A stretch of DNA of 49,418 nt from a virus, in the IMG/VR virus record IMGVR_UViG_3300025128_000066, positions 1 to 49,418 of that record; one strand, written 5' to 3'. This document shows, one piece after another, positions 1-49,418 of the stretch. The notes under the pieces are model-generated. The model ran no database searches. It had not been told where the DNA came from and saw only the letters and a program-made list of their open reading frames with translations. How positions within the stretch are numbered: position 1 is the stretch's first letter; each line of letters begins with the position of its first letter. The translations under genes were made by a program, and so were the position numbers.

Positions 1-204
1 TCTTCTTAATTCTATTTTAATCTCATCTATAACCCAATTATATATAGCTCTTATCTTATCCAATATAAAATAATCCCTATGATTACCCACCTGTTTAGCA
101 TTATTAGGGTTATACTCATCTTCCCTGCTAGCGTGTTTTCTTACCAGCGCCTTAAACCTAGAAACAAGGTCTTTTTTATTTATTTGAAAGTTTTTTTCAC
201 TCAT
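1..204 (-). CDS. Unrecognised small protein, N-terminal part (runs off the left edge)
   Basis: An open frame starts with ATG at 204 and stays open for 68 codons to the window edge, so the C-terminus is missing. The start reads MSEKNFQINKKDLVSRF and the sequence is rich in Lys, Arg, Asn and Asp, with a likely amphipathic helix near the cut end (DKIRAIYNWVIDEIK). A GAGA element sits about 9 bases upstream of the ATG. It lies about 100 bases downstream of the last adhesin-like gene on the same strand. I do not recognise the family and assign no function. Confidence 0.6.
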   Translation of the reverse strand, partial: MSEKNFQINKKDLVSRFKALVRKHASREDEYNPNNAKQVGNHRDYFILDKIRAIYNWVIDEIKIELRR

Positions 205-304
205 AGTTTATATTCTCGCTAAAATAACGCATACTAGGTACTACCGTTTTTACTTAAAGTTTTTACTTTACTTTTTCAAATATTAAATTTATCTAGTTAT
301 CAAG

Positions 305-1864
305 TCATCCAATCTTAAAGTTATCAAGTAAAATGTTTGAAGGTACAGTAGCAATAAAGTTTTGGAACACTTCTGAGTCACTTAAGGGCCGGTTAAAAAC
401 TCTAGTAACAGAAACATCATGGGCTACATTAGCGCCAGCTAGTGTACGATCAGACCCCATAAGTAATCTAGGATTAGTTAAAGTAGGCATAGATGTGACA
501 TCAGCAGAGCCGCTGGTATTCTGCACGGCACTGCCAGATATAGTGCCCGATAATGGAAAATTACTTTGAAAAAGAGGCGATGCAGAGGGTGGCCCAACAT
601 AACCTGCGGCAGCTGCAGAAGTACCTGCTAATGGCATCCGTTTACCATCTATATATATCCTCATACCAGAGTTTGAACCCGTAGCGGATATAACTCCTGC
701 AACATGGTACCATCTATTTAATTGAACTGAATGTTGACCGGCTTCACTACCAGTTGCTGCACCAACAGTTCCTGGCGTAGTAGTTAATTCGCCAGCAGTA
801 ATAGAAGATTTATCATTATTAAAACTTAAAGCACCAGCAGACAATGAGAGTTTAAAACCATCGCCGGACAAGCTCGCTGTGCCGTTAGCTCCACCACAAA
901 TATTCATAAAAGTTTGATTACTACCTGTCGCATGAAACCTAACATAAGTCATTAAAGTCATACCATTAGTAACATCATTTCTAGTGTTATATAAAGAAGA
1001 TGTAACACCCTCTAAATAACTACTATTATCTAATCTAAACGCACCTTCCATTGGGCCGCTAGTCCATCCTGTAACAGTAGCAGCGCTTGCACCGGCTCCA
1101 GACACCATATTTCCAGCGACTTGCATTTGACCATGACCGGCAGCTTTTCCTTTAACAGCAGCACTTAATCCATTGAAAGATAAATCAAAAACACCAGTAA
1201 GTCCCGATGAAGTCCACACTTCTTGTTGATCTTGTTGGTTATATAAGTAAGTAGTTATATCAGCACTACCGGCAGCACCATTCATATCAGTGGTAGCATT
1301 AACTACATAAGTACTATTTTGTTTACCTTTAGGTCTAATACCATTGCCTATAACTTTCATGTCTGATAAAGTTGGTAATCCCGTTATTGTTATATCACCA
1401 TAGTTTTGTTCGCCGTCATTAACAATCACATCAATTCTATCAGTACCTTTCATACTCGCAGATATAATATATTGAGTGCCTTCAGATGTGGTGGATAATA
1501 AAGAGCTTGTTGCCGCTGCACCGGCAGACCAATCAGCGTTAGTTTGGCCAAGTCCAGCAGTAATAGAGTTAGCATTTATTCTGTTACTTCCAGTGGCAGA
1601 TGTTAGCCCCATAGAAGATCCTATTGTAATACCTATAACCCCATCACCACTTACTGCGTTACTAGCGCCCGTATCAGATATAGCAGCACTTTCTCTTAAT
1701 GTACTATCTAATAAATGACCTCTAGTTATTCTATACACAGCTATAAAATCATCACCAGTTAATCCTAAATTACTAGTCATTACAAACAAAGGCTGTTTAC
1801 TAAAGTTTGTCTTATTACTTAAAAACCTTGCGGTGTGTTGAACTGTAAAATCTTTAGTTTGCAT
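305..1864 (-). CDS. LamG-type structural/adhesin protein (519 aa)
   Basis: Probably a virion surface protein of the baseplate periphery or tail fibre set. The C-terminal half looks like a LamG/concanavalin-type sandwich: SYLEGVTSSLYNTRNDV, then an extended strand region, then WYHVAGVISATGSNSGMRIY followed by IDGKRMP, the usual 'WyHvA...iYiDG' signature of phage LamG proteins. It is low in Cys and rich in Gly, Ser, Thr and Ala, as adhesins often are. The start has a good ribosome site (GGAG, spaced about 7 bases) and lies one base after the preceding stop. It is the last of a run of five large structural genes. Ligand unknown; a carbohydrate or surface glycan is the usual guess for LamG folds. 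There is no signal peptide, as expected for a cytoplasmically assembled virion protein. Confidence 0.75.
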   Translation of the reverse strand: MQTKDFTVQHTARFLSNKTNFSKQPLFVMTSNLGLTGDDFIAVYRITRGHLLDSTLRESAAISDTGASNAVSGDGVIGITIGSSMGLTSATGSNRINANSITAGLGQTNADWSAGAAATSSLLSTTSEGTQYIISASMKGTDRIDVIVNDGEQNYGDITITGLPTLSDMKVIGNGIRPKGKQNSTYVVNATTDMNGAAGSADITTYLYNQQDQQEVWTSSGLTGVFDLSFNGLSAAVKGKAAGHGQMQVAGNMVSGAGASAATVTGWTSGPMEGAFRLDNSSYLEGVTSSLYNTRNDVTNGMTLMTYVRFHATGSNQTFMNICGGANGTASLSGDGFKLSLSAGALSFNNDKSSITAGELTTTPGTVGAATGSEAGQHSVQLNRWYHVAGVISATGSNSGMRIYIDGKRMPLAGTSAAAAGYVGPPSASPLFQSNFPLSGTISGSAVQNTSGSADVTSMPTLTNPRLLMGSDRTLAGANVAHDVSVTRVFNRPLSDSEVFQNFIATVPSNILLDNFKIG

Positions 1865-1865
1865 T

Positions 1866-3635
1866 TTAGTCTCCTACCATCCAGCTTATTTCACCACTTT
1901 TTCTAATTTGTTCTGGGCCAACGAAATTAGAAGGAAAAACTCCTTCACTCAATTGCAACCCATCAACTCTAAATAATGCGCCCGCGGTATTTGCAGTTGA
2001 ACCTAATGATTGTATAGTAACACTACCCGTCATATTACTTTCATTAAAATCGGCTGATGCAGTCTTTCTTACATATATTGGCACCCATACATTTCTATCC
2101 ATTATAGCTGTAGTTGAAACTGCGTTTGATGATGCACCTAACCTAAATGTAACTTGTGCTGATGGTGAACCAGATGTTAATAATAATCTTAAGGATAAAG
2201 TATAATCATTTTTATCAAATAATAAGTGACCATAATCTATAGTGTGTATTGCTCCTTGACCGGCGGCACTTGTGTTAACAGTATAAGCCGATGAACCATA
2301 GAATATATTAAGAGTGTCATATAATACTGTAGCCGAACCAGACGCAGACCAAGTATTGCTAGCACAACTAACTAGATTATCTACTCCTCTTTGCAAGTTA
2401 ATGGCATTTTGATTATCATGTATAACTAACATTCCACCATGATCATACGTACCACCCCTAGGATCAGATAAATCAATTTGCCCTGTAATAGACTTATTTA
2501 ATCCTGTTACTGTTTGACCAGCTACAATAGTTTGCTCTTCGGAAAAATCTAATGTTCCGACAAAGTTTTGCGGAGTGGCGCTATGACCATATTGAGTTGA
2601 GTCAGGCACCGAATCAGCAACACTTGCAAAAAGATCTACAGCAGACAGGGTTTCAAACCTCCACCAAGCTGCTAAATACTCTGCCGAAGGTGCAAAATCT
2701 AACTTTACTTGAGCAGCATTTGTTTGACTATCAAAAGCGTCAGTAGGAACTCCAATATTACCTTTATTAGCTAAAGCTCCAATAGAGTTTGTTGTCCCAC
2801 TATTCAACCATAATCTCATTTCATCTAACTTACCATCAAAACTAATAGCTCTACTATAGCCATAACTAACCGCTTCAGCAGTAGCTGGAAATGGTAACCC
2901 CGAACCACCTAATGCTAAGTCTGTCAATCCAGCTACGGTGCTTTCCCTATTCAATGTACCGTTGATATACATTTTCATAGTGCTACGAAGAGGCAGATAC
3001 GGTATTGACGCAGCACCCGCGTTACTACTGGCAGTATATTCACACCATACATGAGTCCATTGGTTTGCGGGTATATCGCAAGTAGAGGTAAGTGAATAGG
3101 CAAATGTTGAGCCAGTAGCAAACTGAAAGTCAATATAATGAGCCGAAGCCGACCCCTGTACTGTAGATGCATCTGAACCAAACGCACTTACAGCATATAT
3201 TGTGCGAGCCATGTAATTACCATCAAAACCTATCGTTGAAGATGTAGAGTTTCTTTGAATTGTAACTTCAAAAAACTCACTCCCCAATCCTGTACCTGTT
3301 AAAGAAGAGTCTAATCTTATCCACGCCTCTAACGCTAAATTATTTGCTGTAGCGCCCTGTTTTGGATCATACGTACCTATTTCTTGCAACAATATCTCTG
3401 TTCCTAACCCACCTGTTGTCGGCAATTTCAAAAAATCATCTGTTCCATCAAACTCTAAAGATTGTTTTGAGCCTGTTAACACACCGTCAACATTAATACC
3501 AGTTTGAGGCACATCATTGGGTAAGTCAGATGTAGGTGTATCGGTAAGATTAAGGGCTTCGGGGTCTTCAATAAGCCGCGAAAGAATCTTTTGATAATCA
3601 CCCGATATTGCTGCGTTAATATATTTAAATGCCAT
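1866..3635 (-). CDS. LamG plus carbohydrate-binding-like structural protein (589 aa)
   Basis: Likely a baseplate-periphery or fibre protein. After a short N-terminal segment (MAFKYINAAISGDYQ), residues about 60-310 carry a LamG-like domain: SLEFDGTDDFLKLP, LALEAWIRLDSS, WTHVWCEYTAS, MKMYINGTL and GKLDEMRLWLNSG. A second beta-rich region at about 430-580 (DYTLSLRLLLTSG, RNVWVPIYVRK, FRVDGLQLSEG) resembles jelly-roll carbohydrate-binding modules. The 'LEFDGTDDFLKLP' opening and 'DEMRLWL' close are classic LamG landmarks; the jelly-roll call is weaker. It lies 8 bases after the preceding gene and 1 base before the next, so it is probably co-translated with its neighbours. Confidence 0.75.
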   Translation of the reverse strand: MAFKYINAAISGDYQKILSRLIEDPEALNLTDTPTSDLPNDVPQTGINVDGVLTGSKQSLEFDGTDDFLKLPTTGGLGTEILLQEIGTYDPKQGATANNLALEAWIRLDSSLTGTGLGSEFFEVTIQRNSTSSTIGFDGNYMARTIYAVSAFGSDASTVQGSASAHYIDFQFATGSTFAYSLTSTCDIPANQWTHVWCEYTASSNAGAASIPYLPLRSTMKMYINGTLNRESTVAGLTDLALGGSGLPFPATAEAVSYGYSRAISFDGKLDEMRLWLNSGTTNSIGALANKGNIGVPTDAFDSQTNAAQVKLDFAPSAEYLAAWWRFETLSAVDLFASVADSVPDSTQYGHSATPQNFVGTLDFSEEQTIVAGQTVTGLNKSITGQIDLSDPRGGTYDHGGMLVIHDNQNAINLQRGVDNLVSCASNTWSASGSATVLYDTLNIFYGSSAYTVNTSAAGQGAIHTIDYGHLLFDKNDYTLSLRLLLTSGSPSAQVTFRLGASSNAVSTTAIMDRNVWVPIYVRKTASADFNESNMTGSVTIQSLGSTANTAGALFRVDGLQLSEGVFPSNFVGPEQIRKSGEISWMVGD

Positions 3636-3643
3636 TTTAAATC

Positions 3644-4633
3644 CTATATATCTATTTGTACTTTAAAGGTTATCGGTAAGTCCGTAGGTTTCTTCAAAGG
3701 TCTTGCTAATTTTGCTACAGCCATTAAGTCGTGGTTGTTGTCATACAAACCAACCGTTGTAATATAAGGTCCAGCACCGGCCCCCGTCATTGACGAAGTA
3801 AGTCTAAATCTATCTGTACTAGCGGTTAAAGGTGATTTAGTCCATAAATTGTTATATGCTTGTTGTATTTCTCCAGCACTTGTTGTGTCGCTACTTACTG
3901 TACCTGTTAAAGCCGAGGTGAAGTTAGTAGAAAAATTCATTTCATCCGGCTGACATTTACAAAATACACTTATGCTTGTACCTAAAACTTTTGTCTTATA
4001 TTTTACAGATGTAACAGAAGTTGCTACTTCTCTCATATTCGCAGTGGTTACCACAAACATTCCCTCATCAATTAAAGAAACGCCAATAGTATTCCCTGTA
4101 GATTTTTGAATGAATTGACCCGAACCAGAATCATAATAATCACCGGCAATACTAACACCTGCATAATTAGTTCCGGTAACTGTTGCTGTTAACCCTCCAG
4201 CTTGCAAACCCATATCAAATAATCTTTTTCTTAATGCAAAAACCCCAATATCATTTACTCCAGCAGAATCAATAGCGCCAGTAGTTGTTCCTGTAAAGCT
4301 ATTCGTAAATCCCCTGTTACTTAATATCATTCCTACGCTCATAAAATAACCCGACTTAGAACCTGTAACACTTGCTGTCATAGCGGTCATAGAATCTCTA
4401 GGAGAAGCTACCATGCCATGATCAGTAGCACCATCAATAGCATTAGCCATTGTAACGCCACTTAATCCACTTAATGTAAATTGCCTTGATGTTTCAAAAT
4501 TGCAAATATAAGTGTCATTAACATTTAGTGGAGAATAAGCGGTTTGAATTAATGGATGAGTAGGTGTAGGAATTACCGGCCCACCAGTAACTGAACCATC
4601 TATCATTGTTTGTTGTGTAATAGTTGTTGGCAT
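3644..4633 (-). CDS. Virion structural protein with shared 'GLY..N.LMAVAKL' C-terminal module (329 aa)
   Basis: No enzyme motif is visible. The N-terminus (MPTTITQQTMIDGSVTGGP) is followed by Gly/Ser/Thr-rich beta-type sequence. The C-terminus contains DEMNFSTNFT, then YITTVGLYDNNHDLMAVAKL, ending with RPLKKPTDLPITFKVQIDI. The same module, in the same order, closes the proteins at 4643-6994 and 7010-7885, so these are partial paralogues. Two Cys (CKC) precede the DEMNFS motif. Comparable C-termini are familiar from structural proteins of marine T4-like phages, and on that basis it is called a baseplate/virion component. Exact position in the particle is unknown. Confidence 0.65.
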   Translation of the reverse strand: MPTTITQQTMIDGSVTGGPVIPTPTHPLIQTAYSPLNVNDTYICNFETSRQFTLSGLSGVTMANAIDGATDHGMVASPRDSMTAMTASVTGSKSGYFMSVGMILSNRGFTNSFTGTTTGAIDSAGVNDIGVFALRKRLFDMGLQAGGLTATVTGTNYAGVSIAGDYYDSGSGQFIQKSTGNTIGVSLIDEGMFVVTTANMREVATSVTSVKYKTKVLGTSISVFCKCQPDEMNFSTNFTSALTGTVSSDTTSAGEIQQAYNNLWTKSPLTASTDRFRLTSSMTGAGAGPYITTVGLYDNNHDLMAVAKLARPLKKPTDLPITFKVQIDI

Positions 4634-4642
4634 TTATTTTTC

Positions 4643-6994
4643 CTAAAAATCTAATTTTACTTGGCCGCCCAAAGTAATGGCCTCGTCTTTTCTTACTGGT
4701 TTGGAAAGCTTTGCAACTGCTAACAAATCATTATTATGATTATATAATCCAATACTTGTGATGTAGCTTGCTGGTTCATCAAAAATACTTCCACCCGTTT
4801 CTGGATTAATCCCTGTAGGATTACCTGAGAAATTCATTTCACTACCAGAAGCCACAGCATCAACTAATAACCTTCCTCTATCAGTTTGAGCATGATACAC
4901 AACCCGTTGAAAATTAAATGCAGTATTGTTGTGACCTGTTACCGCAAAACCAAAATCTCCAGTAACACCACTAGCAGGAAATGTGAAATCTAAACGGGCA
5001 TTTGAATCATCACCATCAATTGTTACTAGACCTAGGTCATAAAAAGCTAAACCTATTCTCTTTATATTATCTTGTATAGTTTTTCTAACAATTCTACCTT
5101 GTGTATTCTTACTATCTACAGGGTTGTTAATTTGTGGTTGATCAAAATAAAGAAAATCTCTTGGAATACCGGAAACTTGTAAATCGGTAATTGTATTTCC
5201 GCTTACACCATTAGTTATATCCTTAGAATCCAACAATTTAACAATTCCATTACCCACAACACTACCAGTATTAGAAGATATATTACCTAATACTGCGCTT
5301 CCATCAACCATACCACCAGAAATATCAGCTCCAGTTATACCGTTTAAGTTATTAAAATACCACCAAGCTACAATATTAGAAGCAGAAGAGGTGCCGGTCA
5401 ATGACGTACTTTTAAAATTGGTAAAACTTAACCCTAAAGGGTTAGAGCCATTAGTTTGAGCATCTGTTGGGTCTAAATTTATTAGCTTTCCTACACCATC
5501 TTTAGTTCCAGTTGTTCCATCTTTTAATCTTTGATTCCATAACCTAACATGAGCAATTTGACCATCGTACAACCCTTCTAGTTGTGAATCATTTTGGCCG
5601 GCCAATTCTCCTATATCACCAACTCTTACTCCATCGTTTCTATTATAATTAGATGCCCCAACATAAACATTATTACCTGACGGCGCTCCAGTTAAACTAG
5701 CACTATATGGAAACAACTCTGTGTTTTTTATAGGTATTCTTTGGTCTAACATATTAGCTTGAATGGCTGGACCTCCAGCTGCATCAGCTCCGGATAGTCT
5801 CGGAAAAACTTGTTCTTTGTTGGGTAGTTTATACCCATCTATATACCCCATAATAATGCCAGCACCTCGTTCAGCAGAGGAGTCATTAGCAGGTAATTCC
5901 ATTTCATTAATATCCCATGAAACTACTATATGATGAAAATCTCCATCATATAGATCTATACCAACATCAGCGGGCACAAATAAGCCAGAGGCTTGTACAT
6001 TAGGTTGAGCAAAGTCTTCAGAAAAAGCAGCGCCTGTATCAGCATCTCTTATATAAAATCTAAAAGCCGGCTCTCTATTATCCGCCGATTGAGTAAGCTC
6101 CAACTTCATAAACTTGTCTTTAGTTAACGTGTCTTGAGTTGTAGCTAATCTTCTAAAATATAAAACAGAGTTTGATTTCATTGGTCTAACAACAGCTTCT
6201 ATTGTACATGCAGTTCTAATTGTATCTAAATTATTACCAGCCGTGTATCCGACACCATTAGTTACAGCAAACGGATTAGCTAATGATGTAGATACATTTA
6301 CACCAAAAAATGATTTACGGCCCGTTCCTTCATTACCACCAAATGGATTTTTTAAATCTAACGCAGTAGTATAAGCTGAAACATTTGGAGTTTCACTGCC
6401 AAAAACTCCACTTGCTATTGTAGTATAAGCAGCATTAGCTGATGCTCCATCAATAGAAGCAGTTAATGAAGTATTAGAATCGTTAATTTGAAATTTAAAT
6501 GCAGCTTGTTTATAAGAAGAATGAAAGATATCTTTTCTTAAGTTAATTTGCCTCATTACTGATATTTTAGTTCCAGCAGAAGATGAGCTAACTAGAGCGG
6601 AAGTGCTTTGGTAGTCATTGTCTGGTCGATACAAATAACCTTGAGCATATCTAAAAAGATCTTGGCTTGACTGCAAAGAACTACCATTAGTAGAAGAGTT
6701 ATATGTTTGGTCTGCAGAACTCAGAAAAACACCAGTGGTAATGTCTGCTGTTAAAGTTTGACCAGCTAAAACATTGTTATCAAAATTCCACTGATACTTT
6801 ACTTCTTTTGAGTCTGTTTCATTAAACGCAGGTTTAGTACCTGCTTTAAAAACATCTAACTTACCTAAAGAGCGTATTCCGGTAAATAAATGAAGATGAC
6901 TAGCGCAAGGGCTGTCTTCAGATATAGAGATAGTTTGCTCTTCGACAAATGGTCGTGGGTTAATTTCATTTTCTTCAAAAGCTTTATATGCCAT
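4643..6994 (-). CDS. Large LamG structural protein with shared C-terminal module (783 aa)
   Basis: A beta-rich virion protein. The N-terminus MAYKAFEENEINPRPFVEEQ leads into a long Ser/Ala/Asn-rich part. A LamG-like domain lies at about 255-490: CTIEAVVRPMKSNSVLYFRR, DGDFHHIVVSWDINEM, IIMGYIDGYKLP and QIAHVRLWNQRLKDG. The last 80 residues carry the module shared with both flanking genes: EMNFSGNPTGINPE, then YITSIGLYNHNNDLLAVAKL and SKPVRKDE. It lies 15 bases after the upstream gene and 9 before the downstream one. It may form a host-binding blade on the baseplate; that role is inferred from the LamG fold and position, not shown. Confidence 0.72.
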   Translation of the reverse strand: MAYKAFEENEINPRPFVEEQTISISEDSPCASHLHLFTGIRSLGKLDVFKAGTKPAFNETDSKEVKYQWNFDNNVLAGQTLTADITTGVFLSSADQTYNSSTNGSSLQSSQDLFRYAQGYLYRPDNDYQSTSALVSSSSAGTKISVMRQINLRKDIFHSSYKQAAFKFQINDSNTSLTASIDGASANAAYTTIASGVFGSETPNVSAYTTALDLKNPFGGNEGTGRKSFFGVNVSTSLANPFAVTNGVGYTAGNNLDTIRTACTIEAVVRPMKSNSVLYFRRLATTQDTLTKDKFMKLELTQSADNREPAFRFYIRDADTGAAFSEDFAQPNVQASGLFVPADVGIDLYDGDFHHIVVSWDINEMELPANDSSAERGAGIIMGYIDGYKLPNKEQVFPRLSGADAAGGPAIQANMLDQRIPIKNTELFPYSASLTGAPSGNNVYVGASNYNRNDGVRVGDIGELAGQNDSQLEGLYDGQIAHVRLWNQRLKDGTTGTKDGVGKLINLDPTDAQTNGSNPLGLSFTNFKSTSLTGTSSASNIVAWWYFNNLNGITGADISGGMVDGSAVLGNISSNTGSVVGNGIVKLLDSKDITNGVSGNTITDLQVSGIPRDFLYFDQPQINNPVDSKNTQGRIVRKTIQDNIKRIGLAFYDLGLVTIDGDDSNARLDFTFPASGVTGDFGFAVTGHNNTAFNFQRVVYHAQTDRGRLLVDAVASGSEMNFSGNPTGINPETGGSIFDEPASYITSIGLYNHNNDLLAVAKLSKPVRKDEAITLGGQVKLDF

Positions 6995-7009
6995 TTCATT
7001 TTATTTTTC

Positions 7010-7885
7010 TTAATACTGCAATCTAACTGCGAATACCTTTTCGGTGTCAAAATCCTTCTTTACAGGAGGAGCAGTTTTAGCGACAGCTACTAGCTCATTA
7101 TCATTGTTATACAAGCCAATCGTTGTAATAAACGATGTCGGCATACCAGTTAAGTTAGAAGAGATAGAGCCTAAAGAAGCGTTTGCGATTGCAGTTGGAT
7201 TGTTAGAATAATTAAACTCTTGATTAAAAGCTCTTGTAAAGAAAACACTTCTCTTTAACATATTCAAGCTTATAAAGCTTATATTGTTTATGGCTACATT
7301 ACCAGCAGTTGCGCCAGGTCCAAAAGTAAAACCAGATGCCGAATCTATCAAAAAGTCTGTATTTCTTGAATAATCACCACCGTGAAATACCATCGTTCCA
7401 GTATCATAAAAAATAGTTCCTACAATGTTGGTAGTATCTGCTTTTTCTACTAAATCACCTTTACGACCAACAGCACCAGAAATAGATTGTTCGGGTTGAT
7501 CAATAATAACTTTATTCGCTTGTGTTCCAAAAGAAAATGTTCCTGTAACACTACCCGATAAAATTGCGTCGTCAGCAGTTGTTCTACCAATAGTAAGAAC
7601 CCTTGATATACCTGTAGTAGCAATATTATTCTGAGCTACTGGTATTCTATTGGCAGCCGATGAGGAGAAGAAATAGTTTGAAATGTTGCGAAAAGCAGCA
7701 CTTAGGGGAGTACTTGTGGTGGTTCCCTTAGCATTAACTAAAAAGCCAGTGGAGGTAGCCTCCATTACAAAAGCATTTAAACTTCTTTCTTGCGCGGCTG
7801 TAGCAGATGTAATCTCATAATTTGTTTTGGTCAATACTTCAGTGTTAATTACATCGCGGCCTAAGTCATAATTATTTATAGACAT
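7010..7885 (-). CDS. Virion structural protein with shared C-terminal module (291 aa)
   Basis: The shortest of three consecutive proteins sharing a C-terminal module. Here the module reads EFNYSNNPTAIA, then FITTIGLYNNDNELVAVAKT and PPVKKDFDTEKVFAVRLQY. The front half (MSINNYDLGRDVINTEVLTK) has no LamG and consists of short beta-type segments rich in Thr, Gly and Asn. The ribosome site AAGGAA lies about 8 bases before the ATG. Of the three copies this one looks most like a minimal carrier of the module. It resembles structural proteins of marine T4-like phages; probably a baseplate-associated component. No catalytic motif was found. Confidence 0.65.
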   Translation of the reverse strand: MSINNYDLGRDVINTEVLTKTNYEITSATAAQERSLNAFVMEATSTGFLVNAKGTTTSTPLSAAFRNISNYFFSSSAANRIPVAQNNIATTGISRVLTIGRTTADDAILSGSVTGTFSFGTQANKVIIDQPEQSISGAVGRKGDLVEKADTTNIVGTIFYDTGTMVFHGGDYSRNTDFLIDSASGFTFGPGATAGNVAINNISFISLNMLKRSVFFTRAFNQEFNYSNNPTAIANASLGSISSNLTGMPTSFITTIGLYNNDNELVAVAKTAPPVKKDFDTEKVFAVRLQY

Positions 7886-7896
7886 TATTTATTTCC

Positions 7897-8469
7897 TTAT
7901 GCTGCAGCGCCAGAAGCACTTACCGTTAAAGTGAACTCTTTTCTTGCTCCACTATTGATACCCGTAATATCCATAATAGTTTGACCAGCTTTTCCACCAG
8001 CATTAGCACCAGTTCTTACCGTAAAAGTGCCTACACCGTTTTCATTAGGAATAGCGGTTGTGTTTTCTAAAGCACCAATATCTGTATCTCTAACAGTAGC
8101 CGTATAACCCTGTACATCACTGCCATTTTCTGTATTTACAGTAACACTTAAGTTGTCACCATAATTTATAGTTCCAGAAGTAGGCGATATTTGCAGGTTG
8201 GCTATTTTCAAACTACCCCTTGGTAATGTTATAAGCCTATACAGTAAAGCTACATTCTCATTAGATATAGGTTCCAATACCGGTAGATTTAAAATATCGG
8301 CATCTTGATCCGTAGATTTTGTTGCATCATAAAGTTGATAGTTAATTTCATCATCACCAAAAGCAAACTTAGTGATTTGAAAGCTACCATCATTCCTCGC
8401 GAGAAGTTCTCTACCTTTTCTTGTAAGTATCGCGTCTATTACAGCGGTAGAGCTATCTAAAAATGCCAT
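7897..8469 (-). CDS. Structural protein with conserved phage N-terminus and Ig-like domain (190 aa)
   Basis: The N-terminal 50 residues (FLDSSTAVIDAILTRKGREL followed by FQITKFAFGDDEINY) match a segment recurrent in phage structural proteins near baseplate or fibre genes. From about residue 95 an Ig-like domain follows: LQISPTSGTINYGDNLSVTV, YTATVRDTDIG, GVGTFTVRTGANAG and REFTLTVSASG, with the alternating hydrophobic strands typical of bacterial Ig-like (Big-type) folds. It ends in Ala/Ser residues. It is probably a virion decoration or baseplate attachment protein. It opens the run of adhesin-like genes and follows a 61-base gap that may hold a promoter. Confidence 0.65.
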   Translation of the reverse strand: MAFLDSSTAVIDAILTRKGRELLARNDGSFQITKFAFGDDEINYQLYDATKSTDQDADILNLPVLEPISNENVALLYRLITLPRGSLKIANLQISPTSGTINYGDNLSVTVNTENGSDVQGYTATVRDTDIGALENTTAIPNENGVGTFTVRTGANAGGKAGQTIMDITGINSGARKEFTLTVSASGAAA

Positions 8470-8522
8470 AGTTTTTTCCTTTTATTAATCTTAATAAATA
8501 TATATACCAAGATAAATCCTAT

Positions 8523-8535
8523 ATAAATATTTATG
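8523..8535 (-). promoter_or_regulatory. Possible late promoter element (CATAAATA) within a palindrome
   Basis: Reading the minus strand, CATAAATA at 8535-8528 differs by one base from the T4 late promoter core TATAAATA and lies about 60 bases before the ATG of the Ig-like protein gene. It is half of the perfect palindrome ATAAATATTTAT (8523-8534) and overlaps the stop codon of the upstream gene. A gp55-like sigma is encoded in the window, so late-type promoters are expected. In AT-rich DNA such matches also arise by chance. Confidence 0.25.
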
Positions 8536-9094
8536 TAGTTTCCTTTTTGGTTTCTTTTGCTGATACTTTTGTTTTTGTTTCTTCGACAACTTTAGTATCT
8601 TCAGTTGTTTTCTTTCTTGCTCTTGGTTTAACTTGAGGTGAAACCTCAGTAATTTCAAATGGAAAGTCGCTTGAAGCTTTTGGATTTCTATAAATAACCT
8701 TTGTTGGAACCAACGCACTTTTTTTAATAAGATCCATTTTAGAATCAATTTCATCGTGAAATCTGTCAATATAAATAATACTAGCTTTCATAATGTTTTC
8801 TTCAAATCTTTCTTCCATTCTATCCGACTCAAAAGAGCAATTAAACAAATTACTAACTTTCAACGATTCTTCAGCCGAAGGGCTAAACGTATCATTATTA
8901 TCATCAATAGAAAGAACACGAACTGAATCATTTTTTTCAGCAGCAGCGGCAGCTAATCTAACTGTAACTTGACCAGCATACGTTCCCACCTCTAAAATAT
9001 TAGTTGTATTTTTATTAATTAAGTCTTTAACCAAACTATATAAACTCTTTTCTGCTTCATCAGAAATTTGCTTATACTTATTTAAATAAACCAT
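8531..9094 (-). CDS. Class I methyltransferase-fold protein with charged tail (187 aa)
   Basis: Residues about 25-120 look like a Rossmann-type class I methyltransferase. TTNILEVGTYAGQVTVRLA matches motif I (E-x-G-x-x-x-G), RVLSIDDNNDTF provides the acidic end of strand 2, and ASIIYIDRFHDEIDSKMD resembles the 'iDgdH' strand 4 of the Methyltransf_24-type group. The last 40 residues are Lys, Glu and Thr rich (PRARKKTTEDTKVVEETKTK) and probably disordered. It is embedded between the gpI-like and Ig-like structural genes, 12 bases after the former. It could be a true modifying enzyme for a virion protein or glycan, or a methyltransferase fold recruited as a structural part. The substrate cannot be told. 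Confidence 0.6.
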   Translation of the reverse strand: MVYLNKYKQISDEAEKSLYSLVKDLINKNTTNILEVGTYAGQVTVRLAAAAAEKNDSVRVLSIDDNNDTFSPSAEESLKVSNLFNCSFESDRMEERFEENIMKASIIYIDRFHDEIDSKMDLIKKSALVPTKVIYRNPKASSDFPFEITEVSPQVKPRARKKTTEDTKVVEETKTKVSAKETKKETT

Positions 9095-9106
9095 CGTTTC
9101 CTCCTT

Positions 9107-12100
9107 TTATGATTGTATTTTAGAACCGCCTTGATCAGATATCTGTCTTATTAAGTCACTATCTTTTGTAGAGTCTGAATTAATACCCACTCTAAATATC
9201 GTTGACTCATTGTTAAATAGATTAGTTATTCTTATAGGGACAATTCCTATTGAGCCAGATATAGTTTCATCAACTATAGTTTGTGAAGTCCGATAAACGA
9301 GTGCGGCAGTGGGCGATCCTGTCGGCGTGTTCGCGCCAGATAATGACCTTATACCATCCGATAATCTTAACTCAAATTCAATAGTTCCAGTTTCTAAATT
9401 AGTTGTAAATGCTACATCTTTCTCTTTGATTATTCTGCCTCTACCTGCCGCTATATTACCTATCGTAGCTTCAAAATAATTGTCACCGTTGGCCGAGGTT
9501 GGAAAATCAAATCTTAACGCAGGCATCTCAGTAGTAAAAACATTGCCTCTTGATAACAATCTTGCTGTTCCTTTTATTACCGCCGCTACATTAGCTGAAA
9601 TAGGAACTGCTGTAGGGGATATTAACAATGCATCCACAGTTAAATCAATTTGCGATTGAGCCGGTGATGATGGTTTAATAGTTAAGGGTAAAGCTCTACC
9701 TACGCTAGTCGGTAAAAATCTTGGCACATTGGTGGAACTCTGTACGCTCAAAGCACTTACGTTTCTTACGGAAGTAACACTGTTATCTAAAAACTCTTGT
9801 ACGCCATCTTGATATTGATATCCTTGGAAGTCAGCAGTAGTAGCGGCGGATGCTATTAATGTAGAATCGTTAGCACTATTACTTCCTTGTGTTGATAAAT
9901 TAGCAGGGTTATAATGATTATTAATCGTAAATGATGTAACCGCTATATCTATTAAACTTGGTACTTGATTATTAGGAGTTTTGCCTTCATCATAAGAAAT
10001 TATACCTCTATCACCACTCATTGTTGGCGCACCAACATAACCTGTTCCCGTTGATTCCCTCAACCCAAATGTTCTCCTCATTTTAGGTCGTTCTAGTAGG
10101 TGATTTTCGATGAACACACCTTCAGCTAGGGTATTAGTCTTACCAGGAATGAATTGCTTTATAAAGGTAAAAATACCCCCAAAAGTATCATTAAAATTAG
10201 ATACACCTTTTACAAAAGCGTTCAAGTCTGTAACACTAACTGTACTACCACTAGCGCCTGTTATGCTACTACCTAAAACACCACCACCACTTCTTATTCT
10301 ATCCCAAGCTGTAGAAGATTGTGTGGCGAATGTAGCGGACGGTGCCAAACCCATTTGCGCTGTTACATCATGCCACTGTTCTACGAACGGACCAGTGTAA
10401 GTTTTTCTATAAAGGTCTTCTGCATCACCCATTGTACCGGCAATATCTAAATTTTGATAAAAATTACGGATTGTATTATTTAAAACACTGATTGGGCTTA
10501 ATGAATAGCTAACGTAACCCACATCTGCCAACTTATCACCTGTATCTTCTTGTCGTATTTTATCATTATCGGGCGCTAATCCAACCGGAGAGTAATTGGC
10601 AACTTTTCTTTGGTTTTCAAATACTCTATAATGCTTTCCACTCAAACCACCAAACGAAACTGGATGCGCTGTATTACTAGCTGTTGTAGAATCAACAATA
10701 AAATTATAATCACCCTTTAGTACAACATTTTCTCTCAATTTATAATGAGCAGACAGACTGGAGAAATTAGCTTTGTTTGTTATGCCAACTGTATCTACCG
10801 AACCAGTAGAGTTTTGAAATGATACTGATTCAAAGTTTCTTGTCTGTTCAAACAAATCTTCATTTTGTAACGCTACATTGTGCCACGTTCTTACTTCGTG
10901 CATATACCCCGTAAAAGAACCAGATGCTGGAAAGTAAGTAGGAAACTGTGAATAGTTAGTGCCACCCCGAGCAAGAGTACCTACACCACCAGTAGAGGAA
11001 AAATTTATTCTTGATACATCATAATGAGCAGTAGCTCCAGATGAAAATGCCACAATATCGTTGCCGCCAGTAGGGGAGGCAGAAAGAGCCATAGTCCAAA
11101 CTCTTAATGTATCACCAGATCGTGAAGCGACTACATTAACAAAATTATTTGCACTGCCACCACCTTTAATCCAACCTGACATAGATGTTAGTAATGTTTG
11201 AGCCGACATAGAGGCAGTAATATTAGATTTAAAAGCTGCTCTTCCGCTTGCATCCATATCAATAGTATATAGTGGATGTTTCAACAAAGTCATATTACTG
11301 TGGTCAGCGGTGGCTGATACTCTCATTTGAATAGTAAAGTTTGTTGAAGCTGGAAAATCAAAAGCAAGAGCTGAACCAGTAGTGGCGTTAGATGTAGTTT
11401 GAATAAATGCATCACCCGAAGTATAAAATGCAGGGAAATCGACTTCTTCAACAACTCTTACTGATGTAGGTTTTTTAAAATCAGAATATTCGTTGTATTT
11501 AACAAAATTATGATCAACACCATATATTCTACTAATAGCTTCCGCAACTTCTTTTGTGCCTTTTGTTTTAAGGAGATAGGTTATGTTATTTAAAATCTTA
11601 TTCCAAATATCATAAGTTATTTCTTGTCTTGTAGAACCAGAGGTTGATTCAGTTAAGTACTTTTGAAAATCAGATTTTGTAGCCATTCCAAATAGTTGTA
11701 CACCAAACTCTTCCGCTAATGCAGGTAAAAATTTATCGGGAACTCTATTGTATTTATCATAACTTATTCTTTTTACATTAGATATTTGGTTAATAAATGA
11801 TTTTATTTCATCAAATTCATCCCCCATAGAAGCTAATAATTTTTCTAATATTTGATCTTCATCACCAGCAAATAAAACTTGTGGTAGTAATCTTTTAAAA
11901 TTTGGCCCACGCGTTACTCTAGTTTCAGCAGTAGAGGGGAACTCTATTATAGCTTTTCGGGTAGTGTTTCTCTTCAACCCATCTGGTGATGTATCTATTG
12001 TTAAATATTCAGCAGTACCGGAGGTTCTATCTACGACATTAAGATTTAAATCTTCAAAATTAACAGCCCGAGCGGAAATGGAATCTACCGTTCCTGTTTG

Positions 12101-12556
12101 TGAGCCGGTTAAACTATTTGTGGCCCCTCTAACAATATGAATTAAAGGAACTAAGTCACCATCTTGATTGGTGGCATTAACTGTTACATTAGCGTCAGCA
12201 TTTGGGTTAGATGAACTTGAACCTGTAATAGCTAATTTTTCTAATAACCATAAATCAAAACCATTTGCCTTCTTTTTAAAGTCATCAACTTTAAAGATAT
12301 TTTCAGCGCATAGAGATGATACATCGCCACCACTTGCACCGATTGGATAGTTATCTAATATATAATTGTAAGATGTATTGAATTTTCTTACTGCATCACT
12401 AAAAAATATATGCTGAGAAAAATCACCATAATCAACTAATGGTAGAACTCTTTCATCTTGACCAGTAACGCTTAAACTAATTAAAGCACCACTACTAGCA
12501 CCTATTGCAGAAAGAGAGGCGACTAAACTATCATATGAGTATCCAGAATCTGCCAT
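9107..12556 (-). CDS. Large baseplate protein: gpI/gp7-like core with LamG insertion (1149 aa)
   Basis: Probably a baseplate wedge/peripheral component. Residues about 215-360 carry a pattern seen in phage tail protein I-like and marine T4-like wedge proteins: DEFDEIKSFINQISNVKRIS, YDKYNRVPDKFLPALAEEFG, TRQEITYDIWNKILNNITYL and LKTKGTKEVAEAISRIYGVD. A LamG-like insertion follows (about 375-560; NFTIQMRVSATADHS through FTGYMHEVRTWHNVAL). The remaining 550 residues are beta-rich with no motif I can name. It lies between the DNRLRE-like gene and the methyltransferase-fold gene, with AGAGG just before ATG. The gp7-equivalence is by position and size, not certain; the structural role is well supported. 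Confidence 0.7.
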   Translation of the reverse strand: MADSGYSYDSLVASLSAIGASSGALISLSVTGQDERVLPLVDYGDFSQHIFFSDAVRKFNTSYNYILDNYPIGASGGDVSSLCAENIFKVDDFKKKANGFDLWLLEKLAITGSSSSNPNADANVTVNATNQDGDLVPLIHIVRGATNSLTGSQTGTVDSISARAVNFEDLNLNVVDRTSGTAEYLTIDTSPDGLKRNTTRKAIIEFPSTAETRVTRGPNFKRLLPQVLFAGDEDQILEKLLASMGDEFDEIKSFINQISNVKRISYDKYNRVPDKFLPALAEEFGVQLFGMATKSDFQKYLTESTSGSTRQEITYDIWNKILNNITYLLKTKGTKEVAEAISRIYGVDHNFVKYNEYSDFKKPTSVRVVEEVDFPAFYTSGDAFIQTTSNATTGSALAFDFPASTNFTIQMRVSATADHSNMTLLKHPLYTIDMDASGRAAFKSNITASMSAQTLLTSMSGWIKGGGSANNFVNVVASRSGDTLRVWTMALSASPTGGNDIVAFSSGATAHYDVSRINFSSTGGVGTLARGGTNYSQFPTYFPASGSFTGYMHEVRTWHNVALQNEDLFEQTRNFESVSFQNSTGSVDTVGITNKANFSSLSAHYKLRENVVLKGDYNFIVDSTTASNTAHPVSFGGLSGKHYRVFENQRKVANYSPVGLAPDNDKIRQEDTGDKLADVGYVSYSLSPISVLNNTIRNFYQNLDIAGTMGDAEDLYRKTYTGPFVEQWHDVTAQMGLAPSATFATQSSTAWDRIRSGGGVLGSSITGASGSTVSVTDLNAFVKGVSNFNDTFGGIFTFIKQFIPGKTNTLAEGVFIENHLLERPKMRRTFGLRESTGTGYVGAPTMSGDRGIISYDEGKTPNNQVPSLIDIAVTSFTINNHYNPANLSTQGSNSANDSTLIASAATTADFQGYQYQDGVQEFLDNSVTSVRNVSALSVQSSTNVPRFLPTSVGRALPLTIKPSSPAQSQIDLTVDALLISPTAVPISANVAAVIKGTARLLSRGNVFTTEMPALRFDFPTSANGDNYFEATIGNIAAGRGRIIKEKDVAFTTNLETGTIEFELRLSDGIRSLSGANTPTGSPTAALVYRTSQTIVDETISGSIGIVPIRITNLFNNESTIFRVGINSDSTKDSDLIRQISDQGGSKIQS

Positions 12557-12565
12557 TTATTTCCT

Positions 12566-14170
12566 CTATAAAAGACCGTAATCATAGTTGGCATCGCGGG
12601 TCCGTTTTGCCATTGACGATGGATTACTTTCTTCCGTATTGTAAGATTCACCAACCACGAAATCCCATTTATCGGGAAAATCATAATAAAAAGTATCGCC
12701 TCTTACATCCAATTGCAAATACACTTTGTAAGGAATGCCAGGATATAAAAGATTAGTGTCTAAATCAAAAAAGTTACCTTCGGAGTCATACGATATGTCA
12801 AAATTATTTACCTCAATATCATCGGTATATTTCTCTCTAATCTGAATCTTACCAGAGCGAACTACAAAATTGTTAGCAGCAGTGGTGCTTCCCGTAACAC
12901 TTTTTAATGAAGTAGTTCTATCTTTTACATTAACACGAATCCTTTGCGTTGTGCCAGGCTGAAACTTAGGAACAAGATTACTTAGTGTGATTTGGTAATT
13001 AGCTGTTGTAAAGGTGCTGTGACCAGAGGTAGGTAATATACAACTAAAGGTAAAAGAATCTGTTCTGTATTCGCCAGCAGTAGTAACTGTCCAACTATCC
13101 GTAAAAGAAGTAGAGCTTGATAATCCAATATTTATACCCGTTAATCCAGCAGCAGCGGTTTCTGTACCTGCGTCACCAACATTTATTTTATATATACCCT
13201 TTGAAGCTCTTGCAGCTGTAACAGCAATTCCTAATGCTAAACCACTTGACCCTGCACTTGATTCATTGGCGGCACTTAATGTAACATGGCCTGGAAACGG
13301 GCCAGTTCCATTTAGATCAGTTAAAGCACCATCTACTACACTATAATAGTAAAGCAAACCAGACTTAGAAAACTTAATGTTTTTTCTATCGTCTTTAATA
13401 GCTCCAGGCCACTCTAACTGTAAGTATGGAGCTTTTTGAGTATTCGTTTCTCTGCTATAAAATTTCTTAGAATAAAAATTTTCAGATGTTACGGAAGTCG
13501 CTACACCAGCCGCTGTTGCTTCAGTAGCATCTTTGCATTCTTGGCCATTTCCCATTCGTAAAAGAAAGCCGTGATCTGCTGAACCACCATTAGCAATAGT
13601 CGTACCTTCCGAATAATTAAGATATGCCTTAATATAATCAGTAACGTCTAATTTAAGATTTTCTTCACCTTCGGGAAAATTCATAGAAGCAGAGTTGGAA
13701 TCGTATATTCCTGTAGCATATCCCAAATAATTATTAGCACCGGTTTGACCAGCATTACTAGCTGTTTTCCAAGCTACTTGGTTGGTAGCAGATAACGCAT
13801 TAGCAAACCCCGTATTACTAAAGTTATCATTATCTAAGCCACGACCTTCAGACCAATGAGAAGTAATAGGGAATCCCCATATATCAAAATTCTCTGGCAC
13901 CGTATCTGTTGATGGTGTGTTAAACATATAGATATAGGCAGATACGCTAGAATCTGTTCTTGGATCTGGATACTTACCTGTGCTAATAATACCGGCACTC
14001 AAAGAAGTAAGGCCAAATTTAACTAACATTCTTGCCCACTCTTTTCTATTATCACGGCGATCGTTAATTCTATTCCACACCTCTAACACTGGCGTTAAGC
14101 CAAAATTAGCAGTAGTGGAGTATTCCGTTATCCACGTATCTTTTGATGAAAATGCTCTTGCGTAGCTCAT
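12566..14170 (-). CDS. DNRLRE-like baseplate/adhesin protein (534 aa)
   Basis: Probably a baseplate wedge or peripheral adhesin. The opening MSYARAFSSKDTWITEYSTT, then NFGLTPVLEVWNR and ARMLVKFGLTSL, plus the later HWSEGRGLDNDN, KLDVTDYIKAYLN and KAPYLQLEW, follow the order of DNRLRE-type carbohydrate-binding-like domains ('s.kDt.i.......ny G.......rmLvkFdl' to 'W.eG.G', 'wDVT.yv', 'rPyLelew'). Residues about 250-534 are beta-rich repeats with no known motif, ending in MAKRTRDANYDYGLL. It sits 12 bases after the gp6-like gene, the place of peripheral wedge genes (gp7/gp8) in T4, but I see no direct match to those. Confidence 0.68.
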   Translation of the reverse strand: MSYARAFSSKDTWITEYSTTANFGLTPVLEVWNRINDRRDNRKEWARMLVKFGLTSLSAGIISTGKYPDPRTDSSVSAYIYMFNTPSTDTVPENFDIWGFPITSHWSEGRGLDNDNFSNTGFANALSATNQVAWKTASNAGQTGANNYLGYATGIYDSNSASMNFPEGEENLKLDVTDYIKAYLNYSEGTTIANGGSADHGFLLRMGNGQECKDATEATAAGVATSVTSENFYSKKFYSRETNTQKAPYLQLEWPGAIKDDRKNIKFSKSGLLYYYSVVDGALTDLNGTGPFPGHVTLSAANESSAGSSGLALGIAVTAARASKGIYKINVGDAGTETAAAGLTGINIGLSSSTSFTDSWTVTTAGEYRTDSFTFSCILPTSGHSTFTTANYQITLSNLVPKFQPGTTQRIRVNVKDRTTSLKSVTGSTTAANNFVVRSGKIQIREKYTDDIEVNNFDISYDSEGNFFDLDTNLLYPGIPYKVYLQLDVRGDTFYYDFPDKWDFVVGESYNTEESNPSSMAKRTRDANYDYGLL

Positions 14171-14182
14171 TTTATTCTCTCA

Positions 14183-16033
14183 TTAATATCCGCCACCGAC
14201 ACTACCACCAGCAACTCCTTGAGCAGCAGCAGTAGATTGGTCGGCGACTTTACTTATAATATCAAAATTGGGATACTTTAATTCCCACACAGCATCTTGA
14301 GGAAATTTAACAATACCACTTGTTGTGTTAGCTTTCATATTAAACTCTGTACCCGAATATGCTCTACCATCTACAGTACCCACTCTATTATATAAGTTTA
14401 AAATAGGAACTGCTCGGACGCTTTTTAATGCTTGTAATCGTGCTTGAACTTCAGATATTATAATGCTATCATTAAAATTAGTACGAGCAGTATCAAAATA
14501 TTTTTGTAAAACTAATATACATTCCATCATCGCTTGCGATTCATTAACTTCAGCCATCGGAACAATGGTAAAATCTACACTAATATTAATTATGCGACCA
14601 TTAGTCATGCGCACAGTATCAGAAAAGGATTTGAAACTTTTTATATAAGTTTCTATATTATTTTTTATTACATCACTAGGCATTGTAAGGTTGCCTATAT
14701 TATTTCTGGTTATCAAAAACATTTGAACTCCCAAATTATTAGTAGGGTCTTTTCTTACAAAACTTCTAAATATAGTGCCAAAATTGGCGGGCATAGACAT
14801 TATTCTGGTTTGGTAGTCTTGTAAAGTAACACATCTCATTTGAGAGTTCATATTATAAACTGAGTTTTCTCTAATAGAAGTGACAGTTTCTGCTTCTTCA
14901 CCTCCAGTAGCTTGCTCTCCATTACTACAAGATACATTATCATATATATTTCTAACCACATTAGCTGATAATGATGTTATATTTGGAGTAGCAAATTCTA
15001 ATTCTTGTTTTATAAATCTAGTTAATGTTTTTGCGCCCACATTTGTATTAACACCACCACCAGCCCTATATTGAATACTAAGGTTTGTATTTTGAGGTGC
15101 AACACCTAATGTTTTTGTTTTAAGGAAATTAGTTGAATCAATAGCTGCTGGTGAAAATCCTGATGGCGACCCCCTAAGTGAAGGTGGTAGTACAAAATCA
15201 TTAGGATTAGGTATGACCTCACTGTCTGCTTCCATTAAAACACCAGAGCCAAACCTAATAGAAGTTAAGCCAGTCGGCTCTCTTTCTACAACATACCTCT
15301 TAGGAACTCTTTTCAATTTCATAATATATCCGGCATCACCAGAACTACTACTGGTATTCACTTCACCAGTAAAGATAGTATCTCTAGCTAAATTATCCAC
15401 TTGAAAATATTGACTACCATCCGATGCTGTTACCGATACTACTTCATTAATATTATTTTCAGGCAAAACAACTTTCAAAAATTTTACTGCATCGTTTGCG
15501 CGATAATTAAAAGTCTTAGAAATACCTGCTGCCGCCGATACACCGGTTACGGTTACTGTAGTAGTGCCTCCAGATGTTTTAACCATTCTGTTTTTCGCTT
15601 GAGTAAAATCTACATCATCTAAAACTTCAAATGAAACAACAGGTTCAAAATTAGTAACCACTGTTGCTCCTTTTTTTAATACAAAAAGACATTCCCCAGA
15701 AATACTCTCCTGTAAAGTTGCACTAACAGATAAATTAACTATAGCTGGTGTAGTATTTTTAGGGGTGTATCCAAAATTTTGAGCAAGAGATATAATATTT
15801 TTAGTTTCAACTGCCCTATTGATATACGCTTCATTAACCTGTCTATCTATATTAAAAGATAAGATATCGCCCACATACGCTATCAATTCTAAAATAGCCA
15901 TTCCACCAGAGGCTTCATTAAAATCGCGCCAATCGGCCGGATAATGTCTTTTTACATAATCTATTAAGTCCGATTTGATAGAATCAAAATCTTTAGATAA
16001 ATAATTAATATCTCTATTTTTAGTTAGTGGCAT
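14183..16033 (-). CDS. Baseplate wedge protein, gp6/gpJ-like (616 aa)
   Basis: This is the core wedge protein that forms the inner baseplate ring, equivalent to T4 gp6 and P2 gpJ. The N-terminus is diagnostic: NINYLSKDFDSIK-type sequence (here DINYLSKDFDSIKSDLIDYV), YPADWRDFNEASGGMAILEL and AYVGDILSFNIDRQVNEAYI, then NIISLAQNFGYTPKN. The middle contains RFGSGVLMEADSEVIP ('FGdG..G..p' element) and the C-terminal part DYQTRIMSMPANFGTIFRSF. Length is close to T4 gp6 (660 aa). It starts one base after the gp25-like stop (TAAgATG), an arrangement conserved in T4-like phages, so translation is probably coupled. Confidence 0.88.
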   Translation of the reverse strand: MPLTKNRDINYLSKDFDSIKSDLIDYVKRHYPADWRDFNEASGGMAILELIAYVGDILSFNIDRQVNEAYINRAVETKNIISLAQNFGYTPKNTTPAIVNLSVSATLQESISGECLFVLKKGATVVTNFEPVVSFEVLDDVDFTQAKNRMVKTSGGTTTVTVTGVSAAAGISKTFNYRANDAVKFLKVVLPENNINEVVSVTASDGSQYFQVDNLARDTIFTGEVNTSSSSGDAGYIMKLKRVPKRYVVEREPTGLTSIRFGSGVLMEADSEVIPNPNDFVLPPSLRGSPSGFSPAAIDSTNFLKTKTLGVAPQNTNLSIQYRAGGGVNTNVGAKTLTRFIKQELEFATPNITSLSANVVRNIYDNVSCSNGEQATGGEEAETVTSIRENSVYNMNSQMRCVTLQDYQTRIMSMPANFGTIFRSFVRKDPTNNLGVQMFLITRNNIGNLTMPSDVIKNNIETYIKSFKSFSDTVRMTNGRIINISVDFTIVPMAEVNESQAMMECILVLQKYFDTARTNFNDSIIISEVQARLQALKSVRAVPILNLYNRVGTVDGRAYSGTEFNMKANTTSGIVKFPQDAVWELKYPNFDIISKVADQSTAAAQGVAGGSVGGGY

Positions 16034-16034
16034 C

Positions 16035-16568
16035 TTAACTCTCTGGATTATTCAGTGTAATATTAACATTATCTACTAAAGCTTGTTGATCTTTAATAAC
16101 ATATGTCATATTTATTCTAATTTTATTATTACCTAAAATTGGCTCTTCTTCTTGAGTTATCATTTTAATATTCTTTACACTTATATAAGGTAAATATCTG
16201 TTAATAGCAGTTTCTATTTCTAATCTTATATTTTCAAATGTTTCTTCTCTTGTTATAGGCTCAAATAACTGACCTTGCAATACAGGAATATTAGTTCCCA
16301 TATTTGCATCGTTAACTCTCTCTCCTTTAAGAGTTAACAAAAGTATTTTTATATTTTCCCTTACTGCTGAAATAGTTTCGGTATTACCTTCAAAAAAACC
16401 TCTTCGGTAAGAGCGCAACGGAAACTTCAAATTAATAGAATTTACACTAGCAGCATATTTTCTTTTTTGTGCAATTATTTGTTGTCTATCTTGGTCAGTA
16501 GATATATACCCATCTGGATAAAAAGGATCTATTGTTACTGGCCCATTAGCCCATTGTTCTGCAGCCAT
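16035..16568 (-). CDS. Baseplate wedge protein, gp25-like (177 aa)
   Basis: This is the baseplate component that starts sheath assembly; the GPW/gp25 family is named for a lysozyme resemblance but is structural. Key features are KFPLRSYRRGFFEGNTETIS, VRENIKILLLTLKGERVNDA, NMGTNIPVLQGQLFEP and FENIRLEIETAINRYLPYIS. The 'n+..lL.T.kGER....eyGt.l...lFep' signature, including the conserved Glu-Arg pair, is complete. At 177 aa it is longer than T4 gp25 (132 aa), mainly through an N-terminal extension. Downstream comes gp6-like and upstream a gp5-like gene, the standard order in contractile tails. Confidence 0.88.
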   Translation of the reverse strand: MAAEQWANGPVTIDPFYPDGYISTDQDRQQIIAQKRKYAASVNSINLKFPLRSYRRGFFEGNTETISAVRENIKILLLTLKGERVNDANMGTNIPVLQGQLFEPITREETFENIRLEIETAINRYLPYISVKNIKMITQEEEPILGNNKIRINMTYVIKDQQALVDNVNITLNNPES

Positions 16569-16581
16569 TATAATATCTCAC

Positions 16582-18357
16582 TTAATTGATAAATTGATTA
16601 TTACTTAAAAATTTAGAAATCTTTTGATTAAGTTCAGTTAATTTAATTTTCTGATTACTAAACGATTCAATAACTTCCAAAAGACCTGTATTAACCACTT
16701 CTGTTTTCTGACCTAATGGTGATGGATTTTCTATATCACCACTATCAGTTTCTATAGGTGCAGTAAATCTGGGGTTTTCAGCACCACCAATAATGGCTTC
16801 AAAATTAAGCTTCTGTTTTCTTTTTGTTGTAATAATTTTTCCAGCGCTTACTAATTTTGGAGGTTGCGGTACAGATATACTATTTCCTGGCACATATGTT
16901 CTTGGTATAGGAACTGTTACATTCTTATATATAGGCACGTTCCATGTTCTTGTTTTGCGTTTACCTGTACCCCCAGTTCGCTTATACCATGCGCTTTGAC
17001 TTTCGGTCCACGTTCTTTTCTTGCGACCCACATAAACCCGCGATGTTGCTGAGCCGCCACCTACGTATCTTCCTCTTGTTGTTATATTAGCGTTTGGTTG
17101 TGGCGCAAATTTTGCAGGTGCGCGAATCTTGTCTTTAAACTCAAATTCTTTTTCTAAGTTTAGATCTATTCGAGGAAGTGCATGAGTGTGGTCTAAAAAT
17201 GCATCTAATAAAGTTTGAGTAGAATCCGCAAAACCTTCAACCGCTGTTATAACCTCTCTCATTAAGCTATAATTTTCTCTTTGTTGGGCGACTAACCTTT
17301 CACCTAAAACTTGACGATATAAAGCACCGGTTGTCTCTTTAGAAGAAATATTATAAATTTCATCGGCAATATTGGCAATAATAGATTTATCTTCACCTTC
17401 TAAATCGGTTTGTAATTCTTTATTTACATTCAGACTTTGAAGGCTATAGTCGCCTAACCTTTTTATAGATGAATCAACAAAATGAATTGTCTTAGTTCTG
17501 GTTTTACCTATGGATGGATCAAAGCTTTTTTGTCTTATTTGATTAGAGGGTAAGCCATAATTAGGATCTGATATAAATAACCGATCCGATCTTTGTCCCG
17601 ATTGTTGATCCATATGAGGATAAATTTGAGTAGGATTACTTATAGGTATGTTTTCACCAGAAACAATATGTGTAAAATTATTTAATAAGCCTTGAGAAGT
17701 TAATTGCCCATCCATTCTAATACCTTGCTCTAAAACTCCTTTTTTATTATTCACATTAAATGAATGTCTAAGATATGTTTTACTTCGACCTTGTTGAACA
17801 ACATCTCCAAACGTAAGAGGGATAGACACTTCAATGTTTTCACTATCTGGCATCTTATGTTCATATCTGGTTCGTAATCTTCTTACATCAAAATTAAAAC
17901 CATATTTAAATCCGTTAGAAGTCTCTGGATCTCCTACTCCTACAAAATCTCTAGCAAAACTAATGTTTAGGGGTGATGAATCATTAATTCTACCAACGTA
18001 ATACCCCGCAGCAGCAGCATTAGGTTCCTCTTTCATTATTAAAACTTCTTCACCGATCTCAGGTATGCAAATCATATGCATTGGAAAAAACGGAGGATAC
18101 CATGTTTGATCTGATTCTTCTTCTGGAAATGCGCTACTCTCATCCATTCCTATTATTTTAGCATAAACACTAAAGGGCGGTTGAATACTAGCTGATGTTA
18201 CATCCTTAAAAACTGTAAAGTCAATATCTATTACTATACCTTTATATATTAAAAGGGAATGATTAACCCCAACACCTTGCGAACTATTAAAACTATTTTG
18301 GGCGTAATCTATTCCTCTGTTAAATTGTTTTAAAAGATCTTCGCCACCGAGTTTCAT
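16582..18357 (-). CDS. Baseplate hub/spike protein, gp5-like OB-fold without lysozyme domain (591 aa)
   Basis: Probably the central hub protein. Residues about 35-140 form an OB-fold-like domain of the gp5/gpV type: LLIYKGIVIDIDF, FSVYAKIIGMD, MHMICIPEIGEEVLIMKEEP and AAGYYVGRINDSSP. Later PLTFGDVVQQGRSKTYLRHS resembles the conserved 'GDvllQGRhG.siRlg' segment of T4-like gp5 proteins from marine phages. A helical part (LMREVITAVEGFADSTQTLL) leads to a His-rich DHTHALP. The end is Arg/Tyr/Trp rich (RKKRTWTESQSAWYKR). No glycoside hydrolase motif is seen, unlike T4 gp5, so cell-wall cutting must be done elsewhere or is absent. It overlaps the preceding small gene by ATGA. Confidence 0.75.
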   Translation of the reverse strand: MKLGGEDLLKQFNRGIDYAQNSFNSSQGVGVNHSLLIYKGIVIDIDFTVFKDVTSASIQPPFSVYAKIIGMDESSAFPEEESDQTWYPPFFPMHMICIPEIGEEVLIMKEEPNAAAAGYYVGRINDSSPLNISFARDFVGVGDPETSNGFKYGFNFDVRRLRTRYEHKMPDSENIEVSIPLTFGDVVQQGRSKTYLRHSFNVNNKKGVLEQGIRMDGQLTSQGLLNNFTHIVSGENIPISNPTQIYPHMDQQSGQRSDRLFISDPNYGLPSNQIRQKSFDPSIGKTRTKTIHFVDSSIKRLGDYSLQSLNVNKELQTDLEGEDKSIIANIADEIYNISSKETTGALYRQVLGERLVAQQRENYSLMREVITAVEGFADSTQTLLDAFLDHTHALPRIDLNLEKEFEFKDKIRAPAKFAPQPNANITTRGRYVGGGSATSRVYVGRKKRTWTESQSAWYKRTGGTGKRKTRTWNVPIYKNVTVPIPRTYVPGNSISVPQPPKLVSAGKIITTKRKQKLNFEAIIGGAENPRFTAPIETDSGDIENPSPLGQKTEVVNTGLLEVIESFSNQKIKLTELNQKISKFLSNNQFIN

Positions 18358-18542
18358 TTTTCTACCTCAACGTCTTTAATTTTAACACCATTTTTTTGCA
18401 ACACATCCTCTAAAAAAATTAACTCTTTTCGTGTTTCAGTTAATTTTTTTGTAACATTATCCATTGCCTCTAACATATTGTCATATACTATCAATAACTC
18501 ACAATATCTTTCGGCGTTTTCCTTTAATTCTTTTACATCCAT
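18354..18542 (-). CDS. Small coiled-coil protein (62 aa)
   Basis: The sequence is helical with heptad-like spacing of hydrophobic residues (AERYCELLIVYDNMLEAMDN, TKKLTETRKELIFLEDVLQK) and strongly charged. It starts 1 base after the sigma-like gene's stop and its own stop overlaps the gp5-like start (ATGA). This tight packing supports real translation even though the ribosome site is weak and would lie within the upstream gene. Function is unknown. Position suggests either a partner of the sigma-like protein or a baseplate assembly helper; both are inference. Confidence 0.6.
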   Translation of the reverse strand: MDVKELKENAERYCELLIVYDNMLEAMDNVTKKLTETRKELIFLEDVLQKNGVKIKDVEVEK

Positions 18543-18543
18543 A

Positions 18544-19197
18544 TCAACCGATAAAATCTTCTTTTATATCTGAGTAATTTATCTTTATCTTCTTTAATGA
18601 CTTAGTTATCTTACGACTTGGTAAATCTGTCGCCTCTCTAATATAAACATACAGTTGCTTCTTGTTATAAATATTAAACCGGTGATAGTTTTTTAATATA
18701 TCATTAACTATTTCTAAAACAGCAAAATCTTCCTTACTATAATTATCTTTAGCCTCCCAATCATCAAAGTCTTCAATGATGCCAGAAATGAACTCTTGAT
18801 TATGCCTACTTACTTCATTTTCTTCATACGCATGAATACTAATATTCTGCACAATAATATCTTGGTTATCATCATCAATAAATCTTTTATTCTTATCTGC
18901 ATTACAACGCTGAATCATCCAGTTCTTTGTTATGGTACCAAAGTAAGAAAAAGATTTTTTGTTTTTAGATATATCAAACTTGTTGAGTTTCTCATAAAGA
19001 TGTGTCATCACCTCATGCTCAATTTGTTCTCTATCCCAAAGTATTTTATTAAAATTGTAAGTATAGTAAATGTTTTCTACGAGCTTACGAAAGGCAGGTT
19101 CTATTATAGCTACAAAAACTTTATGCTTATCTTCGATATCTTCGTTGGTGTTAAACTCAACGATGGCTTCTTCTTGTTCGATTCCCCAATATTTCAT
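18544..19197 (-). CDS. Late sigma factor-like protein, gp55 type (217 aa)
   Basis: Likely redirects host RNA polymerase to late promoters. Residues about 25-115 match the sigma region 2 pattern of T4-like gp55: IEPAFRKLVENIYYTYNFNK, REQIEHEVMTHLYEKLNKFD, ISKNKKSFSYFGTITKNWMI and NADKNKRFIDDDN. The 'FD.sK..n.FsYf..i..N..i...n..K+..iDD' run is the gp55 hallmark. The C-terminal segment YIREATDLPSRKITKSLKKI looks like a helix-turn-helix. At 217 aa it is longer than T4 gp55 (185 aa). AAGGAT lies 7 bases before ATG. It is preceded by a 53-base AT-rich gap and sits within baseplate genes, not with replication genes as in T4. Confidence 0.72.
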   Translation of the reverse strand: MKYWGIEQEEAIVEFNTNEDIEDKHKVFVAIIEPAFRKLVENIYYTYNFNKILWDREQIEHEVMTHLYEKLNKFDISKNKKSFSYFGTITKNWMIQRCNADKNKRFIDDDNQDIIVQNISIHAYEENEVSRHNQEFISGIIEDFDDWEAKDNYSKEDFAVLEIVNDILKNYHRFNIYNKKQLYVYIREATDLPSRKITKSLKKIKINYSDIKEDFIG

Positions 19198-19250
19198 ATT
19201 TATCCTTTTAAGTATAATAACACTTTATTTTAATAAAATTTTTCTTTTTT

Positions 19251-22200
19251 TTAATCTATTACATCGCCGGTTGTCGTATTAACAGCTTTAGTTTCTAACA
19301 AAATAGCTTCTAATGTTGTTGAAAAACCAGATGGACTTATTGACTCCCTTGTGTTGGTAACTAAATATATTCCTTCTAAATTAGGTAATACACCTCTAAC
19401 ATGAATAGTGTTAAAAGGTATAATATTTGTAGTGCCGTGAATAGTTATAGATGCTTTAAACATATATCTTGCTAACAATTGTGTGGCAAAATTAGAACCA
19501 GGTCCAGACTGCAACATTGCGTTTAACTTAGCCATTCTTTCTGGATTTTGCATTAAAAATTTTGTTATAAGGTTTGAAGGTACGGTTGGACCATCAGCAT
19601 CAGAGTTAAAAAAAGCAGTGCTATTATATTGCACTTTGCCAGCTTCTCCACCCACATTTTCGCCACTAACTGTTATAATGTCTTTATATTGATCACCTTC
19701 TTTATTTAAAAAATCTTGAAGTTCTAGAGCTATATTTCCATAGGATAAAAATTGAGCAAACTTATATGGATCTTTTGCAAAAGCTCTTGCGCCCATTTCA
19801 AAAGTGGTAGCAATACCTGGGTCAAATTTAGAGTTCATATCAATTTTTTCTATTAAAGAATCTTTAGCCTTATAATCAAACAATAAATTTTCACTTGGAT
19901 ATTTGTTTTCAAATTGCGCTTGGTCAAAATTATCAAACATTTTTCTAGCAGTTTCTTTCCAATTTTTACTTGCTTGAAAAACTTCAAAAGTTCCATCACC
20001 TCTTTGTCTAACCCCTACATTAACATTTTGACCATTAACTCCTATTGCTTCTGGCCTTATTACTTCTTGTATAAACTGCAATATAGACATATTTGCATTT
20101 TGTTTATTCATTAAGTTTTCTATAACATCTCTACGTATAGGTATATCAGCTGCATTATCAATAGTAAAACTGGATAAATCTGCCATTGTAAGATCCGCCT
20201 CACTACCTTCATCATCATCATCATCTTCTTCAATTTTAAATAAATCTCTATAAGTGGGGTCTGATATTCGCTGATCTTCAGCATCACCCCAGCCTTCATA
20301 CCATGCCTTTTGATGCACCGCCACTCTTTTACCATCACCTGTCTTTCCAATACGCCGGTTATTAGGTAAAGGAGCATAAACATTTTTTAAAATAAACTCC
20401 ATAAATCCTACATCAAGCTCATGGCCTTCAATTATGTCACCGTTAGGTAAGATACCAGAGGGGCTATAATTTTCATTATTAACATTAGTAAGGTATCCTG
20501 TTCCAGGGAGCAACTCAAGAAGCTCACCAATAGGAAGAAAATTAATATAATTACCGCCATCGTATTCCGGAAATCTTGCTGAACCATAAATCTCCGGCGC
20601 TAATCTATAATGTCCTGTGCCATACGGATAATATTGATTAGAATAAGGAGCTGTTTTATTTACTCTTGGGCCTTGTACTGAAGATCCCCTTTTAGGTGTA
20701 ATACTTTGGGCTTGTTGACCATCTTTGGTAGTAATATTACCTCCAATATCATACCCGTTTATTGATGCCACCGAACTACCTTCAGCCGCATAAACAAAAT
20801 TTTCGGATCTTGTAGTGCCTGCGTATGGGTCAGTCTTAACAACCCAAAAAGGAAATCCTACCCCATCAGCAGTTAACTCTGGAAGTTTTACTAGCTGGCT
20901 CCAATCCACTCTTGTTTGGCCTCGACTACTTCCACCTTCGTCACCACTCATAACAGGTGAGTCTTTACCTAAAGAGTTATAATATTGATTTTTATCATCG
21001 TTAGCCTGATCAAAAAAGTTTTTTCTATTGATAACTAATTTTCTTTTCATATCTATAGTTAATTGCATGCAATGCTCATTCGGTCCTATTCTTGGCCCGT
21101 AAGTGCTTTGTGCCCATTGGTCTTCATCGGCCGATTGGTCTGGTTTTGAATTTCTGCCAAGAGGATCAACCGGACGGTTTGCGCGGACTGTTGGGTCGAA
21201 GTTCGCCCCGTCCCATTCTTGTTCAGATTTCAACCAGTGATCACCTTTATTAAGCTTACTATCAATATGGTTTCTGTCACCGCGATCGGTATGCTCATTA
21301 TCATCAAGCGGCCCATCAGATGGCAACCCAACAACACCATCCGGTGTGCCGTATGGCAAAGCAGCCGTTGTTTTTGTAGGATCAATTCTTGTAGCGTATG
21401 CACGGCTTGGATATAAATATATAGGCTGGCCAGCATCTCCTAAATACCATCCAGTCTGTCGAAACCACCCATCACTTGGCCTCGACTCAATAATATTGTT
21501 GGCATCATCTATCATATACCAAGGCTCCAGCGAATTTGGCTTTCTTGGCCACGCACCTGTTATTTTAAATTTTCCAAGCAAAATTGGATTATATACTATA
21601 TTAAAAATATCTAAAAACTCTTGATAGTTTCTTACATAATTACCACCACCAACTTCATAAATAGTTCCATCTTCATTATATAATATAGCCATTGGGCCAG
21701 CCTTGAATCCCCATAGATTTGTCCTTTCAGAAACATTTTGTGGGGTTCCAAAAATACCCCATTGTTTATAATAACTAAGATTATCAACAGTGACATAAGT
21801 CCCGTCATTAAGTCGATCATTTATTATATTTAAGGGAATATAATCAACGCCTTGTGATACTCCTGACTCCAAATTACCCATAATAGAATCGTGAGACTCG
21901 CCAGCCGTTCTCAAATCCATATAGGCTTTAGGATCTAAAACAACTTTTGGCATACCGTCAATTTCACTATCTTTTAAATTAGGGTTAAATAAAAATTGCT
22001 TAACATTACTAGGAGCGTGATACGTAGTGCCTCCTTTTGCTGGACCATAGTTAGTAACATCATTAACACCATAATTTATAATGTTATTAAACCTTCTATA
22101 CCATTGCTGTGCAACTTTACTATTTAATCGCATAGGATGCTCACGACCCATATCAATTTCTAATACATCATCAAAAACAGAAGTGTCGGTATATAGGCTA

Positions 22201-25200
22201 AGTTCAGTCTCTACTCCACCTTCATCTACAAAAGATCTATATTGACTTAGCCTACCTTGTGTAATATTTATTTTTTCATCTATCAGTAATAAAGCGGCAT
22301 TATAATCTTCATATTGTTGATATAGAGGCTCTAATTCTTTACGCAGTCTTTCAATTTGTGCTAGTTTTTGATCAACAGTGCGTTGTACATCAATCAATTG
22401 TTTTTCTAAGGCAATTAACATTCCAACGTTATCGGGGTCTGTAAAAAACTTTGAGTGTTCATTGCCTTCATCATCATCTGAACCTTTAAAGTTATCAGTT
22501 CGTTTGCCAAAAAAAATATAACCAACATATTCTATAGTTACTTTTGGTGTCTGATTTTCTGTTGTATTATCTAATCTTACCCCTGTTTCATAAAAAGTAC
22601 CTGACCGAAATTCTAAGGCATTACCTCTGATGTTTTCTTTAAAATTATTAAAACCATCATAAATAAAATTTCCCATAGCATCTTTATTTACTGCACTACC
22701 TCCATATCCATAATCAGATCTTGTAATTGCATTATGAAAGATATCGGTATCCTCGGCCCCAATATAAGGGCTGATCATGTTTGGGGCAATCTGGTTTCCA
22801 TCAGTATCGACATTTATTGTGCGGCTATATCTTCCACCGGTAAGTTGTTCTATGCCAGCGTTTGGGTTATCTAATATAGTGGTTCCCTCAATAGATTGTA
22901 AGTTTGTTATAGCTGCGATTTTAGATCTAATTTCCATTTCTAGTGGACGCTGCGCGGACTCAATATCGACTTTTTGTTGATTAAGAGGTGCAATGGTATT
23001 TTCTTCTGTTGATATAGTATCTAATAAATCTTGATCTATTTTTTTAGCATCACCACTATCAAAACCAGGATCTGACCATCTTGTACCACCCGATGGCTGT
23101 TTTTTCATAAATCTAGTATTGTTATAAACTTTGCCAGTAAGAAAATCCAAATCAACTGGTTCATCATATATATCTTCTACTGTTCTTCCCTCTTCTTCTA
23201 ATTCTGCTATTCTTCTCCTAATAATATTTTCAAAATAAGCTCCTAAATAATCAATATATCGGTTATACCACATTCTTTGAACTAGAGGCCATAAAGTTGC
23301 TCCAAATTTTCTAAAGACATCAACCTCCATTACATCTTGAGTATATATTGTTCCATATATGGTTTCCCAATTTAGGTTGCCTGTTCTGTCGTCTTTTACC
23401 TGCTCCTGCCAGCTGGCGCTCCACCTATATTTAATTAAATAAAAAAATCTACCACCTCTATCAGCGGCCTTGTATGCAGTTGGATTTGTCGGATCAAAAC
23501 CTTCGGGTGACGCGTGTTCATTACCTTCACCATCTATTGTATCAACATACCAATCTGGTTTAAAAAACGAGGAACCGTCATTTCTTACTATCGACCCCCT
23601 ATGAGGTAATTCAACTGCAACACCTTGAGGTGTAGGGTAGGTTCGTGTGGCCAGACTTTCGGTATCTGGACTAACTACACCAATGTATAACGCTTGACCT
23701 AGACATGGAGTATGAGTTTCATCCACCAGATCAACAGTATCCAATAACTCGCCGGTCATTGGTTTGTTCGTTGGCTTGGTACGATATCGGACTGTTGTAG
23801 ACCCTCCCTCCGATATTGCAACCATCGGTGGAAACATTTTTTCTTTTAACCTTCTAAGAGCTTCTTGTATTCTACTTTCAATAGCCGGATTATTTCTATT
23901 AGCAACTTGGGATTGAAAGGCCGATGCTATATTTGAATCGGGTGAATTATTTAAGTATAAAAATTTGGGACTAAACGAAGTGTCTCCCATCCTTATTCTG
24001 TTTTTGTTAGATTCATTTAAACTTAATTTAATACCATCTAAAACCCACCCTAAATAATAATACATCACTTTTACCCTATAATCAGAAATCTCTTTGGTGT
24101 TTAGGGTGGAGTTTGGATCATCATAGGCATCAAGGTCGTCTTGGCTAGTAATTAGACCGTCTGCTTGATTTGCAGGAACTCTAATGTTAACCTTTTGGTA
24201 ACTAGATATACCTGCTGAATATGGATATCCACGAGAATCAGCAATTTTTCTTTGCTTTATGGCTCTTTGCGTTGCAATATATGATTGTTCATTATACGAA
24301 ACCGTTTCCACATTCATTGCATCCAAAACTTCCGAAAGAGAATGTCCGGCTTCTAAATCTAAAGTCGCTAGAGCAATTTGTGAAATAGCATTTCCGGATA
24401 TTCGACCCATAGCACCTCTTAATGATGCCTGCTCTTGTAATGCAGCTTCAACCATAGTCATTGATTGACCATCGGGTGTGGTGACAGCAGTATTAGTAAA
24501 AGTATTAGCTACACTATTTTGATTGCTCCCAGGTTCATAGTCATAGGTATGCATAAGTTTGCGCCACATAGGTGCCACCGTAGACATTTTTGTTGTAGAT
24601 AAATACATAGAGGTTTTATCCATCAACGTAAGAGACACTTCCAATTGACCCATTTCATTAAAAGCAAAATCATATCCTACAATAACCACGCGTGCTGCAG
24701 CCCAATATCCTCCAGTATCTATATTACCTATTGGCACCCCCATCATCTGCCTTCTTACTTCTCGGCCATTATCATCTTGATAGGTATCACCTTGTGGATC
24801 TATTCGTAATTGAGGTGGCGCAGATGCATCAAACCCATGTACTGTTCTAGGGTTAGACCACCCATAAAGAATCAAAAACTCACCTTGCAATGTAGACATT
24901 TTAGCATATTCTGGTCTATCATTTAATATTTTGGGATCATTAATAGTAAGTCGCATTACAAATTTTCTTGCACCTAAGCCATTACTTTTTCCATAGTCAA
25001 CTGATAAATCAGTTACACCAATACCTCCAGTAAAGTCTTTTGTTTGAGAGATGGCTTCAGCCATTATTATGCCATTAGCTGGCGTTTCACCTAACATTAA
25101 GGTGTCATTATCCTTGTCTTTTTGTGGCTGATACATATACAAATTAATAAATCGCTTTTTTAATTTAGATTCAAGATAGTCAGTTAAATCTTCATTTGAT

Positions 25201-25505
25201 GTTGCATTTGCATCTGGAGAACTAAAAAGAGTGGCCGCTTCGCCTTCTAAATCGGGGTGATATACAACGCGGCGAGATAAAGAAGCGTCAGAACTAAACA
25301 TCTGATCGTAAGCGTTTTGATCAAAAATACCAATAAGTTGCACAAAAGGAGTCATACCACTAATAATTTGATTATTAGCTTGCCTCCTATCGTTCCATCC
25401 TTTTACAACATCTGGCATCGTGTCGGCATTAAACACTCCACCAGCTTCTTCTTGCTGCTGTAAAAGTATACTAGCATCATTTATATTGCGTGTTGTTTGA
25501 GTCAT
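19251..25505 (-). CDS. Giant baseplate hub-like protein (2084 aa)
   Basis: This is the largest protein in the window. Two ends look hub-like (gp27/gpD type). Residues about 50-310 include TPFVQLIGIFDQ, LSVDYGKSNGLGARKFVMRL, LQGEFLILYGWSNPR and QLEVSLTLMDKTSMYLS. The last 70 residues include ASITIHGTTNIIPFNTIHVR and YLVTNTRESISPSGFSTTLE, like the 'lkG.p.i..g..v.v.g.....Y.V....hsi...gf.t' ending of tail hubs. Between them are about 1600 residues of insertions, with helical stretches (about 1020-1090, LEKQLIDVQRTVDQKLAQIE) and an acidic run (EEDDDDDEGSE near 1758). T4 gp27 has only 391 aa. The ATG overlaps the stop of the LysM gene (TAATG). Similar giants occur in marine T4-like phages as unnamed virion proteins. 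Confidence 0.7.
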   Translation of the reverse strand: MTQTTRNINDASILLQQQEEAGGVFNADTMPDVVKGWNDRRQANNQIISGMTPFVQLIGIFDQNAYDQMFSSDASLSRRVVYHPDLEGEAATLFSSPDANATSNEDLTDYLESKLKKRFINLYMYQPQKDKDNDTLMLGETPANGIIMAEAISQTKDFTGGIGVTDLSVDYGKSNGLGARKFVMRLTINDPKILNDRPEYAKMSTLQGEFLILYGWSNPRTVHGFDASAPPQLRIDPQGDTYQDDNGREVRRQMMGVPIGNIDTGGYWAAARVVIVGYDFAFNEMGQLEVSLTLMDKTSMYLSTTKMSTVAPMWRKLMHTYDYEPGSNQNSVANTFTNTAVTTPDGQSMTMVEAALQEQASLRGAMGRISGNAISQIALATLDLEAGHSLSEVLDAMNVETVSYNEQSYIATQRAIKQRKIADSRGYPYSAGISSYQKVNIRVPANQADGLITSQDDLDAYDDPNSTLNTKEISDYRVKVMYYYLGWVLDGIKLSLNESNKNRIRMGDTSFSPKFLYLNNSPDSNIASAFQSQVANRNNPAIESRIQEALRRLKEKMFPPMVAISEGGSTTVRYRTKPTNKPMTGELLDTVDLVDETHTPCLGQALYIGVVSPDTESLATRTYPTPQGVAVELPHRGSIVRNDGSSFFKPDWYVDTIDGEGNEHASPEGFDPTNPTAYKAADRGGRFFYLIKYRWSASWQEQVKDDRTGNLNWETIYGTIYTQDVMEVDVFRKFGATLWPLVQRMWYNRYIDYLGAYFENIIRRRIAELEEEGRTVEDIYDEPVDLDFLTGKVYNNTRFMKKQPSGGTRWSDPGFDSGDAKKIDQDLLDTISTEENTIAPLNQQKVDIESAQRPLEMEIRSKIAAITNLQSIEGTTILDNPNAGIEQLTGGRYSRTINVDTDGNQIAPNMISPYIGAEDTDIFHNAITRSDYGYGGSAVNKDAMGNFIYDGFNNFKENIRGNALEFRSGTFYETGVRLDNTTENQTPKVTIEYVGYIFFGKRTDNFKGSDDDEGNEHSKFFTDPDNVGMLIALEKQLIDVQRTVDQKLAQIERLRKELEPLYQQYEDYNAALLLIDEKINITQGRLSQYRSFVDEGGVETELSLYTDTSVFDDVLEIDMGREHPMRLNSKVAQQWYRRFNNIINYGVNDVTNYGPAKGGTTYHAPSNVKQFLFNPNLKDSEIDGMPKVVLDPKAYMDLRTAGESHDSIMGNLESGVSQGVDYIPLNIINDRLNDGTYVTVDNLSYYKQWGIFGTPQNVSERTNLWGFKAGPMAILYNEDGTIYEVGGGNYVRNYQEFLDIFNIVYNPILLGKFKITGAWPRKPNSLEPWYMIDDANNIIESRPSDGWFRQTGWYLGDAGQPIYLYPSRAYATRIDPTKTTAALPYGTPDGVVGLPSDGPLDDNEHTDRGDRNHIDSKLNKGDHWLKSEQEWDGANFDPTVRANRPVDPLGRNSKPDQSADEDQWAQSTYGPRIGPNEHCMQLTIDMKRKLVINRKNFFDQANDDKNQYYNSLGKDSPVMSGDEGGSSRGQTRVDWSQLVKLPELTADGVGFPFWVVKTDPYAGTTRSENFVYAAEGSSVASINGYDIGGNITTKDGQQAQSITPKRGSSVQGPRVNKTAPYSNQYYPYGTGHYRLAPEIYGSARFPEYDGGNYINFLPIGELLELLPGTGYLTNVNNENYSPSGILPNGDIIEGHELDVGFMEFILKNVYAPLPNNRRIGKTGDGKRVAVHQKAWYEGWGDAEDQRISDPTYRDLFKIEEDDDDDEGSEADLTMADLSSFTIDNAADIPIRRDVIENLMNKQNANMSILQFIQEVIRPEAIGVNGQNVNVGVRQRGDGTFEVFQASKNWKETARKMFDNFDQAQFENKYPSENLLFDYKAKDSLIEKIDMNSKFDPGIATTFEMGARAFAKDPYKFAQFLSYGNIALELQDFLNKEGDQYKDIITVSGENVGGEAGKVQYNSTAFFNSDADGPTVPSNLITKFLMQNPERMAKLNAMLQSGPGSNFATQLLARYMFKASITIHGTTNIIPFNTIHVRGVLPNLEGIYLVTNTRESISPSGFSTTLEAILLETKAVNTTTGDVID

Positions 25506-25825
25506 TAATTAATAGCCTTATTTTTTTCTATAAGCTCAATAAAAGGATCAATACTATTAGGTATTTTTAACAAAAAACCAGGTAATAATTTATAAGAAAA
25601 AGGATTATCTAAATCATTTAACATACAAATTGCCCACCAATAAGTACCACTACCTAAAAAACTTTGAGCCAAATGATCCAGTCGATCCGATTCTTTAAAC
25701 TTTATAACACTGTAGGGTATAGAAGACAAATCATTTCTATTAATAGAGGGAAATGTTTCTAATCTTTTTGGGTCAGATGAAGCGCTTTTAACTGTTCTAA
25801 ATTTATTGTATCGTGAGGTTGCCAT
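25505..25825 (-). CDS. LysM-type baseplate protein, gp53-like (106 aa)
   Basis: A small LysM-like baseplate protein that bridges hub and wedge in contractile tails (T4 gp53 class). The core motif is KFKESDRLDHLAQSFLGSGT followed by YWWAICMLNDLDNPFSYKLL and PGFLLKIPNSIDPF, which matches 'v...DrlD.lA.+ylGdg.yWw.I...N...np.....G..L.IP'. Its end overlaps the hub-like gene by TAATG, implying coupled translation. AAGGAAAAA precedes ATG. It is shorter than T4 gp53 (196 aa). Confidence 0.82.
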   Translation of the reverse strand: MATSRYNKFRTVKSASSDPKRLETFPSINRNDLSSIPYSVIKFKESDRLDHLAQSFLGSGTYWWAICMLNDLDNPFSYKLLPGFLLKIPNSIDPFIELIEKNKAIN

Positions 25826-25838
25826 TTATTTTTCCTTA

Positions 25839-28154
25839 TTAAACATAAATAAGTTTATCATTATCATCAAGAACTGGTACTTGCAATGTTTGCCGGACTC
25901 CACCATTACCCTCTACATTTAACTCTTCATTTAACGCCTCAACTTTAGATAGGTAAGGTAAATTTTCACCTTGATTACTATCCATAACTCCAGCATCAAG
26001 AAAACGCTCCCCATACCCAACTTCACTAATTAAGCCAAGTTCATCAAGCTGTTCAAAAGAATCAAAAGGACTTTGTCCAGCAATCCCAGTAGTCTCACTA
26101 CCCAATGTTCTATATCTTTGAGTGGCGGTGTTTAAGCCACCACCAGGCCCATTATAAAAATCTGTATCGCGGGTAGGCACATTATCATGTATAATTTGAT
26201 AGCTCATAGTTACTGTACAACCTTGAGGCATTCTTGCAGCAGCGGTCATCTCCCACTTACCGCCACCAAAACCCAACCAATCATAAGAAAGACTTCTAAT
26301 AATGCCTGTTTTATATTGAAAAACATCACCTATTCTTAAGGCAACAATTGGCCCTTCTGACATTCTACCAGTAGTATCATAATCCGGATAACACTGTTGA
26401 GCTAACCATAAAACTCTTTCATAAACATTTTGTAATTGCCTCATTTCATTAGCAAAAATAGTAAAGCTTAAATCCATCGTTCTATCTGTAAATGTATAAG
26501 TATGAGCTTGCTCACTTCTACCAAAAAAATGTTTAGAAGCCCACGTAGGTGTATATGATTCAGACAAACTATTAAGATTTGCTTGCAAAAAACAAACTTG
26601 AAAACGCCCTGCACCATTAGTTTTTTTATTGACTGTAGAAAACGTAAAAGGAAAATATTGTCCTTGACCCATAGCTACAACTTGTTTAGCAACTTCAGTT
26701 CCCTCTAAAGTAGAAGAAAAATCTTTAACCATTGGCTCTATTTTACTCGCGTCTGTATTGGTTACAGGACCATTGTTGGTAAACCCTGATGCCCTTTTAT
26801 CGTAGGTTAAATATTGTGCATCGTCTTTTTCAAAAGAAAAAGGCACCGTGTCGGGCTTAGTTACCGCCTCAGCACCACTAATTAAACCTAAACTTCTATT
26901 AGCCGCTGGCTCCTGTAAAAGATTAATAGCGGTACCTGCAACAACGCCATTATTAAAAATAGGGTTGCTTGCATTTATTCCACCAGCAGCGCCACCTCTA
27001 TTTCTTGTATATAACGATTGAAAGGTTGCATTGGTGTCGCCATATCCAGGCGTTCCTACACCATTTCCTGTAGTATTTCCTGGTATATTTAGTGGTGAAG
27101 TAAGCCCAAGGAAACTATTACCTACACTAGGTGGTAATAAAAGATTTTGCTGTAAGTTTTCTATCAAAGGTTTTTTAGTTAAATAATTTTCCGCTGGTCT
27201 TCCCCAACCAGCAACATAAAGTTGAGAAATTCTATCTACGCCAACAATACCGGATAACATATCATAAAATGTTGATAAACCAAAATCATCCGTTGCAGCA
27301 CCTAACCCCTCAAAAAACTCGCGAGATACATCTTGAGCTTCGGTTCTAACATTATCCGCTAAAGTAATATTGCCGCCCATAACTTGACCTAAAACAAAAC
27401 CTTGCATAGCTGAGTTATGAAAATCCATAGTGCTTGGCTCATCTACAAAACTTTGGCCTTGTTCAGCATAAAAATTAAAGTCATACGCCCTACTACTTTT
27501 ATATCTGTTGTTTACTGTACTTTGTCCAGCAATCCCTGCACTTACCGCACCATCGCGAGATGCTACTTCACCTTCTACTGGGTGTGTGTTTCTATATACT
27601 GGACCACCATCATCATCACTAAAAAACACACTCCATGTTTCTTGCAATAAAGTAAATAAACTTTTTCTTCCTTTTAGTCGCATGAAATTTTGAGGATTAT
27701 CTTTATATTCTCCACTATAATCATTAACTGTATTTAAAACTGTAGTAATAGAGGTAGATTTACCAGTATATTTATCCACTCTAGTTTCACCTAGCACTGC
27801 ATTGTTCTTTTCACCCAAACCTAGTGCCACACCAACTGGTTTATCACTACCGATAGTGTCGTGATCACGTTCCGGTAAAAAATCATTTTTACCGAAAGCA
27901 TCACCAACTTTGGCAGGGAACTCTATTTCTCTAACAAAATATTCGTGACCTGGCTCAACATTTTCGCCAAATCTTGTAGCTTGCTCTATTCTTGGGTTGT
28001 TAATATTTACTTCACCCCAACTGCCATCATAAGATCCAATTTGATTGCTAGCTGCAGCAGACATATTGATATTACCTAATGTAGCCATATTATCTACAAA
28101 TAGTTCAAGTATGCTCTTGCCTCTATCGTCTAATAATGTTCTAGTAGTTGCCAT
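25839..28154 (-). CDS. Baseplate/tube adaptor protein with CIS-tube-like C-terminal part (771 aa)
   Basis: Probably joins tube and hub. Residues about 525-670 show a tail-tube/adaptor-like pattern: VCFLQANLNSLSESYTPTWA, FGRSEQAHTYTFTDRTMDLS, YERVLWLAQQCYPDY, GPIVALRIGDVFQYKTGIIR and MPQGCTVTMSYQIIHDNVP. This order (W..., R.v.f.f, L..L....YP, P..+.v.wG....tG.+.s+..., P....v..t+.v) is common to contractile-tail adaptor proteins placed beside the LysM protein. The N-terminal 500 residues, rich in Asn and Gly, match nothing I know. It sits between tape measure and gp53-like genes, the usual place of adaptor genes (gp48/gp54 or CIS adaptors); which one is not decided. Confidence 0.65.
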   Translation of the reverse strand: MATTRTLLDDRGKSILELFVDNMATLGNINMSAAASNQIGSYDGSWGEVNINNPRIEQATRFGENVEPGHEYFVREIEFPAKVGDAFGKNDFLPERDHDTIGSDKPVGVALGLGEKNNAVLGETRVDKYTGKSTSITTVLNTVNDYSGEYKDNPQNFMRLKGRKSLFTLLQETWSVFFSDDDGGPVYRNTHPVEGEVASRDGAVSAGIAGQSTVNNRYKSSRAYDFNFYAEQGQSFVDEPSTMDFHNSAMQGFVLGQVMGGNITLADNVRTEAQDVSREFFEGLGAATDDFGLSTFYDMLSGIVGVDRISQLYVAGWGRPAENYLTKKPLIENLQQNLLLPPSVGNSFLGLTSPLNIPGNTTGNGVGTPGYGDTNATFQSLYTRNRGGAAGGINASNPIFNNGVVAGTAINLLQEPAANRSLGLISGAEAVTKPDTVPFSFEKDDAQYLTYDKRASGFTNNGPVTNTDASKIEPMVKDFSSTLEGTEVAKQVVAMGQGQYFPFTFSTVNKKTNGAGRFQVCFLQANLNSLSESYTPTWASKHFFGRSEQAHTYTFTDRTMDLSFTIFANEMRQLQNVYERVLWLAQQCYPDYDTTGRMSEGPIVALRIGDVFQYKTGIIRSLSYDWLGFGGGKWEMTAAARMPQGCTVTMSYQIIHDNVPTRDTDFYNGPGGGLNTATQRYRTLGSETTGIAGQSPFDSFEQLDELGLISEVGYGERFLDAGVMDSNQGENLPYLSKVEALNEELNVEGNGGVRQTLQVPVLDDNDKLIYV

Positions 28155-28163
28155 TTATAATCT

Positions 28164-31100
28164 CTATACTCCGTTACCTATGTCATAAAAATTTTCAGCA
28201 GTTGATTCAGCTATCACTCTACCATCCAAACGAACTTCTGTTTTACCAGTTTCAATCTGTGTCTTTATCATCTTTTGCATTAATTCATTTTGTTTCTTTA
28301 ACTCTTTTATCATGGTAGCGTTGGTTTCTTTTTGCTCATGTAATGGTATAACCATTTCTGGACCAGCTTCACCTATAACAGCGGTAGTTGGTTTAGTAAC
28401 AATGCCACCATCTGCTAATTGAGGTATAGCCATAGCTTTCATGTATTTATCACCACCGGCACCCCCATATAAAGCTTTATTAATAGCAGCAAAGCTGTTA
28501 AAGGCTTTTTGACCTTTGAGCTTTCCACTACCCGCAGCAACTAAAATGGAAGGATCAATACCGGCTTGCCATAATGGTTTTAGAACTTTACTTGATCCAA
28601 CTTTTTCTACTAACTTATTATAATCTTTTTCTTGAGGTACATTTTCTTTACCACCAACAGCAACGCTAATATTTTTTCTCATTCCGCCTGGTGAGCCATA
28701 ATCAAAAATACCACGACTTTTAACATGGTTTTCTATATTTTTAATTACTCGGTTACGCGCTTTTTTCTGACCACCAGTTATTCCAAGGGCTCTTCCTAGA
28801 GGACCGCCAACCATTTTCCCTACCATCGGACCTACCAGCGCACCTACGCCGGGAGGTATTGGAGGAATAGATAATAATGCAGTGGCTGCCATACCTACAC
28901 CTGCTTCTAAACCAGCTTGTGCGGCCAACCTCATATTACCTGTTTGCATGTATACCTGTGCGAAACTTAAGGCGGCAGCAGCTCCACTAGCTTTTGCTCC
29001 TCCTCCAAAACTTTTATTTGCATCACCCAAACCGTATGCATCTCGCGGATCTGTTTCTATTGCAGGAGTTTTAAGTTTAGGTTTACGTAATCCAAAAGTG
29101 GAGCCTGGATTACGCCGTCTAAAAGCCGCCGATGATTTGTCCCAACGCGACCGTTGAGCATAGTATGCCTCTTTCGCTGCATTGGCGGTTCCAGTTTCAA
29201 ATCCTGGCACTCCAATAGAACCTAACTCTGATGCAACACCAGCGTTTATTGGCAGACCTTTTCTTATTCTTTCAGTGGGTATAACAACTTCGCCTCTACC
29301 TTCTTCACCAACCATCATTAGTGTTGGGCTATTTACATACTTACCTTGAGCCGCAGCAGGTATGCCCATTTGCGTTTTTGCTACGTTCATTGCATCTTTA
29401 CCTAAAAGTTTGGTGGCCAACATCGTCACACCACCCGATACAGCCGACCTCTTCATACTTTCTTTAGCTGCACCCCAATCACCTGTTTTAGCATATGTTG
29501 CCATCGCACTTTGAACACCTACAGACAGAGACTGCATCGCTATGCCCATTGCAGCAGTAGCTTTGCTTTGAGAATTTATTAATTTTCCAATTGCTTTATT
29601 ACTTTTTTCAAAAAGATTATATACCGTACCACCTTTTTTCATACTTTCTGTAAGACCAGCACGTACACCTAGTTTTAAGGCATCTTTTGTTTTCATGCCA
29701 GATGACCAAGCCGTCATAGCAGTAAAAACACCTTTATACATTTCTTTAGCTGCTGGACCTTGATTCTTTAATAAAACTTTCGCAACAGTGTCAATATCTT
29801 TTTTGTTTTCATTAAAAAATTTCTTTAACCAATCTAAATCATCTTTCTTCTTTTGATTCGGATCACCCATATTATCTAGTTTGTTTTGATAATGTTCGCG
29901 CCAGTAGTTAACCATCGCCGCTTGCTGTATAGCTTGCTCTTTTTGGAATGCCGCTGCTTGAGCGCCTCTTGAGGCTTCGGAACCAAACCCCGTCATTAAG
30001 CCTTTTCTATCAGTAGTTCCAGATACGCCTCTAAAAAACCCTGGAACACCAATACTTGCTAAAGCTGACGCAGCTCTACCACTTACACCAACACCATTTC
30101 TTAATGCAGCTCTTGAAGTAACAACTTCCCCACCAGCTTCACCTACTAATGCTGTTGTACCTTTTTTATTAATAACACCACCGCGAGACAATGACAACGA
30201 ACCCAATGGGTTGGCAGCCAATTGCGCTAAAATATTTACCATACTATTAGTTAATGTATCTTCTTCGATCATTACTATATTTCTTTCAATACCCAGATCC
30301 TTCGCGGCAAGATTTTTCAATTCTTCTCCACGACCTGCAGTTTGTTGAAAATCAAATTTGAGCCACTCCTGCATTTCGCCTCCCCATCCAGTCCAAGACT
30401 CTTCATTTATTCTCTGTGTATCCAGCTTTCGGCCATGCTCTAAAAGCGCTTCTTCTTGAGCTTCTAAATTGTCAGTAACTTTATTTCTTGCCTTTATTTC
30501 ATTATCTACCGCCGTCTCAAGTCTCTTGGCGTTTTGTTCTGTTTCAGTAACATATGCTTTTACTGCTCCTTCTCTATCTGCTTTTATCTGTGACTCCAGT
30601 GCGGCTATTACTTCTTTTTGTGCCTCAATGTCACCCTCCTTCGTCAACCCTTCTAATTTTTTCTTTTGTAAATTTAATAATGTAGCACCTTCAGCTTCTA
30701 TTTTTTCAATCGCAGTTTTCATATCATTGAAAGCTTCAACATTACCTGTTGATTTGCCTGCCGTTGCAGCCTCAACATCTTTTCCAGCTTCGTTTGCTTT
30801 TTCTATAAGTTTTAATTGATCATTTAACTTCCCTTGCTCGGTCTTTTCAAAACCACCAAATATACTAAACGTATAATTTTCTTGAAACCAAGTTATAGCT
30901 TTTTCCATTCCTTCAATCAGCCAATCACCAATTTTAACACCTAATGTCTTAAAACTACCCCATACCGCACTAATAAAACCTCCAATACCTCCACCTTTAT
31001 CGGATATTTTTTGTTCTAAACCAGGAAAATCAAATATAGATTCAATTTCATTAGCCAAGATCGTTATCTGACCATGTATACTACCTTTGCCAGTTTGATC

Positions 31101-32495
31101 TATACCTAATAACTTACTGAAAGCAGTTGTAAGTCGATTAAACACGCCCATCGCAAGCTCTTGCATTCTTTGTATAACATTTTTTTGCTCATCCATCAGT
31201 GCGTTTTGGGCTTCACGCTCATCTGTTATCTTTTTATCTATAGCTAATCTTGCATCCTGTTCTTTTTGTAATTTTTTACCGTATGCAGACTCAGATCTAA
31301 GTAATTTCTGCCGGTCCTTCCATTTTTCACCAGTTAATTCTTCCCACGATTTTCTATCTTCTGCAATTACTTCTCTATTCTTTTCAATATTAAAAATTGA
31401 CCCATCTTCCATAACCTTAAATGCTAATTTTGCGGCCTCTTGATTCCTTTTATTAATTTCTTTAAGATCGCCCGTCTGGTATAACATAAACATTTGATGC
31501 GCATCACCATAAACATCTTGCAATTGGTTGCCAAATAAATGAGTAGCCTTGCCCATGGCCAATCCAGATTTTTCTAAATCTGACCATGCTGTAGCTATAC
31601 CTTCATAATCAGATAAGCTACCACCAACATTAGCAGCTTGGATAGCCATAGCTTTAAAACCTTCAACTCCGCGTGATGAGGCAACAGCAATTTTATCTGC
31701 GTTAGCCGCGATGTCTCGCATAACTAAACTCACGCTTGCTCCGGCTGGCACCGCATCTCTTATACTTTGTAAAAACTCACCACTAGCAATTTGGCTTCTT
31801 TCTAAAGTTTCTAAAAGTTGGCCAGCATTTTGAGCAGACACTCCGTATGCTTTTTGTAATCTTAAACTATCTTCAATTACTCCAGCTGTAACATATTTTA
31901 TATTTCCAAATATTTGAGCTAAATTAGCAGCCTCTTGGGCAGTTTGTTCAAAACTTACACCAAACCTACCCATAGTCATTTCTGCATCATAAGCTGCTTG
32001 TTTTACTCCTTCTAATTCAGCTCTAGTTATCCCTAAGCTTTTTACCATACCAGCCATCGCTGTATCTACTTTCAGCAAACCATCAATAAGAAACTTTACC
32101 CCCACTACTAACCCACCAATAACGCCAGCCTTACCTATAGCAGCCATACCTTTTCCTACCGTACCAAGACCACTTTTTAACCCCGACATAGTTTTGCCAA
32201 AAAGATTCATACTCTTAATGGTTTCTTTTAAACCTTTATTTAATAGTGTGGAGTTTTTAAGTCTTTGTTGCAGCTGTATGGTCATCTTTTTTTGTAGAGG
32301 AAGCGCCCTTTTTTCTTCTCTTATTTTATCTCTATTGGCTTTCGCAAGTTGCTTGGATACCGTCTGCTTTTCTTTAATCATCTGAGCTTCAAGCGTAGAA
32401 GTGCTAGTAAGTTTTATTAATAAATTATCAAAGCCTTCGGATAGGCGTTCTAATCCGCCAGCAGCACCTTCTAATTGATTTCCTAAATCCGCCAT
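28164..32495 (-). CDS. Tail tape measure protein (1443 aa)
   Basis: Sets tail length and is ejected with the genome. The N-terminus is helical and basic (MADLGNQLEGAAGGLERLSE, LAKANRDKIREEKR). A hydrophobic glycine-rich stretch at about 115-145 (GKAGVIGGLVVGVKFLIDGL) is typical of tape measures. Helical segments continue to about 750. The motif GEAGPE with its flank occurs three times: TTALVGEAGGEVVTS near 768, MMVGEEGRGEVVIPTE near 1055 and TTAVIGEAGPEMVIPLHE near 1361, each after a Gly-Gly or Lys-Tyr-Val 'lid'. This is a familiar tape measure signature. Two repeats are preceded or followed by SIGVPGF. Using about 0.15 nm per helical residue, a tail near 215 nm would be expected if fully helical (an estimate). 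Confidence 0.88.
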   Translation of the reverse strand: MADLGNQLEGAAGGLERLSEGFDNLLIKLTSTSTLEAQMIKEKQTVSKQLAKANRDKIREEKRALPLQKKMTIQLQQRLKNSTLLNKGLKETIKSMNLFGKTMSGLKSGLGTVGKGMAAIGKAGVIGGLVVGVKFLIDGLLKVDTAMAGMVKSLGITRAELEGVKQAAYDAEMTMGRFGVSFEQTAQEAANLAQIFGNIKYVTAGVIEDSLRLQKAYGVSAQNAGQLLETLERSQIASGEFLQSIRDAVPAGASVSLVMRDIAANADKIAVASSRGVEGFKAMAIQAANVGGSLSDYEGIATAWSDLEKSGLAMGKATHLFGNQLQDVYGDAHQMFMLYQTGDLKEINKRNQEAAKLAFKVMEDGSIFNIEKNREVIAEDRKSWEELTGEKWKDRQKLLRSESAYGKKLQKEQDARLAIDKKITDEREAQNALMDEQKNVIQRMQELAMGVFNRLTTAFSKLLGIDQTGKGSIHGQITILANEIESIFDFPGLEQKISDKGGGIGGFISAVWGSFKTLGVKIGDWLIEGMEKAITWFQENYTFSIFGGFEKTEQGKLNDQLKLIEKANEAGKDVEAATAGKSTGNVEAFNDMKTAIEKIEAEGATLLNLQKKKLEGLTKEGDIEAQKEVIAALESQIKADREGAVKAYVTETEQNAKRLETAVDNEIKARNKVTDNLEAQEEALLEHGRKLDTQRINEESWTGWGGEMQEWLKFDFQQTAGRGEELKNLAAKDLGIERNIVMIEEDTLTNSMVNILAQLAANPLGSLSLSRGGVINKKGTTALVGEAGGEVVTSRAALRNGVGVSGRAASALASIGVPGFFRGVSGTTDRKGLMTGFGSEASRGAQAAAFQKEQAIQQAAMVNYWREHYQNKLDNMGDPNQKKKDDLDWLKKFFNENKKDIDTVAKVLLKNQGPAAKEMYKGVFTAMTAWSSGMKTKDALKLGVRAGLTESMKKGGTVYNLFEKSNKAIGKLINSQSKATAAMGIAMQSLSVGVQSAMATYAKTGDWGAAKESMKRSAVSGGVTMLATKLLGKDAMNVAKTQMGIPAAAQGKYVNSPTLMMVGEEGRGEVVIPTERIRKGLPINAGVASELGSIGVPGFETGTANAAKEAYYAQRSRWDKSSAAFRRRNPGSTFGLRKPKLKTPAIETDPRDAYGLGDANKSFGGGAKASGAAAALSFAQVYMQTGNMRLAAQAGLEAGVGMAATALLSIPPIPPGVGALVGPMVGKMVGGPLGRALGITGGQKKARNRVIKNIENHVKSRGIFDYGSPGGMRKNISVAVGGKENVPQEKDYNKLVEKVGSSKVLKPLWQAGIDPSILVAAGSGKLKGQKAFNSFAAINKALYGGAGGDKYMKAMAIPQLADGGIVTKPTTAVIGEAGPEMVIPLHEQKETNATMIKELKKQNELMQKMIKTQIETGKTEVRLDGRVIAESTAENFYDIGNGV

Positions 32496-32499
32496 CTAT

Positions 32500-32790
32500 T
32501 TACTTCTTTCTATTTTTTTTCATTTGACGTAGAACATCGTCAAGGGTCATACCTTTTTTATTTAATTTCTTTTCTAGATCCTTTTGTTTACGCATCTTTT
32601 TTTCAATTTTTTTCAGTTCATCTTGATTACGTTTATCTTGTTTAGTTCCATCAGATTTACGATTACGAAAAAAATCAATAGCTGAATGTACTCCTAAGCC
32701 GGCTAATACGGTCTTAGCTAGATTACCATAATCAAAGCCACCAGACTTTTCAGCAAAAGGATCAACTATTCTAGCGTGTGGTGTTGCCAT
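32500..32790 (-). CDS. Small basic protein upstream of tape measure (96 aa)
   Basis: The sequence starts MATPHARIVDPFAEKSGGFD, has a short hydrophobic patch (LAKTVLAGLGVHSAIDFF) and ends in a strongly basic helical tail with alternating Lys and Glu (KKIEKKMRKQKDLEKKLNKK). GGAG lies about 8 bases before ATG. It stops 4 bases before the tape measure start and follows the 13-bp hairpin at 32823-32859. I do not recognise the family. Being locked to the tape measure gene, it may be a tape measure partner or chaperone; this is position-based only. Confidence 0.7.
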   Translation of the reverse strand: MATPHARIVDPFAEKSGGFDYGNLAKTVLAGLGVHSAIDFFRNRKSDGTKQDKRNQDELKKIEKKMRKQKDLEKKLNKKGMTLDDVLRQMKKNRKK

Positions 32791-32822
32791 TCTTTTTCTC
32801 CAGTTACGTTTTCACATAAATA

Positions 32823-32859
32823 AATATCCCCTTATAACAAAAAGTAATAAGGGGATATT
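32823..32859 (-). terminator. Strong 13-bp perfect hairpin (terminator or RNA processing element)
   Basis: AATATCCCCTTAT (32823-32835) and ATAAGGGGATATT (32847-32859) are exact reverse complements around an 11-base loop. In the transcribed (minus) direction the stem is followed by TATTTATTTATG, U-rich but not a clean U-run. It begins 3 bases after the stop of the shifted-frame ORF and lies just before the basic protein and tape measure genes, so it would dampen tape measure expression or protect the upstream mRNA end. Confidence 0.7.
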
Positions 32860-32862
32860 ATA

Positions 32863-33093
32863 TTAACGACCAATACTTCGCGCTCGTAACGATTTACCAC
32901 TAGATTGTTGCGCTGCTTGGGCCGATTGTTGACTTCTTTTGTTATCTTCTTCGTTAATTTCGTTTATTTTATTTAACCACCACTTACGCCATTTAATAGG
33001 TAAGTTATAAGCATCAGTAAAGCTCAGATGCCCGTAATAAACACAATAAAAACATTCTTCAAAGATATATTCCTTAAGACTAGGACTCAGGCC
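32863..33093 (-). CDS. Probable frameshift extension of the gp26-like tail assembly chaperone (76 codons)
   Basis: The frame directly after the gp26-like gene is open for 76 codons and ends in TAA, but contains no ATG, GTG or TTG codon. It reads SLKEYIFEECFYCVYYGHLS, then FTDAYNLPIKWRKWWLNKIN and a Gln/Ser/Ala-rich end. The 'y+.e..f...y.G.ls...ay.LPi..R+w.i..+n' pattern is what I associate with second-part products of tail assembly chaperones placed before tape measure genes. It lies in the +1 (equivalently -2) frame relative to the upstream gene, is open back to a TGA inside that gene, and so could be read by a programmed shift. A fusion made at TTT_TGG would be 372 aa. Alternatives: an unusual start codon such as CTG or ATA, or a non-coding remnant; the conserved-looking protein pattern argues against the last. 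Confidence 0.7.
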   Translation of the reverse strand, partial: GLSPSLKEYIFEECFYCVYYGHLSFTDAYNLPIKWRKWWLNKINEINEEDNKRSQQSAQAAQQSSGKSLRARSIGR

Positions 33094-33982
33094 AAAAGAA
33101 ACCGGTAGTCACCGGTATTTCCACCTCCTCCGTATGACCACACATACGACATTTGAAATCCTGCTCCATATTAACATCCGGTTCTAACTCTTCTAAAAAC
33201 GTACGAAAAGCTCGCGAATCACGAAGGTTCATCGTATCTACAAAATTATTGATAGATATTTGTTCTTCATTACCATTAACAGAAATAATTTGATGCTTAT
33301 ACTTAGTAGTTACGTTTTTCTCCAAGGGAGAATTTGTAGCTCGCTTAAGCTTATCTTGTTCATCAGTAATCTTTGCATCTTCTGCACTATTCAACAACTT
33401 AAAATGAATTTCAACTCCCGAAGGTAGTACAAAACTAAATCTATTTTCACCAGCCGATATTGGATCAACATCTAAGAACCTCATCGTTAACTGACTCAAA
33501 TCAAATTCATGTTTAATGTTTTCGCCACAACCAGGACAATCAATTTCAACAGGATATTCCGGCCCATACCCTGTAATTCTAAGAAATGTTAAAATAGCGT
33601 TCTTATCACCAGAAATTAATTCTTCTACGTTAATACTTTTGTTCATAAGAACATTTGAAAGCATTGTATCAATTGCTTTACCGCTGCGTAACAAAGCTCT
33701 TGAAGTTAAAATATCTTCATCAGCCGCGGTCAAATGTCTTACTTCAATCTCTTCTACATTATGCAACGGTGAAGATTGTGGGTAAATTCTCCCCTTAGAA
33801 GGGATCATCACAAAGTCTCTAGGCACAGAAAAACCCGCCATCTTATCATATTCAGTAGCCCTATCGGATGCAACTTTTCTTGCATACTCTTCGGGATTCT
33901 GACTGATTTCAGTCGGGTTTATCTCGGTAGAACTTTTACTCTCATCTTCAAACTCAATAGATGCAGTTTTGCTTTCACTCAT
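33080..33982 (-). CDS. gp26-like zinc-ribbon tail/baseplate assembly protein (300 aa)
   Basis: Resembles the T4 baseplate family that includes gp26, placed ahead of the tape measure. Visible features: SVPRDFVMIPSKGRIYP, VRHLTAADEDILTSRALLRS, NAILTFLRITGYGPEYPV, then CPGC near 148 and CRMC near 278, two Cys pairs that could bind one zinc. The end is VTTGFFWPES. The sequence between 33109 and 33080 is a window in which a +1 shift leads into the start-less ORF downstream. SD AAGGAG is about 9 bases before ATG. By place (tube gene, this gene, tape measure) it occupies the slot of the tail assembly chaperone G/GT pair of lambda-like phages. T4 gp26 is shorter (208 aa). Confidence 0.78.
   Translation of the reverse strand: MSESKTASIEFEDESKSSTEINPTEISQNPEEYARKVASDRATEYDKMAGFSVPRDFVMIPSKGRIYPQSSPLHNVEEIEVRHLTAADEDILTSRALLRSGKAIDTMLSNVLMNKSINVEELISGDKNAILTFLRITGYGPEYPVEIDCPGCGENIKHEFDLSQLTMRFLDVDPISAGENRFSFVLPSGVEIHFKLLNSAEDAKITDEQDKLKRATNSPLEKNVTTKYKHQIISVNGNEEQISINNFVDTMNLRDSRAFRTFLEELEPDVNMEQDFKCRMCGHTEEVEIPVTTGFFWPES
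33092..33097 (-). other. Candidate +1 frameshift site TTT_TGG
   Basis: On the minus strand the codons ACC GGT TTC TTT TGG CCT GAG TCC TAG end the gp26-like gene. A tRNA-Phe on TTT can slide one base forward onto TTT again with full pairing, after which GGC is read and the 76-codon ORF follows. The permitted window is limited by a TGA in the shifted frame (overlapping GTG ACT) and the TAG at 33080-33082. A shift at TCC_TAG, driven by slow stop decoding, is a second option. Confidence 0.4.
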
Positions 33983-34061
33983 ATTTTAAAACTCCTTCTT
34001 GCAATTAACATTTACAAGAAATTTTAATAAACAAATTCTATTAATTAAACTACAACTACTA

Positions 34062-34556
34062 TTAGTATCTCAAAATACATTCGTCAGGACGAACCGTAAG
34101 ACTAATTTCAACAGGCTCACCACTAGTATAATCCAAACCACCGAAATCTGCATCGGTAATCCATGCGCCCTTAATATCCCACTGTTCAACTGTAACGCCA
34201 ACAGGGTCCATTAAGTTAAGAGAGAAATCTTTCTTATAAAAAGCCGCATAACCATCACGACCAGAAATTGTTTCGTGAGCTAACCTCGCCCATTCCATAA
34301 CTTTCTGAGAAGCAGATGGTGCAATTGGATCGTGAAGAGTCAAAGCAATAGTGCCCCATTCAAACTTACCAGCCAAATATCTTTTGCTATTAATGTAATC
34401 AATAACAACAGATTCTTGAGTGAAAGTCGGACGAGCAAAAGTTTTCGCAACAAACTGAGGAAGTACATCGTCAGCAAATTGGAAAAACCATCTATTACTT
34501 CTTTTCGGTTCAAATGTATCCGCGAGCATCTGATTTACGGATCTAACATCAGCCAT
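34062..34556 (-). CDS. Tail tube protein, gp19-like (164 aa)
   Basis: Forms the inner tube. The 164-aa length is almost that of T4 gp19 (163 aa). Pattern: MADVRSVNQMLADTFEPKRS, NRWFFQFADDVLPQFVAKTF, ARPTFTQESVVIDYINSKRY, then GTIALTLHDPIAPSASQKVM and WDIKGAWITDADFGGLDYTS. This is the 'npYl.kt..rP......i.....yl.g...W....vtlrDpi......ia' tube signature followed by 'L.ga...s.d.g.ldYss.e.v.i'. I chose the ATG at 34556 because it has a strong ribosome site (GGAGAT, 6 bases away); an in-frame ATG 27 codons earlier lacks one and adds an unrelated segment. It lies directly after the sheath gene, as in T4. Confidence 0.9.
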   Translation of the reverse strand: MADVRSVNQMLADTFEPKRSNRWFFQFADDVLPQFVAKTFARPTFTQESVVIDYINSKRYLAGKFEWGTIALTLHDPIAPSASQKVMEWARLAHETISGRDGYAAFYKKDFSLNLMDPVGVTVEQWDIKGAWITDADFGGLDYTSGEPVEISLTVRPDECILRY

Positions 34557-34606
34557 TCTATATCTCCAAAATATATAAAAATATTTTATGTTCTGAAATA
34601 AATATA

Positions 34607-34639
34607 GGTGTGAGGGAAGTTTTGTTTTCCCCCACACAC
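34607..34639 (-). terminator. Terminator-like hairpin after the sheath gene
   Basis: On the minus strand GTGTG and GGGAA pair with TTCCC and CACAC around a loop AACAAAAC, with a small internal mismatch. The stem is followed by CTATATTTATTT. It lies between the sheath stop and tube start, where T4-like phages often separate expression of these two abundant proteins. Confidence 0.5.
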
Positions 34640-34651
34640 TATTATTATTTA

Positions 34652-37099
34652 TTACTCACCAAAAGATGCGCCTTGAGGTGTCAATGTAAAGTCAAAGATA
34701 ACAATTTCAGCAACCGTAGTCGGCTTGAGGAAAATCTTACCCTTGATAACATTTCTATCTACTAAATCAGCACCTTCTTCAATAGAAGCTCTAAACTCGT
34801 TAATACCATTGGCCGATTGTACTGAACCAAGATAGTTATTAACCATGTTTAGCAATGCGCTTCTTGTCTGAGCGTTGTTCTGTTCAAAGACGAAGTTGCG
34901 AGACATTCTAGAAATAGTTTTTCTAACTGTTAACATCATTCTACGAACATTTACTCTATCCAATACAGATTGCTTCTTCTGTAGCGTCTTCTGACCAAAG
35001 ATAACAATACCTTGGCCTGGGAATGTAGCGATAGGATTAACGCCTGGAGTGTTATTGTAAAGACTATCACGTTGAGTCTGTGTCAATCTTCTTCTAACTT
35101 CCAATACTCTTTCCAAACCACCACGATTAAAGCCAGCAGGTGCAAACCAAGGTTGACCCACTCTATCGTTAAACGCATAGGCACCCATTACTTCAACAGA
35201 AGGCGGTACCCAAACAAGGCGATTATTTTCAGAGTCATTAATTCTAACCCAAGGATAGTAGGTAGCAGCATAATTACTATCATATTTGTTACCTTCAGCC
35301 TGAGCTTGTGCTACCGACAGTGCTAAACCAGAACCAGTAGCAGTTGAATTAGCAATATCAAGCAGTAAGAAAGCGTCACCTCTATTTTCAACCATATCAA
35401 CAAAGTTGTTAAGAGGTGCGCCAGCAGCAGACGAAGTAACGCCAGGAACTGCTAACAAATTAAACTCAACTTCTTCGGGATTGGCTAATGTTTTTCTAGC
35501 TACATCAAAGTCACCCGACACTGTACCGTCATTTAGATCAGTAAGTAGATTAGAACGAGGATCATAACCATCCCAACCACCAAATACAGGAGCAACAAAT
35601 TTCAATGCATCATTATTATCAAGACCAGTGGTGCGTCTTGCGGTCGAGCCGGTAAAGTTACCAGAGTTAGAGCCAACCATGTTAACCAACGTAAAGTTAG
35701 TAACACTACCCGAACCCGAAAGCTCACCAGTAGTAGAAATAAACAACAAGCCAGAATCAGCAGTTGTGCTACCCGAAGCAGATGTAACGGTTTTCTTAAG
35801 TCTATCACCAACACCAGGTGATTGAAAATTAATACCCATCACCTTGGTTTTATTAACCACACCATCTTTTAACTGATTAGTAACAGTAGGTAGTGCAGCA
35901 ACAACAGCACTCAAACCTTGTGTGTTAGAAGAGCCAGGTCCAGCAGCAGGGCCAGTTATCGGACCACCGTTTGTAGCGAGAATTGAACCAACACCTCTAA
36001 AACCGCCTGGTCGTGAATCATTGTCCCAACCACCAGTATTCATTTCAACTCTTACAAGCTTAGACCTATTAGGAAAGTCACCATTGAAGAGTAATTCGGG
36101 AGGATCTTGTGTTAAGTCATAAGAGACAAAACGATCACCGATTACACGACCAATATACTTTTGAGAGCTAACATCAAGGTTAACATTTTCATAAGATTCT
36201 AAAATCTGAGGACTTATATCGCTATCATCAGCATTACGAATACTAATTGTAAATTCGGGAAATGCAGATACCGAAGTTGCAACTGTGGAAACTTGAATCT
36301 TAATAGAGTTATTTTCAATCTGACCATGTGAACGAGTATGAAACTTAAACAAGTTTTGCACCGCTCCACCAGCGTTTTGCGAAACAATCCATGGCGAAGA
36401 AGCTGCCGCGAAACCACCAGTAACATCATCAAAAGCATCACCATTAGCAGTGACCGATACATGATCTTGAGTGATACCGGCAGCAGCAGACCCACCACTA
36501 ACAGTACCGCTAACATTATCATAATCATAATCAAATACAGCGTCTACATAAAGATCAGTAAGTTTTTCACCAGTGTGAGAAGCTTGTGGATCAGTACCCA
36601 TAACCTTCTTAACATAGTTACCACTAGCTTCATTCATCGACAAGCCAGTAACAATTGTGCCACCAGCCGATAATGAAAAGTTGCTAGGAGTACCACTAAG
36701 AAGAATATCACCATCACCAGATGTTCTCTTTCTAACCGTACCTAAAACAGTACAACCACCCGATACAGCCGAGATTGAAAAACCCGACAATTTGGGAAAG
36801 GAAAGAAAGCCAATTGTGCCAGCAGCAACTGTACCTCTACCTAAGACGCGAGTTACACTAAGTGTAGATGCATTTCTTAGATAAGATTGAGCCGCATAAG
36901 GCATATAAAATTCAGGATTTAATCCACCAAAACGATCTCTGAACTGACCAAAGGAATTTACTGTAGTGGGTAGAAAGGCCGGACCCTTCTTCGTGAACCC
37001 AACTAGAGCAGCACCGATAGCAGCAGCACCAGGCGGCGGACTAAAAGTATCATCCATTTCCTGTGTATACACACCAGGGGATACAAATACTTCAGCCAT
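34652..37099 (-). CDS. Tail sheath protein, gp18-like (815 aa)
   Basis: The contractile outer tube. The N-terminus MAEVFVSPGVYTQEMDDTF is the universal sheath opening, followed by GAALVGFTKKGPAFLPTTVN and FGQFRDRFGGLNPEFYMPYA. The C-terminal third has WVPPSVEVMGAYAFNDRVGQ, WFAPAGFNRGGLERVLEVRR, LYNNTPGVNPIATFPGQGIV, IFGQKTLQKKQSVLDRVNVR and KTISRMSRNFVFEQNNAQTR, all diagnostic of sheath domain C. At 815 aa it exceeds T4 gp18 (659 aa), through extra beta-rich material in the variable middle (about 150-550), which faces outward in known sheaths. GGAGA lies 7 bases before ATG. A 210-base leader precedes it. Confidence 0.95.
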   Translation of the reverse strand: MAEVFVSPGVYTQEMDDTFSPPPGAAAIGAALVGFTKKGPAFLPTTVNSFGQFRDRFGGLNPEFYMPYAAQSYLRNASTLSVTRVLGRGTVAAGTIGFLSFPKLSGFSISAVSGGCTVLGTVRKRTSGDGDILLSGTPSNFSLSAGGTIVTGLSMNEASGNYVKKVMGTDPQASHTGEKLTDLYVDAVFDYDYDNVSGTVSGGSAAAGITQDHVSVTANGDAFDDVTGGFAAASSPWIVSQNAGGAVQNLFKFHTRSHGQIENNSIKIQVSTVATSVSAFPEFTISIRNADDSDISPQILESYENVNLDVSSQKYIGRVIGDRFVSYDLTQDPPELLFNGDFPNRSKLVRVEMNTGGWDNDSRPGGFRGVGSILATNGGPITGPAAGPGSSNTQGLSAVVAALPTVTNQLKDGVVNKTKVMGINFQSPGVGDRLKKTVTSASGSTTADSGLLFISTTGELSGSGSVTNFTLVNMVGSNSGNFTGSTARRTTGLDNNDALKFVAPVFGGWDGYDPRSNLLTDLNDGTVSGDFDVARKTLANPEEVEFNLLAVPGVTSSAAGAPLNNFVDMVENRGDAFLLLDIANSTATGSGLALSVAQAQAEGNKYDSNYAATYYPWVRINDSENNRLVWVPPSVEVMGAYAFNDRVGQPWFAPAGFNRGGLERVLEVRRRLTQTQRDSLYNNTPGVNPIATFPGQGIVIFGQKTLQKKQSVLDRVNVRRMMLTVRKTISRMSRNFVFEQNNAQTRSALLNMVNNYLGSVQSANGINEFRASIEEGADLVDRNVIKGKIFLKPTTVAEIVIFDFTLTPQGASFGE

Positions 37100-37152
37100 T
37101 TATTTTCTCCATAAGTTAAATGAGAGTATTTACAAAATATTTATTTAGTTTT

Positions 37153-37160
37153 TATTTATC
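37153..37160 (-). promoter_or_regulatory. Possible late promoter element (GATAAATA) upstream of sheath
   Basis: The 37100-37309 gap (210 bases) is AT-rich and holds no convincing gene. On the minus strand GATAAATA, one base from the T4 late core TATAAATA, lies about 55 bases before the sheath ATG and is followed by a second similar stretch (CTAAATAAATA). Sheath is a highly expressed late gene after the glycan island, so a promoter here is expected. The match itself is weak. Confidence 0.3.
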
Positions 37161-37309
37161 TTCGACAAACAATCAAGCAAGGTTATATACAATAATGTTT
37201 ATGCTCATGTAGCGAAGTTTCCTTAAAGCAAATACGAAAGAACCTAAAAACTTCATAATAAATATGACTTGATATTCTCAAAAATACTCCCACTTAACTA
37301 TTTACAGAG

Positions 37310-37582
37310 TTATAGTACAACCTCTTCATCTGTTTCTGGTTCTGGAGTCGAAATATCTTCCGAAACATTGCCCTCGCCAATAGTGTTGACATTACTACCT
37401 TCTTCAAGCGATTGAATCAAAGCATATGCATATTGTAGTGCGCCTTGATTAGAAGCCAATGTTGCCTTACACTGTTCTAACTGATCTTCCAACGTAGCTT
37501 TTTGAGCCACTAAATTACTAACCGTCTGTGAAAGCTGACCATGCTGTTCCTGTAACTGTTCCAAACTAATTGAATCTGCCAT
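37310..37582 (-). CDS. Small coiled-coil protein with acidic tail (90 aa)
   Basis: Residues 5-70 form a clear coiled coil (LEQLQEQHGQLSQTVSNLVA, QKATLEDQLEQCKATLASNQ, ALQYAYALIQSLEEGSN). The tail is acidic (SEDISTPEPETDEEVVL). It overlaps the end of the upstream GT2 gene by 17 bases and has GGAGA 7 bases before its ATG. It is the last gene before the sheath leader. The acidic-tailed coiled-coil layout recalls the protein fragment at 49270-49418, though the residues are not alike enough to claim homology. Function unknown; an oligomeric accessory or chaperone is possible. Confidence 0.7.
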   Translation of the reverse strand: MADSISLEQLQEQHGQLSQTVSNLVAQKATLEDQLEQCKATLASNQGALQYAYALIQSLEEGSNVNTIGEGNVSEDISTPEPETDEEVVL

Positions 37583-38345
37583 TTAATCTTCTCCTTTTTT
37601 GTTGTATAAATTCCATCGGTATACGATAGTATTCAGTTTTATATTTTTCATAACCAGCCTTAAAAGCTTCGTATGACTCTTCTAACTTATCAATAAATTC
37701 CGCAGATACTCCAACATAATAATAACTTTGGTACTCTTCGGGATATCTGCGCAATCTATCTTTAGCTAACTCATAATAATAGGGCGCTTTATCTTTCATA
37801 GTGAGCTTGCCCCAATGATGTATAACAATATTTGATTTTACATGCCTTAAGTTCGCCCTTTTTAATGACTCGTATATAGTTTCGTGAGTATTATATTGAA
37901 AAAATACTCTTGGATCATTTCTAAACAACCGAATGCAACCATCATCAACTGCATTAGTGTATCCTTTGTAGTTTTCTACTCTTTTAACCCCAAATTCCAC
38001 CCTTTTTTCGGGTAAATAACCTCTTTGAGAGACTTGATAAGCCCATACATCATCTCGTAAATTAACAGCTTTTTCAACCCTTTTTAGGTTGATTTCGTCT
38101 ATTTCCTCGTCAGAATCCAACCTTAAAACCCATTTTGACTTACACAACCTTAATCCGGCGTTTAAAGGTGTAGAATAATCATCATGCCAAGGAAAATAGA
38201 GTATTTTACAATTACCAGATTCTTTTACTTTCTTATTTCCTGTTATAACAATAATTTTTTCTTCACATATACCCTCTACACTTTTAATGATATCCTTTGC
38301 TGACTTAAACTCGTCTTTAATCATCATTAAAAGTGCGATGGACAT
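37566..38345 (-). CDS. GT2 family glycosyltransferase, LPS/WaaE type (259 aa)
   Basis: Probably transfers a sugar from a nucleotide-sugar donor in the cytoplasm. Motifs: LMMIKDEFKSAKDIIKSVEG (start of GT-A fold), FPWHDDYSTPLNAGLRLCKS then KWVLRLDSDEEID (the D-x-D metal site), CIRLFRNDPRVFFQYNTHET and a His-His VIHHWGKLTMKD. This is the set seen in KdtX/WaaE and TPR-linked GT2 enzymes. I place the start at 38345, since GGAGG lies 9 bases upstream of it but directly abuts an ATG three codons earlier. It overlaps the sugar kinase gene by 29 bases and the coiled-coil gene by 17, so it belongs to one operon. Confidence 0.82.
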   Translation of the reverse strand: MSIALLMMIKDEFKSAKDIIKSVEGICEEKIIVITGNKKVKESGNCKILYFPWHDDYSTPLNAGLRLCKSKWVLRLDSDEEIDEINLKRVEKAVNLRDDVWAYQVSQRGYLPEKRVEFGVKRVENYKGYTNAVDDGCIRLFRNDPRVFFQYNTHETIYESLKRANLRHVKSNIVIHHWGKLTMKDKAPYYYELAKDRLRRYPEEYQSYYYVGVSAEFIDKLEESYEAFKAGYEKYKTEYYRIPMEFIQQKRRRLNGRFN

Positions 38346-39234
38346 ATAAAACATCCTCCATATCAGTTAAAGATGTTTTTACCTTCAAGTATTCTTCATC
38401 AGCATCTTCTTTGTTAACTTCATTTAGAGTACCTAAATTAGTAGTGCTAATATGAGCAACAACATCAGCATATATCATACTTGGTAAATCTCCCATATTC
38501 AACAATACAGCAGAAATAAAACCAGCCAAATAGGTATCACCAGCACCTATTGCATCTACAAAATTTTTATTATCATCTTTACTATAACAGATGGTTTGAT
38601 TTATTCCTTTTATATATGCAGTAAATCCGGATTCACCTTTAGTAATAATAACATTAGATAGTGTATCATCCGATATTATTTTGGCTGCATCTCTTTCATA
38701 CGAACCAGTTTTTTCAAATGCTGTCTTATTGTTTATCTTTAACCAAGTAATATTTTTATGTTCTTTAAAAACGTAATTAGTATCTACAAATGTTTTAACA
38801 AAATCAAACTTGCTACAATGCTTTAATATTTTTTCTATATCATTAGGTGTAATAGTACCTTTATGATAATCAGATATTACCACAAAATCTTCTTCTTTTA
38901 TTTGCTCAATAAACTTATCAACAACTTCATCATTATGTTCTATAGTGTCATTCTCATCTTCTCTAAAGATAAACTTATTGTCAATATAGTATCTTGTTTT
39001 TGCAGGTATGGAAAATGAAGGTGCTTTTTCCAAACATTTAGAATGAAAAAATAGCACCTCACATTTGCATAAAGATTCTATATTTTTAACAAGATTACCG
39101 GCCCCACCATCAACACTTACGTTTGTAGTACTTACGACTACAGGCGCATTGCTGTTAGCGGGGTCGGCTCTTGTTTGTTCATAAAACCGATAACGATCAT
39201 CTAAATAATCGCCAATTACAAGCACTCTACTCAT
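38317..39234 (-). CDS. PfkB-family sugar kinase, HldE/RfaE N-terminal type (305 aa)
   Basis: Resembles the kinase half of HldE, which phosphorylates heptose-7-phosphate on the way to ADP-heptose. Motifs: VLVIGDYLDDRYRFYEQTRA, then SVDGGAGNLVKNIESL (substrate site, 'GGAaNva.n'), KTRYYID, VVISDYHKGTITPNDIEKIL ('lSDYgKG'), FVDTNYVF and the catalytic PfkB signature NFVDAIGAGDTYLAGFISAV near 220-238. The nucleotidyltransferase half of HldE is absent. The ATG overlaps the stop of the histone-like gene (TAATG). Substrate identity is inferred; another sugar phosphate or nucleoside is possible. Together with the GT9 protein it hints at a heptose-type pathway. Confidence 0.82.
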   Translation of the reverse strand: MSRVLVIGDYLDDRYRFYEQTRADPANSNAPVVVSTTNVSVDGGAGNLVKNIESLCKCEVLFFHSKCLEKAPSFSIPAKTRYYIDNKFIFREDENDTIEHNDEVVDKFIEQIKEEDFVVISDYHKGTITPNDIEKILKHCSKFDFVKTFVDTNYVFKEHKNITWLKINNKTAFEKTGSYERDAAKIISDDTLSNVIITKGESGFTAYIKGINQTICYSKDDNKNFVDAIGAGDTYLAGFISAVLLNMGDLPSMIYADVVAHISTTNLGTLNEVNKEDADEEYLKVKTSLTDMEDVLYVHRTFNDD

Positions 39235-39401
39235 TACTTATTTTCTTCAATACTTTCTTTACGATATTCCGTTAGTAGCTTCTTTAACTCCGTTGCTGAC
39301 TTCCGTGCGCGAAGCCCAGCAGCCTTATTGCCATCAGCATTCTTTTCGTGATTACTATGAAATTCTTCCAACAACTCTGTAATCTGGTTATATGTTTCCA
39401 T
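39234..39401 (-). CDS. Hc1-like histone H1-type mini-protein (55 aa)
   Basis: The sequence reads METYNQITELLEEFHSNHEK, then NADGNKAAGLRARKSATELK and KLLTEYRKESIEENK. The central GNKAAGxRARKxxxELKKL block is the hallmark of the chlamydial Hc1-like family, found widely in bacteria and marine phages. It would bind nucleic acid or act as a small helical adaptor. GGAG lies 8 bases before ATG. It starts 2 bases after the carbamoyltransferase stop and overlaps the sugar kinase start, so it is embedded in the glycan operon. Its role there is unclear. Confidence 0.75.
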   Translation of the reverse strand: METYNQITELLEEFHSNHEKNADGNKAAGLRARKSATELKKLLTEYRKESIEENK

Positions 39402-39403
39402 AA

Positions 39404-40540
39404 CTAAACTCCTTTTGATTGTATTTTGTTTTTAGTGTTAGTGATTATTTCTCCCTTTTTTGTTTTCATCAACTGATCAGATACAAAGAGAGCAGCACCT
39501 GCAGATAACTCTTCATCGTTGTGTGGAGAGGTAAATATAGTTTTTTCATCTTGTAACTCAGTTACAATATTATCAAACATCGTAACCTTTCCACCAACAG
39601 CAATATTACCCCCTAAAACCTTTATTTTTTCTACGTAGTTTCGTAGTGAACCTTCAACTACACTCAATACATTAGCTGCGATTGACGCTCGTTTAGCAAG
39701 CGTTTTATCGTCATTTTTATTCATCCAAGCATCGTCTATTTCTCCTTCTCCTTCCAGTGGTGGATAATACCCAAACTTCTCTGGAACATTAGTAATACCA
39801 TTTAAGACCATTAAGGCTGTACCTTGATCTCCGTGAAAAATATTTCCCATCTGTACATTTTGAGGCCACACCCAATCAGAAACATCTGCTGTGTTTTCTT
39901 TATGTTGTTTGGCTAAATCTCTTAACGCATTAAAATTATATAACGCCGGATACATACCTAAGACATCAGTAAATCCTGTATATACATTTAAGGCTGCAAA
40001 AGTTTGATCTCTTCTCCAACATCTAAACGCCTTATCTTCATCTTGCATCCAATAGATGGCATTATTAGCACCGTGACCATCCATTGTATCAAGACAAACA
40101 GACATACATTCTGTAAAAGGTGATGTTAAATAAGAATAAGCACAATGAGCAAAGAGATGATCAACAATCATACAACTAACTACTTGATTATCAATATTAA
40201 GATTGTAAGTTCCTTGAGCAACCATAGAGTTATTTCTATAGAAGCTTGCAAAATCATCAAATGAATATTCTATACCGTTCTCTTTCGTAATAGAAAACTT
40301 TTCTTCGTTTTTATCCCAACACTCTGTGCCGTCTGTCTCTCTATCACCAAACCAATTAACTATGGCAGCCAAATTAATATCTTTAAGTTTTAAGCCAGCA
40401 TCATCTAAAACATTTTTAATCAGTTGCTTAGTTATACCTCTCTCTAAATTATCGCCTGTCTTACCAAATGCAACAATTTCACCATCCTTAACAACACAAG
40501 CACTTCCATTATATCCACACTGTAACCCAAGTATATTCAT
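39404..40540 (-). CDS. NodU/Kae1-type carbamoyltransferase, N-terminal domain only (378 aa)
   Basis: Likely adds a carbamoyl group to a sugar or related molecule. The ASKHA/Kae1-like domain is clear: MNILGLQCGYNGSACVVKDG, the His pair in VDHLFAHCAYSYLTSPF near 126-142 (metal/catalytic), CLDTMDGHGANNAIYW near 151, and IAVGGKVTMFDNIVTEL with HNDEELSAGAALFVSDQL near the end. Family members such as NodU and TobZ have about 550-600 residues because a YrdC-like C-terminal domain makes the carbamoyl-adenylate; that domain is missing and is not found elsewhere in the window. It overlaps the upstream GT2 by ATGA. The frame is intact, so this looks like a natural short form. Confidence 0.8.
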   Translation of the reverse strand: MNILGLQCGYNGSACVVKDGEIVAFGKTGDNLERGITKQLIKNVLDDAGLKLKDINLAAIVNWFGDRETDGTECWDKNEEKFSITKENGIEYSFDDFASFYRNNSMVAQGTYNLNIDNQVVSCMIVDHLFAHCAYSYLTSPFTECMSVCLDTMDGHGANNAIYWMQDEDKAFRCWRRDQTFAALNVYTGFTDVLGMYPALYNFNALRDLAKQHKENTADVSDWVWPQNVQMGNIFHGDQGTALMVLNGITNVPEKFGYYPPLEGEGEIDDAWMNKNDDKTLAKRASIAANVLSVVEGSLRNYVEKIKVLGGNIAVGGKVTMFDNIVTELQDEKTIFTSPHNDEELSAGAALFVSDQLMKTKKGEIITNTKNKIQSKGV

Positions 40541-41472
40541 TTTAACCCTTTTCTTTTCATATAATTATTTTCTAATATTTCTTCTCTCTCTTTGAAGATT
40601 TCTCGTTGTTTATCATTGCGAAACCATTGTCTATCAACCGTAGGTCTATTTCCATAATAACCTTCATCTGGTGTTGCAGGCATCCTACCCATCTTTAAAG
40701 AGTTATTTCTTCCGTATAAAGCCTTAAGGTTATCTAATTCATACATTTCATCTTTTAAGCCACTTTTTTCAAAGTTCCAATCAAAGTTTGAACGATGTTT
40801 TGACTGCATAGTATAGAGATCCAAACCATCATCTGCTCGCTCACCATAACCTTCACGATAAGTGTATTGACCAATATGAAAAATAGTCATTAAGTCACTT
40901 ACACCAATCTTCCATCCCTTACGGTTACAGGTGATGCTGCAGTAATCATCAAACCCATAACTTGGTGATCTCCACCATGAAGGAAACTGTTGAATTTCTT
41001 CTACTAATTTTCTATTAATAAATGGGCAAATAAAATCTATCCAAGGTACAACTCTTGGCTCTTTCTTATACCAACAATGCATGATAGGCCAAAAGTTTTG
41101 ACCAGCATTTCCTTCTATACCAGATGGAGCCACCATTGCAAAGTCATTTTCTTCTGCTATCGTAACCATAGTTTCTACAAACCTATAGCCATGTAGAAAA
41201 ATATCATTGTTGCTAAAAACCAAATACTCATACTCTGGATGATCCAACATATACTTAAACGCCCATTGAATCGCTCCGTTAAAATAAACATTCTTTTTAA
41301 ATTGATGAGTAGTATGTATGCTTCTTTCAGCTAGCTTACTACCATTATCAATCAATAACAAATCAAAATTATCTTGTTCTTGATAATATTTTAACTCTTC
41401 ATAATAGATAGTGGATATACCGCCAGCATTATGATTCAATATAATATATAGCGTCTTTGGTAGGTTGCTCAT
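40537..41472 (-). CDS. GT2-like glycosyltransferase (311 aa)
   Basis: A GT-A fold transferase. LYIILNHNAGGISTIYYEEL opens the nucleotide-binding fold, FDLLLIDNGSKLAERSIHTT gives the second strand with Asp-Asn-Gly-Ser, and YEYLVFSNNDIFLHGYRFVE carries the N-N-D metal-site variant of DxD. SPSYGFDDYCSITCNRKGWK followed by IGVSDLMTIFHIGQYTYREG provides the catalytic ED-like Asp pair and the typical 'H.g..t' ending. The C-terminal 80 residues are an uncharacterised extension with NRPTVDRQWFRNDKQREIFK. It overlaps by 4 bases (ATGA) with both the GT9 gene upstream and the carbamoyltransferase downstream. Acceptor unknown. Confidence 0.8.
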   Translation of the reverse strand: MSNLPKTLYIILNHNAGGISTIYYEELKYYQEQDNFDLLLIDNGSKLAERSIHTTHQFKKNVYFNGAIQWAFKYMLDHPEYEYLVFSNNDIFLHGYRFVETMVTIAEENDFAMVAPSGIEGNAGQNFWPIMHCWYKKEPRVVPWIDFICPFINRKLVEEIQQFPSWWRSPSYGFDDYCSITCNRKGWKIGVSDLMTIFHIGQYTYREGYGERADDGLDLYTMQSKHRSNFDWNFEKSGLKDEMYELDNLKALYGRNNSLKMGRMPATPDEGYYGNRPTVDRQWFRNDKQREIFKEREEILENNYMKRKGLK

Positions 41473-42623
41473 AGAACAATCTCATTTTCTTTTTTGGCAC
41501 CGACATACTTTTTCTCTACCGTTTCAGTTGCTTTTATTACTTGTGAAACCTCTATTGACTTCATACATTTATATTCTCTATCGCAAACATATTGCTGACC
41601 ACTTTGTTGAGTGTCCCACATATTCGGTCGCCAACAAGGCTGTATATCGCATACATCGTTAAACAAATGTAAATGAGGTACTTTATGATGTTGCCACGAC
41701 CAACCCCAAACATAAGGTGATACACTTCCCCATAAAACAATACCTGGCTTTTTAATGCTTGCGGCAAGATGAGGCAAATAATTATCAATACCCATAAACA
41801 TTCTGCATCGTTCATGCTGTAATAATTGTAATACAGGATTGATACTGGCCACTTTTATACTTATTACATCGGGTATTTCGGGGTTATGCTCATTAGCATA
41901 TACTTGAACAAAATTATATTTGTGTTTAAGTTTTTGAACTAAATCAGCCCACCGTTCCATACTCCAAACCTTATGAAACCTATAATTAATGGAGGACATA
42001 TAATCTTGAGGGTTTAAATCAGTACCTAAGTGTAAAACTATATAAGGTTTGTTTTGTGTGTTAGCAAAGTTATCAACTTGTTGTTCTCGTTGTGAAACTT
42101 CCAACATTGGAACACCACCATCATAATGTAAATCTTGCATACCATCAGCATAATGGTAGCCAATAAAGCTCTTCTTACTATTATTCTTTTTATATTTGTG
42201 AATTGTTTTCGTTAAACCAAAACCATACTCTATATGGTATGCTCTTTCCCAATTATTATTTAATAGCTCCCATAACCAACCATTATTATTTTGCTTATAG
42301 CTATCACGCCATGTATCCACCCAAATAGGATGTTCCTTATTTCCATTTTGAATAGTTAATAAGCCAGGATGATGGGGATAAGAATTAGGTATTTCCGGAA
42401 CCTTTACAGAAATAACATTTTGATTTCTTAAAACTTGTGCAGCCATTTCTCCTATCAAGCTATTATCTACAACGAGAATAGGATAGTCATTTCTATCTTG
42501 TTTTCTTTTTGTTATTAATGAACGAATGAAACATGTTTGGATAATTCTTGCACCCAAACCACCAGCAAGATTAATAATATAGTACTTGCCTTTTATGTCT
42601 AGCGTTTGTTGCGGTTGATTCAT
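41469..42623 (-). CDS. GT9 heptosyltransferase-like protein (384 aa)
   Basis: A GT-B fold enzyme of the ADP-heptose:LPS heptosyltransferase group. YYIINLAGGLGARIIQTCFI matches the glycine loop of the N-domain. VLHLGTDLNPQDYM and KVWSMERWADLVQKLKHKYN are the C-domain acceptor and '+.W....wa.L...L' strands. CRMFMGIDNYLPHLAASIKK followed by PGIVLWGSVSP is the donor site ('.igvDtG..HlAaa...P.i.l.G'). The end has the familiar Cys layout CDIQPCW ... CDREYKCMKSIEVSQV. The donor may be ADP-heptose but is not proven; no other heptose-pathway gene except the PfkB kinase is in the window. It is first in the glycan operon, 95 bases after the fibre unit. Confidence 0.82.
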   Translation of the reverse strand: MNQPQQTLDIKGKYYIINLAGGLGARIIQTCFIRSLITKRKQDRNDYPILVVDNSLIGEMAAQVLRNQNVISVKVPEIPNSYPHHPGLLTIQNGNKEHPIWVDTWRDSYKQNNNGWLWELLNNNWERAYHIEYGFGLTKTIHKYKKNNSKKSFIGYHYADGMQDLHYDGGVPMLEVSQREQQVDNFANTQNKPYIVLHLGTDLNPQDYMSSINYRFHKVWSMERWADLVQKLKHKYNFVQVYANEHNPEIPDVISIKVASINPVLQLLQHERCRMFMGIDNYLPHLAASIKKPGIVLWGSVSPYVWGWSWQHHKVPHLHLFNDVCDIQPCWRPNMWDTQQSGQQYVCDREYKCMKSIEVSQVIKATETVEKKYVGAKKENEIVL

Positions 42624-42678
42624 AACACTTCCAAACAGAAAAAAGTCATAGGAAATAATACTCTCCTACAACTTTAAT

Positions 42679-42719
42679 CAAAAAACACCCCCTTATAAAC
42701 TATTAGATAAGGTTTTTGT
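42679..42719 (-). terminator. Terminator-like hairpin closing the fibre unit
   Basis: On the minus strand CCTTAT (42696-42691 region reversed) and ATAAGG form a stem around CTAATAGTTT, extended by A-run/T-run pairing and followed by GGGTGTTTTTTG. It immediately follows the stop of the 86-aa gene and precedes the glycan operon, so it probably separates fibre and glycan transcription. It shares the CCCCTTAT/ATAAGG core with the hairpin at 32823-32859. Confidence 0.55.
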
Positions 42720-42979
42720 TATTCTGCCGGAAAAGATTTACCATATTCAGTTTCCATATCAGATGGGTCTAACGCCTTTATGGTTTCTTTTTTCTCTTCT
42801 TTATTCGGCCAGTTTGTATCTATATCAGAATTTAGGCGCGCTCGCATAGAAGCTTCAAGAGTTGTGTTTAGGTGACCCGTAATCCAAGCTGTAATAGTGT
42901 CAGATGGAGAAGCGCTTTCAGCAATGAGTTTGGTCACTTCCGTTTTTTGATTGTCTGTTAAATTTACTGAATAAGCCAT
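42719..42979 (-). CDS. Small protein downstream of fibre genes (86 aa)
   Basis: It begins MAYSVNLTDNQKTEVTKLIA, continues SDTITAWITGHLNTTLEASM and ends acidic (ETEYGKSFPAE). It is mostly predicted helical. Its leader, including the ribosome site CGGAG, is identical over 27 bases to that of the 820-aa fibre gene. It is separated from that fibre gene by only 23 bases. A small fibre-associated chaperone or a virion protein is plausible from place only. I do not recognise a family. Confidence 0.65.
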   Translation of the reverse strand: MAYSVNLTDNQKTEVTKLIAESASPSDTITAWITGHLNTTLEASMRARLNSDIDTNWPNKEEKKETIKALDPSDMETEYGKSFPAE

Positions 42980-43001
42980 TTTTTATTTACTCCGTTTTAT
43001 T
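42975..43001 (-). repeat. 27-bp leader repeat, copy 1
   Basis: The 27 bases spanning the first codons and ribosome site of the 86-aa gene are identical to 45461-45487, upstream of the 820-aa fibre gene. In the reading direction they hold CGGAGTAAATAAAAAATG. This suggests duplication or recombination at gene starts. Confidence 0.85.
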
Positions 43002-43002
43002 T

Positions 43003-45465
43003 TTAAGCTGATTCTAAGGATGTGATCTTAGCTTCTGCCGCCTCAAGGCGGGTTGTTACTTCTTGCAGGGCTTTGACCAGAATCGGAGCGAATGCGTCTT
43101 TGTACGCTTTTCGCATTGTCGGTTCGTGATCCTTCGCTGCAACTTTGACATCACCAATCGCCTTGCCTTCGGGTATGTCATCATCCGCGATATATAACTG
43201 TTCCACGATTGAGTTCTCTGGAGCAATGTCATGCTCCGAAACTAAAGCAGGAAAAACAGTTTCAAGTTCTTGAGCGATGAACCCAATCTTCTTTTCACCA
43301 ACTTTAGTGGGGTGATACTCTGGTGTCCACTCATAATTGCGAACCTGCAATCGCATTAAATCCGCGAGTTTATCAGACGCATCAACAATATTTGTTTTCA
43401 ACCGCTCATCGGAAGTCAACGTCCCTGCATCCGCAGTCCAGACATCGCCATCAGAGTAGATGTAATTTCTGACTGCCGTTCCGTCTGAAGTTATCAAAAA
43501 GTTTTGTGTATTATTATCTGGAGTCACTCCGCTATATTCCAGCGCAAGTATATTTCCACTGGAATTTTTCTGAGTGAACCTTGCTGCTCGACCTCCAGAA
43601 GAATCTATCGACACATCCAGATAATCTGCCGGAGCGTCCGAATCGCCAATATGAACAAGGCCACCTCGCGGTTGTAAAAATATATTTGATACCGTGCCGT
43701 TTTCTTGTTGGGATTGTATCCAATTATCCCACGGAGAACTTGCATACGACCCCACCGCGATTCCACTGTCACTGGCGGCTCCAGTAAAATACGCCACTCC
43801 AGCCGCGCCATCATCGGACGTTGGACTCGCGGCTGTCCCGATAACTCTGAACAATTGATTATTGTGAATTCTTACAGCCAACGTGGCATTAGTGTAAAAA
43901 CTCATAAAATCAGGGCCACCGTGATCATATTGGATAGAGCCAGCCGCACAGTTGCCAGAGTCACCAAAGAAAACATTTCCACCCGCACTTGAGCCGCTGA
44001 GAATCTGGATGCCTGACGCGCCACTACCTTCTACGACAAGCTCGTCTACGTTTGCATGAACCGATGCACTGCTATCACCAGAAAAAATATGAAGATTTCC
44101 TTCTGGTGCCGTAGTTCCTATGCCGACATTTCCACCTTCTTTTATAGTTAAACGAGCTGCAGCCGCAGTATTTTCATAAATCTGAAACGTACCTGCTGTT
44201 AATACGCCTGGGCCCATTTGCCATGCGTTGCAACTAGCGGGCGTAAAGACCATACTTGCCTCAGAATCGCCTGAGCCTTGTATCTTTACTATGTTGCCAG
44301 CACCATAAGCGTGTAATACGTTTGCTGGTGCCGCCGTGCCAATTCCGACTCGCACATTTGTAGGATCGAAGTGCAGCCCTGCGGCTGATGCGTTTGTCAA
44401 CGCTAACGTATCGCTCGCATCCCAGTATGTTATAAAAGCTTTATCTGTCGCTTGGCGAAATGCAATCTGAGGACTGCCTGTTCCACTTGCATTGCTATCT
44501 ATCGACATTGCTGATACAACACTTAAAGCTCTGTCGGGTGTATATGACCCTATACCGACACAATTCATACGAACAATACCGTTATTAAAATTGCCCACTA
44601 TTAAATCACACGTTCCATTACCAATAATCAGACAACACGAAGCAGTAGAAGCAGCTCCAGCACAGTTTCCAATAAAAACATTAGCGTTTCCGCTTGTATT
44701 TACCAACCCTGCATGATGACCGAGATATACATTATTTGCGCCACCTTGAACACCATACCCAACACAAGCACCTAAAAATACATTCTTTACACCACTTGTT
44801 TGAGCAATACCCGCTTTAGCCCCCACTATAGTGTTTTCGCTACAAAGAGCAACAGCACCTACACACGACCCAACAAAAACATTATTACAACCAGCGGCAG
44901 CTTGTGTAGCGCCAGCTTTGGTACCTATGGCGACATTATCTTGACCTTGTGTATTGGTAACCATCGCACAAGTACCAATTGAAGTATTGTTACTACATAT
45001 CGAATTGCCACCTGCAAGATAACCTACAGCAGTATTATTGTCGGCGGTAGTGGCAGATGATCCCGCAGCCCAACCAACATATGTATTTTGCGTACCAAAG
45101 GTTTGCGCGCGACCGGCGTGATATCCAATAGATACTGCTTGACTACAAGTTGTAATAGCTTGACCAGCATCCTTACCAATAAGAGTATGTTGACAACCCG
45201 TTGTAACTGCTGTACCTGCTGCATACCCCACATATGTATTATCGTGACCCACTCCTGTATCAGCCTTACCTGCACAAATACCTAAATAAGTAACCTTACA
45301 GCCAACCGCATACAAACCAGGTTGAACAAACTCACATATACCCTGTGATGTTAATCCTGTTCCACCAGCCGCAATAGCGACACTATCTGAAGATGTAAAT
45401 TGTGCAAGGCCGCAGGTGTTTCCCGAACCATCACACATTACTTTTATGGGTATTTGATTAGCCAT
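43003..45465 (-). CDS. Tail fibre-type protein with YadA-like repeats and S74 chaperone domain (820 aa)
   Basis: Likely a trimeric fibre that matures by self-cleavage. Residues about 55-300 hold YadA-head-type repeats of the form N-x-x-[VI]-G-x-x-A-G (NTYVGYAAGTAVTTG, NVFVGSCVGAVALC, NVYLGHHAGLVNTSG), unusually rich in Cys: I count 18 in the first ~312 residues. Then come VGIGTAAPANVLHAYG and VGIGTTAPEGNLHIFSG beta-helix units. From about 683 the S74 domain reads SDERLKTNIVDASDKLADLM, RNYEWTPEYHPTKVGEKKIG and FIAQELETVFPALVSEHD, with the Ser and Lys of the self-cleavage dyad present, and a coiled-coil end (LQEVTTRLEAAEAKITSLES). Cleavage before Ser would release the last ~137 residues. The base composition of the 3' half is richer in G+C than the rest of the window. 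Confidence 0.85.
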   Translation of the reverse strand: MANQIPIKVMCDGSGNTCGLAQFTSSDSVAIAAGGTGLTSQGICEFVQPGLYAVGCKVTYLGICAGKADTGVGHDNTYVGYAAGTAVTTGCQHTLIGKDAGQAITTCSQAVSIGYHAGRAQTFGTQNTYVGWAAGSSATTADNNTAVGYLAGGNSICSNNTSIGTCAMVTNTQGQDNVAIGTKAGATQAAAGCNNVFVGSCVGAVALCSENTIVGAKAGIAQTSGVKNVFLGACVGYGVQGGANNVYLGHHAGLVNTSGNANVFIGNCAGAASTASCCLIIGNGTCDLIVGNFNNGIVRMNCVGIGSYTPDRALSVVSAMSIDSNASGTGSPQIAFRQATDKAFITYWDASDTLALTNASAAGLHFDPTNVRVGIGTAAPANVLHAYGAGNIVKIQGSGDSEASMVFTPASCNAWQMGPGVLTAGTFQIYENTAAAARLTIKEGGNVGIGTTAPEGNLHIFSGDSSASVHANVDELVVEGSGASGIQILSGSSAGGNVFFGDSGNCAAGSIQYDHGGPDFMSFYTNATLAVRIHNNQLFRVIGTAASPTSDDGAAGVAYFTGAASDSGIAVGSYASSPWDNWIQSQQENGTVSNIFLQPRGGLVHIGDSDAPADYLDVSIDSSGGRAARFTQKNSSGNILALEYSGVTPDNNTQNFLITSDGTAVRNYIYSDGDVWTADAGTLTSDERLKTNIVDASDKLADLMRLQVRNYEWTPEYHPTKVGEKKIGFIAQELETVFPALVSEHDIAPENSIVEQLYIADDDIPEGKAIGDVKVAAKDHEPTMRKAYKDAFAPILVKALQEVTTRLEAAEAKITSLESA
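44565..45300 (-). repeat. YadA-like coding repeats in the 820-aa fibre
   Basis: This segment encodes about ten units of roughly 22-25 residues, each with the core N-x-x-[VI]-G-x-x-A-G, several with an added Cys next to the Gly (GSCVG, GACVG, GNCAG, GTCAM). The units vary at the other positions, so the DNA is not an exact tandem repeat. Limits are approximate. Confidence 0.7.
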
Positions 45466-45487
45466 TTTTTATTTACTCCGTTTTATT
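45461..45487 (-). repeat. 27-bp leader repeat, copy 2
   Basis: The second copy of the leader repeat, spanning the start codon and ribosome site of the 820-aa fibre gene. It is identical to 42975-43001 over 27 bases, then diverges (AAATC against TTTAAG on the plus strand). Confidence 0.85.
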
Positions 45488-45507
45488 AAATCTATTCTTT
45501 TATACTG

Positions 45508-48500
45508 TTATGCTGCCTCTAAGATTGTTATTTTTGTTTCTGCAGCCTCAAGCCTCACGGTTAACTCTTGTACTGCCGCTGTTAGCACCGGCACTAATTT
45601 GGCATTATCCATTGATTGATACCAATCTACCTCGTGCGATGCTTTCCACGTACTATCAATCGGGTATTTACCGTCCGTCTTGCCGTCTTGCCAAAGTGCC
45701 TCACTCACATTCTTTTCAATCTTTGTTCCATCAGCCGCCAATATCACGTTCTCAACTATGCACCGCTCGTCTTTAGTGCCAGAAACCGCTTCGGGCACAA
45801 TGCTATCGACTTCGTGTGCGATAAACCCATCGGTTATTACATCTGGATCGACCTTCCAATTAAATCGCCGCGGCTTCAGTTGAGCTACGCGGTCAGTTGC
45901 ATTAATAAGATCTACAATGTTTTCTTTGAGGCGATAGTCAGATGCCGACTCATACGATGTTGCGCTTGTGCTTATGCTTACTTGACCCACATAGGTATCG
46001 TTATATCTAAATCCTTGAATAGTTCCCGTAGCAGACATACTCACATACAGCACCGCGCTTCCCGCCGCTCCATAAAGTGTACCGCCCGCACCACTCATTA
46101 ACCATCCAGGATCAGATGCACCAGAACCAGTATTTGTCCTACTGAGAAAGAACGCACCATTCGATTTGACTTGAAGCACGTCATTGCCGGCGCCAGCAAC
46201 GGCCAATACTGGGTTTGTAGCGGTGCTGGTACCAGTATGATTTATGAAGACCGTTGGACCATCCTCCTGATTGTTTTCAAATCGGGCCGCATAAGTGCCT
46301 GCTGTTGTTTGCATTACATGGAAAAGGGCGCACGCTGTCGCCGTGTTTATGCCGATATTGCCCGTTGCCGAATCAATCCGCATCCGCACTGTACCATAAG
46401 AAGACCCTGGCGTAGCACCTGTATAAAATCCCAGATCTTCATAGCTGGAAATTGAGCCGAAGCCAGCGGAATCTGCCCGTAAAATAAGACCATCAATACT
46501 ATTGGACCGCAAGACAACTCCAGTTTGACTTGCTCCAGTTCTTTCAAATCGTGCGGAAGGAACGGTACCTGTAGTCGTGTCGGTCCCTGCTTCTACATGA
46601 AGCTGAACATCGGGTGCCGTAGTTCCGATGCCGACATAGCCCGCACTGGTGATCCGCATCCGCTCCGTGTCATTGGTACCAAAGTACATCGCATCATTTT
46701 GGCTATTAACTATTCTAAATTCATTGTTAGCCGTACTACCCTTTCCTATATACCCCAACCGCGTTGCTCCATCTGTCGAGCCGTAAAATCCCAGTGACGG
46801 CTCGCTCGCAGTCGTGCTCGCGCTTGGGTCTGTTATTCGCACTGGAACACCGGGAGTCACAATCACTTCAAGCGCACCAGAAGGCGAGGTCGTGCCGATG
46901 CCGACTTTACCCGTCTCGTCAATAGTGGTTCTTACAGTTCCAGCTGTAGCGAATTGTAAAAATTTACCAGAATCAGCCGATGATATTATTCCAGCCCCTC
47001 CTGTAGATCCGACTGCTATATCTCCACCATCAGTATCCTCAACACCAATATTTAATGTATTGCAGGTATTGTGGGTTGCTGCCCATAATGCCGCAGTTCC
47101 CGCTTTCCCTATTTTTACGGTATTACCTGTGCCAGTAACATCTAAAAGAGTAGCTGGCGCACCAGTTCCAATGCCAACAAGACCAGCATTTGATATCGTC
47201 AGAGCAGTAGACCAAGTAATATCCGCTCCCGCTGTACCCGATGCCGCATATCTAAACGCATGCGTTCCGGAATCTTGATAATAATTTGAGGCTTGATCAG
47301 TGCTAATATATTCCCAAGAACCGTCTTCATCATACTGGGCATTTTGAGAGATCTGTAAGCTTTTACTCGAACCTACAGTTTTATTTCCCCACAATACAGC
47401 ATTACCACCTATTTGTAATACAGAAGTGTCAGCAGCATGAGTAACAACTGAAGTAGTTCCAATACCAACAAGACCGCAAGTTATATCGCCTACTAAAATA
47501 GGAACTGCATTACCAATATATAATCTATTACTTTGAGTGGTGCAAGCGCAACCTGCTCTATAACCAATAAAAACATTTCCAGAACCAGTTGAAGCTGCTA
47601 CGCCAGCATGGGAGCCAACAAATGTATTAGTAGTCGCACCCTTTTGAGCATGACCAGCACACGTTCCTACAACAGTATTATTAGTGCCAGCGCATTCGTT
47701 ATATAACGACCAAGCGCCAAGAGCCAAATTACCTGCACAAGTCAATACACAACGACCTGAGCCAGTTCCAATTAGCACCGTATCTGTTGCAGTAGTCATG
47801 CATAAGCCAGCACTACTACCCATAACAACTATATTAGAAGGTGTAGTAGCATTATAGCCAGCGTTTCCACCAATTAAAACAATCTTCGCCCCACCAGCAG
47901 CTACATTACCGCCAGCACTACAACCAATAATTGTGCAGTCACCAGAAAAAGAACTTGGTACAGATGAAACGCCTGTTAATTGACTACCATCACCAAAATA
48001 ACACCCTTTAATAGCAAGGCAGCATATACAGCAAACATTTTCATCACAACCGTTTAATGTACCGCCCAAACAAGGAGAGCCATCATTTGCTACTTGATTT
48101 CCAATACTACCACCTGCAAGTGAAATAGGGTCAGAAGTGCTTCCATCGCACATTAGAAAGGGAACGCAAGTATTCGCACCATTAATACAAACCACCGTAG
48201 CATCATTAGTGCTATCATCTACAACACAACCCACATCTGTAACAACAAAGTTAAGACCTGTTCGCTGCGTTTCTGCCACTCCAGCATCTTCTATTGTATG
48301 ACCGGCGGCTTCACCCAAATAACCTGCAGCACAAATACAACCATTGACACACATAAGTATTTGACTAGTTGCACCTCCATTATCTACATCAAGCAGAACC
48401 TGTGGTGTTGCTGTGCCTATACCTATTTTATCTGCTGAACCATCAACAAAAAATAAATTAGCGCATGTGTCACCTTCTATTCTAAAATCAACCGCAGCGC

Positions 48501-49158
48501 CAGCTTCATTAAAGATAGCAGCGCCTCTTACATCTAAAAGAGCGCCAGGTGCATCAGTTCCAATTCCAAAATTACCCGATGTATCAAAAGCCCCAACCGT
48601 TGCAGAGTTTGTTCTAAAACCAAACTTACTATTCGTAGTGGTTCCGATTGAACCCGAAGAAGATTCACTAATAATTTTTGTTGCAATACTATTTGTAGCC
48701 TCCGTAATAACCACACCACCCGAAGAAGAATTTTGATAGGAGATATCAAGAGCATTACTTGCACTCGCTTTACCTATACCTACTGCTCCTACAGGAGTAA
48801 TAGATAACGCTGTTTTTTCAGCTGCGGTTCCACCGGCTGGACCACCACACGCATTTGTAATCATAAAAGAATCGCTTGCTGTACCTGACAACTTTAAATT
48901 CCAATATGGATTTGCATCATTGTTTAGATAAAGATTGATATCGCCATCTGTATTAGTGGTGTTAAAATAAGCACTTATATCGTTAGCTGATTGTGCTGTC
49001 ATTAAGCCAAGAGGAGTTACAGTGGTACCTGCCCCCGCATCCGTAACCGAAAACGCAGTTGTAGCGGTTAGTCCTTCAGCCGAAAACTTTTGGCTAGTGT
49101 CTAAATTTGGTGGCTTTACTGCAGACGATTGGAGTTGTATGTCACTGACTAGTGCCAT
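45508..49158 (-). CDS. Large tail fibre-type protein with YadA-like repeats and S74 chaperone domain (1216 aa)
   Basis: The larger of two S74 fibres. The N-terminus MALVSDIQLQSSAVKPPNLD is followed by repeated 'VGIGT.....LDV' beta-helix units (FGIGTDAPGALLDVRG, IGIGTATPQVLLDVDN). Near 370-395 lies a dense Cys cluster, CDENVCCICCLAIKGC, directly before FGDGSQLTGV, a motif common in phage fibres. Cys-containing YadA-like repeats lie at about 400-556 (NTVVGTCAGHAQKG, NTFVGSHAGVAAST, NVFIGYRAGCACTT). More beta-helix units follow, then the S74 domain from about 1071: SDYRLKENIVDLINATDRVA, RRFNWKVDPDVITDGFIAHE and VDSIVPEAVSGTKDE, with catalytic Ser and Lys present, and a coiled-coil end nearly the same as in the 820-aa protein (LTVRLEAAETKITILEA). 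Start supported by GGGGAG, 9 bases before ATG. Confidence 0.87.
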   Translation of the reverse strand: MALVSDIQLQSSAVKPPNLDTSQKFSAEGLTATTAFSVTDAGAGTTVTPLGLMTAQSANDISAYFNTTNTDGDINLYLNNDANPYWNLKLSGTASDSFMITNACGGPAGGTAAEKTALSITPVGAVGIGKASASNALDISYQNSSSGGVVITEATNSIATKIISESSSGSIGTTTNSKFGFRTNSATVGAFDTSGNFGIGTDAPGALLDVRGAAIFNEAGAAVDFRIEGDTCANLFFVDGSADKIGIGTATPQVLLDVDNGGATSQILMCVNGCICAAGYLGEAAGHTIEDAGVAETQRTGLNFVVTDVGCVVDDSTNDATVVCINGANTCVPFLMCDGSTSDPISLAGGSIGNQVANDGSPCLGGTLNGCDENVCCICCLAIKGCYFGDGSQLTGVSSVPSSFSGDCTIIGCSAGGNVAAGGAKIVLIGGNAGYNATTPSNIVVMGSSAGLCMTTATDTVLIGTGSGRCVLTCAGNLALGAWSLYNECAGTNNTVVGTCAGHAQKGATTNTFVGSHAGVAASTGSGNVFIGYRAGCACTTQSNRLYIGNAVPILVGDITCGLVGIGTTSVVTHAADTSVLQIGGNAVLWGNKTVGSSKSLQISQNAQYDEDGSWEYISTDQASNYYQDSGTHAFRYAASGTAGADITWSTALTISNAGLVGIGTGAPATLLDVTGTGNTVKIGKAGTAALWAATHNTCNTLNIGVEDTDGGDIAVGSTGGAGIISSADSGKFLQFATAGTVRTTIDETGKVGIGTTSPSGALEVIVTPGVPVRITDPSASTTASEPSLGFYGSTDGATRLGYIGKGSTANNEFRIVNSQNDAMYFGTNDTERMRITSAGYVGIGTTAPDVQLHVEAGTDTTTGTVPSARFERTGASQTGVVLRSNSIDGLILRADSAGFGSISSYEDLGFYTGATPGSSYGTVRMRIDSATGNIGINTATACALFHVMQTTAGTYAARFENNQEDGPTVFINHTGTSTATNPVLAVAGAGNDVLQVKSNGAFFLSRTNTGSGASDPGWLMSGAGGTLYGAAGSAVLYVSMSATGTIQGFRYNDTYVGQVSISTSATSYESASDYRLKENIVDLINATDRVAQLKPRRFNWKVDPDVITDGFIAHEVDSIVPEAVSGTKDERCIVENVILAADGTKIEKNVSEALWQDGKTDGKYPIDSTWKASHEVDWYQSMDNAKLVPVLTAAVQELTVRLEAAETKITILEAA
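47490..47958 (-). repeat. YadA-like coding repeats in the 1216-aa fibre
   Basis: About six units of 22-26 residues with the N-x-x-[VI]-G-x-x-A-G core are encoded here, several with Cys (GTCAG, RAGCAC, GLCMT, GRCVL). They match the repeat type of the neighbouring 820-aa fibre. Limits are approximate. Confidence 0.65.
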
Positions 49159-49269
49159 TCGCCCGATCTCCCCTTAGTTAAAGATGATTACTAGCTAATA
49201 GAGGTTTCATACTCATTCACATAGCATCCGTCAATCGTTGGAATAGTATTTCATATAATAAATAGTATC

Positions 49270-49418
49270 TTACTCTTCGTTTGTATCTTCTTCTTCAGTT
49301 TCTTTTTTACTTTCTTCTTTAACTATAGTTAATTCTTCATTTACCAAAGCACATTCTGCTCGCACCATTGCTAATTCATTTAAAACTATATTTCTTTGGT
49401 CTATCAATTGATTAATAA
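49270..49418 (-). CDS. Acidic coiled-coil protein, C-terminal part (runs off the right edge)
   Basis: The frame is open from the right window edge to TAA at 49270. The visible 48 or so residues read INQLIDQRNIVLNELAMVRA, then ECALVNEELTIVKEESKK and an acidic end ETEEEDTNEE. The heptad pattern suggests a coiled coil. The start lies outside the window unless the internal ATG is used. It is followed by a 111-base gap before the 1216-aa fibre gene, in which I see a small palindrome (ATTAGCTAGTAAT) but no clear promoter or terminator. Function unknown. Confidence 0.6.
   Translation of the reverse strand, partial: INQLIDQRNIVLNELAMVRAECALVNEELTIVKEESKKETEEEDTNEE

What the first reader, a model, noticed from the sequence alone, without database searches (positions are those of the whole stretch)
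32863..33109. Start-less ORF after the gp26-like gene: probable programmed +1 (or -2) frameshift of a tail assembly chaperone
Directly downstream of the zinc-ribbon gp26-like gene, 76 codons are open in the +1 frame and contain no ATG, GTG or TTG, yet the protein has a strongly patterned sequence (EYIFEECFYCVYYGHLSFTD, AYNLPIKWRKWWLNKIN). Lambda-type phages make their chaperone G-T by frameshift exactly before the tape measure gene, and this ORF holds that place. The overlap window is only about nine codons (33109-33083), including TTT_TGG, where tRNA-Phe can re-pair perfectly after a +1 slide. This would give T4-like contractile phages a gpG/gpGT equivalent, using +1 or -2 in place of the usual -1.
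Basis: partly seen in the sequence, partly recalled or inferred. Interest (0 to 1): 0.8.

Follow-up and report, generated by a model that had tools for sequence, protein, structure and literature searches.

The report
Frameshifted tail chaperone of T4-like phages
The "gene without a start codon" is the end of a phage tail-assembly helper protein, reached when some ribosomes skip one base (+1) at a fixed spot (TTT_TGG); the same arrangement occurs in about 200 related phage sequences and matches a protein pair that phage T4 encodes as two separate genes, 26 and 51.

Summary
Confirmed and largely explained. After the gp26-like gene (33080-33982, - strand; Pfam T4_baseplate) lies a 76-codon +1-frame ORF (33093-32866, stop 32863) with no ATG/GTG/TTG. 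It is protein-coding (dN/dS about 0.05-0.1 among close relatives). Of 212 loci with a gp26-like gene, 200 carry a matching extension in the +1 frame, 8 in the -1 frame, none in the zero frame, and 4 are cut short. In 157 distinct TGG-type loci the site is invariant TT[T/C]-[T/C]TT_TGG: the slip codon never ends in C (0/157), whereas the Phe codon just before it does (10/157). Sister lineages use TTT_CGN, the influenza PA-X +1 motif; the -1 lineages mostly carry T_TTT_TTC/T heptamers. T4 gp51 is gp26 plus a C-terminal extension (hhalign E 2e-20), so T4 encodes in two genes what this phage appears to make from one. Mechanism: +1 slippage of tRNA-Phe from UUU onto UUU at U_UGG, giving a short (300 aa) and a long (372 aa) tail chaperone. 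Translation itself is inferred, not shown. The principle is known (lambda G/GT; T4-like chaperones, Vladimirov 2022, which I could not read; TTT_CGC in HF1 haloviruses). New here: UUU_UGG as a +1 site, its breadth, and +1/-1 switching within one gene family.

The parts
33080..33982 (-). TAC-N (short form): gp26-like baseplate hub/tail assembly chaperone with two CxxC pairs, 300 aa
   Evidence: PF12322 T4_baseplate 8e-17; phrog_150 3e-20; AF2 pLDDT 87
33092..33097 (-). +1 slip site TTT_TGG (P-site UUU, A-site UGG)
   Evidence: slip-codon wobble T in 157/157 loci; L001-L006 share ggtttcttttggcctgagtcc
33080..33082 (-). zero-frame stop TAG (TAA or TGA in relatives; distance from the slip site varies 3-10 codons)
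33109..33111 (-). TGA that closes the +1 frame upstream, so a shift must occur 3' of it
32866..33093 (-). TAC-C (long-form extension) in the +1 frame, 76 codons, no start codon; stop TAA 32865-32863
   Evidence: dN/dS 0.05-0.1 among close relatives; DUF6760-like 4e-5; three helices, pLDDT 85
32500..32790 (-). 96-aa ORF between chaperone and tape measure gene
   Evidence: phrog_1722 tail protein 0.004, weak
28164..32495 (-). putative tape measure protein, 1443 aa (by position and length)
   Evidence: no named family hit; annotated tape measure in the same position in L009, L012, L013
34062..34559 (-). tail tube protein (gp19-like)
   Evidence: phrog_4542 7e-29
34652..37099 (-). tail sheath protein
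   Evidence: phrog_23 1.5e-65

Best explanation
One gene makes two tail-assembly chaperones. Most ribosomes finish the 300-residue gp26-like protein (TAC-N). A minority, with peptidyl-tRNA-Phe on UUU and the next codon UGG (one tRNA only) waiting, slip one base forward: the same tRNA re-pairs perfectly with the overlapping UUU (U_UUG), the next codon becomes GGC, and translation continues for 76 codons, adding a helical domain (TAC-C) and giving a 372-residue TAC-NC. By analogy with lambda gpG/gpGT and T4 gp26/gp51, the N part should bind the tape measure protein and the C part recruit tail tube subunits, with neither staying in the virion. Shown here: coding status, frame, conserved site, lack of a usable start, homology to gp26. 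Inferred: that the ribosome shifts, how often, and the chaperone role.
For: Start-less conserved +1 ORF. Purifying selection in that frame, e.g. dN 0.06 / dS 1.36. Wobble variability moves from offset 2 mod 3 before the site to 0 mod 3 after it across 157 loci. HMM census of all three frames: +1 184, -1 5, in-frame 0, plus 16 further +1 and 3 further -1 among divergent members read by eye. 70 clusters at 60% identity are all +1, 3 are -1, none mixed. Slip codon is TTT or CTT in 157/157 with no TTC, while the preceding Phe is TTC in 10. Relatives use CTT_TGG, which re-pairs like prfB CUU to UUU, and TTT_CGN, the proven PA-X motif. T4 gp51 = gp26 + extension (E 2.4e-20); the fused product aligns to gp51 end to end (E 0.0016); TAC-C hits phrog_634, baseplate hub assembly catalyst. 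Position between tube and tape measure genes in isolates too.
Against: No protein data. TAC-C alone against a gp51 profile gave nothing, and the fused match to gp51 has low hhalign probability (16%). The DUF6760 hit is below Pfam's cut-off. No stimulator was found: RNA downstream of the site is no more structured than a control stretch, so efficiency may be low. 108 of 157 loci have some start codon in the +1 ORF between its opening and ten codons past the slip, though at unconserved places and with an SD-like motif in only 24. PDB fold search gave no significant match (HK97 tail chaperone 2ob9 at rank 10, prob 0.28). The T-domain model used in the census was built from +1 readings, although it was searched in all frames.
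Confidence: 0.9

Rival explanations
1. The ORF is a separate small gene started at a non-standard codon (CTG, ATC) or by coupled re-initiation after the zero-frame stop.
For: The window has CTG AGT just 3' of the slip site, and the two frames overlap, as coupled genes do. CTG is at that place in 106/157 loci.
Against: That codon is CTA in 46/157 and another codon in 5; it is simply CT plus the first base of the next zero-frame codon. No SD before it. Only 33/157 have an ATG/GTG/TTG in the first ten codons after the slip. The stop lies 3 to 10 codons downstream, so there is no fixed coupling distance. This rival does not explain the invariant T at the slip-codon wobble.
Confidence: 0.05
2. RNA polymerase slippage on the T run, not the ribosome, changes the frame.
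For: 126 of the 184 loci have a run of seven T.
Against: The window has only TTTC TTTT, and 21 loci have TTTCTTTGG, with no run longer than 3-4. A T run also does not explain the TTT_CGN sites.
Confidence: 0.03
3. A -2 shift gives the same frame.
For: Same frame as +1; -2 occurs in Mu-type chaperones (general knowledge).
Against: From TTC_TTT_TGG a -2 slip would put tRNA-Phe on GTT or TCT, without proper pairing (sequence); +1 re-pairs fully in TTT_T and TTT_C.
Confidence: 0.02
4. Sequencing error, or a decaying gene split by an indel.
For: Split ORFs are often that.
Against: Same frame relation in about 200 contigs and many isolates; dN/dS about 0.05-0.1 among close relatives.
Confidence: 0.005

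Closest known systems
Phage lambda gpG/gpGT tail assembly chaperones (Xu, Hendrix & Duda 2004 family)
   Same: Short chaperone gene before the tape measure gene; a minority product extended by a programmed frameshift near the 3' end
   Different: +1 at UUU_UGG instead of -1 at a heptamer; the N part is the unrelated-looking gp26/PF12322 zinc-ribbon protein; no lambda G/T sequence match shown; a 96-aa ORF lies before the tape measure gene
T4 gp26 and gp51 (TAC-N and TAC-NC of T4-like phages, Vladimirov, Gautam & Davidson 2022)
   Same: gp26 family; gp51 = gp26 domain plus C-terminal extension; fused product aligns to gp51
   Different: T4 uses two separate, divergently placed genes; here one gene plus a frameshift. 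That paper reportedly also finds frameshifting in other T4-like groups (from memory of its abstract; not readable here); PMC12846349 cites it for poly-T -1 signals
HF1-group haloarchaeal myovirus chaperone (PMC7230728)
   Same: Two CDS between tube and tape measure genes; +1 frame; proposed TTT_CGC slip, also by prediction
   Different: Archaeal host; A-site CGC instead of UGG; homology to this protein not tested
Influenza A PA-X UUU_CGU and amalgavirus UUU_CGN +1 frameshifting (PMC3498833)
   Same: P-site UUU slips +1 with a slow A-site codon; the same hexamer UUU_CGU occurs in SP-15-type relatives
   Different: Eukaryotic ribosome; unrelated genes; the window has UUU_UGG
DUF6760 (PF20546)
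   Same: TAC-C hits it (12 of 38 members, best 1.7e-5); one bacterial hit lies near a tail tube and sheath gene
   Different: Below the curated cut-off; that bacterial locus is degraded; no frameshift shown there

Membership tests
Lambda-type frameshifted tail assembly chaperone (G/GT) | Short gene just before the tape measure gene, between major tail protein and tape measure | tested here: met
   Order sheath, tube, gp26-like, TAC-C, 96-aa ORF, tape measure
Lambda-type frameshifted tail assembly chaperone (G/GT) | Start-less overlapping ORF reached by frameshift at a conserved slippery site | tested here: met
   +1 instead of the usual -1
Lambda-type frameshifted tail assembly chaperone (G/GT) | Fold or sequence homology to known chaperones | tested here: inconclusive
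   HK97 chaperone 2ob9 at rank 10, prob 0.28, TMt 0.47
Lambda-type frameshifted tail assembly chaperone (G/GT) | Both forms needed for tail assembly, absent from virions | not testable with these tools
   Needs genetics and mass spectrometry
T4 gp26/gp51 chaperone family | N part homologous to gp26 (PF12322) | tested here: met
   62 bits against a cut-off of 24.5
T4 gp26/gp51 chaperone family | Long form carries a C-terminal domain homologous to the gp51 C terminus | tested here: inconclusive
   Fused profile vs gp51 E 0.0016 over the full length, phrog_634 0.0016 in 3 of 38; TAC-C alone failed
UUU_CGN-type +1 frameshift | P-site UUU able to re-pair +1 | tested here: met
   TTT_T in the window; 157/157 wobble T
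UUU_CGN-type +1 frameshift | A-site CGN | tested here: not met
   UGG in the window; CGN in SP-15-type and BRock relatives
DUF6760 | Score over Pfam's gathering cut-off (27 bits) | tested here: not met
   24 bits

The most novel reading that the evidence does not exclude
A stimulator-free +1 switch on UUU followed by a slow codon (UGG, CGN) is an ancient control of contractile-tail chaperones, shared by bacterial T4-like and jumbo phages, haloarchaeal myoviruses and perhaps contractile injection systems (DUF6760), and replaced in descendants by -1 heptamers or by gene duplication (T4 26/51).
Probability: 0.3. Interest if true: 0.75.

Novelty: new variant of a known kind. Interest (0 to 1): 0.55.

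Why it matters
Frameshifted tail chaperones are usually -1, and the NAR 2016 review still listed T4 as the exception. Here a gp26-type chaperone appears to be made by +1 slippage on a minimal site with no detected stimulator, conserved in at least 70 protein clusters, with sister lineages that use -1. That gives a natural series for asking how a recoding site changes direction while keeping its product, and a simple +1 site to test in bacteria. It also corrects annotation: public records split or miss this domain (immuto_232, SP15_046, BRock gp135; nothing in LIS04).

Tried and rejected
tblastn of the 76 residues alone in phage records: no match at E 1; the relatives were found through gp26 instead. 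gp26 against plasmids: none. The genome scan with the SP-15-type alignment found a single MAG locus. DUF6760 in 392 genomes of that MAG's phylum: one hit, in a degraded tail-like locus, so the injection-system extension stays open; a known insect-pathogen virulence plasmid that carries such a system was deliberately not fetched. RNA structure as a stimulator: no signal over control stretches. The conserved GGAGGTGG 5' of the site lies about 28 nt upstream, too far to act like the prfB Shine-Dalgarno element. T4 gp51 as a single sequence against TAC-C or the N-part profile: no usable match; it needed the gp51 family alignment. TAC-C fold search against viral models: nothing under E 0.05, a plain helical hairpin.

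Full report
Observation. The gp26-like gene runs 33982-33083 on the minus strand with its stop at 33082-33080. The +1 frame is open from 33108 to 32866, stop 32865-32863, with no ATG, GTG or TTG; from the GGC that follows TTT_TGG it is 76 codons.

Zero-frame protein. It is a member of Pfam T4_baseplate (PF12322, E 8e-17) and PHROG 150 baseplate hub (3e-20). It lies between the tail tube (phrog_4542) and sheath (phrog_23) genes on one side and, after a 96-aa ORF, a 1443-aa putative tape measure gene on the other. The window is a 49,418-base virus record, probably a fragment; it holds one PF12322 match and one DUF6760-like match, so no separate second copy of the long form is seen in it.

The +1 ORF is a protein. 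In close relatives (L002-L006) the ORF keeps its frame, and the stretch ggtttcttttggcctgagtcc is identical. NG86 gives dN 0.06, dS 1.36 for window vs L002, and substitutions fall 7/5/27 on codon positions 1/2/3 of the +1 frame.

Breadth. Profile searches of IMG/VR and phage records gave 212 loci with the zero-frame gene. An HMM of the extension, searched in all three frames, found it in +1 in 184, in -1 in 5 and in-frame in none. Reading the misses by eye adds 16 +1 and 3 -1; 4 were cut by contig ends. Among them are the isolates Flavobacterium phage immuto, Microcystis phage Mel-JY01, Streptococcus phage GXN1, Listeria phage LIS04, Bacillus phage SP-15 and Streptomyces phage BRock (all +1), and Stenotrophomonas phage RAS14 (-1). 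At 60% identity the +1 loci form 70 clusters and the -1 loci 3, none mixed. As a control, 189 of 197 of these genes have a +1 extension of at least 45 codons against 11 of 398 other ORFs in the same loci (the control includes mechanical ORFs).

The site. In 157 distinct TGG-type loci the slip codon is TTT (136) or CTT (21), so its third base is always T, although Phe is TTC in 20% of codons elsewhere and the Phe codon immediately before is TTC in 10. The third base of the slip codon is not read in the +1 product, so this is hard to explain by coding in the second frame. Column variability is highest at the zero-frame wobble positions before the site and at +1-frame wobble positions after it. 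Divergent members have TTT_CGT, TTT_CGC, TTT_CGA, TTT_CAC or TTT_CAT. In every TTT_T or TTT_C case tRNA-Phe re-pairs fully one base on. UUU_CGU is the experimentally proven PA-X site, where P-site slippage on UUU_C with a slow A-site codon was the favoured model (PMC3498833). The -1 lineages mostly carry T_TTT_TTT or T_TTT_TTC, classical -1 heptamers. A few loci (for example L128, L132, with TTC_AAT_CCC) have a +1 extension but another slip site, which I did not resolve.

Not independent initiation. 66 of 184 +1 loci have no start codon in the +1 ORF up to the zero-frame stop. Only 33 of 157 have one within ten codons after the slip, and only 24 have any candidate with an SD-like motif. The distance to the zero-frame stop varies from 3 to 10 codons. 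Transcriptional slippage is unlikely in the window, whose longest T run at the site is four. No RNA structure signal was found downstream.

Link to T4. T4 gp51 is homologous to gp26 over its first 203 residues (hhalign E 2.4e-20, prob 99.3) and has about 45 extra C-terminal residues. The fused product of the window's relatives aligns to the gp51 family over nearly its whole length, with the zinc-ribbon cysteines and the P..[EL]R motif of the extension in register (E 0.0016, low probability). Three of 38 extension domains hit phrog_634, baseplate hub assembly catalyst. The extension alone did not match gp51. The simplest reading is that T4 encodes as two genes (26 and 51) what this phage makes from one gene by frameshift. 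The two folded parts are confident models (pLDDT 87 and 85); fold searches gave nothing significant, the HK97 tail chaperone being the only topical PDB match.

Literature. Lambda G/GT frameshifting is classical; the 2016 review excepts T4. Vladimirov et al. 2022 identified T4-like chaperone genes; I could not read it. Its title is cited in PMC10885494 and PMC12846349. From memory its abstract says that frameshifting is kept in several T4-like groups while T4 itself uses genes 26 and 51; I do not know whether it states the direction. PMC7230728 proposes a +1 shift at TTT_CGC for HF1 haloviruses. The kind is therefore known; the UUU_UGG site, its extent and the +1/-1 switch are what I add, with the reservation that the unread paper may cover part of it.

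What is shown and what is inferred. Shown: coding, frame, conservation, site logic, homology of the N part. Inferred: that ribosomes shift, the rate, the chaperone role, and absence from virions.

Noticed in passing
window 32823-32859 (- strand): A 13-bp near-perfect hairpin directly after the stop of the +1 ORF (z -4.0), largely kept in relatives L002-L006; not followed by a T run. Possibly an RNA processing or stability element or a weak terminator.
   Followed up: partly
L009 3833-3943, L013 3794-3913, L015 3758-3940, L012 3729-3960: Public annotations of immuto, SP-15 and BRock give small 'hypothetical protein' ORFs inside this domain, and LIS04 gives nothing there; all look like misread parts of the frameshifted extension.
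   Followed up: partly
L103 about 9800-12300: In a bacterial genome of the same phylum as an Erysipelotrichaceae MAG, a decayed tail-like locus (sheath and tube fragments, a DUF6760 remnant with an internal TAG), perhaps a dying contractile injection system or prophage.
   Followed up: partly
L128, L132, L133: +1 extensions with TTC_AAT_CCC in place of the TTT slip codon; the slip site there is unclear (CCC_A is possible).
   Followed up: no
L014, L016, L136-L141: Same chaperone family but the extension is in the -1 frame, mostly with T_TTT_TTC/T heptamers: a change of frameshift direction within one gene family.
   Followed up: partly
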